From the NCBI GenBank assembly GCA_022450585.1, contig JAKUPR010000008.1, forward strand, positions 22,321 to 57,709: a stretch of DNA of 35,389 bases, written 5' to 3'. Source of the DNA: Anaerolineales bacterium. GTDB lineage: Bacteria > Chloroflexota > Anaerolineae > Anaerolineales > UBA11657. How positions within the stretch are numbered: position 1 is the first letter of the stretch; each line of letters starts with the position of its first letter. This document shows positions 1-35,389 of this stretch, piece by piece. A program made the translations under genes and the position numbers. The notes under the pieces were generated by a model. It saw only the letters and a list, made by a program, of their open reading frames with translations. It had not been told where the DNA came from and searched no databases.

Positions 1-1
1 C

Positions 2-298
2 GGGGCCGTGATTGACCCTAATCTTGAGGGAGAAATCCGCATGACTGTCATAGCCACTGGGGTCGAACGCCGTACTGGTATGCGACGTCGGGCTTATGAT
101 TATCACCAGAAGATGACTGCTAAATCAGATCATGACGATACTGAAACTGATTCTGCGTCATCTGTATTAAATCAAACTGATGATGCAGATGTGATTTCTG
201 TAGGGGCTGCAACATCTGAAGTGTCTGAAGTGGATTTTGTGACGCGTTCGTTTGATCCTGGGGCATTAGATTTACCTGCTTTTCTCCGCCGACGTTGA
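2..298 (+). CDS. ftsZ: Cell division protein FtsZ, C-terminal fragment
   Basis: This is the 3' end of ftsZ, cut by the window edge; the frame is open from base 2. FtsZ is the tubulin-like GTPase that polymerises into the cytokinetic ring. The first residues read GAVIDPNLEGEIRMTVIATG, the conserved end of the FtsZ C-terminal tubulin-like domain. A variable acidic and Ser/Thr-rich linker of about 55 residues follows. The protein ends in LDLPAFLRRR, the conserved C-terminal peptide that binds membrane anchors and regulators such as FtsA or SepF. The GTPase domain lies outside the window. The C-terminal peptide is complete, so the gene appears intact at this end. Confidence 0.93.
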   Translation, partial: GAVIDPNLEGEIRMTVIATGVERRTGMRRRAYDYHQKMTAKSDHDDTETDSASSVLNQTDDADVISVGAATSEVSEVDFVTRSFDPGALDLPAFLRRR

Positions 299-511
299 TG
301 CTGATATACAGGACGAGATTCGTGAAACAATGTCTCAGAATTGCAGGAACTTACGCGATGCAAACAATGATTTGCGCATAGTGATTGGCATCTTGGTCGC
401 CAACAGGCCGATAGTTCCTTGGATTCACTCAGATTGAAAATTTAAGGTTAAAACGTTGGCTAACTGCCTTGTGATAATTGTAGTCTACATGATAGACTGC
501 ATGCACTCCAG
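299..511. other. Intergenic region, ftsZ to the nrdR control region
   Basis: No gene is supported here. A 35-codon plus-strand ORF (330-437, ATG to TGA) exists but has no Shine-Dalgarno sequence and no recognisable family, so I do not call it. An inverted repeat, AGTCTA (482-487) and TAGACT (493-498) with a 5-base spacer, could be an operator half or chance. No convincing terminator with a U-tract follows ftsZ. Confidence 0.4.
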
Positions 512-527
512 ACCCAACATATTGGGT
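512..527. promoter_or_regulatory. Probable NrdR box
   Basis: The 16-bp near-palindrome ACCCAACATATTGGGT agrees at 13 of 16 positions with the NrdR-box consensus as I remember it (acaCwAtATwTwGtgt). It lies 103 bases upstream of nrdR-nrdJ, the genes such a box would control. NrdR boxes normally come in pairs whose centres are about 31 bp apart. A weaker palindrome, CACATGTG (547-554), is centred exactly 31 bp downstream, but it matches the consensus poorly. Confidence 0.6.
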
Positions 528-572
528 AAGTTTGAAGTTGAATGCACACATGTGGTGGCAATGTGACTTTTT

Positions 573-594
573 ATGGGTACCCAATGGGTACCCA
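573..594. promoter_or_regulatory. Tandem palindromic operator candidate
   Basis: The 11-bp unit ATGGGTACCCA is repeated perfectly in tandem (573-583 and 584-594). Each unit contains the 10-bp perfect palindrome TGGGTACCCA. The 11-bp period puts both palindromes on nearly the same face of the helix. Further TGGGT or ACCCA half-sites occur at 512-516, 523-527 and 606-610. The site sits 36 bases before the nrdR start codon, so it is a candidate operator for the nrdR-nrdJ transcript. The binding protein is unknown. Confidence 0.5.
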
Positions 595-630
595 TGAGGA
601 TCAGATGGGTTCTAAGTAGGAGATAAAAAC

Positions 631-1077
631 ATGCATTGTCCGTTTTGTCAGTCCGAGAGCTCACGTGTGATTGATACTGACCATGATGCTCGGGGAGGGG
701 TGCGGCGTAGGAGACATTGTAGCAAGTGCAACGAGCGTTATAGCACCTACGAGCGCGCGATAAAGGCAACTCCATATCTTATAAAACAGGATGGGAGGAG
801 AGAGGATTTTGACCGAGAAAAGCTCGAACGGGGAATTCGAGTAGCGTGCGCTAAGCGTCCTGTGGCTAGTGCAGATATTAGTCGGTTGGTAGGAGAGGTA
901 GAAAGCAGACTACAGGATTTTGGAAAGCTTGAGACCACCAGTCGCGTAGTAGGTGATATTGTAATTAATGGACTAAAATCACTTGACCAAATCGCATATA
1001 TTCGTTATGCAATTGTTTATCTGGGTCTGAGCGATTTGCAGGCAGTACGGGATGAAATTGACCGGTTGTTGGTGTAG
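631..1077 (+). CDS. nrdR: Transcriptional repressor NrdR
   Basis: NrdR is the nucleotide-sensing repressor of ribonucleotide reductase genes. It binds ATP or dATP through an ATP-cone and DNA through a zinc ribbon. The N-terminus shows the ribbon, with C3-x2-C6 and C30-x2-C33, and the Arg-rich GGVRRRRHC stretch between them. The ATP-cone spans roughly residues 47-137 and contains the family signature YIRYAIVYLGL. The length (148 aa) is normal. The ATG is preceded by AGGAG (617-621) at suitable spacing. The gene lies 26 bases upstream of nrdJ in the same direction, so the two are probably co-transcribed and autoregulated through the upstream NrdR-box candidate. Confidence 0.95.
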   Translation: MHCPFCQSESSRVIDTDHDARGGVRRRRHCSKCNERYSTYERAIKATPYLIKQDGRREDFDREKLERGIRVACAKRPVASADISRLVGEVESRLQDFGKLETTSRVVGDIVINGLKSLDQIAYIRYAIVYLGLSDLQAVRDEIDRLLV

Positions 1078-1103
1078 GAATATATTAAGGGAGTCTAGCG
1101 ACA

Positions 1104-3587
1104 ATGCGCACAACAAAGCATATCTCTGAATCGGAACTACGGGATGGCGAAATACGTTCCGAGACCGAAATAGAGAATCAAGCTCACCTGCGTTCGATGA
1201 CGAAACTGACAGACAACGCAAGGCTAGTATTGGAAAAACGTTATCTACGCAGGGGTGATGATGGTCAACCCATTGAGACCGTTGAGGAAATGTTTTGGCG
1301 GGTGGCGTACAATGTTGCACTGTCTGAACGGGAATTTCGAAGTGACCCGGATCCGGTAGCGGAGGAATTCTATGAATTGCTGACAGAACTTCGATTCCTT
1401 CCTAACTCTCCAACATTTACAGGTGCAGGTACCCCATTGGGACAATTAGCTGCCTGCTTTGTGCTCCCCATATCTGATGACATGGGTAGAGATTCAGCCG
1501 GGATTTTTCAGACCCTACGTGATGCAGCCCTGATTCAACAGACTGGTGGTGGGAACGGTTTCTCGTTCTCAGATCTGCGGTCCAAGGGATCAATGGTCAA
1601 GACTTCTGCCGGTGAAGCTACTGGTCCTGTTGGATTCTTGCGCGTGTATGATCGTGCGTTTGGAGAAATTGCTCAGGGCGGTACTCGTCGAGGCGCTAAT
1701 ATGGCAGTACTTCGTGTGGATCACCCTGATATTAGGGATTTTATTACGTGCAAAACTGATGAGAACCAGATTACCAATTTCAACATCTCTGTTGGGGTGA
1801 CAGATGATTTTATGGAGGCAGTGCAAGATGATGAGCTTTTCGATCTTCGCTGTCCACAGAGTGGAGAGACAACGGAAACAGTACCAGCACGCGAGCTTTT
1901 CGACATGATTGTCAAGTATGCTCATCACAACGGTGAGCCAGGTATGCTGTTTCTGGATGCTGCTAATCGACAGAACCCATTGCCGCATTTATACGAGCTG
2001 AAGGCGACCAATCCGTGTGGAGAACAATATCTGGGACCTTATGAAAACTGCTGTCTCGGGTCCGTTAATCTTGCTCAACATTGTGCTCAGGACGGTATAG
2101 TGGATTGGGAAAAGCTAGAAGCTACCGTACATTTATCTACACGTTTTCTAGATAATGTAGTGACAGCTAACGCGTATGTGCCAGCAGTGCCGCAATTACA
2201 AGAAGCTGCGGTGCGTGCGCGCCGCATAGGCCTCGGGATTATGGGATTGGGAGATCTTATGTACCATGGCGGTATACGATATGGATCTCAGCAGGCTGAG
2301 GAGTTCGCAGGACAAGTTATGGAATTTGTACGTTTTCACAGTATGCTTGCAGGCATTGATTTAGCGAGGAGGCGTGGTCCCTTCGAGGCCATCAGTGGAA
2401 GTATATATGATCCGGAGAATCTTAGGTGGACGCCACCTCAGCCACTTAAGCCATACCAAATGGATTTCGGTCGCCCAGTATTAGATTGGAATTTCATCAT
2501 GACCGGCATTCGTGAGAATGGCATACGTAATGCCGCCCAGACTACCGTGGCTCCCACTGGAACAATCGCGACAGTTGCCGGGTGCGAGGCGTATGGGTGC
2601 GAGCCAGCATTTGCGTTGGCGTATGTGCGCCATGTAAACGACAATGGAAATGATCTTCAGTTGGAATACACAAGCCCGCTCTTTGAAAATGCGCTCATTT
2701 CCGCTGGTGTCGAGGAACAAAAGCGTGGCCAAATTATCAAGCAGGTTTTACAAACAGGTTCATGCCAGACGGTGGATGAGGTACCTGAGGAGGTTCGCGA
2801 TACTTTTGTTGTCTCTCAGGACATAACAGCAGAACAACACGTCAGTATGCAAGCGAGCTTGCAAGCGTTTGTTGACAACAGTCTTTCAAAAACTTGTAAT
2901 TTTCCTGCAGATGCCACTGAAACCGACGTGGCGGAGGCTTACAAAATGGGCTGGTCGTTGGGATGCAAAGGTTTGACGGTGTATGTCACTGGTAGCAGGA
3001 AGAAGGTTGTTCTTGAAACAAAAGACACTGCTTCCGACAACGAGGATGGAGTACTGGAACCGAAAGAATTTTTCCATGAAACTAAAAAGCCGCGACCATC
3101 ACGGTTGCAAGGTGCCACTTATCTAGTGGATACACCTATGGGCAAATCTTATGTAACAATCAATGAGAACGGTGATAACGAGCCTTTCGAAGTTTTTATC
3201 AGCACGGCAAAGGCTGGAAGCGAAACATCGGCGATATCGGAAGCGATTGGGAGGCTCATTTCCTATGTGTTGCGAATTTCATCCCCGATTGTGCCTCGCG
3301 ATCGTCTAGAGGAAGCTGTGCGCCAATTGGAGGGAATAGGTGGCGGACGCTCACTGGGATTTGGTCCTAACAGGGTGCGCTCTTTGCCAGATGGGGTAGC
3401 GAGGGCTCTACGTGGTTATTTAAATGATAAGGTGGGCAATGATAATGGTCATCTAGGGGCCCTGCAATCTCAGGAGGGTCAGATGTCATTTCGTTTTGGT
3501 GGTCTATGCCCAGAATGTGGCGAAGCTGCAGTTGTAAATGAAGAGGGTTGTCGCAAATGTTATGCGTGCAGCTTCAGCGAATGCTGA
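1104..3587 (+). CDS. nrdJ: Adenosylcobalamin-dependent (class II) ribonucleoside-diphosphate reductase
   Basis: This cytosolic enzyme reduces ribonucleotides to deoxyribonucleotides using a radical generated from adenosylcobalamin. No NrdA/B or NrdD genes are visible here. Motifs in order: [21 protein letters not shown] with the redox-active Cys near residue 118; NPCGEQ at 303-308 with the radical-site Asn, Cys and Glu; [10 protein letters not shown] near 315, with the partner Cys; and [19 protein letters not shown] around residue 480. A TSCPD-type domain occupies about residues 690-790. The C-terminus is Cys-rich (CPEC...CRKC...C), matching the redox-active tail that reloads the active-site disulfide. 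Length (827 aa) is typical, with no N-terminal ATP-cone and no intein. AAGGGAG at 1087-1093 supports the start. Confidence 0.94.
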
Positions 3588-3691
3588 ACTCTCGCTGCGT
3601 TACTAGTCAATAGTCAATGACAACTGAAAATAGACTGACCACCATGAATTTAGGGGTGATTCTGAGTTGATGGGTTCATCCCTGCTCATTC

Positions 3692-4534
3692 TTAGTCAAC
3701 TTTAGCGTGCAAAGCGACGAATTCGAAGGTTATGTCAACATTGTTTTCTGCCTCTATCATTCCAGCCACTGTGGGGGGGTCGAAATCGAAGTCCGTCATT
3801 CGTACACTAGTGTTCGCTTGACCAGTAAGCCTTTCGTCATTCATACTCACCTTGGCTGTGAAAATTGTAGGTCGGCTGACGTCACGCACAGTTAAGTTAC
3901 CTGCAATTTCAAAATCTAGCACGTCTCCGTGAGTATATTGATTAGGTAATCCACGTAATTCGGTGGGCGAGAAAACTGCCACCGGAAATTTGCTACTTTG
4001 GAGCCAGCGGTCACGGATAGCTTTATCCCGACGTGATTTATCACTCTGGAAAGCGCTGATGTCAACCGTAATTTCCCCGATGGTGCTATCTGACGGATTG
4101 TTTGTATCTACCAAGATTTCGCCCGAAACGATGGTTGTCACACCGATTGCGTAATTGTAGCGATTACCCTGACTGAGAAATGTTTCACCGACGCCGTAGG
4201 AGACACTGGACTGATTGGTGTCAATTAAGAAGCGAGTTATCTCAACCGTGTTTGTGGGGGCAGCGGTAGGAGGATGAGGCGATGGGTGAGTCGGCACATT
4301 GGTTGGATCCTGCATAGTTGGATTGGGTTTCACGGGGGATGAAGTCGGCTGTGGGGGCGTTTTGGATGGTTCCACAACATTAACTATTGGTTCGGATGAC
4401 TGCTCAGATTTCTCAGATGGTATTGTGGTTGACTGCTCCAGTACTTCCTCTTGGGTGCATGAGGATGCAGTGATGGCCACTGAACAAGCAATCAGTATCC
4501 TGAGGGTCCCTGTACGAATTTTCAACGAGAACAC
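3692..4534 (-). CDS. YceI-domain lipoprotein with Pro/Thr/Ser stalk
   Basis: This is a predicted exported lipoprotein. A hydrophobic signal segment ends in ASSC, a weak lipobox. A low-complexity linker rich in Pro, Ser and Thr follows for about 70 residues. The C-terminal ~175 residues form a YceI-like lipocalin fold, with the family pattern of a DTNQSSVSYGV opening, IGEITVDISAFQSDKSRRD, a FPVAVFSP strand and GNLTVRDVSRPTIF. YceI proteins bind long polyisoprenoids or other apolar ligands; the ligand here is unknown. The frame is open to a GTG at 4549, but that codon overlaps a TATAAT (4541-4546). I therefore place the start at the GTG at 4534; the TTG at 4525 is also possible. The gene is convergent with nrdJ. 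Confidence 0.82.
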   Translation of the reverse strand: MFSLKIRTGTLRILIACSVAITASSCTQEEVLEQSTTIPSEKSEQSSEPIVNVVEPSKTPPQPTSSPVKPNPTMQDPTNVPTHPSPHPPTAAPTNTVEITRFLIDTNQSSVSYGVGETFLSQGNRYNYAIGVTTIVSGEILVDTNNPSDSTIGEITVDISAFQSDKSRRDKAIRDRWLQSSKFPVAVFSPTELRGLPNQYTHGDVLDFEIAGNLTVRDVSRPTIFTAKVSMNDERLTGQANTSVRMTDFDFDPPTVAGMIEAENNVDITFEFVALHAKVD

Positions 4535-4540
4535 ATAGCA

Positions 4541-4546
4541 ATTATA
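4541..4546 (-). promoter_or_regulatory. Candidate -10 element of the YceI lipoprotein gene
   Basis: A perfect TATAAT reads on the minus strand at 4546-4541. An in-frame GTG (4534) begins seven bases beyond it, where transcription would be expected to start. The -35 region is weak. This placement implies a leaderless mRNA, or one with a very short leader. Confidence 0.45.
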
Positions 4547-4595
4547 CACATGATAAGCTTATACTAATGTTGTAGAGCGTACTTACTGGTGCGCG

Positions 4596-4608
4596 ATGAT
4601 ATAATCGC
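4596..4608 (+). promoter_or_regulatory. Extended -10 promoter of the membrane-antiporter operon
   Basis: ATGATATAATCGC contains a consensus TATAAT (4600-4605). The -35 region is not recognisable. Transcription would start near 4612, only about five bases before the ATG at 4617, leaving no room for a Shine-Dalgarno sequence. The same 13-mer occurs at 22826-22838 before the PP2C gene. Confidence 0.5.
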
Positions 4609-4616
4609 CGCGGCAT

Positions 4617-6242
4617 ATGGAACCTATTACTCCGATATCAATTTTGTTTCTAGGATCCTTGGTCATCTTCTTGGGTCGTTCGCAATCCTTTAGGGTGAAC
4701 GGCGTCATTTTGTTAGTCAGTGTTATGTTGGCTGTGGTCGCTACTCTGCTGTTAGGCTTCCATGATTCGATGTCTGTTGTTTTATCTGATTGGCGGTCCC
4801 TCGTGTCTTTTGGAGACTCATTGCGATTGACGACAGATAGATTGTCGTGGGTAATTGCTCTGACTTTATTGATTAGCTTTCTGGCCGTTTCTCTGGCCGG
4901 ACTTTTGGCCCGGAGTGAACGATCTAGGGTATATCGCGCCAGCAGCTTGTTGCTTATAGCTTGTGCTATGGTATCGATTTTCGCTGACAATTTGATGACT
5001 GTGGCAGTGGCGTGGGTAGCCCTCGATTTGGCCACATTCTTCTCCTTGTCCTATGTGCGAAAAGAGAATCATGCAGTCGCAGATTTAAGTCTTAGTCTTC
5101 TAGCAGTTGCCTTGGTTATAGCAGCTGCGGTGGTCATTGCTGATGCAGGTGCCAGCTCTACTGTTCTGAGTAGTGCCAATCTGTCAACTCATGGCATTCT
5201 GTTTCTGGTTGTTGCAGTAATCTTCCGCTTTGGTATGTATTCTGTTAATGGGAGTATTGGATCTGAAGGCGAAAAAGACATGGTGGTGTTGCGGGCAGGA
5301 ACGCGATTGGCCCGCCTGGCCGTGGCTGTTGACTTCCTAGTGATACTAGTCATGGAGAAACCATTATTGCCAATGCGCAACTGGCTCACCGGCGCTGTCA
5401 TTTTGGCTGGGTTGATAAGCGGATTTAGGTGGTATTTGGCCGATAGACCGCGTGTGCAATTGCAATATATGTTTATTGCTCAGTTCTGTGTGATGATGTT
5501 GATTTTTCTTTGGGGAGGGCAGTGGGCTTCTGCTGGAGTACTTGCGCTGGGGGTATCGGTGATTCTCAGCAGCGCGGTTCTAATTGCTTATAGAGGGGAA
5601 CTGAATTTTAGACACACCAGGGCAATTAGTTCTGGACTGGCAGTGCTCATGTTGGGGGGCATGCCACTTATGATAGGATTTATAGGCATGCTGACACTTT
5701 ATTCCGGGCTTTTAGAGTCTGGTATATTGATTTTCGCAATACCCTTGATAGTTATTATTCAGGCGTTGCTAACAGCAGGTGGTTTCGGATTGCTCGCATT
5801 CCCTCGTACAGGTGCGTCGGTGCATGCACCATTTGTAAATGTAGCTTATCGGCTGAGTTTGACAATTCCCGTTGTTGTGGGTTTCCTCGGCGGTGTTTTG
5901 CCAGGTCGTGTTGGTGTGTTGTCTGGAGTCGATGACATGCCGAATTGGGGAGCAATGCTTACTAGAGGTGGGTCTGTTGCCGTCGGGTGTTCCCTGCTAG
6001 GTATATCAATTGGTGTGGGTCTTTGGTTTTTCAAGGAAAATCTGTATTCGCGCTATCAGTCAAATCTTCGTCGTGCATTCTTTTTTCTGGTCGAGCTACA
6101 ATGGATTCGTGCTGTGACATTGAATGTTTACGGAGGTACGACTCGGGTAATGCGTGCGATTGCACTGGTATTGGAAGGTCAGGGAGGCGTCCTGTGGGCG
6201 CTGGTAGTGATATCTATAGTGTTACTTGTTCTGGGGGCATGA
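4617..6242 (+). CDS. NuoL/NuoM/NuoN-like antiporter-family membrane subunit (divergent)
   Basis: This very hydrophobic protein (541 aa) has about 14 predicted membrane spans. It resembles the proton-antiporter subunits of complex I, Mrp antiporters and group-4 hydrogenases (HyfB type). The TM5-like segment WVALDLATFFSLSYV has Asp where Glu is usual. The segment normally carrying Lys before PFHxW reads VIFRFGMYSVNGSI, with Arg at the Lys position and no PFHxW. The ion-path residues are thus partly altered, though my alignment is by eye. The gene is first of three co-directional membrane genes and is followed one base later by the HyfE-like gene. No NuoH-like, Fe-S or hydrogenase subunit is nearby. 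The family assignment is moderately sure and the function unknown. Confidence 0.7.
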   Translation: MEPITPISILFLGSLVIFLGRSQSFRVNGVILLVSVMLAVVATLLLGFHDSMSVVLSDWRSLVSFGDSLRLTTDRLSWVIALTLLISFLAVSLAGLLARSERSRVYRASSLLLIACAMVSIFADNLMTVAVAWVALDLATFFSLSYVRKENHAVADLSLSLLAVALVIAAAVVIADAGASSTVLSSANLSTHGILFLVVAVIFRFGMYSVNGSIGSEGEKDMVVLRAGTRLARLAVAVDFLVILVMEKPLLPMRNWLTGAVILAGLISGFRWYLADRPRVQLQYMFIAQFCVMMLIFLWGGQWASAGVLALGVSVILSSAVLIAYRGELNFRHTRAISSGLAVLMLGGMPLMIGFIGMLTLYSGLLESGILIFAIPLIVIIQALLTAGGFGLLAFPRTGASVHAPFVNVAYRLSLTIPVVVGFLGGVLPGRVGVLSGVDDMPNWGAMLTRGGSVAVGCSLLGISIGVGLWFFKENLYSRYQSNLRRAFFFLVELQWIRAVTLNVYGGTTRVMRAIALVLEGQGGVLWALVVISIVLLVLGA

Positions 6243-6243
6243 C

Positions 6244-6900
6244 GTGTCGGATATCTTGGAGGTAATTCCTGTTTTGTCTTACTGGTCTGGCTCGCCAGCA
6301 GTAGCTTCGGTGATCGTAACGGCAGCTTTATTGGTAATCTCGGAAGATAGGCGCGTGCTTGTCACTGCATTAGCTATTCAATATCTGTTCGTAGGATTGC
6401 TCTATACGAATATTCTGGCTCCCCAGGTAGCGGGCATCAAGACTACGGCAGGGATAGTTGTATGGCTTATTGTTTTCTTTTCCGTGCAGCAATCTGGATG
6501 GCGTCGTGGCTCGGAAGTATCGGAATCTTCAATACCTTGGGTTTTGGGTGCACGTGCTCGCTTTCGGGTGTTTGCGGTGATTTTGGCAGCTCTCATTGGT
6601 TGGAAATTGGCGTTGCCCGGTACGTTACCTTTTCCAGTGGCTTCTGAATATGTTACTTTTGCAGCGTTGCAGCTAACCTGTCTTGGTTTGCTTCTCCAGG
6701 GTCTGGCTGGGCATCCTCTGAAAAGCGGTCTGGGTATACTAACATTTCTGACTGGATTCGGATTGCTGTATTCAGGAGTGGAACCAGCTCTTATGGTGGT
6801 TGGAGTGTTGGCAGCGGTGGAGGTTGCTGTTGCTCTCTCCATCAGCTATCTTACCATTGTACATATGTTGTCCAGTCGTGTTTCTGAAGAGGTTAGATGA
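6244..6900 (+). CDS. HyfE/NuoK-like membrane protein
   Basis: This is a predicted six- or seven-span membrane protein of 218 aa, close to the ~216 aa of the hydrogenase-4 component HyfE family. The C-terminal half, including LLLQGLAGHPLKSGLGILTF and GVEPALMVVGVLAAVEVAVAL, resembles the HyfE/NuoK/MrpC fold with acidic residues inside helices. The frame is open back to a TTG at 6226. I prefer the GTG at 6244 because GGGGG (6233-6237) precedes it at six bases and it abuts the upstream stop (6240-6242). Its stop overlaps the next gene's ATG (6897), so the genes are translationally coupled. It probably sits between the two antiporter-like subunits in one complex. Its role is unproven. Confidence 0.65.
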   Translation: MSDILEVIPVLSYWSGSPAVASVIVTAALLVISEDRRVLVTALAIQYLFVGLLYTNILAPQVAGIKTTAGIVVWLIVFFSVQQSGWRRGSEVSESSIPWVLGARARFRVFAVILAALIGWKLALPGTLPFPVASEYVTFAALQLTCLGLLLQGLAGHPLKSGLGILTFLTGFGLLYSGVEPALMVVGVLAAVEVAVALSISYLTIVHMLSSRVSEEVR

Positions 6901-8312
6901 TGAGTTTCCCTCTTCTTCTCATGGGTTTGCCTTTGGTAACTGGTGTGTTGGTGTACAACCTGCGTCGTTGGCTTTGGTTGCAGGTAATCGTTGCTGTTGG
7001 CACTGTGCTGGTGCTCATAGCATTGGTTCAGTTAGAAACGTTGGATCAGTTAGTAGTTGTTTTCGGGCGTGACATAACCCTTCATTCATCGTCGGCGGTT
7101 TTAGGTCGTTCATTTACCTTTGGTGAGGCTGACCGTCCGATACTTGTGTTCGTGTTTGTGGCTGTACTACTCTATTTTCTCGCTGTTGGCGTGGTACGTG
7201 GCCCCTCCCTTTTCTTGCCTGTTGGTCTAGGTATGTTGCCGCTCATGGAAGCAACTATTTTTGTCCAACCCTTTTTGTATGCTGCCCTTTTTCTAGCATT
7301 GATAGCAGCTGTGGCTGCGTTTATACTCTCAAATCGTGATTATGCTGGTACTGACGGTGCGATGCGCTATCTGGCGTTTGTGAGTATGGGAGTACCTTTC
7401 ATTCTTCTAGCGGGCTGGCAATTGGAAGTGCATCAGATCAATCCAGATGATATGCTTCCCCTGAAGCGGGCTACGTGGATGCTTGGAGTAGGATTCTTGG
7501 TTATACTGGCTGTTGCACCGTTTCACTCTTGGGTAGCATTGGTCTCACGGAAAGCACCACCATTGTCGGCAGCGTTTGTGATTGGGGTGGTGCAAGCGGT
7601 AGTACTGATTTTCCTCATAGACACGTTGACGCAATTTGATTGGCTGCGTGCGAATACGCAATTTTTTCTAGCCCTCCGTTTAGGTGGTGTGGCGATGGCT
7701 GTTGTAGGTGCCGCATTTACTTTTGCCCAGCGAAGCCTTGGTGGCTTGATGGGTTATACAGCGCTGATTGACTGGGGCGCCACCTTGGTTGTGCTAGGGT
7801 TGAGAACACCAGATAGTATTGCTGTGGCATCGATGATGATTGTTGTGCGGGTACTTGGGTTGGTTGTGTGGGGTGTAGGAGCTGGCGTCCTTATGGACGT
7901 CTTTGAGGATGACTATGACAAACTGCGCTCCTGCGCGCGGAATTACCCGTTTGCTACCACGGCCGTGGTTGTAGGGGGGCTTTCTCTATCGGCGCTGCCA
8001 CTGCTGGCTGGTTTTCCCGGAAGGTGGGAGTTGTTTAGAATGCTCTCTGCCGACCATATAGGTTTTTCCATCGTTCTTATTCTAGCTGGTGTGAGTGCAT
8101 GGTGGGGGTATGTCAGAGTTTTGCCTATTCTTTTCGAATGGTCCGAACCACAAACTGAATCTAGCTATTTTGTGGCAGGTTGGGAAAGGTGGGGTACTAT
8201 TGGATTTGTTACGCTAGGTGTAGTGACCCTGCTTTGCGTAGGTCTTGCACCTAAGGTACTTACACCGTTCGTGCAACCAATGCTCGATAATCTAGCGAAG
8301 CTGTTGGTCTGA
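6897..8312 (+). CDS. NuoM/NuoN/HyfF-like antiporter-family membrane subunit
   Basis: This protein (471 aa, about 13 spans) belongs to the complex-I antiporter family. It retains VAPFHSWVALVSRKAPPLSAAF (cf. PFHxWLPDAHxxAP) near residues 206-227 and SALPLLAGFPGRWELF (cf. GxPPLAGFxxKxxLF) in the C-terminal third. The Lys normally five residues before PFH is Ile203, the following helix has Gln233 where Lys or His is usual, and no TM5 Glu is evident. The usual proton-path charges therefore seem to be missing. This comes from hand alignment and is open to error. The ATG at 6897 (or 6900) overlaps the upstream stop. The gene ends six bases from the convergent glycosyltransferase gene. Confidence 0.72.
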   Translation: MMSFPLLLMGLPLVTGVLVYNLRRWLWLQVIVAVGTVLVLIALVQLETLDQLVVVFGRDITLHSSSAVLGRSFTFGEADRPILVFVFVAVLLYFLAVGVVRGPSLFLPVGLGMLPLMEATIFVQPFLYAALFLALIAAVAAFILSNRDYAGTDGAMRYLAFVSMGVPFILLAGWQLEVHQINPDDMLPLKRATWMLGVGFLVILAVAPFHSWVALVSRKAPPLSAAFVIGVVQAVVLIFLIDTLTQFDWLRANTQFFLALRLGGVAMAVVGAAFTFAQRSLGGLMGYTALIDWGATLVVLGLRTPDSIAVASMMIVVRVLGLVVWGVGAGVLMDVFEDDYDKLRSCARNYPFATTAVVVGGLSLSALPLLAGFPGRWELFRMLSADHIGFSIVLILAGVSAWWGYVRVLPILFEWSEPQTESSYFVAGWERWGTIGFVTLGVVTLLCVGLAPKVLTPFVQPMLDNLAKLLV

Positions 8313-8318
8313 TACCGG

Positions 8319-9536
8319 TCATATTTTTGTCCATGGATATGCCTTTTGTAATAGAGGTACAATTTGTTGCCACTGGTAATTTGCTTCCACAAATGCACGG
8401 CCGGCATTCCCAAGGCGGATACGGGACTTGGAGTCTTCTATTAGAGAGCAGATTGCTGTTGCCTGTTCGTCCGGAGAATCAGCTAGTAACAATTCATTCC
8501 CATCAGTGATTGGAAACCCTTCTGCACCGATTGTTGTGCTTACGATGGGTCTTCGGAGTGCCATGGCCTCTAGTAACTTGAATCGAGTGCCACCACCCAT
8601 TCTGAGTGGGGCAAGAAATACGGTTGCTGCAGCAATTAGCGGGCGTACGTCTGGTACTGAATTGGTCACTCTTATTCTAGGATTATCTGCTAGACGCTTT
8701 ATAGATGGAACGGGTGTTTTGCCAACTACAACAAATGTGGCATCTGAGTGATTCCTGAGTATACGGGGCAGAATTTTTCGTGTAAACCATAATACTCCAT
8801 CCACATTGGGTCTGTAATTCATCTTACCGCTGAATACTAGCGCAGGTTCTGGCAGTGCTGCCGGTGTGACCGGTTCTGTATATTCACTCAGAAAGATGCC
8901 GTTGGGCACCACCACTGGCTTGAGTCCGGGCAGTAGTTTGCGCAGTTCAGAGCAATCTTCATTAGAAACACATAGAACTGAATCAGCGTGCTCGCATGTT
9001 TGTCGTTCAAGCTTAGCAATTCTAGGAAGTTGTAGACCAGAGTAAAAAGCAGCAAGCCAGCGGTGTAACTGAATCCTATCAGTTTGAAGAGCACGTCTCT
9101 GAATAACTGTCTCTGCGTTATGTGCGTCGTAGATCAGCAATGGGGTGGACGCAGTTCCGCGCAGCGCGGCGATTTTATGTAGGTATGGTGATAGCTCTAG
9201 ACCCTCTATGTGGATTGCATCAAACGATTCGTTGTTAAGCATATTTAGTAGTCTGGCCGCGAATTTTGTGCTCGCGAGGCGGTCAGCTATGTCGGCTCGG
9301 GATGATCCCACTAGGGTTGCCAAACGCTGCACATGTGTGCGTTCTGGAGCATCAACAAAGCTTACTTTGGCACAGCAATCTTGCAATTCTGGTGCTATCT
9401 GATCTGAGTGTCTAGCAAAGCTGAGCAATGAGACATGGTGTTGCTGGGCAAGTATGGAAACCAGACCCCAATTGCGTATCGCGGTACCTTGGTCGGGTGG
9501 GTAAGGGGGCGATGGAGTAAGAAAAAGAATTTTCAT
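8319..9536 (-). CDS. Glycosyltransferase family 4 protein
   Basis: This GT-B-fold glycosyltransferase (405 aa) would transfer a sugar from a nucleotide-sugar donor to a surface glycan or lipid acceptor; the specificity is unknown. The N-terminus MKILFLTPSPPYPPDQGTAI is the Rossmann acceptor-domain start seen in exosortase-associated sugar transferases. The donor domain shows VFSGKMNYRPNVDG, FVVVGKTP and PLRMGGGTRFKLLEAMA, which carries the conserved acidic residue contacting the donor. It lies five bases downstream of the other glycosyltransferase and is certainly in its operon. No signal peptide is evident, so it should act at the cytoplasmic face of the membrane. Confidence 0.86.
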   Translation of the reverse strand: MKILFLTPSPPYPPDQGTAIRNWGLVSILAQQHHVSLLSFARHSDQIAPELQDCCAKVSFVDAPERTHVQRLATLVGSSRADIADRLASTKFAARLLNMLNNESFDAIHIEGLELSPYLHKIAALRGTASTPLLIYDAHNAETVIQRRALQTDRIQLHRWLAAFYSGLQLPRIAKLERQTCEHADSVLCVSNEDCSELRKLLPGLKPVVVPNGIFLSEYTEPVTPAALPEPALVFSGKMNYRPNVDGVLWFTRKILPRILRNHSDATFVVVGKTPVPSIKRLADNPRIRVTNSVPDVRPLIAAATVFLAPLRMGGGTRFKLLEAMALRRPIVSTTIGAEGFPITDGNELLLADSPDEQATAICSLIEDSKSRIRLGNAGRAFVEANYQWQQIVPLLQKAYPWTKI

Positions 9537-9541
9537 GGTGT

Positions 9542-10654
9542 CTAACTCTGATTGAGAACTTGGCGATACACTTCGAGAGTCTTAGCGCAGCAGGTTGCCC
9601 ATGTGAAGTGGCTTGCTCGTTGTATTCCCTTTCGTGATAGATTAGTGCGGAGTTCGGAATCAAACAGAACGAGAGCCATGGCGTCGGTGATTGATTCTGG
9701 CTTATCAGGATCACACTTAATCGCTGCGTCGCCTGCTATTTCTGGAAGCGATGCACGGTCGGATATTATTGTTGGTGTTCCACAGGACATTGCCTCTAAC
9801 ACGGGCAAGCCAAAGCCCTCGTAGTGCGACGGTAGTATTAATGCAAGTGCACCGGTATAAATTGCAGGGAGGTCTTGTGGGGAAATGTCGCTGCGATAGA
9901 GCACTGAGTCGCGTATCCCAAGTTCGTCCAACAGTCGATCAGTGTCGTCGAAGAGCCATCCGGGTTTTCCTACTAATAGTAATGGTGGGGTAATCGAGTG
10001 TTGGGACAGTAGATCTGCGTACGCATGGAGGAGAGAACGGATGTTTTTTCGGGGCTCAAAAGTTCCGACAAAGAGCAGGTAATGTCTAGGTAAATTCAAA
10101 CGGTCATGTGTTGAAATTACCACTTTTTCAGACTGTGGATGAAAACGTTCGTCGGCGGCTAGGTGCACCGTTGTGACTTTTTCTGGATGTACGCCTAGCA
10201 ATTCAAGTATGTCGCTGCGCGTTGCGTTGGAATCAGCAAGTATCGCATCTGCACGCTTGACTGAAGAGTGAATCTGATGGTTGTAATAGTGCCGACTCTT
10301 CGGAGTAAGGAATTTAGGATAGCGCAAAAATGTTAGGTCGTGGATGGTGATGATGGAGCGCCATGGGCCTCCGTGCGGTGCAATGAAATCTGGCGAATGG
10401 AGAAGATGTGTCCGCCAAGGCAGTAATTCTAGGGTGAGAGTTGTGCGCTCTAACGGGTGATGAGCAGGTGTAATACACTTGACTAAGCGTATGCCAGATA
10501 AATGATGCAGCGATTTGGCATCCTTATGAGATTGCAGAATCAAATAATCGTTGTGGCTATCCAGTAGAGGCAAACGTCTAGACAACTGGCGTATGTACTC
10601 AGGGATACCACCGCTGCTGTAATTGGTTAGGCGCGCGTCCAGCGCGATTCGCAT
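9542..10654 (-). CDS. Glycosyltransferase family 4 protein (mannosyltransferase-like)
   Basis: This is a GT-B-fold, GT4-family enzyme (370 aa). The N-terminus MRIALDARLTNYSSGGIPEY matches the start of many mannosyl- and rhamnosyltransferases. The donor domain contains LFVGTFEPRKNIRSLLHAYA and the E-x7-E motif within SHYEGFGLPVLEAMSCGTP, followed by SLPEIAGDAA, so the catalytic core is intact. It is the first gene of a two-gene operon and probably acts with the second enzyme in exopolysaccharide or glycolipid assembly. The donor sugar cannot be read from the sequence. A near-consensus promoter lies directly against the ATG, suggesting a leaderless transcript. Confidence 0.88.
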   Translation of the reverse strand: MRIALDARLTNYSSGGIPEYIRQLSRRLPLLDSHNDYLILQSHKDAKSLHHLSGIRLVKCITPAHHPLERTTLTLELLPWRTHLLHSPDFIAPHGGPWRSIITIHDLTFLRYPKFLTPKSRHYYNHQIHSSVKRADAILADSNATRSDILELLGVHPEKVTTVHLAADERFHPQSEKVVISTHDRLNLPRHYLLFVGTFEPRKNIRSLLHAYADLLSQHSITPPLLLVGKPGWLFDDTDRLLDELGIRDSVLYRSDISPQDLPAIYTGALALILPSHYEGFGLPVLEAMSCGTPTIISDRASLPEIAGDAAIKCDPDKPESITDAMALVLFDSELRTNLSRKGIQRASHFTWATCCAKTLEVYRQVLNQS

Positions 10655-10660
10655 TTAGTG

Positions 10661-10689
10661 ATGATAGTCTCCGCTTGCGGCTATGTCAA
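10661..10689 (-). promoter_or_regulatory. Promoter of the glycosyltransferase operon (leaderless)
   Basis: On the minus strand TTGACA (10689-10684) is separated by exactly 17 bases from TATCAT (10666-10661). Transcription starting seven bases after the -10 falls on 10654, the A of the ATG. The mRNA is therefore predicted to be leaderless. Confidence 0.68.
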
Positions 10690-10714
10690 ATATTGCTATT
10701 GGCGAGTTGGCCGT

Positions 10715-10743
10715 TTGCTCGTGAGCGTGCATTGGCTTATAAT
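10715..10743 (+). promoter_or_regulatory. Promoter of the coiled-coil gene and selB
   Basis: TTGCTC (10715-10720), a 17-base spacer and a perfect TATAAT (10738-10743) precede the ATG at 10767. The expected transcript start is near 10750. This promoter is divergent from the glycosyltransferase promoter, with the two cores only 25 bases apart. Confidence 0.68.
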
Positions 10744-10766
10744 CTTTACTCGATAGGCACTATCTG

Positions 10767-11948
10767 ATGGATAACTCCAGACAAATCACGAAGAAGATTG
10801 ACTGGCTAGATGAGCAGCGTCGAAAAGACCGTAAGCTGATAGTAGAGCTGCATGAGCAGTTAAGGGCTGTGCTAGATGCGAATCGGGAGTTAAAGGTTCG
10901 AATAGACTCTGTAGAGGGCGAACTCGCTCAAGCGCGAGAGATGATCCATAGTGCCGAAAAAGTAGACGATGTTGTGGAAAGAAATAGCAGGGATTTGATG
11001 ACTCGATTGGAGACTATGGATGCAATTCGCTCTAAGTCTGAGCGAGAAGGCGAAAGGTTGCGGCAATTGGAACGAGAGGCAATAAATAAGTCTCTGGCTG
11101 AGTTAGGTGAAGGCGTGTCTGTAGTGGGTCTATTGCAGGATGATATGACTGCGCGCAAGGATGATAACCATCGCATTAGGGCAGAAACTGCCGAGGTTCG
11201 AAGATTAGTTGAGGGTGTTGCGCGGAGCCTAGAGGAAAGTCAGCACTTAATATCAAATGTTCATGAGAGTCGTCGCCTTGATAGCAAGCGTCTAACTGAA
11301 TTTGGCGCTGCTACTGATGTCTTACGGAAGCGAATAGATGAAATAAAACCGAAATTGGAATCTCTTCAAGATGCCAGTCTTCGTAGTGACCAAAGAATGA
11401 CCGAGCTAACTGGTTTAGAGACAGAGCGCACACTGGCGCAGTCCGCATGGATGGAGCAGCAGGTGGTTACTCATACCGAGCGAGAACGATGGTGGGATGA
11501 ATTGAATAGCAAATCTGCAAGAATTGAGACAGTGATTCAAGAGTCATCACGTAAAATGGATTTATTCGAGGAGACGCATCGTGAAATGCAACGGGCCCTA
11601 AAATCGTTAGATGACAATATTTTGGGTATTCAACGTCGTTTGGATGAGGCGTTTGAGGTACAGAGGGTGAATCACGAACGTCTCAAAGATGAGTGGAATA
11701 CCTTCCTCGTTGAGCAGGAGAAAATACGCGCTGATGATCGTTTGATTCGTGATGAAGAATGGCGTGAACATAATCGAAAATACGAGCAACAAGTTGTCCG
11801 TCTAGAGGCTCTGGAAGAGGCGGAGAAATCCACTGCTCAATTACTTGTACATTTGCGCTCGATTGATCAGGAGAGGCTTAAGGCCGTCTTCAGTGTCATG
11901 CGAGAATTTATGTCAGAGTACGACCAAGACATGAAGAAAGTGCCCTGA
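10767..11948 (+). CDS. Coiled-coil protein of unknown function
   Basis: I do not recognise a family. The 393-residue product is almost entirely charged heptad-like helix, very rich in Glu, Arg, Lys, Leu and Gln. It has no signal peptide, membrane span or cysteine-based motif. Segments such as LDEQRRKDRKLIVELHEQLR and VEGELAQAREMI near the N-terminus, and the segment after residue ~215, look like long parallel coiled coils broken by a few short non-helical points. It should be a cytosolic, rod-shaped oligomer. It has its own strong promoter and lies 54 bases upstream of selB, probably in one transcript. A cytoskeletal or scaffold role is possible, but nothing in the sequence proves it. Confidence 0.75.
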   Translation: MDNSRQITKKIDWLDEQRRKDRKLIVELHEQLRAVLDANRELKVRIDSVEGELAQAREMIHSAEKVDDVVERNSRDLMTRLETMDAIRSKSEREGERLRQLEREAINKSLAELGEGVSVVGLLQDDMTARKDDNHRIRAETAEVRRLVEGVARSLEESQHLISNVHESRRLDSKRLTEFGAATDVLRKRIDEIKPKLESLQDASLRSDQRMTELTGLETERTLAQSAWMEQQVVTHTERERWWDELNSKSARIETVIQESSRKMDLFEETHREMQRALKSLDDNILGIQRRLDEAFEVQRVNHERLKDEWNTFLVEQEKIRADDRLIRDEEWREHNRKYEQQVVRLEALEEAEKSTAQLLVHLRSIDQERLKAVFSVMREFMSEYDQDMKKVP

Positions 11949-12002
11949 GTAAGCACAACTTGCTACCGTTCGCACAGGATTAGCTGGACCTTCCATAAGT
12001 AA

Positions 12003-13907
12003 ATGAGCGTCATATCTACTGCTGGGCATGTTGACCATGGCAAATCAACGCTGGTGGAAGCTCTGACTGGTATGCATCCTGATCGTTTAGTGGAAGAACG
12101 TGAACGAGAGATGACCATTGATCTTGGTTTCGCATGGATGTCTTTTCCCGAGATTGGTGAGGTTGGTATAGTAGATGTTCCCGGTCACCGTGATTTTATT
12201 GGCAATATGTTGGCTGGTGTGGGTAATGTAGCTTCGGTGTTGCTAGTGGTGGCGGCGGATGAAGGTATTATGCCGCAAACCGAAGAGCATCTAGCTATTC
12301 TAGACCTGCTTCAGGTTGGAAATGGTGTGGTCGCACTTACTAAAACTGATCTAGTAGATAGTTCCGAATGGGTGCAACTGGTTGTTGAAGAGGTGATACA
12401 GCGCCTGGAAATCACTTCTCTGGCCAGCGCTAGCGTGATTCCGGTTTCTGCTCTAGAGGGAACGGGAATCACGGAATTGATGCAGGCACTGACCGAGTGC
12501 TTGAGTGCACCACATATCTGGTTGGATGTGTCGCAACCGCGTCTTCCTGTTGACCGCGTATTCACCGTGGCTGGTTTTGGCACAGTTGTCACGGGGACTC
12601 TTTTAGAAGGCAGGCTATCTATAGGCCAAGAGGTGGAGATTATGCCTGGCAGTGTCCGGGCACGGATTCGAGGATTGCAGACTCATAAGAATTCTCTCGA
12701 TGAAGCTGTACCCGGTACGCGTGTTGCGATTAATCTTAGTGGGGTGAGCAAGGATGAGCTGCACAGGGGTGCTGTGATTGTCCAACCCGGCAGCATGCGG
12801 GACACTCGCATGATAGATGTTTCTTGTCGCATGCTTTCTGATGCGCACAATTTAATTCCACTGCGGCATAATGAGAATGTAAAACTATTCTTGGGAACCG
12901 CCGAGGTGATGGCTCGGGTGCGAGGTATTGGTGCGCGTCAGCTGTTACCTGGTGAGAATGGGTGGTTACAACTTGAACTTTCTGAATCAGTCGCCTGTTT
13001 GCGTGGCGACCGATTTGTCTTGCGCCGTCCTTCTCCTGGGGCAACAATTGCCGGCGGAGTAGTATTAGATCCGCAACCGTACCGACGGCATCGACTGCAG
13101 GATTCTCTAGTGTTGCAGCGGTTGCGGACATTGGCTGGAGGTAGCCCCGCGGACATCCTACTACAGGCATTGGATACATCCGGCGTAGTTGCATTCAAAG
13201 AAGCGGTGACTAAATCAGGACTTGATGACTGGCAGGCGGTGGCGGCTTTGAAAGAATTGAGGATTGCTGGAGATCTGGTTGTCTTTGGGAAAACCACTTC
13301 AGATTTAGTGCCTAGCAGCACCACTATAGTCGCCAATCGCAGCAACTGGGAACGACTTTCAAAGGAAACACATGACTTTGTTGCCCAATATCATCGTTTG
13401 TATCCACTCCGTGCAGGCATGCAACGCGAGGAGTTAAAAAGTCGCCTTGGACTCCCGATAGTCGCTTTCAATGCCGTGATGAAACAACTGATATCGGAAG
13501 GCATGCTTGTGGGAAAAGGCGTGACATTATATCTTCCGGATCACCAAGTTGTTTTTGACGAAGGTACGCAGCAAAGTGTTAATTCGTTGATATCTTGGTT
13601 TCACAATGATTTATATAACACCCCGTCGCGCAAAGAAGCTGTGGCCATGGTAGGCGAGGAGGTCCTTGCCGCCCTATTAGAGCGTGGAACTCTGGTAGCT
13701 GTAACTGACGAAGTGCTGTTTCTGACAGAGACGTACGTGGAGATGGAAGTGCAGGTACACGAAAAAATAGCTGTATCCGGTTCTGTTACTGTGGCCGGGG
13801 TTCGAGATCTTTTTAAGAATAGTCGTAAATATGCAATTGCTCTTCTTGAAAATATGGATAAGAAGGGGATAACCTTGCGTAAGGGTGATGAACGGGTGCT
13901 GCGGTGA
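12003..13907 (+). CDS. selB: Selenocysteine-specific elongation factor SelB
   Basis: SelB is the GTPase that brings Sec-tRNA(Sec) to UGA codons followed by a SECIS hairpin. The G domain shows GHVDHGKS (8-15), DVPGHRDF (58-65) and TKTD (113-116). EF-Tu-like domains 2 and 3 follow (e.g. [21 protein letters not shown]). The C-terminal half contains the winged-helix repeats that read the SECIS element (about residues 380-634). Length equals that of well-studied bacterial SelB proteins (about 610-635 aa), and the protein appears intact. The ATG has no good Shine-Dalgarno sequence. selA, selD and selC (tRNA-Sec) are not in the window. No promoter is visible in the 54-base gap, suggesting co-transcription with the coiled-coil gene. 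Confidence 0.95.
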
Positions 13908-14037
13908 CGCTTTCGTTATCATTCCTGAGTCTTGTTGCATCTAGAATCTGGTAGGCATCCTTGTATATTTTCTACTAGAGAATTTATGGGACAAATGCGT
14001 ATCGGTCTGATTACGATATGAGGTTAAGCAAATTAGT

Positions 14038-14334
14038 TCAGGTAGTCTCGATTTGAACTACCTCCCGATGAGCTATGTGGCTACGTAGACGTTCTACATT
14101 ACTCTTCCACCAATTGCTGGAATAGAATTCCAATTCCTTGGTTCGTACGTCATCGTATGAGTGGCCGAATGATCTAATCCATATAAACTGGGACTTCTCT
14201 TGGTTCACCCAGGTGCCCTCCACCTTAATGCCTGCATCCTCCAGTTTGGGAACCACTTCGCTGTGAAAGATTTCCAGCCAATTTTCAAGTTGACCCTTGT
14301 TGATTGTATATGTCCGAAGTTGCGCAATTGTCAT
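14038..14334 (-). CDS. NIPSNAP-family protein
   Basis: This small protein (98 aa) resembles the NIPSNAP dimeric alpha/beta-barrel family. It opens with MTIAQLRTYTINKGQLENWL, continues with the WLEIFHSEVVPKLEDAGIKV helix, the GTWVNQEKSQFIWIRSF strand and a terminal helix with a Trp-Trp pair (SNWWKSNVERL). The family has no agreed biochemical role; dimeric alpha/beta barrels often bind small hydrophobic ligands. A very strong Shine-Dalgarno, TAGGAGGC (14348-14341), sits seven bases before the ATG. The gene follows parB after about 100 bases on the same strand. The gap suggests it may have its own promoter, though I could not identify one. Confidence 0.83.
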   Translation of the reverse strand: MTIAQLRTYTINKGQLENWLEIFHSEVVPKLEDAGIKVEGTWVNQEKSQFIWIRSFGHSYDDVRTKELEFYSSNWWKSNVERLRSHIAHREVVQIETT

Positions 14335-14437
14335 GGTATTGCCTCCTATGTGTTTGCTCAGTTACAAGATGCAGACTTGACTATTCTGACAACTGGTATA
14401 ACAGGACTTAGTATCAAATCTTTGCTAAATGAAGTAC

Positions 14438-15292
14438 TTATTTGTGAAGTAAATGTTGTGTAAGCGCGTCCAGCTCTTCGTCGGAGAAAAAATGAATCAC
14501 TAATCGACCAGAGCCTTTGCTATTACGCTGAAGTTTGACCTTGGTCCCGAGACTAGCACGTAGTCTGTCCTCTAGGTCTATTTCGGCTCTTGGGCGTTCT
14601 GTTGTTGGCAATCTGATGGAGGGTGCCTTGAGCATATTTCGCACAAGTTTTTCGGTCTGCCGGACACTTAATCCCTGTGATTTTATAGTGTCCATCGCGG
14701 ATCGCTGCAAACTTGGGTTTTGCAGCGACAAGAGGGCGCGGGCGTGGCCTTCGCTAATTTTTCCGTCAGTTAACGAGGTCTGAACATCTAGTGGCAGGCG
14801 CAGCAAGCGCATCGTGTTACTCACGGTTGTACGTTGTTTGCCGACGCGATGGGCAATTTCATCGTGTGCCATACCGAAGTCGTCAGCTAGTGCTTGATAG
14901 GCTGTCGCGGTTTCTATAGGATTAAGGTTTGTCCGCTGCAGGTTTTCTATCAGGGCCAATTCCAGCATTTCTGCATCTCTGGGTAGGTCTCGTACTATTG
15001 CTGGTACGGTTTCCATTTGGGCTATTGCTGCAGCTTTTAGGCGACGCTGGCCGGCTATCAACGTGAACTCTGTGTTGTTTTCTGTTCTTGCTACTAGCAG
15101 AGGCTGTAATATCCCATGGGTACGGATGGATTCAGCCAATGCAGCCAATTCGTCTGGGTCAAATCTAGCGCGTGGTTGGCGCGGGTTAGGCCTAATGGAA
15201 CTTAGCGCTATCCGTGTGGCGCCTTCACCATAGGAATTAGTTGTTGGTAACAGCGCATCTAGACCGCGTCCCAAGCCTCGTTTTATAGCCAT
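14438..15292 (-). CDS. parB: Chromosome-partitioning protein ParB
   Basis: ParB (Spo0J) is a CTP-dependent DNA clamp that loads at parS sites near the replication origin and works with ParA in chromosome segregation. The N-terminal KRGLGRGLDALLP is the ParA-interacting peptide. The CTP-binding domain carries AGQRRLKA at 80-87, where the usual form is GERRxRA, and ENLQRTNLNPIE. The central helix-turn-helix region spans about residues 130-190 (AHRVGKQRTTVSNTMRLLRL). The C-terminal dimerisation domain ends FFSDEELDAL. Length (284 aa) is normal. AGGTGAG precedes the ATG. The gene lies 55 bases downstream of parA. I saw no perfect parS site in the window. Confidence 0.95.
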   Translation of the reverse strand: MAIKRGLGRGLDALLPTTNSYGEGATRIALSSIRPNPRQPRARFDPDELAALAESIRTHGILQPLLVARTENNTEFTLIAGQRRLKAAAIAQMETVPAIVRDLPRDAEMLELALIENLQRTNLNPIETATAYQALADDFGMAHDEIAHRVGKQRTTVSNTMRLLRLPLDVQTSLTDGKISEGHARALLSLQNPSLQRSAMDTIKSQGLSVRQTEKLVRNMLKAPSIRLPTTERPRAEIDLEDRLRASLGTKVKLQRNSKGSGRLVIHFFSDEELDALTQHLLHK

Positions 15293-15347
15293 ATCTCACC
15301 TTTGTCTATCTTCGTTAAGTTCCATAAGAATTGAATCAGTGAAAGCA

Positions 15348-16154
15348 TTATGTTCTCGTTTGTTCTTCTTCTATAGGCGAATCTTCCGGGTACTTGTCGC
15401 CATTGAGTACTTCGTTGGCTAAGTTGGCGTAGGCTTCAGCGCCAGTGCAGTCAGGTGCATAGGTGATGATAGGCTGTCCGTGTGAAGGCGCCTCGGCAAG
15501 GCGCACGTTGCGTGGAATCACCGCTTGGAACACCTTGTCGGGGAAATGACCCTGAACTTCTTCAACTACCTGTTGGGAGAGATTAACGCGTGAATCGTAC
15601 ATTGTCATCAGTATCCCGCGTACATGCAATTTTACGTTGAAAGTTGTCTGCACGCGGGATATTGTCTCCAGCAATTGTCCTAGACCCTCGAGAGCAAGGT
15701 ACTCGCACTGTACTGGAATCACAACGGCCTGCGCTGCCACAAGGCCGTTAAGCGTTAGGAGTCCAAGTGAAGGCGGGCAATCGATGAGTACATAGTCATA
15801 TCTGTTTGCTTGGTCAAGAGCTCGACGCAGTCGCTCTGCCCGGTCAGGCTCTTTTACAAGCTCGACTTCCACACCGGCTAACGCGGGTGAGGATGGAACG
15901 AGTGACATTTGTAGAGATGCACTGCGCATTGTGTTCGCATGTAACCGCGCCTGCGGGCGGATGAGCAGATTATATGTACCAGCGTTGATGTCTTGCTTTA
16001 CTACACCGAGGCATGATGTTGCATTGCCTTGTGCATCAAGATCCACTAACAATACTTGCTGATTGAGAGCGGCTAGATAGGCACCCAGATTGATTGCTGT
16101 GGTGGTCTTTCCTACTCCGCCTTTCTGGTTGACAAAAGCATAAATTCGTGTCAT
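15348..16154 (-). CDS. parA: Chromosome-partitioning ATPase ParA (Soj)
   Basis: ParA is a deviant-Walker ATPase that binds DNA non-specifically and is released by ParB to move replicated origins apart. The deviant Walker A KGGVGKTT (11-18) carries both signature lysines. VLLVDLDAQGNATS is the A' box and YVLIDCPPSLGLLTLN is Walker B. Length (268 aa) is typical of chromosomal Soj-type proteins without an N-terminal DNA-binding domain. It begins a parA-parB pair immediately downstream of jag, an arrangement found near many bacterial origins. Two TATAAT elements lie in the 79-base gap before it, so the pair probably has its own promoter. Confidence 0.96.
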   Translation of the reverse strand: MTRIYAFVNQKGGVGKTTTAINLGAYLAALNQQVLLVDLDAQGNATSCLGVVKQDINAGTYNLLIRPQARLHANTMRSASLQMSLVPSSPALAGVEVELVKEPDRAERLRRALDQANRYDYVLIDCPPSLGLLTLNGLVAAQAVVIPVQCEYLALEGLGQLLETISRVQTTFNVKLHVRGILMTMYDSRVNLSQQVVEEVQGHFPDKVFQAVIPRNVRLAEAPSHGQPIITYAPDCTGAEAYANLANEVLNGDKYPEDSPIEEEQTRT

Positions 16155-16192
16155 CTAGGTGGGCGTTTGTAACCCCAGTTTTTGCTTTCTGG

Positions 16193-16218
16193 ATTATACC
16201 AAAGCAGTCCTGATTATA
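16193..16218 (-). promoter_or_regulatory. Tandem -10 elements before parA
   Basis: Two perfect TATAAT hexamers read on the minus strand at 16198-16193 and 16218-16213, 20 bases apart. Their -35 regions are poor. The downstream one would give a leader of roughly 30 bases before the parA ATG at 16154. A 13-bp palindrome TCCGGTAACCGGA overlaps the jag stop codon just upstream. Confidence 0.45.
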
Positions 16219-16233
16219 GTATAGGCCTTCCGG

Positions 16234-16908
16234 TTACCGGATGGTGTCTGGTGTAATAGTTACGTGACGGTGGTTACCATCTCCGCTGCTCTCGGTCCGT
16301 ACTCCGGGATTATCCTGCAGTGTCATGTGGATGATGCGTCTTTCGTATGCGAGCATTGGTTCTAGGGAAATTGGCCTGCCGAATTGGGTAACCTGTTGTG
16401 CCATGCGGTGAGCGAGTCGACGAAGTTGCTGCTCACGATGATTCTTGTAACCAGACACGTCAATACTCAGATTGACCCAGCGGCCCATTTTCTTGCGGAG
16501 CATGACACGGGCGATGTATTGAAGCGCGTCCATGGTTTCCCCACGGCGTCCAATCAATATACCCAGATCTTCTCCCTCAATATCGATGTTTAGATATGGG
16601 TCTTCCTCGTCGTTCGTTGAATGTTGGTATGCTGCACTTAACTCAGCCTCAATTTCCATATGACCAAGGAGCTGGGAGATTATTTGGCAACCGGCTACCG
16701 AGACTTCTTCAAGTTCCAATGCGGGAGTTTTGTCAGGCATTAGCACTCGGACGCGTATAGTTAGACCCCCATCAGTGTTTTCATTTTCGTCGTCAACTAT
16801 TTCAGCTTCAAGATCTTTGGCTGGTACACCTAACTCTTCCTGTGCCTGTGCTATTGCGGTGTCTAAATCCGGTGCAATTATCTCCACACTGTTTGGGATG
16901 TTTTCCAT
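16234..16908 (-). CDS. jag: RNA-binding protein Jag (KhpB)
   Basis: Jag/KhpB is an RNA-binding protein encoded next to yidC in many bacteria and linked to cell elongation and envelope homeostasis. The N-terminal Jag_N domain (about 1-50) contains VEIIAPDLDTAIAQAQEELG. A linker leads to a KH domain with GILIGRRGETMDALQYI (GRRG at 120-123), and the R3H domain follows, with the R191-x2-H194 signature in ERRIIHMTLQDN. Length (224 aa) is normal. It is 28 bases downstream of yidC and almost certainly co-transcribed with it. Confidence 0.94.
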   Translation of the reverse strand: MENIPNSVEIIAPDLDTAIAQAQEELGVPAKDLEAEIVDDENENTDGGLTIRVRVLMPDKTPALELEEVSVAGCQIISQLLGHMEIEAELSAAYQHSTNDEEDPYLNIDIEGEDLGILIGRRGETMDALQYIARVMLRKKMGRWVNLSIDVSGYKNHREQQLRRLAHRMAQQVTQFGRPISLEPMLAYERRIIHMTLQDNPGVRTESSGDGNHRHVTITPDTIR

Positions 16909-16936
16909 AGTGTTCCTTTTCCTAAGTTACCTCAGT

Positions 16937-17878
16937 TCATCTTCTGCGCGAGCCACCTCTGGCTTTTCTGGCTTGCAGGCGTTTGGCCTTACGACGGCTT
17001 ATTTTCTTCTCAGCTACTTCAGTAGGATTGGATGGTGATACGGCCGGGGGGGATTTGGTTGGGACGTTACTTGTAATGCTAGCAGCCGCTATGGATGGGA
17101 GTGGGATTTCTAGACCCCCTGGTATCCTAAAGTTGTTCCATTCTATTCTTTCACGATTGAGGTACATGTATTGGGCGATAGTAGCAATGTTCGCGGTGAC
17201 GAAATAAATCGAAAGCCCTGATGAGAATTGTAGTGCAAAAAAGGCAAACATCAAAGGCATCATTGTCATCATCGAGCGCTGCATCTGCGCCGATTGGTCT
17301 TTGGGGTCCCCAGCTGGGGGTGTCATCATCTTTTGTTGCATCACTGTTGTTAGGTATACCAGTACCGGAAGAATTGGTATACCTACATCGGGATAGATAG
17401 GTAAATGAAGACGATCCGGTTGACTGAGGTCCATCCAAAGAAAATGTCGATTAACTGGAATCATTTTGTGGAATTCGGGGAACCATGAATCGTACGTAGC
17501 CTGATATAAATCCACCATCTGTAGTGGTGCTGCTGGAATGGCATGGAGAATGGAGCGGTACATGCCAATAAGGATGGGAAACTGGATCAGCATTGGTAAA
17601 CATCCGCCTAGCATGGATGCTGGGCTATAGCCGATTTTCTTGAGCTCCTTTTGCATGCGCTCTGGCTCGCCTTTGTACTGTTCCTGCACACGTTTGATTT
17701 CAGGTTGCATTGCTTGCATTTTTGCTTGCGATTTTTGCTGCTTTGCCGTCAGTGGAATAAGTAATATACGGATTAGCAAAGTAAGGAGAATTAATGAAAG
17801 AACAAAACTGTCACCAAGCCAACCATAGAGCAGCAACAGCGTGTTTGTGAAGGGATATATGATCAGTTGATTCCACAT
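16937..17878 (-). CDS. yidC: Membrane protein insertase YidC
   Basis: YidC/Oxa1 inserts proteins into the cytoplasmic membrane alone or with SecYEG. The protein (313 aa) lacks the large periplasmic P1 domain of Gram-negative YidC and has the shorter Oxa1-type layout. The conserved groove arginine lies in LLTLLIRILLIP (R37). A charged coiled cytoplasmic hairpin follows (KQQKSQAKMQAMQPEIKRVQ). Then come LGGCLPMLIQFPILIGMYR, the helix around VPILPVLVYLTTVMQQKM, and SSGLSIYFVTANI. The Arg/Lys-rich tail (KISRRKAKRLQARKARGG) can contact ribosomes. The lipoprotein gene lies 19 bases upstream and jag follows. Confidence 0.95.
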   Translation of the reverse strand: MWNQLIIYPFTNTLLLLYGWLGDSFVLSLILLTLLIRILLIPLTAKQQKSQAKMQAMQPEIKRVQEQYKGEPERMQKELKKIGYSPASMLGGCLPMLIQFPILIGMYRSILHAIPAAPLQMVDLYQATYDSWFPEFHKMIPVNRHFLWMDLSQPDRLHLPIYPDVGIPILPVLVYLTTVMQQKMMTPPAGDPKDQSAQMQRSMMTMMPLMFAFFALQFSSGLSIYFVTANIATIAQYMYLNRERIEWNNFRIPGGLEIPLPSIAAASITSNVPTKSPPAVSPSNPTEVAEKKISRRKAKRLQARKARGGSRRR

Positions 17879-17897
17879 GGTGAAAAAATGAATATTG

Positions 17898-18986
17898 TTA
17901 ACTGTCCGGCTGGAATTGCCATGCCAACTGGCCAGATTCTTGATGATAGGCCATCATTAGGCTCTCCCCATTCATCGCAGTAACATATACCAGACCGTCT
18001 CGCGCTATGGGGTCGGCGAGCAACCGGTCTGCATTATTGGCATCAACCTGCAGTTCCCAGATCTGATTTCCATTGCGAGCGTTCAGTGCATATAAGTACC
18101 CGCCGTCAGTTACTATGAAGATTATGTCATTGTCGATGGCTGGACTTCCACGCACAGAACTATCCAATTGTTGACTTCGCCAATAGGAGCGGCCGTTTAC
18201 TGCATCCAGTGCATAGACATTGCCGTCTAGGTCCGCAAAGTAGACACTATTGTCAGAGACTGTGGGACTCCCCCAAACCCAACCGTCAGTATCGAAGCGC
18301 CATTTCACGAGGCCAGTCATAGAGTCTATTGCGTAGGCATGTTGGGCTAGTGCTCCGACATATAGCATGCCGTCGGCCAGCGTGGGTGTGTCTGCTAGTG
18401 CCCCGTCAAGTTTTGTTTGCCAGAGTTTAGCACCGCTTTGCATATCCAGGGCCGTAATGTGGTGGTCCATGCTGGGAAGGTACACTCGCTCATTGTCGGT
18501 AGCTGGTGCAGCCCATATCTCTCCATCTGACTCTACTGTCCATGCAGGCAGTCCGCTGGATGGTTGCAGAGCATATAGGGTGTCATCGGCGGCAAAGAAG
18601 AGCATTTTCGAGCTAGCACCTACAGCTGTAGGTGCAGTGCCTGATTTATTCCCCGTGGCGTCAAATCGCCAGAGTTCTTCTCCGGTTTCAACACTCAATG
18701 CAAAGGCATGTTTGTTGTCAGACCCAGCCAGCGCTAAGTTTCCGTTCTCGGCGGGCGCAGAGTAGAGTTGATTAGTGGTGCGGTCGCCTTTGCCTTCATG
18801 AGGAAACTGCCAGCGTAACATTCCGTTCTCTGGTGAGAGAGCGTAGATGGCTGTGTTGTTTGACACCATCAATGTGTCTTCTCCTAGCGTGGCGTTAGGC
18901 CATGAAGTTGCTGGTAGTGCGCCGCCACATGCAGTCAGAAGCATTCCAGTCAATACGACAATCCCAATAATTTTATTACCAGTCAT
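17898..18986 (-). CDS. PQQ-type beta-propeller lipoprotein (BamB-like)
   Basis: This is a predicted exported lipoprotein. A signal peptide ends in the lipobox LTAC, with lipidated Cys20. The rest is a run of about seven to eight propeller blades repeating ...VYALD...G...W.... Examples are [48 protein letters not shown] and [16 protein letters not shown]. The fold is shared by BamB and by quinoprotein dehydrogenases; I see no PQQ-binding dehydrogenase extension, so an adhesion or assembly role is likelier than redox catalysis. Its ATG overlaps the yidD stop (ATGA) and yidC follows 19 bases later, so it is embedded in the insertase operon. It may help fold or assemble YidC clients outside the membrane, which is inference. 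Confidence 0.85.
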
Positions 18987-19240
18987 GGAACAAACTCTGG
19001 TCGGTTGGTGGTACCGGTATCTCTGTAAGATTCGGGAACCGGATCGTAACCACCAGGGTTAAACGGGTGACAACGTAATATTCGTTTGGCACCGAGCAGA
19101 GAACCTTGAAGTAGACCATGTCCAAGTATGGCGCTGTAGACATAATGGGAGCAGCTTGGTTGAAAGCGGCAGCTGCGGGGTAGAAGGGGTGAAATGCACC
19201 CTTGGTAAATTTTAATGATGTTGAGCAGAATCTTGCTCAT
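18983..19240 (-). CDS. yidD: Membrane protein insertion efficiency factor YidD
   Basis: YidD is a small protein with an amphipathic helix that assists YidC-dependent membrane insertion. The family pattern is clear: [20 protein letters not shown], then [10 protein letters not shown], then a [20 protein letters not shown] stretch ending in PGGYDPVP. All conserved cysteines are present. Length (85 aa) is typical. The ATG directly abuts the rnpA stop (TAGATG), and the stop overlaps the next gene by four bases, so the genes are tightly coupled. Confidence 0.96.
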
Positions 19241-19576
19241 CTAATCTTCGCTGTGCAACAAACCTGCACGCAACAATAGCTCAGTAACCGCTTCACTCAG
19301 TGTCTGTGCACTACAATCCAGAATGGGTCTGCGGGTTACAAACACAAGATCCCACCCGGAGGTGATACGGGTGCTCTGAGTGTTCAGTTCCGCTCGCATC
19401 CGGCGCTTGGCGTGATTACGTTGCACTGCGCCTCCCACGCTTTTGCTGGCTACTAATCCTATGCGGGTGTGGGTCAACCCGTTGCTTCTTGCCAGCAGAA
19501 CAATTAGCGGGTGCGCCCACGATTTTCCTGTGCGTCGCACCCGCTGGAAGTCGTTCCGACTGCGCAGCCGAATCAT
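19241..19576 (-). CDS. rnpA: Ribonuclease P protein component
   Basis: RnpA is the basic protein subunit of RNase P, which matures tRNA 5' ends. The 111-aa product begins IRLRSRNDFQRVRRTGKSW, contains the strand LIVLLARSNG and ends the RNA-contact region with the family signature QRNHAKRRMRAEL (residues 52-64). Length is normal. The gene lies 21 bases after rpmH and directly abuts yidD. Confidence 0.96.
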   Translation of the reverse strand: MIRLRSRNDFQRVRRTGKSWAHPLIVLLARSNGLTHTRIGLVASKSVGGAVQRNHAKRRMRAELNTQSTRITSGWDLVFVTRRPILDCSAQTLSEAVTELLLRAGLLHSED

Positions 19577-19597
19577 TGCCGTGATTCTTTCGCCGCA

Positions 19598-19813
19598 TTA
19601 TCCCCGCTTCTTATTGCGAGAGGAACTGCCGCTTTTTGTACCGTTCCAGTCTACATGTGGTTTCACATGCACTCGTTGGGGCGCGAGCACGCTTCGCCCC
19701 CTACGACGCCGGGACTTTAGCACCTTGCGGCCACCCGCAGTGGTCATGCGTTTTCGGAATCCATGTACTCGAGCGCGGCGACGAATTTTTGGCTGGTAGG
19801 TCCTTTTTGGCAT
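19598..19813 (-). CDS. rpmH: Large ribosomal subunit protein bL34 with C-terminal extension
   Basis: bL34 is a small basic protein of the 50S subunit. The start [20 protein letters not shown] and the following [20 protein letters not shown] are classic. Bacterial bL34 normally ends at 44-47 residues, at about this point (position 45). Here the frame continues for some 26 more residues, to 71 in total, with a basic, Ser- and Asn-rich tail ([19 protein letters not shown]). The extension looks real because the frame stays open and rnpA starts 21 bases after the stop. It is first in the rpmH-rnpA-yidD-lipoprotein-yidC-jag operon. Confidence 0.94.
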
Positions 19814-19928
19814 CAGATTTCCTTACATAAAAGTGCGGCTCGACGTGCCATACCTGCAACGCGTCGGCCGCGGGAAATTATCACTAGATGTTGTCTGCTT
19901 TCGGACTTGCACGTTTGCAGAAGCACAG

Positions 19929-19957
19929 ATTATACCTGAGTACTTCTGGGTGGTCAA
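19929..19957 (-). promoter_or_regulatory. Promoter of the rpmH operon
   Basis: TTGACC (19957-19952), a spacer of exactly 17 bases and TATAAT (19934-19929) read on the minus strand. The expected start near 19922 gives a leader of about 109 bases before rpmH. That is long enough for a regulatory structure, but I see no clear one. The promoter begins only about 24 bases after the stop codon of the MscS gene. Confidence 0.78.
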
Positions 19958-19980
19958 ATTCTAGACGGGGTCCTCCTAAT

Positions 19981-21102
19981 TTAATCTACATCACCAGTTT
20001 CAATTGCGTTTAGACCAGACGATTTGGTTCGTGGCGATTCCTGTGTTTCTCGAACGATGCGAATTTCACGCTGTGGGAAAGGAATCAAGATATCCGCCTT
20101 GCGCAAAGAGTTGTATACGGCTGAGTTTACCAGATCGAACATTCTCCGCGTTTCAATGAAATTCTCAATCCACCAACGTAGTCGAAATATCAACGCGGAG
20201 TCACCGAAATTCAGAAACAGGGCGTCTATGGGTCGATCCGTCAGGACTCCTGGTACGCTGCGGATTGCGTCTACGAGTGTCTCTCGTGCAAAATCCAGAT
20301 TCGTTCCATACGCAACGCCCACTTCCATCTCGATGCGGTAATATGTGTCTGGGAAAGAGTGATTGACGACGAGGCTCTTCTCGATCACTGAGTTTGGCAC
20401 GATAACAGTACGGTTGTCGCGTGTGTGAATGCGTGTGCTGCGTAAGCCTATATCTACTACGTCGCCCCATGTGTTAAGGTCTCGGATTTCGATGCGGTCC
20501 CCGATGCGGAAGGGACGATCAATCATTATAAGAATGCCACTTATAGTATCTGAAAGGGCAGCTTGTGCAGCTAGAGCTATTGCTAGAGATCCAATGCCAA
20601 GTGTGGCGACTAGAGCACTAACGTCGATATTGAAACGGCCAAGGAGGATTATCAGGGCTATGCCACCCAAAATGGTAAGAATCAGTCGTCTAAGCAAGGG
20701 CAGTGCTTGCGCCGCAAGCTTGGTGTCTGCTCTGTCAGAGCGATTCTCCGAAAACCATTCGAAGAACGATGTTACTAGACGCCATGCAATAACCACTGTG
20801 AGCACGAGATATGCAAGAAAAAAGAATTGGCTCCAGAAGGGGCTCATTGCAGATGGAATGAAAGTTAGTCTGGTAAGCGCCCAATGTGCAGCAGCTACAA
20901 ATAATAACGCATACAGGGGTCCGCGGGCAGCGGGAATCATGGCGTCATCTAGCGTGTTCTCAGTACGCCCTATGACGTTGTGTACAATGCGTCCTAGCCA
21001 GGCACTCATCAGCTTCCGTCCTATTGTTGGTACCAACAAGAGAACCAGAACCGAAAGCCCAATGTTTAGCCACTGTGTGGCGTTAAGTCCCCAGAAATTC
21101 AT
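19981..21102 (-). CDS. MscS-family mechanosensitive ion channel
   Basis: This is a small-conductance mechanosensitive channel that opens under membrane tension to relieve osmotic shock. About four N-terminal spans (residues ~10-28, 62-80, 92-112, 135-155) precede the pore helix VSALVATLGIGSLAIALAAQAALSD, with the Gly/Ala packing typical of MscS TM3. The beta domain follows (DRPFRIGDRIEI...WGDVVDIGLRSTRI...NRTVIVPNS). A C-terminal alpha/beta domain and a short polar tail complete it. Length (373 aa) fits MscS rather than the giant MscK or MscM forms. The gene stands alone upstream of rpmH. Confidence 0.93.
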   Translation of the reverse strand: MNFWGLNATQWLNIGLSVLVLLLVPTIGRKLMSAWLGRIVHNVIGRTENTLDDAMIPAARGPLYALLFVAAAHWALTRLTFIPSAMSPFWSQFFFLAYLVLTVVIAWRLVTSFFEWFSENRSDRADTKLAAQALPLLRRLILTILGGIALIILLGRFNIDVSALVATLGIGSLAIALAAQAALSDTISGILIMIDRPFRIGDRIEIRDLNTWGDVVDIGLRSTRIHTRDNRTVIVPNSVIEKSLVVNHSFPDTYYRIEMEVGVAYGTNLDFARETLVDAIRSVPGVLTDRPIDALFLNFGDSALIFRLRWWIENFIETRRMFDLVNSAVYNSLRKADILIPFPQREIRIVRETQESPRTKSSGLNAIETGDVD

Positions 21103-21149
21103 CGAATGGTTGCTGCGCGCTCACAATTTGCAATGTAGATAGTCCGCAT

Positions 21150-21155
21150 ATTATA
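21150..21155 (-). promoter_or_regulatory. Candidate -10 of the MscS gene
   Basis: A perfect TATAAT reads on the minus strand at 21155-21150, about 48 bases before the MscS start codon. The -35 region has no clear match. The gap 21156-21380 shows no further gene. Confidence 0.4.
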
Positions 21156-21380
21156 CTGGCAAATGTTTTCTCACTGATGGAGATGCTGTATGACACTGCA
21201 CCAATCGTAGTATGATTGTTGTGATGAACTTATAGGACATCAGGGGATTGGTTCTCCAGTGAGAGATGGGTCAATGATGTACTATGCGTTACATGATGAT
21301 CAGGTTCACGGCCTGGGGTATAGAGGCGTGTTACATATGGAATATGAGTTGATTAAATTCGACCAGTTTGGAGAATTACA

Positions 21381-22757
21381 ATGACTGGCATTCAGGATAC
21401 CATTGATTACATACGAGCTCATCGTGAGCAGTCGATGCAAAGTCTAATGCAGCTTTGCTCTATTCCGAGTATCTCCACTCTTTCTGACCACAGGCCAGAT
21501 ATGGAAAGTGCTGTGGATTGGGTGGTTGAAAGGATGAGTGCTGTCGGTTTGAACGGGGTGCGTGTGCTGCCGACGGGCGGTTACCCGGTTGTTTATGGCG
21601 AAAATCTGGGTGCCGACGGGCAGCCTACGGTTTTGATTTATGGGCATTACGATGTGCAACCAGATGATCCAATTGAAGAATGGCTATCTCCCCCCTTCCA
21701 ACCAACCCTTCGCGGAGAGAATCTGTATGCGCGCGGAGCGTCAGATAACAAGGGTCAGATTGCGGGTGTATTTGCAGCGCTCGAGGCTTGGTCACAGGCG
21801 GGTGGAGGCATACCTGTGAACATCAAGATGATGATTGAAGGTGAGGAGGAAGTGGGTTCGCCCAACTTGGCATCTTGTATCAAAGAGCGAATAGATTTAT
21901 TAGCATCCGATTTTTGTATGAATACAGACTCGGGTATCTTACGCGCGGATCAACCTAGCATAGTATACGGTTTGCGTGGTCTGGCGTATTTCGAACTCTG
22001 GGTGCATGGTCCGAAATCAGATTTGCACTCCGGAATGTTCGGTGGTGCCGTACATAACCCAGCTAACGTGCTCTGTGATTTGATAGCAGGAATGCATGAT
22101 GATGATGGGAGAGTCAACTTGCCTGATTTCTACGACCTAGTATTGCCTGTATCCGATGCAGAAAGGGCCGCATTGGCAAATCTGCCGTACGATGACGAAT
22201 CCTTCCGCATTAGCGCAGCTGATCCACCACATCTTTTCGGGGAGACTGGATACTCTTCCGTAGAGCGTATCGGCGTGCGCCCATCACTTGACGTAAATGG
22301 TATTTATTCTGGTTTTATCGGCGAGGGTAGCAAAACCGTACTCCCAGCTAAGGCCATGGCTAAGATTTCCATGCGTTTGGTTCCTAATCAAAATCCAGAT
22401 GACGTTGCATGTAGTCTAGATGAGTATCTGCGTGGACATGCACCGGAAACTGTGCGATGGGAGTTGAAGAAGTTAGCTCACGCAAGTCCAGTGGTCGTCA
22501 ATCGCGAATGTGTAGGTGTGCTCGCGGCCACAGATGCGCTTGAGACAGTCTTCGGTGTAGCTCCTGTGTTCATGCGCATGGGTGGCACTGTTCCAGTTGT
22601 TAGCATTCTAAGTGACGTGCTAGGGATTGACACTGTAATGCTTGGATTCGCGCTTGAAGATGATGGTATCCATGGACCAAATGAGAAGTTACACATGCCA
22701 ACTTTTTATCGCGGCGTGGAAACATACGCCAATTTTTTCGCCAATCTGGCGACTTGA
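21381..22757 (+). CDS. M20-family dipeptidase (CNDP/DapE/ArgE superfamily)
   Basis: This is a cytosolic di-zinc metallopeptidase of clan MH. Metal and catalytic motifs are in order: LIYGHYDVQP (ligand H89, catalytic D91), ARGASDNKG (bridging D122), and MIEGEEEVGSPN (Glu pair near 155-156). A DTD-like zinc site follows in CMNTDSG, and a C-terminal His lies in HGPNEKLHMP. The dimerisation 'lid' domain lies between about residues 200 and 370. Length (458 aa) and the YGHYDVQPxDP signature match the dipeptidase/carboxypeptidase branch rather than DapE itself. TTGGAGA precedes the ATG. Substrates are probably dipeptides, but specificity cannot be read. It appears to be monocistronic. Confidence 0.92.
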   Translation: MTGIQDTIDYIRAHREQSMQSLMQLCSIPSISTLSDHRPDMESAVDWVVERMSAVGLNGVRVLPTGGYPVVYGENLGADGQPTVLIYGHYDVQPDDPIEEWLSPPFQPTLRGENLYARGASDNKGQIAGVFAALEAWSQAGGGIPVNIKMMIEGEEEVGSPNLASCIKERIDLLASDFCMNTDSGILRADQPSIVYGLRGLAYFELWVHGPKSDLHSGMFGGAVHNPANVLCDLIAGMHDDDGRVNLPDFYDLVLPVSDAERAALANLPYDDESFRISAADPPHLFGETGYSSVERIGVRPSLDVNGIYSGFIGEGSKTVLPAKAMAKISMRLVPNQNPDDVACSLDEYLRGHAPETVRWELKKLAHASPVVVNRECVGVLAATDALETVFGVAPVFMRMGGTVPVVSILSDVLGIDTVMLGFALEDDGIHGPNEKLHMPTFYRGVETYANFFANLAT

Positions 22758-22825
22758 TTTTCAGTTGTACTGGATCTTTTAAACAGCATGGTTTTGTTGG
22801 CTCAATTTCCATGTGCTCGGTGCTA

Positions 22826-22838
22826 ATGATATAATCGC
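22826..22838 (+). promoter_or_regulatory. Extended -10 promoter of the PP2C/response-regulator operon
   Basis: ATGATATAATCGC with TATAAT at 22830-22835 is identical over 13 bases to the promoter at 4596-4608. GGTGC also lies just upstream in both. It falls inside the 5' extension of the PP2C frame, so the true start codon must be downstream of it. Confidence 0.55.
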
Positions 22839-22854
22839 TTACTCAGGTGATGTT

Positions 22855-23751
22855 TTGAAGTGGTCAATCCCGTTTTTTGGGTCACGTGTTAAGGATCCCC
22901 TGCGTTGGGATTTGGACCGGCGTTTGCAGGTTGGCCGGGCCACATCCCATGCCGCTATTAGCGGTTCACCGCCTTTTCAGGTAGGACATTCTCAGAGCAT
23001 TGGTTTGGTACGAACACACAATGAAGATTCTATTTTAGCGCTTAGCGGTGCTATGTCGGGTAAGGGTTCAGCCCCGGATTTTGGCCTTTTTTTGGTCGCG
23101 GATGGTATGGGTGGTCATCGCAAAGGTGAACGTGCTAGTGCAATTGCGACTCAGGCTGTGGCTCGAGAGATAGGTGGTTATGTATTTGCAGATCTATTAG
23201 AGAAAACTCTGGACTTTACGAATATGACGAGGTTTGAGAAGTTGATGCAAATTGCATTGCAAAGGTGCAACGAAAATGTAACTGCCGCGGTGCCTTCCGG
23301 TGGGACTACTGTGACCGCTGCTATGTTGCTAGGTGGCTATGCAATCATTGGGCATGTTGGGGACAGCCGCGCCTATCTTCTAGACGATGGGAATATTATT
23401 CAACTAACGACTGACCATTCGCTTGTCCAACGCTTGCAGGATTTGGGTGAAATCACGGCACAAGAGGCTGTAAATCACCCGCAACGCAATGTTTTATTGC
23501 GTGCGGTGGGTCAAGAGAATGGGCTGCAGGCTGACGTTACTCGTCACTCGTTACGGCCGGGTGCGCGGCTGCTTTTGTGCTCTGATGGTCTGTGGGGTTC
23601 TCTGGATGACGATTATATGCAGGAGATCATATCGCATAGTGTGGACGTACAGGATGCGTGCGATAGCCTGGTGACAGCGGCAAACCGTGCCGGTGGGCCT
23701 GACAACATCACGACAGTCTTGGTGCAATATAACTACAATTCCGATGACTAA
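22855..23751 (+). CDS. PP2C-family serine/threonine phosphatase
   Basis: This is a metal-dependent (PPM/PP2C) phosphatase of the bacterial PrpC/Stp type that removes phosphate from Ser/Thr residues. Motifs in order: [33 protein letters not shown] (metal-ligand Asp), [44 protein letters not shown] and [11 protein letters not shown]. All expected metal-binding aspartates are present. The frame is open to a GTG at 22813, but a promoter lies at 22826-22838. I therefore prefer the TTG at 22855, preceded by AGGTGA (22845-22850), giving 298 aa. The stop overlaps the response-regulator start by eight bases. No Ser/Thr kinase gene is adjacent. Confidence 0.88.
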
Positions 23752-24487
23752 CACTGGAGCACATCGCCGTGGACGTCGTATTCTAGTTGTAGATGATGAG
23801 CAACGAATGATACGCTTCATTCGCATGAATCTGGACTTGGAAGGATTCTCGGTGCACGAGGCATATGATGGCAAAGATGCTCTTAACCAGATGCGGAAAG
23901 TGATGCCGGACCTTGTGATCTTAGACGTCATGATGCCGAAGTTGGACGGTTTTGAAACCTTGGCAATGCTACGGGAAATATCAAGCGTCCCGGTAATTAT
24001 GTTAACTGCGCGTGGCGATGAAGATGATAGAGTGCGTGGGTTAGAGTTGGGAGCTGATGATTATGTTACTAAGCCGTTCAGTCCGCGGGAATTGGTCAGT
24101 CGGGTGCGAGCTGTGCTTCGCAGGGTAGATCCGCCGGAAGCATCGGGAGGAGCACCCATAGAAGTAGATGAGCGCTTGCGTGTTGATTTTGATCGTCACG
24201 AGGTCTTTGTTGAGGGTGAACTGGTGAAATTGCGGCCTACTGAGTACCGTCTTCTTTACCATTTAGTACAGAATGCAGGATGGGTGGTGCCACATGACCA
24301 GCTCTTAGCTAAAGTGTGGGGTTATGAATACCAGACTGAAACCCATTACCTGCGCTTGTATGTGAATTACCTGAGAGAAAAACTAGAGAAGGATCCTGGC
24401 GACCCAAAATACATTCTCACTGAGCGTGGGATGGGGTACCGTTTTGTTGATTACAAGCGTCTCCGTGAAGCCGCCAAAAACAGATGA
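23744..24487 (+). CDS. OmpR/PhoB-type response regulator
   Basis: This is a two-component DNA-binding regulator (247 aa from the ATG at 23744). The receiver domain shows the acidic pair in ILVVDDEQ (D17, D18), the phosphoacceptor in [13 protein letters not shown] (D61), MLTARGD and the invariant Lys in [12 protein letters not shown]. The C-terminal winged helix (about 140-240) contains [45 protein letters not shown] and [11 protein letters not shown]. The ATG lies inside the end of the PP2C gene, so the two are translationally coupled. No histidine kinase is adjacent; the cognate kinase must be elsewhere, or this is an orphan. The gene is convergent with lysK. Confidence 0.93.
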
Positions 24488-24505
24488 TTGTGAAAGTGTT
24501 GACGT

Positions 24506-25543
24506 CTATTTCTTCAGTAGTTGTCCTGATGTTCCTAGCCGCTCGATAATATCTCTAATTACTACAATACTACGACGAAACTCTGACAACGACACATGTT
24601 CGTCAGGAGTGTGGTCCAGGCTTGAATCTCCGGGTCCATAGGCTATAGTGGGGCATCCCCAGGTAGGAGCCACTATGTTCATGTCTGAAGTACCGGTTTT
24701 TAGCAAGAAGCGTGGTTTGCCACCCTCGGTACGTATTGATGCGAGTGCGGAGCGTACGAGGCCTGTGTTCTTTGGAGCGCGATAAGCGGGCACTGCAGCC
24801 GCCAACGATTCGATCGCAATGTCATTACCAATTAGATCGCGAATCTGTGAATCCATCTCTGGTACGGATAATCCCTCTGGTAACCGGAATGTCACTTGTA
24901 GCTGTGCGTGTTCAACTATACCGTCACTATCTGAATGCATGGTACGCAGTGTGGGCGTCAACTTCTCAAATGTCATAGACCGACCCTGATTGAACTCGTT
25001 GGTCCAAGTCACGATTTTGTCCCAAGCGGTGACTGTAGTCTCACATACGCCCGTCTTTTTACTTGCTGGATGAGCCACGTCTGACGTAGCAGTAAGCATG
25101 TATGTCACTGACCCCTTGTATCCAAGCGTTACTTGGTCCCACCCACTTGGCTCTCCGATAATTAATGCATCAGGCTTTGGGAAATGTTCGCGCAGGTGGG
25201 AGGCGCCTGCAGAATTTCCTTCTTCGTGAACTGCGCCCACAACAGTGATTCGTATATTTTGGTTTGTGCACTGAGATGCAGCTGCGACGAACGCCGCTAG
25301 CGGCCCTTTAGCATCTACTGCGCCTCGGCCAAAAAGAAGGTCTCCCTGCTTCCGAACTGGTAATTTGCCAGGGACAGTGTCTATGTGCCCCAACAAAAGA
25401 ACATGTTGTTCTCCCGAGCCGATGCGACCTATTGCGTTGCCAGCAGGGTCAATTTCAGCTTGAAATCCAGTGTTCTCCATCTGCTCGGTTAGATAGCCCA
25501 CAGCTTCACCTTCGGAGTAAGTGGGACTGTATATTTCCATCAA
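24506..25543 (-). CDS. lysK: [LysW]-lysine hydrolase
   Basis: This M20-family zinc hydrolase is the last step of the carrier-bound pathway: it cleaves the bond between LysW and lysine, releasing lysine. Motifs are VLLLGHIDTVPG (His and Asp), GRGAVDAKGPLAAF, VHEEGNSAGA (catalytic Glu pair), IIGEPSGWDQVTLGYKG and the C-terminal GPGDSSLDHTPDEHV. It is last in the lysine operon, which separates it from ArgE/DapE relatives. The start is unclear. The longest frame with a usual codon begins TTG-ATG at 25543/25540, immediately before IYSPTYSEGEAV, about ten residues short of the expected first helix. Upstream in frame lies ATA (25570) overlapping the hicdh stop as ATAA, with GGAGAGA correctly placed. 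Confidence 0.9.
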   Translation of the reverse strand: MMEIYSPTYSEGEAVGYLTEQMENTGFQAEIDPAGNAIGRIGSGEQHVLLLGHIDTVPGKLPVRKQGDLLFGRGAVDAKGPLAAFVAAASQCTNQNIRITVVGAVHEEGNSAGASHLREHFPKPDALIIGEPSGWDQVTLGYKGSVTYMLTATSDVAHPASKKTGVCETTVTAWDKIVTWTNEFNQGRSMTFEKLTPTLRTMHSDSDGIVEHAQLQVTFRLPEGLSVPEMDSQIRDLIGNDIAIESLAAAVPAYRAPKNTGLVRSALASIRTEGGKPRFLLKTGTSDMNIVAPTWGCPTIAYGPGDSSLDHTPDEHVSLSEFRRSIVVIRDIIERLGTSGQLLKK

Positions 25544-25566
25544 ACCGATGAGCAGTTTTTCAGCGT

Positions 25567-26565
25567 TTATGACAATCTCTCCTGAACATCTTTCAGTATT
25601 TCTGCTGTAGTCGACGTACCACCCAAGTCTGGGGTGTAAATTCCGGATTCTAGCGTGGCGGACAGTGCTTCACGCAACTGCTCCGCTGCTGCGTTGTGCC
25701 CGATATCTGAAAGGGCCATTCCTAAACTGAGCATAGCGGCGATGGGGTTTGCAATTCCTTTGCCGGCTATGTCGGGCGCTGATCCGTGTACCGGTTCGTA
25801 TATGGCGTGATTATCTCCAATATTTGCCGAGGGTGCAACTCCTAGTCCTCCTACGAGCGCGCTTGCGATGTCAGATAATATGTCGCCATACAAGTTGGGT
25901 GCTACGATTACATCGAAGTTTTCGGGTGTGCGCACCAGATCATGTGCAAGCGCATCAACCAGCCTTTCCTCGATTCTGATCTCAGGAGCGTAGGTTTTTA
26001 CCGTCTCACGTACTGTGTCTCTAAACAGGCCGTCCGACACGGTAAGCACGTTGGCTTTGTGCGCGATTGTAAGGATGCCACGGCGTTGTTGTGCCTTCTC
26101 TGCAGCTATGCGAGCAATGCGCTCGCAAGCTTTCCGAGTGATTCTTCGTTCTGCGATGGTACTGTCCCGATCTGTCCAGCGCTCATTGCGTATGTATAGT
26201 CCTTCTGTGTTCTCCCGCACTATTAGGATATCGATGTTGGCCTGCGAAGTCGTAACGGGCATCGAGCATGCTGGTCTCAGATTTGCGTAAAGGTTCAGTT
26301 TCTGTCGCAAATCAAGTATTGGACTGCTGTATCCGGGTGCTCCTCCGGAGGGAGAGCTAGTTGCACCGAACAGAGCGACTGAGCAACGCTCAATTGCAGC
26401 TATTGTGCTTTCGGGTAGGGCGTTCCCGGTTTCTTGGAAGCATCTCCATCCCACAGGATGTATTTCAGTATTGAGGCCTAGGTCTAGCGTGTCGAGGATT
26501 TCAGCTGTGGTCGGGATAACTTCGGCGCCGATCCCGTCCCCTGGAAGGAGGCATATGGTGGTCAT
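25567..26565 (-). CDS. hicdh: Homoisocitrate dehydrogenase
   Basis: This cytosolic NAD-dependent beta-decarboxylating dehydrogenase oxidises homoisocitrate to 2-oxoadipate. It belongs to the isocitrate/isopropylmalate dehydrogenase family, shown by LLPGDGIGAEVIP, LRQKLNLYANLRPA, ILIVRENTEGLYI, the IAHKANVL lysine region, APNLYGDILSDIASALVGGLG and EPVHGSAPDIAGKGIANP. ENTEGLY and its surroundings resemble Thermus homoisocitrate dehydrogenase more than LeuB. Placement between lysU and lysK supports the lysine assignment over leucine or TCA roles. Length (332 aa) is normal. It starts 31 bases after lysU, and its stop lies by the probable lysK start. Some homologues also accept isocitrate; that cannot be judged here. 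Confidence 0.9.
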   Translation of the reverse strand: MTTICLLPGDGIGAEVIPTTAEILDTLDLGLNTEIHPVGWRCFQETGNALPESTIAAIERCSVALFGATSSPSGGAPGYSSPILDLRQKLNLYANLRPACSMPVTTSQANIDILIVRENTEGLYIRNERWTDRDSTIAERRITRKACERIARIAAEKAQQRRGILTIAHKANVLTVSDGLFRDTVRETVKTYAPEIRIEERLVDALAHDLVRTPENFDVIVAPNLYGDILSDIASALVGGLGVAPSANIGDNHAIYEPVHGSAPDIAGKGIANPIAAMLSLGMALSDIGHNAAAEQLREALSATLESGIYTPDLGGTSTTAEILKDVQERLS

Positions 26566-26596
26566 ATGATTTGTGACGAATGAGATTACACGTTGG

Positions 26597-27100
26597 TTAA
26601 GAATCTATTTGATTCTGTACTTTTTGTTTGACAAATTCTATCACCCCTCCGACCTCCAATATGTCCCGAGCGGTCTCTGAAAACGGAGCAAAAGGAAAAT
26701 TGTGGGCGTCTAAAGCTATTGTATGATGTTGCATGTCGACCATGATGTGCCCTCCGTGTTCTGCTTCGGCTACTGCTCGTGGACAGATAATGGCCGGCAA
26801 ACCATTATTGATGGCATTGCGGTACCAAATCCTTGCAAAGCTTATCGCAATGACTGCTCCTACACCTGCCGCCGTCAGACAGGTGACCGCCTGTTCACGA
26901 GAGCTGCCATTACCGAAATTCTTCCCTGCAACTATGATGTCGCCCGTCTGAACATTGGATGCGAATGTGGGATCAAGGTCTTCAAGTGCATGAGACGCCA
27001 TCTCAGTTGGGTCGTGCATTGTATAGGTATATTTGCCGGGAAAAATTACATCAGTGTTGATGTTGTCTCCATATTTCCATATCCGTTTTTGTGGGTTCAT
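26597..27100 (-). CDS. lysU: Homoaconitase small subunit LysU
   Basis: This is the swivel-domain subunit of the aconitase-family enzyme that interconverts homocitrate, homoaconitate and homoisocitrate. Signatures are [17 protein letters not shown] at the N-terminus, [18 protein letters not shown] with the conserved Gly-Ser-Ser-Arg substrate loop, and [19 protein letters not shown]. Length (167 aa) is typical of separate small subunits (LeuD/LysU). The start overlaps the lysT stop by four bases, so the subunits are made together. The sequence alone does not separate LysU from LeuD; the operon does. Confidence 0.92.
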
Positions 27101-28386
27101 AGTGCCTCGAATTCACGCGGATCCGTTATCATTCCTGCCACGGCAGTAGCCGCAGCAACCTCTGGACTTGCAAGAAAGATCTCAGCTTCTGGCTGACCCA
27201 TACGCCCGCGAAAATTGCGGTTACCTGTGGAAAGACATACGTCTCCGGGAGCCAGTACTCCCATATGATTTCCCATGCAGGGTCCACAGCCGGGTGTACC
27301 AAGGGTTGCACCCGCTTCTAGTAGGGTGGTAATGTATCCTTGTTCAATTGCTGCCTGTAAAACCTGGCTGGATGCAGGTACTATCAGCATCCGTGTTCCA
27401 TTTGCTATCTTCCGGCCATGCAGTAGTCGTGTTGCCACAGCTATATCTTCTAGACGCCCATTGGTACAGGTGCCTAGAAACACTTGATTGACCTTTTGAC
27501 CAGCTACCGCTTGGACCGATTTTACGTTGTCCACGCTATGAGGGCATGCGACCTGTGGTTCAAGGGTGTCCAAATCAACCTCGACTGCTTGTGAGTATAC
27601 TGCTCCTTGGTCTGGGTAGATTGCATTCTCTCTTATGGATGATTGTTTATCATTCCTGTTTGAGTGCACTGATAGCCATTCAAACACAAGATCGTCCGGT
27701 GGCAGATAGGCGTTTTTAGCACCAATTTCCGCCATGAAATTTGGGATGACCATGCGGCTTTCGATGCTCAGTGTGGAAACTCCTGATCCGTCAAATTCTA
27801 CCGAAGAGTACAATCCGTAATCGGCGCCAAGTTGCCCTATAAGGTGCAGGCATAAGTCTTTGCTGCTGACACCTAGTGGGAGTGCTCCACTGAGGGTCAC
27901 CTGTATACTTTCGGGTACACGCAGCCATAGTTCACCGGTTGCCCAAAGTGTTGCTGCTTCGCTGCGCCCAACTCCTGCTCCAAATGCTCCCATCCATCCA
28001 AAGTGAGTAGTATGACTATCTGCGCCGAGAATAAGTTGCCCCGGCAAAATCAACGCTTCTTCGCTAAGCACTTGATGGCATATGCCCCGTCCAACTTCGA
28101 AAAAATTGTTGATACCTTGGTCAGACACGAATTTGCGGACTTCAGCATGATTGCGAGCATGTAATGGGGTTGGTGGTGGCGCTGCGTGGTCAAGTGTAAT
28201 GGCCAGTTTTTCGGATTCATATACGTGCTCCAAACCAAACTGGGAAAATATTTTGGCTATGGCGGCCGTGTTATCATGCGACAGGATGCGATCTGGCCGT
28301 GCGTCTACTGTTGTTCCTACGGAAACTTCTGTCACCCCAGAGGCACGGGCGAGGGCTTTCTGGGCGAAGGTTTGTGCTAGTATCAT
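27097..28386 (-). CDS. lysT: Homoaconitase large subunit LysT
   Basis: This is the catalytic [4Fe-4S] subunit that works with LysU. Cluster cysteines are visible in [13 protein letters not shown] and [14 protein letters not shown], the latter providing the CxxC pair. [23 protein letters not shown] and the [20 protein letters not shown] end motif are family hallmarks of the isopropylmalate isomerase/homoaconitase group. Length (429 aa) is normal for a split enzyme. It overlaps lysS upstream and lysU downstream by four bases each. Context assigns it to lysine rather than leucine synthesis; a second role in leucine synthesis cannot be excluded. Confidence 0.92.
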
Positions 28387-29576
28387 CTAGTCTCTTTGTC
28401 TTGCTCCTCTTTCACTGCCGTAATACCAGACCTGTTTACTACGTCTTCCCATTGATGAAGCAACTCGTCAACGTCGTTGAGTGTGAGGCGTTTGTGGTCT
28501 GCCAAGGCTTTGATGTGACGTGTGACTGTCTGCAGATTTTCAGGTTCAATACTGATTCCGAGTTGTGCAGCGCGGTCTTGTACCGCGTTCCATCCGGTCA
28601 ATTTGTGTGCAATAGAAATGTAGCGGGTGAGTCCGAAATCAGCAGGATCAAGTATTTCATAAGTATCTGGGTTGTTCAGCATTGCTTTAGCGTGAATACC
28701 GGCTTTGTGAGTAAAAGCTGTAACGCCCGTGATGTAGTGATTGAATGGTATTTCAATTTCTACCTTATCCGCCACAAGTTGATTCAGTTCGTGCAGTTGG
28801 TGTAGGCGATATTTAGTGCGTACCGATGAAGGTTCACTTGCGTATAGGCGTGCAATCAGACCTTCTAGCGATGTAATTCCGTTGCGTTCGCCGATGCCTA
28901 GTACTGTTGTATCAATGTGAGTGGCTCCGGCATTTAGTGCTGCGAAACTGTTGGCGATGGCGCAACCTGTGTCGTTGTGGCCATGGAATTCGATGTCTGC
29001 GTCAGTTATTTGACGCAGTGTTCGGACGAGGTCCGTGACCTGGAAGGGAGTGGCTACCCCGACTGTGTCAGCTAATCCGAAACGGTCGACAACATTGAGA
29101 TCAGATATTGATTTGTAGACTCGCATGAGGTCTTCGTTTGTACTACGAAAGGAGTCCTCCGTAGAGAAACGTAGTTCAATTGGCGGGGCAGAGGTACGTA
29201 TGTAGGTCAAGACTTCGGAAGCTATGTCGATGATTTCGTCAATTGTTTTACCGTGGCTGAAATCCCGTAAATAGGATGAAGTCCCTATGACGACGTCTAA
29301 TCCGTCCGCTCCAGTGTCCAAGGCTATGCGTGCATCATCCATGTGGCAGCGGATGTGTGTTAATATTTTTGAGGAGAGGTCAAGGGATGCGACTCGAGTG
29401 CAGTCGGCGCGCGAGTTGGGTGATGCGCAGGGGGAAGTAAGTTCGATATATTCAACTCCGAAATTAGACAATGCTTGCGCGATTTCTACTTTGTCATCAG
29501 AGGTGAATTCGGCACCGACGAATTGTTCGCCCTCACGAAGGGTGCTTTCAATGATAGAAAAGTCATTTAATGGCAT
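28383..29576 (-). CDS. lysS: Homocitrate synthase LysS
   Basis: This enzyme condenses acetyl-CoA with 2-oxoglutarate to give homocitrate, the committed step of the pathway and usually the point of lysine feedback inhibition. DRE-TIM metallolyase motifs are [14 protein letters not shown], the central [11 protein letters not shown] strand, [15 protein letters not shown] (metal-binding His pair) and [29 protein letters not shown] follows in the C-terminal communication region. Length (397 aa) matches Thermus-type homocitrate synthase, shorter than isopropylmalate synthase, which has a LeuA regulatory domain. It follows lysJ by 47 bases and overlaps lysT by four. Confidence 0.92.
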
Positions 29577-29623
29577 GGTTTCCTCAAAAAATGAGCCTTA
29601 ATTACATCAGATGTGATCATTAG

Positions 29624-30796
29624 TTAGATAGATTGGCTTTCACGTAGGACTTTTGTGACTATGGCGCTAATTTGGTTACAATCTTTGTGGCTGATGACCA
29701 GTGGTGGGAGTAGGCGCAGTATAGTTTTTCCAGCTGGAAGAGCAAGCAGCCTACGTTTTTGTAGCTCCCTTAGAATTGGAGTAACTTTTTGCTTTAATTC
29801 AATGCCAATCATTAAACCTAAACCGCGCACTTCTCTCACAATGGGTAAATTGGATTCGCGGAGTTGGGTAAGAATATGCTCTCCCATTTCTGCAGCTCGT
29901 TCCGGCAGCTTCTCAGTTTCAAGGACTTTCAACACTGCGACAGAAGCAGCGCAAGCCAACGGGTTGCCACCGAAAGTAGAACCGTGGACTCCAGAAGGCA
30001 ATTCGCTGACCCGGGTTCCTAGTAGTGTTGCACCCATTGGTAGGCCCCCTGCCAATGACTTCGCAATACAAAGGATGTCCGGCTCTATACCGTAATGCTC
30101 GTAAGCGAACATCTTCCCTGTTCGGCCCAGTCCTGTTTGTACTTCGTCAATGATCAGCAATGCTCCATTCTGGTGACATAGTTGTTGAGCTGTGTGCAGG
30201 TATTCCGCATCTGCCAGTCGTACACCGCCTTCTCCTTGTACCACCTCCAGAATCACCGCCGCGGTACGTTCGCTTACGGATTTATGTAGTGCTTCAGTTT
30301 TGTTGAAGGGAATATGGGTAACGTGTGGTAGCAAAGGTTCAAATGGCATGCGGTGCTTTTTCTGGCCCGTGAGGGTAAGTGACCCCATGGTTCTACCATG
30401 AAAGCTACGTAGTGTGCTAATTAATTCGCTGCGTCCGGTGCTTATACGTGCGAATTTCAGTGCGGCTTCAACGGCCTCAGTGCCAGAGTTGCATAGGAAG
30501 GCGCGCTGCATTCCTTCCGGTGGTAGTGCTGCTAGGTGGTCGAGTAGACGTGCCCGCTGGTCGTTGTGGAACACTTCTGGGCAGGTGATAAGTTGTTTCG
30601 CCTGTTTTTCTACGGCCGAAACCACGGAAGGATGACAATGCCCTATATTGACAACTCCGTGACCGGAGATGCAGTCGATATACTCCTGTCCATTCTCATC
30701 CCATACGTGTGACCCCTTGCCTCTTACAATTGTAAGATTGCGTTTGGGATAGACGCCGCTTGTATGTATTGCTTCGATTGTCTGAAAATTATCCAT
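29624..30796 (-). CDS. lysJ: [LysW]-aminoadipate semialdehyde aminotransferase LysJ
   Basis: This PLP-dependent class-III aminotransferase aminates LysW-bound aminoadipate semialdehyde, using glutamate, to give LysW-bound lysine. Motifs are NSGTEAVEAALKFARIST (phosphate loop), FHGRTMGSLTLTGQ, the cofactor-binding LIIDEVQTGLGRTG and the PLP lysine in ILCIAKSLAGGLPMGA. STFGGNPLACAASVAVL follows. Length (390 aa) equals ArgD/LysJ proteins. Sequence alone does not separate LysJ from ArgD; the operon supports LysJ, and the enzyme may serve both pathways. Its start lies eight bases inside lysZ, so translation is coupled. Confidence 0.91.
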   Translation of the reverse strand: MDNFQTIEAIHTSGVYPKRNLTIVRGKGSHVWDENGQEYIDCISGHGVVNIGHCHPSVVSAVEKQAKQLITCPEVFHNDQRARLLDHLAALPPEGMQRAFLCNSGTEAVEAALKFARISTGRSELISTLRSFHGRTMGSLTLTGQKKHRMPFEPLLPHVTHIPFNKTEALHKSVSERTAAVILEVVQGEGGVRLADAEYLHTAQQLCHQNGALLIIDEVQTGLGRTGKMFAYEHYGIEPDILCIAKSLAGGLPMGATLLGTRVSELPSGVHGSTFGGNPLACAASVAVLKVLETEKLPERAAEMGEHILTQLRESNLPIVREVRGLGLMIGIELKQKVTPILRELQKRRLLALPAGKTILRLLPPLVISHKDCNQISAIVTKVLRESQSI

Positions 30797-31595
30797 CGAT
30801 CGTTGTTCCTAATCCCTGCAGTGCTCTTGCAATCGGATTTGGTCCCCTCCCATCTCCAAGAATCACCTGAGACACGCCGCCCTGTAAAGCCTCAAGGCAA
30901 CCAATAAGTTTGCGTTTCATTCGCCCTTTCGCTACAGTGGTAATAGCTTTTTCAAGTTGGCTAATATCCAAGTGGGGGATGCGACTGTTTTCGTCTGTGA
31001 CATCATGCAGCAGCCCAGGGACGTTGCTAAGGATTAGCAGAATTTTGGCGCCTAGTGCGGTAGCTATCTGAGCGGCGGCGCGGTCACCATCAATGTTTAG
31101 TGGTTGCCCAGATGGTGAGATTGCTACTGGAGCTACAACTGGCGTCAAGCCACAGTCAAGCATCGCTCGCAGTGGCTCAGGATTAACCTGTCGAATACGT
31201 CCGGTATTGTCATCTCGCAATATTTTTCGTTTGCCGTTTTCCACGATTCGCAGCGTGGATTTACGATCTGCAATCAACAGTTGTCCGTCAAGTCCGCTGG
31301 TGCCTGCGGAGTTTACTCCAATAGATTGTAGGTGGGATACTAGTTGTCGGTTCAATAGACCGGTCGCCATTAAGAAGATCTCCAGTGTGCGCCGGTCAGT
31401 GTATCGGCTAGTATGGCCACTGACTGAAGTGACAAAGCGTGGTGGATGTCCAAGCTCTTTACCTAGATTGGTCGTCATCTCCGAACCACCGTGTACAAGC
31501 ACAATTTTCTTCCCTTCATGAGTATGTGCTGCTACATCTGACGTAATGTCATCAGGATTTATGCCAATCGCGCCTCCAATTTTGACAACTAACAT
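30789..31595 (-). CDS. lysZ: [LysW]-aminoadipate kinase LysZ
   Basis: This amino-acid kinase family enzyme phosphorylates the side-chain carboxylate of LysW-bound 2-aminoadipate. It begins MLVVKIGGAIGINPDD (Lys and Gly-rich phosphate contact) and shows VLVHGGSEMTTNLGKEL, SGLDGQLLIADR and the GDRAAAQIATALGAKILLILSNVPGLL nucleotide-binding region. Length (268 aa) is typical of LysZ/ArgB. It follows lysY by 10 bases and overlaps lysJ by eight. The lysine role rests on operon context; the ArgB-like fold is certain. Confidence 0.92.
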   Translation of the reverse strand: MLVVKIGGAIGINPDDITSDVAAHTHEGKKIVLVHGGSEMTTNLGKELGHPPRFVTSVSGHTSRYTDRRTLEIFLMATGLLNRQLVSHLQSIGVNSAGTSGLDGQLLIADRKSTLRIVENGKRKILRDDNTGRIRQVNPEPLRAMLDCGLTPVVAPVAISPSGQPLNIDGDRAAAQIATALGAKILLILSNVPGLLHDVTDENSRIPHLDISQLEKAITTVAKGRMKRKLIGCLEALQGGVSQVILGDGRGPNPIARALQGLGTTIDG

Positions 31596-31605
31596 GATGT
31601 CTGTT

Positions 31606-32643
31606 TTATATGGGATGGAGCCCGGTAAACTCTAGGGCAGTTTCCTCTTCAAAACCGCACATTAGATTAAGGCATTGCAATGCTGTTCCAGCTGCTCCTT
31701 TCATCAAATTGTCGATTGCACATAATGTGACTACGCGGCCGGTTTGGGAATCTAAGTCAAAACTTACATCGGCGAAATTGGTTCCCGATAGTATTTTTGG
31801 CTCCGGTCTCCGAAAATTACCCTGTTTCTCGCGTACTATTCGTACGAAGGGTTCTTGTTCATACGTGGCACGATATGCGCGCCACAGGTCCCTCTCCGTT
31901 GTGTCAGGTTTGGTAAAGGCATGGGCGGTAGCCAGTGCTCCGCGTACTATCTCAATAGCTGTCAGACTCATGTGGGTATCGGAAATACCCAGACTCTGTT
32001 GCACCTCGGCGACGTGACGGTGTCCGACCGGCGCATAACTACGCACAACACCTTTGCGTACCGGGTGGTGGCTGCTCTGATTGACCTTTCTGCCTCCCTC
32101 AGATGATCCGGTCTTTACTTCGGCGATGATTGGACGGTCTCTAACAAGAAGATTGTGTTGGACTAACGGTAGTAGCGCCAGCATTGTGGCAGTGGCGTTG
32201 CATCCTACGCCACTTACATAATTTGCCTTGCGGATAGCTGCCCGGTGAATTTCTGGTAGACCATAAACAAAGCGGGGCAGCCAATCAGGCGCGGCGTGTG
32301 CTTGGCCGTACCAGTGCTGATAATCATCATGTGACCTTAGTCGAAAGTCAGCCGAAAGATCAATGATACGTGGAGCCAACTTTGCATAATCCTCAATTGC
32401 TCGCTGTGCGATGCCATGCGGTTGCGCCAGCACGAGTATGTCAGCTTTTGTTAGCGCATCAGATGTGACGAAATTTGGCAATTTGCACCCTCGCAGGTGG
32501 GGATGTGCGCGACTCACTGGTTGTCCGGCATAGGTGCGAGATATTGCCTGCCCGATTTTCACCTCCGGGTGATTGACTAGCAATCGTAGCATTTCTCCCC
32601 CTGTGTATCCGGAGGCGCCGACAATAGAAACTAGGATACTCAT
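31606..32643 (-). CDS. lysY: [LysW]-aminoadipate phosphate reductase LysY
   Basis: This NADPH-dependent reductase turns LysW-bound aminoadipyl phosphate into the semialdehyde. It is of the ArgC family: SIVGASGYTGGEMLRLL (NADP-binding GxxGxxG at residues ~9-14), the catalytic Cys in YVSGVGCNATATM and the TGSSEGGRKVNQSSHHP loop. The C-terminal part has a substrate-contacting His region (APVGHRHVAEVQ) and DNLMKGAAGTALQCLN. Length (345 aa) is normal. It starts four bases inside the end of lysX. Confidence 0.92.
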   Translation of the reverse strand: MSILVSIVGASGYTGGEMLRLLVNHPEVKIGQAISRTYAGQPVSRAHPHLRGCKLPNFVTSDALTKADILVLAQPHGIAQRAIEDYAKLAPRIIDLSADFRLRSHDDYQHWYGQAHAAPDWLPRFVYGLPEIHRAAIRKANYVSGVGCNATATMLALLPLVQHNLLVRDRPIIAEVKTGSSEGGRKVNQSSHHPVRKGVVRSYAPVGHRHVAEVQQSLGISDTHMSLTAIEIVRGALATAHAFTKPDTTERDLWRAYRATYEQEPFVRIVREKQGNFRRPEPKILSGTNFADVSFDLDSQTGRVVTLCAIDNLMKGAAGTALQCLNLMCGFEEETALEFTGLHPI

Positions 32644-33485
32644 TTGGTTACCTGAAGAGCCTGGTCTATTATCATGCCTGGTAAGTCAACACCGGTTAGC
32701 GGCACTGTGGAGTGGAATTCCATTGTGTGGTTTATTTCATTCACTAAGAGCCCGCGCTCAGGGTCCTCAAGTAGGTCAATTGCTAGTACACCGCCTCCCA
32801 CTGCCTGTGCGGCGCGCTGACAAATATCGTGTAGTTCTGCAGTGACTTTACACTCGCTTGCAGTGGCGCCACGGGCGGTGTTAGTAAGCCAATGCTTAGA
32901 GTGACGATAAATAGCGACTGGCGTCTCTGTATCAATTACGAATGCACGGATGTCGCGTCCGGGTTTTTCGATTAGCTCCTGTATGTAGTACAACTGGTGC
33001 TGGAAGCTTCCTAAGACCTCACGATGCTCAAAGACTGCTTCGGCCGCATCACGGTCATTGATGCGGTTGACCAAACGCCCCCAAGAGCCGATTACGGGCT
33101 TGATTACGTATGGGTAACCTAGTTCTTCCCCGGCATCAATTGCTGTATCTACGCTGAATGCGAGGCGGGTGCTTGGCTGCGGAATCCCAGCTTGGGTAAG
33201 AGCGATGGTCGTAGACACTTTGTCGCTGCAGACTGTCGCCACTTCATGCGAGTTGATTGTAGGTACGCCGATGCTGTTTAGCACCTGGGCAGCGTACAGT
33301 CCTCTACTTGTACTTAAGCTGCGAATAATAACAGTGTCATAACGCTGCCAGTATTCCGCTTTGTTGAGTTCGAACGTGACGTCTCGATCCAGAAGCCTGT
33401 CGTAGGTAACGTCACGATTATCGAGGGCTGCAAATAGCCATTTTTCCTCGACGCGCAGTCGAGAATATAGGACTCCAATACGCAT
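32640..33485 (-). CDS. lysX: LysW-2-aminoadipate ligase LysX
   Basis: This ATP-grasp ligase attaches the alpha-amino group of 2-aminoadipate to the C-terminal Glu of LysW. The protein shows RIGVLYSRLRVEEKWLF at the N-terminus and the ATP-grasp lysine in YPYVIKPVIGSWGRLVN. The metal-binding LLVNEINHTMEFHSTVP near the C-terminus has the expected Glu and Asn ligands. Length (281 aa) is typical of LysX/ArgX. It lies 50 bases downstream of lysW. Only one such ligase gene is present. I assign the lysine role by context; ArgX has the same fold. Confidence 0.93.
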   Translation of the reverse strand: MRIGVLYSRLRVEEKWLFAALDNRDVTYDRLLDRDVTFELNKAEYWQRYDTVIIRSLSTSRGLYAAQVLNSIGVPTINSHEVATVCSDKVSTTIALTQAGIPQPSTRLAFSVDTAIDAGEELGYPYVIKPVIGSWGRLVNRINDRDAAEAVFEHREVLGSFQHQLYYIQELIEKPGRDIRAFVIDTETPVAIYRHSKHWLTNTARGATASECKVTAELHDICQRAAQAVGGGVLAIDLLEDPERGLLVNEINHTMEFHSTVPLTGVDLPGMIIDQALQVTK

Positions 33486-33535
33486 GGTAACTATAATTAG
33501 GCGTCAAACATGCCGTTCGAAGCGGTTATCACTTC

Positions 33536-33721
33536 TTATTCTCCCCAGTCCTCTGCTTCTTCGGGTGCCAGCATTATTGAAAGGGGCTCTAGTGAGCGCA
33601 CTTCGAGATCAGCCCCGCAGTCTTCACATGTGAGTATCTCTCCTAACTCGACTTGCTCTAGGGTGAGCTTGCCGACACACTCAGGGCACTCTGAACTGGT
33701 AGTAATAGTGTTGGATGTCAT
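33536..33721 (-). CDS. lysW: Amino-group carrier protein LysW
   Basis: LysW is the small acidic carrier that holds 2-aminoadipate and its derivatives on its C-terminal Glu, protecting the amino group and presenting the substrate to LysX, LysZ, LysY, LysJ and LysK. The 61-aa protein has a zinc ribbon with C12-x2-C15 and C32-x2-C35 and ends in the hallmark EDWGE, with Glu61 as the attachment site. The frame extends upstream to 33805, but that extension reads through the terminator. The ATG at 33721 has AGAGGAG (33736-33730) eight bases before it, which fixes the start. It is the first enzyme-pathway gene after the leader attenuator. Confidence 0.95.
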   Translation of the reverse strand: MTSNTITTSSECPECVGKLTLEQVELGEILTCEDCGADLEVRSLEPLSIMLAPEEAEDWGE

Positions 33722-33756
33722 GTTGTGTTCTCCTCTGCAATAGTGTTTATCAGAAT

Positions 33757-33782
33757 AAAAAAAACCCCACATTTGGTGGGGT
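33757..33782 (-). terminator. Intrinsic terminator in the lysine-operon leader (attenuator)
   Basis: On the minus strand, ACCCCAC (33782-33776) and GTGGGGT (33770-33764) form a perfect 7-bp stem with a five-base loop. A tract of seven to eight T follows at once (ending at 33757). No minus-strand gene lies upstream except a 35-codon leader ORF, and lysW starts 36 bases downstream. The terminator must therefore act within the operon leader, before lysW. Confidence 0.9.
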
Positions 33783-33867
33783 CGCTCTCTGCAAATGGAA
33801 CTCAAGTTCTTCTACTACTGCACCTCTGCTTCCACAGGCAAATCAGCTAACCCCGCACGGGTAAGCT
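33778..33867 (-). promoter_or_regulatory. Anti-antiterminator hairpin and antiterminator pairing of the lysine attenuator
   Basis: Segment 1, AGCTTACCC (33867-33859), pairs with segment 2, GGGTTAGCT (33853-33845), in an 8-bp stem with one T-T mismatch and a five-base loop. Alternatively, GGGGTTAGCT (33854-33845) pairs with segment 3, AGCGACCCC (33786-33778), in nine pairs (one G-T) with a single bulged A. Segment 3 contains the 5' arm of the terminator stem, so the 2:3 pairing excludes the terminator. Segment 1 begins within the last lysine codon of the leader ORF. Confidence 0.82.
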
Positions 33868-33922
33868 TTTCCTTCTTGGACTTCTTGGCCTCGATGCTAA
33901 GAGGTAGTGAGAATGTAGTCAT
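33815..33922 (-). CDS. Lysine-operon leader peptide (35 aa)
   Basis: The short ORF runs from the ATG at 33922 to two consecutive TAG stops (33817-33812). It reads MTTFSLPLSIEA, then KKSKKEK (five Lys codons, all AAG, among seven codons; 33887-33866), then LTRAGLADLPVEAEVQ. It has no domain and is probably not functional as a protein. Its role would be to make ribosomes stall on the Lys codons when charged tRNA-Lys is scarce. The stall covers segment 1 and frees segment 2 to form the antiterminator. A footprint reaching about 12 bases past the A-site codon would end between segments 1 and 2, as needed. The ribosome-binding site is poor (AGGGA only two bases before the ATG). Confidence 0.83.
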   Translation of the reverse strand: MTTFSLPLSIEAKKSKKEKLTRAGLADLPVEAEVQ

Positions 33923-33944
33923 AATCCCTAGTTTTCCGCGCAGG

Positions 33945-33973
33945 AGTGTATCACATGATCAGGATTCGTGCAA
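33945..33973 (-). promoter_or_regulatory. Candidate promoter of the lysine operon
   Basis: TTGCAC (33973-33968), a spacer of exactly 17 bases and TACACT (33950-33945) read on the minus strand. Transcription would start near 33938, about 16 bases before the leader ATG. Both hexamers are imperfect, so this is the best candidate rather than a certain promoter. Confidence 0.42.
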
Positions 33974-34257
33974 ATAGTGACTGAAATTGGCCAATCTCGT
34001 ATAGGATACCAATGGTACAATCAGGAAATCCTACAACTGATAACTACAAAGTGTGGTTGTAAAAGAAGTGCTGTGGCCTAGCATATACGGCAATCGATTA
34101 GTTGATATTTCTAGTAGACTAAGGTGTTTCTCAGGTCCATAGGATGAAATGAGATTGGTTCACTATGTCTCTACACACAATTTGCGAGATGCAAGGCAGC
34201 AACCAAATCCGAATCACTTATTGTTATGGTAAGGACTAGGGAAACAGCTCATAACAT
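33974..34257. other. Intergenic region between the divergent lysine operon and aldo/keto reductase gene
   Basis: No gene is supported. The AT-rich stretch should hold the promoter of the aldo/keto reductase; TGTTATGGT (34222-34230) could be an extended -10, but no -35 is clear. I see no repeat, tRNA or riboswitch-like fold. Confidence 0.35.
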
Positions 34258-35304
34258 ATGAACTTCCGTCCTTTGGGGAGAACCGGAGTACAGGTAAGCG
34301 AACTTTGTCTGGGGTCCATGACTTTCGGGGCAATAGATGATGGGGCTGCATGGAGGCGACCTGGTGGACCAATCGTATCCAAGGTAGCACACGAAATGAT
34401 CAACAGGGCAATCGATGCTGGTATAAACTTTATAGACACTGCTAACGTCTATAGCCGTGGCCGGTCTGAGGAAATCATTGGGTCGGCACTCAAAAACAAT
34501 GGAAAACGTAGCAGTATCATTATCTCCACCAAAGTCCAAGGACGCATGTCTGACGACGACCCTAACGCCGCGGGAACCAGTCGCCGCCACATCATTGAAC
34601 AATGCCATGCTAGTCTTAGGCGCCTACAGACTGACTATATTGATTTGTACCAGCTGCATCGACCTCAATCAGACATACCAGTCGATGAGAAGCTCCGAGC
34701 GTTTGATGACCAAATCAAAGACGGTAAAGTAAGATACATCGGCACTAGCACGTTTGCTGCTTGGCAGGTTGTGGAGTCATTGTGGGTATCCAAGGAGCTA
34801 GGACTCAATCGGGTTATCTGTGAACAACCACCCTACAATATCTTGGATCGTCGAATAGAACGTGAGCTCATACCAATGGCTACAACATATGGTATTGGCA
34901 TAATGCCGTGGAGCCCAATAGCTCAAGGTCTATTGACTGGAAAATACCGTCGCGACAGAATGCCAGATGAAGGTCGTTACACGGATGTAAAGAAGTTGCC
35001 CATAGTACACTCGCGACGTCTCAGTCCAGATGTATTTGACGTTATTGACAAACTAGACCCAATCGCTAAGGAAAAGAATTGCACCATGTCCCAATTGGCA
35101 TTGGCATGGGTACTTGGTCGTCCTGGTGTTACTAGTCCAATTGTCGGACCACGTACATTAGCGCAACTCGAGGACAACCTTGGAGCTCTAGAGGTGGTGC
35201 TCACAGATTCTGATCTTGCTCAAATTGACGAGATCGTACCGCCAAAATCGATGATAACCCCATTCTATGAAGCAGATTTCGGGCCTCATCGATTTAAGTG
35301 GTGA
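34258..35304 (+). CDS. Aldo/keto reductase
   Basis: This is a cytosolic NADPH-dependent oxidoreductase with the (beta/alpha)8 barrel fold. It begins MNFRPLGRTGVQVSELCLGS, the usual start of the bacterial AKR group. The catalytic tetrad is visible: Asp and Tyr in FIDTANVYSRGRSEE, Lys in IISTKVQGR and His in LYQLHRPQ. The C-terminal cofactor-binding region reads TSPIVGPRTLAQLEDNLGAL. Length (348 aa) is normal. The WSPIAQGLLTGKYRRD stretch is typical of the YajO/Tas/Kv-beta-like branch. Substrate is unknown. It is divergent from the lysine operon with no sign of a joint function. No good Shine-Dalgarno lies directly before the ATG. Confidence 0.93.
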   Translation: MNFRPLGRTGVQVSELCLGSMTFGAIDDGAAWRRPGGPIVSKVAHEMINRAIDAGINFIDTANVYSRGRSEEIIGSALKNNGKRSSIIISTKVQGRMSDDDPNAAGTSRRHIIEQCHASLRRLQTDYIDLYQLHRPQSDIPVDEKLRAFDDQIKDGKVRYIGTSTFAAWQVVESLWVSKELGLNRVICEQPPYNILDRRIERELIPMATTYGIGIMPWSPIAQGLLTGKYRRDRMPDEGRYTDVKKLPIVHSRRLSPDVFDVIDKLDPIAKEKNCTMSQLALAWVLGRPGVTSPIVGPRTLAQLEDNLGALEVVLTDSDLAQIDEIVPPKSMITPFYEADFGPHRFKW

Positions 35305-35324
35305 TAATGCGAGGAACCTAGAGA

Positions 35325-35389
35325 ATGACTGGTGTAGATAACAGTCATAACCTCAAAATAAATAACAAAACATTGATTCGTGCGGTTAC
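35325..35389 (+). CDS. Start of a truncated ORF at the right edge
   Basis: An ATG at 35325 opens a frame that stays open to the window end (21 codons: MTGVDNSHNLKINNKTLIRAV...). GAGG (35311-35314) and TAGAGA (35319-35324) lie upstream. It begins 20 bases after the aldo/keto reductase stop, so the two may be co-transcribed. Too little is present to assign a family. Confidence 0.35.
   Translation, partial: MTGVDNSHNLKINNKTLIRAV

Follow-up and report, generated by a model that had tools for sequence, protein, structure and literature searches.

The window analysed here is a 35,389-nucleotide stretch from an Anaerolineales genome (G000; 2.07 Mb, 87.5% complete), whose named near relatives are the Anaerolineales MAGs ERR599127_bin.8, UBA3001, UBA1136 and UBA3499, and also Anaerolineaceae bacterium BD1. 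Profile searches identified on its minus strand a complete LysW-type aminoadipate lysine operon in the order lysW-lysX-lysY-lysZ-lysJ-homocitrate synthase-homoaconitase (two subunits)-homoisocitrate dehydrogenase-lysK, in agreement with the initial annotation, which had placed such an operon behind a lysine attenuator at 33757-33922. The first gene, lysW, encodes the aminoadipate carrier protein (33536..33721; TIGR01206) and is followed by lysX (32640..33485; TIGR02144), the argC-like reductase gene lysY (31606..32643; TIGR01850), the [LysW]-aminoadipate kinase gene lysZ (30789..31595; NF010659), the aminotransferase gene lysJ (29624..30796; TIGR00707), homocitrate synthase (28383..29576; TIGR02146), the large (27097..28386; TIGR01343) and small (26597..27100; TIGR02087) subunits of homoaconitase, and the [LysW]-lysine hydrolase gene lysK (24506..25543; NF003367), all above cut-off. 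The best match of lysJ is NF042418, below the cut-off of that model. Homoisocitrate dehydrogenase (25567..26565) was assigned by context, its best match, TIGR02088, being just below cut-off. Since no match to lysA was obtained in the G000 genome and argJ is present, the lysW operon is likely the lysine route of this organism, with arginine likely coming from the classical acetylated route. The upstream neighbour, an aldo/keto reductase gene (34258+), is divergent, and a terminator in the lysW leader therefore cannot serve it.

The whole leader element lies on the minus strand, from 33922 to 33757. A predicted leader ORF of 35 codons, MTTFSLPLSIEAKKSKKEKLTRAGLADLPVEAEVQ (33815..33922), runs from an ATG at 33922 to a UAG at 33817-33815, and an AGGGA upstream of it is a putative ribosome site. 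No Pfam family matches the leader peptide. Its control region, KKSKKEK (33866..33886), contains five Lys codons among seven residues, all of them AAG, starting at 33886, 33883, 33877, 33874 and 33868. Further upstream, a putative -35 box, TTGCAC (33968..33973), was recognised by eye and by conservation; it is separated by a 17-nt spacer from a putative -10 box, TACACT (33945..33950), and the transcript would be expected to start near 33938. Across the family of the window, the leader is preceded by a conserved TTTGCAC...TANACT block. A generic sigma-70 promoter scan reported no promoter.

Downstream of the control codons, every pairing listed in the initial annotation was found. Segment 1, AGCUUACCC (33859..33867), pairs with GGGUUAGCU at 33853-33845 within segment 2 (33838..33854), with 8 pairs and a U-U mismatch (-12.0 kcal/mol). 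Segment 2 can instead pair with segment 3 (33778..33792). The core of this second helix, GGGGUU(A)GCU (33854-33845) with AGCGACCCC (33786-33778), lies where it had been proposed and has 9 pairs and one bulge; that description was incomplete, as UUUGC (33842-33838) forms five further pairs with GCAGA (33792-33788), so that the full antiterminator comprises 14 pairs (-19.5 kcal/mol). The terminator hairpin 3:4 (33763..33783), also anticipated, is formed by 8 pairs between 33783-33776 and 33770-33763 (-12.9 kcal/mol); a U-rich tail extends from there to about 33757. Because segment 3 is common to the antiterminator and terminator helices, the two are mutually exclusive, as previously claimed.

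We then compared these features with chance expectation. Among the other ATG ORFs of 18-60 amino acids in the window (422 counted), none exceeded 3 Lys in 8 residues, versus 5 here, and five Lys in eight residues occurred in 1 out of 11,382 ORFs from shuffled windows. The energy of the leader-to-segment-3 pairing was reached in 10 out of 2000 dinucleotide shuffles. Both the Lys cluster and this pairing are thus unlikely to result from chance. The total folding energy of the leader is ordinary (z -1.6). When segment 3 of the window was compared against 31 leaders from other groups, none of them paired with it as well as its own leader. Over 36 leaders from many families, segment 3 likewise prefers its own leader to those of other groups (paired p about 1e-5), with only 12 of the 36 beating every mismatched leader. 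Lys-rich short ORFs can arise by chance, and a terminator combined with such an ORF might be no more than a constitutive roadblock, or else an ordinary small gene, without any amino-acid sensing. The rarity of the Lys cluster and of the antiterminator in shuffled sequences, the conservation of the pairings described below and the match between the control codons and the operon product make this explanation very unlikely.

The leader was aligned over eight genomes of the family (the window and seven related genomes). Matching K-rich leaders were found in G001, G003, G004, G006, G008 and G009, and no readable leader of the family has lost the Lys codons. Across the eight genomes, 94% of the pairs are kept for 1:2, 94% for 2:3 and 98% for 3:4, versus 11-71% when the partners are slid by 1-3 columns. 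Both of the helices that compete for segment 3 are conserved. The initial annotation would have been refuted by a lack of such conservation in relatives, and on this point it was not. Compensatory changes were observed in each helix: columns 5:22 (UA/CG) in 1:2, columns 24:91 (CG/UA) and 20:94 (UA/CG) in 2:3, and columns 94:112 (AU/GC) and 99:107 (GC/AU) in 3:4. In G003, the U-A pair beside the GGGG run in 2:3 is replaced by C-G and the matching 3:4 pair changes too, column 94 of segment 3 thereby covarying with the partner base in each of segments 2 and 4. Covariation within the family is modest, with 1-3 compensatory cells per helix and borderline shuffle controls for 1:2. G003 also breaks the 1:2 register and may use another one. 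A second frame with a TTG start, reading LRRRK, overlaps the Lys-rich ATG frame in its lysW leader (L127); owing to this frame reading RRRK, the assignment of that leader to the Lys type remains in some doubt.

Riboswitches and protein-controlled attenuators likewise operate through terminator/antiterminator pairs, and lysine riboswitches control lysine genes in other phyla (PMC3766115). The leader RNA could accordingly bind lysine or a regulatory protein directly, the short ORF being incidental. Against this, no Rfam family reaches its threshold in the leader, the best being Trp_leader (RF00513; 18.3 vs. 41 bits, E 0.83), and the lysine riboswitch (L-box) gives no Rfam match up to E 5. Moreover, the conserved part is the Lys codons and not an aptamer, and the arg operons of the same genomes share the layout, with Arg codons. 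Direct sensing by the RNA or by a bound protein is consequently very improbable.

These elements point, with high confidence, to transcription of the lysW operon being controlled by a ribosome-mediated attenuator responsive to charged tRNA-Lys. In the proposed mechanism, RNA polymerase would transcribe the leader with a ribosome following behind. When lysine is plentiful, the ribosome would pass the Lys codons and sit on or beyond segment 2, so that segment 3 would pair with segment 4 and transcription would end at the U-tract near 33757. If tRNA-Lys were instead uncharged, the ribosome would stall at the last Lys codon and cover segment 1; the freed segment 2 would pair with segment 3, no terminator would form and the operon would be read. 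Without translation, 1:2 and the terminator are expected to form. We infer lysine as the signal in the cell, and likewise the efficiency of termination. A leader RNA of this kind could also influence downstream initiation, the switch acting on lysW translation and not on transcription. The U-rich tail directly after segment 4 and the position of the lysW ribosome site (at about 33735-33730), outside every pairing, speak for a transcriptional switch and make a translational one highly unlikely.

For this attenuator, we computed equilibrium folds under ribosome masks, with an assumed footprint of 13 nt beyond the start of the A-site codon. The predicted switch was obtained, in line with the stalling logic of the initial annotation. 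A stall at the last Lys codon gives P(2:3) = 0.69 in the full leader at equilibrium and 0.97 in nascent RNA before segment 4 exists, while a ribosome on segment 2 gives P(3:4) = 0.99. RNA without a ribosome shows P(1:2) = 0.97 and P(3:4) = 0.98. In the window RNA, segment 2 is uncovered by a stall at 33868 and weakly by one at 33874, but by none further upstream: with the ribosome at any of the first three Lys codons, 1:2 re-forms and the terminator results. In G006, G008 and G009, stalls at nearly all Lys codons give a clean switch, and the leader stop, a UAA, lies inside segment 2. In the genus of the window, the loop is one base shorter, the frame is therefore shifted and the stop codon is found about 20 nt past segment 2. 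As a consequence of this position of the stop, the equilibrium fold of the sister genome G001 prefers the antiterminator even with a ribosome at the stop. G003 and several Arg-type relatives show no switch in equilibrium folds, so kinetic folding must be assumed there.

To extend the comparison, 120 lysW stretches of the order and 80 named loci were used. Attenuator-like leaders are found at the operon start in many Anaerolineae, and some loci have no recognisable leader. The leader precedes lysW where this gene is first, and argG in argG-argH-lysWXYZJK operons. Three pathway classes were set by ArgJ and homocitrate synthase (HCS), as inferred from draft-genome gene content, and the leaders were chosen partly for K/R richness, which affects their presence and not the K-to-R ratio. 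In the ArgJ+ HCS+ class (family f1 and G031), KK is present in 8/8 leaders and RR in none of the 8. The ArgJ- HCS+ class displays KR or RK in 13 of 15 leaders, and the ArgJ- HCS- class RR in 25 and KK in 1 of 26. By gene content, KK leaders would go with an ArgJ-type arginine route, the LysW route there being expected to serve lysine only; KR leaders are probably found where the LysW route serves both lysine and arginine, and RR leaders where it probably serves arginine. Genus-level tests of codon class against pathway class give p values of 0.0004 to 0.004, which overstate the independent evidence because the LysX-LysY tree requires only about three class changes. An independent-pairs test over the tree found only two pairs and has no power.

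Several other observations concern these classes. We considered lysA alone as a class separator and rejected it, some HCS genomes also having lysA, while ArgJ and HCS together did separate the classes. G003 was likewise examined as an exception, with a Lys leader on an operon without homocitrate synthase; it was discarded as such, its aminoadipate genes being found in a second operon. Mixed Lys/Arg leaders occur at L115, L139, L165, L170, L173, L143 and L153, where the operons probably serve both pathways. Neither lysA nor a close homocitrate synthase was found in G036, G070, G078, G180 and G248 at the cut-offs used. The homocitrate-synthase-like gene of G099 (L310) has no adjacent homoaconitase, and its leader ORF MNPVCSKSNYKRLPTSALRFSDVGRWRFS is accompanied by a terminator. 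Finally, the Thermomicrobia-type lysW loci L055, L070 and L073 have a common conserved leader ending in PAPRRLGAPAAFGGAGGRWL with a long terminator, possibly an Arg attenuator outside Anaerolineae.

With about three class changes, the cross-genome statistics are weak alone, and pairs of leaders within the same genome therefore carry the argument. In the Thermanaerothrix-like loci L072, L241 and L254, an RR leader (LPRTRRPKPTS, as read in L072) opens the argG operon, and the divergent homocitrate synthase operon carries MNSAVPSTISELKKGKKIQPTPHR or a near copy. In these loci, the Arg-leader operon (argG-argH-lysWXYZJK) stands back to back with the Lys-leader operon, in which homocitrate synthase is first. 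Similarly, G012 has RRSSRR before argG and PKREFRLPSRPKWG before lysW. From these pairs, it was predicted that f1 genomes carry Arg leaders on their classical arg operons. A subsequent search of the stretch upstream of argC revealed an Arg leader with a terminator in 6 out of 6 readable genomes (G001, G002, G003, G004, G006 and G031, i.e. the family of the window plus one near relative), which are related and hence do not represent six independent events. The leader of the classical argC...argG-argJ operon is MIAAHGRRRARRSHRTPGLAHDLA in G001, which belongs to the genus of the window, and those of the other five genomes contain SRRARS, SRRART, SRSR, VRRARS and SRRRS. In the same six genomes, the lys leaders have KK and no RR. 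A CCGCCAG...CTGGCGG terminator precedes argC at these loci (L331, L319, L320, L321, L322 and L334, in G001, G006, G002, G003, G031 and G004, respectively). The arg-terminator pattern has no match in G000, whose argG contig ends close upstream, and G009 was left out of the count, the stretch before its argC being a run of N. The argC and argJ matches of G003 (G003:C3:158994-160007 and 164893-166088) are interrupted by in-frame stops or a frame break, which may be errors of assembly.

We consider it somewhat probable that Anaerolineae possess a widespread clan of attenuators whose control codons were exchanged between Arg, Arg plus Lys and Lys as the LysW pathway moved between arginine, shared and lysine use. 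On this reading, mixed leaders would respond to lysine and arginine alike where the pathway is bifunctional, and Lys and Arg versions could coexist as separate copies in a single genome. From protein sequence, it is difficult to tell whether a LysW/ArgW operon serves lysine or arginine, and the leader codons suggest the product as the cell itself treats it. Product and sensor having changed together, the set offers a natural experiment for studying how regulation adapts when a pathway changes. In this large, mostly uncultured class of Chloroflexota, lysine and arginine synthesis appear to be commonly controlled by leader-peptide attenuation.

Our search of the open-access literature yielded no paper describing leaders of this type in Chloroflexota, nor one describing arginine operons with Arg-codon leaders. 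An earlier study worked with Rfam attenuators for His, Leu, Thr and Trp alone, and gives a gamma-proteobacterial origin as possible for them (PMC3766115). Most descriptions of leader-peptide attenuation come from Proteobacteria and Actinobacteria, and the authors of PMC2965389 knew, at that date, of no such systems elsewhere before their own case in Firmicutes. PMC6386406 describes the Salmonella speF leader as adopting alternative mRNA conformations set by the arginine level; on that account, it resembles the Arg leaders of the relatives in sensing arginine and differs from them in controlling polyamine genes and not arginine synthesis. Like the enterobacterial trp, his, leu and thr leaders, the window element would work by a four-segment logic in which a ribosome stalls at control codons; the amino acid is different and there is no sequence homology. 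The likeness to trp and his attenuators noted in the initial annotation is borne out by the Lys-codon cluster, the exclusive helices, the masked 1:2 pairing and an operon whose product is the amino acid encoded by those control codons. A leader peptide reportedly mediates lysine attenuation at the Thermus thermophilus lysine cluster as well (work attributed to Tsubouchi et al. in J Biol Chem, about 2005). In the Thermus loci, homocitrate synthase is preceded by the leader MLARVKKLGRRGVG, exact or nearly so, together with a terminator, whereas the window element precedes lysW. Both combine a short Lys-codon peptide, exclusive pairings and a terminator with a LysW-type aminoadipate operon. The Thermus peptide has 14 residues, and its G+C-rich segments show no clear sequence similarity to the window element; a GVG-stop ending over segment 2, common to Thermus and several Anaerolineales leaders, is the only sequence feature shared with some of the relatives and may reflect either homology or convergence. 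The window element thus represents classical attenuation with a known logic, and the codon exchange across the clan is more novel.
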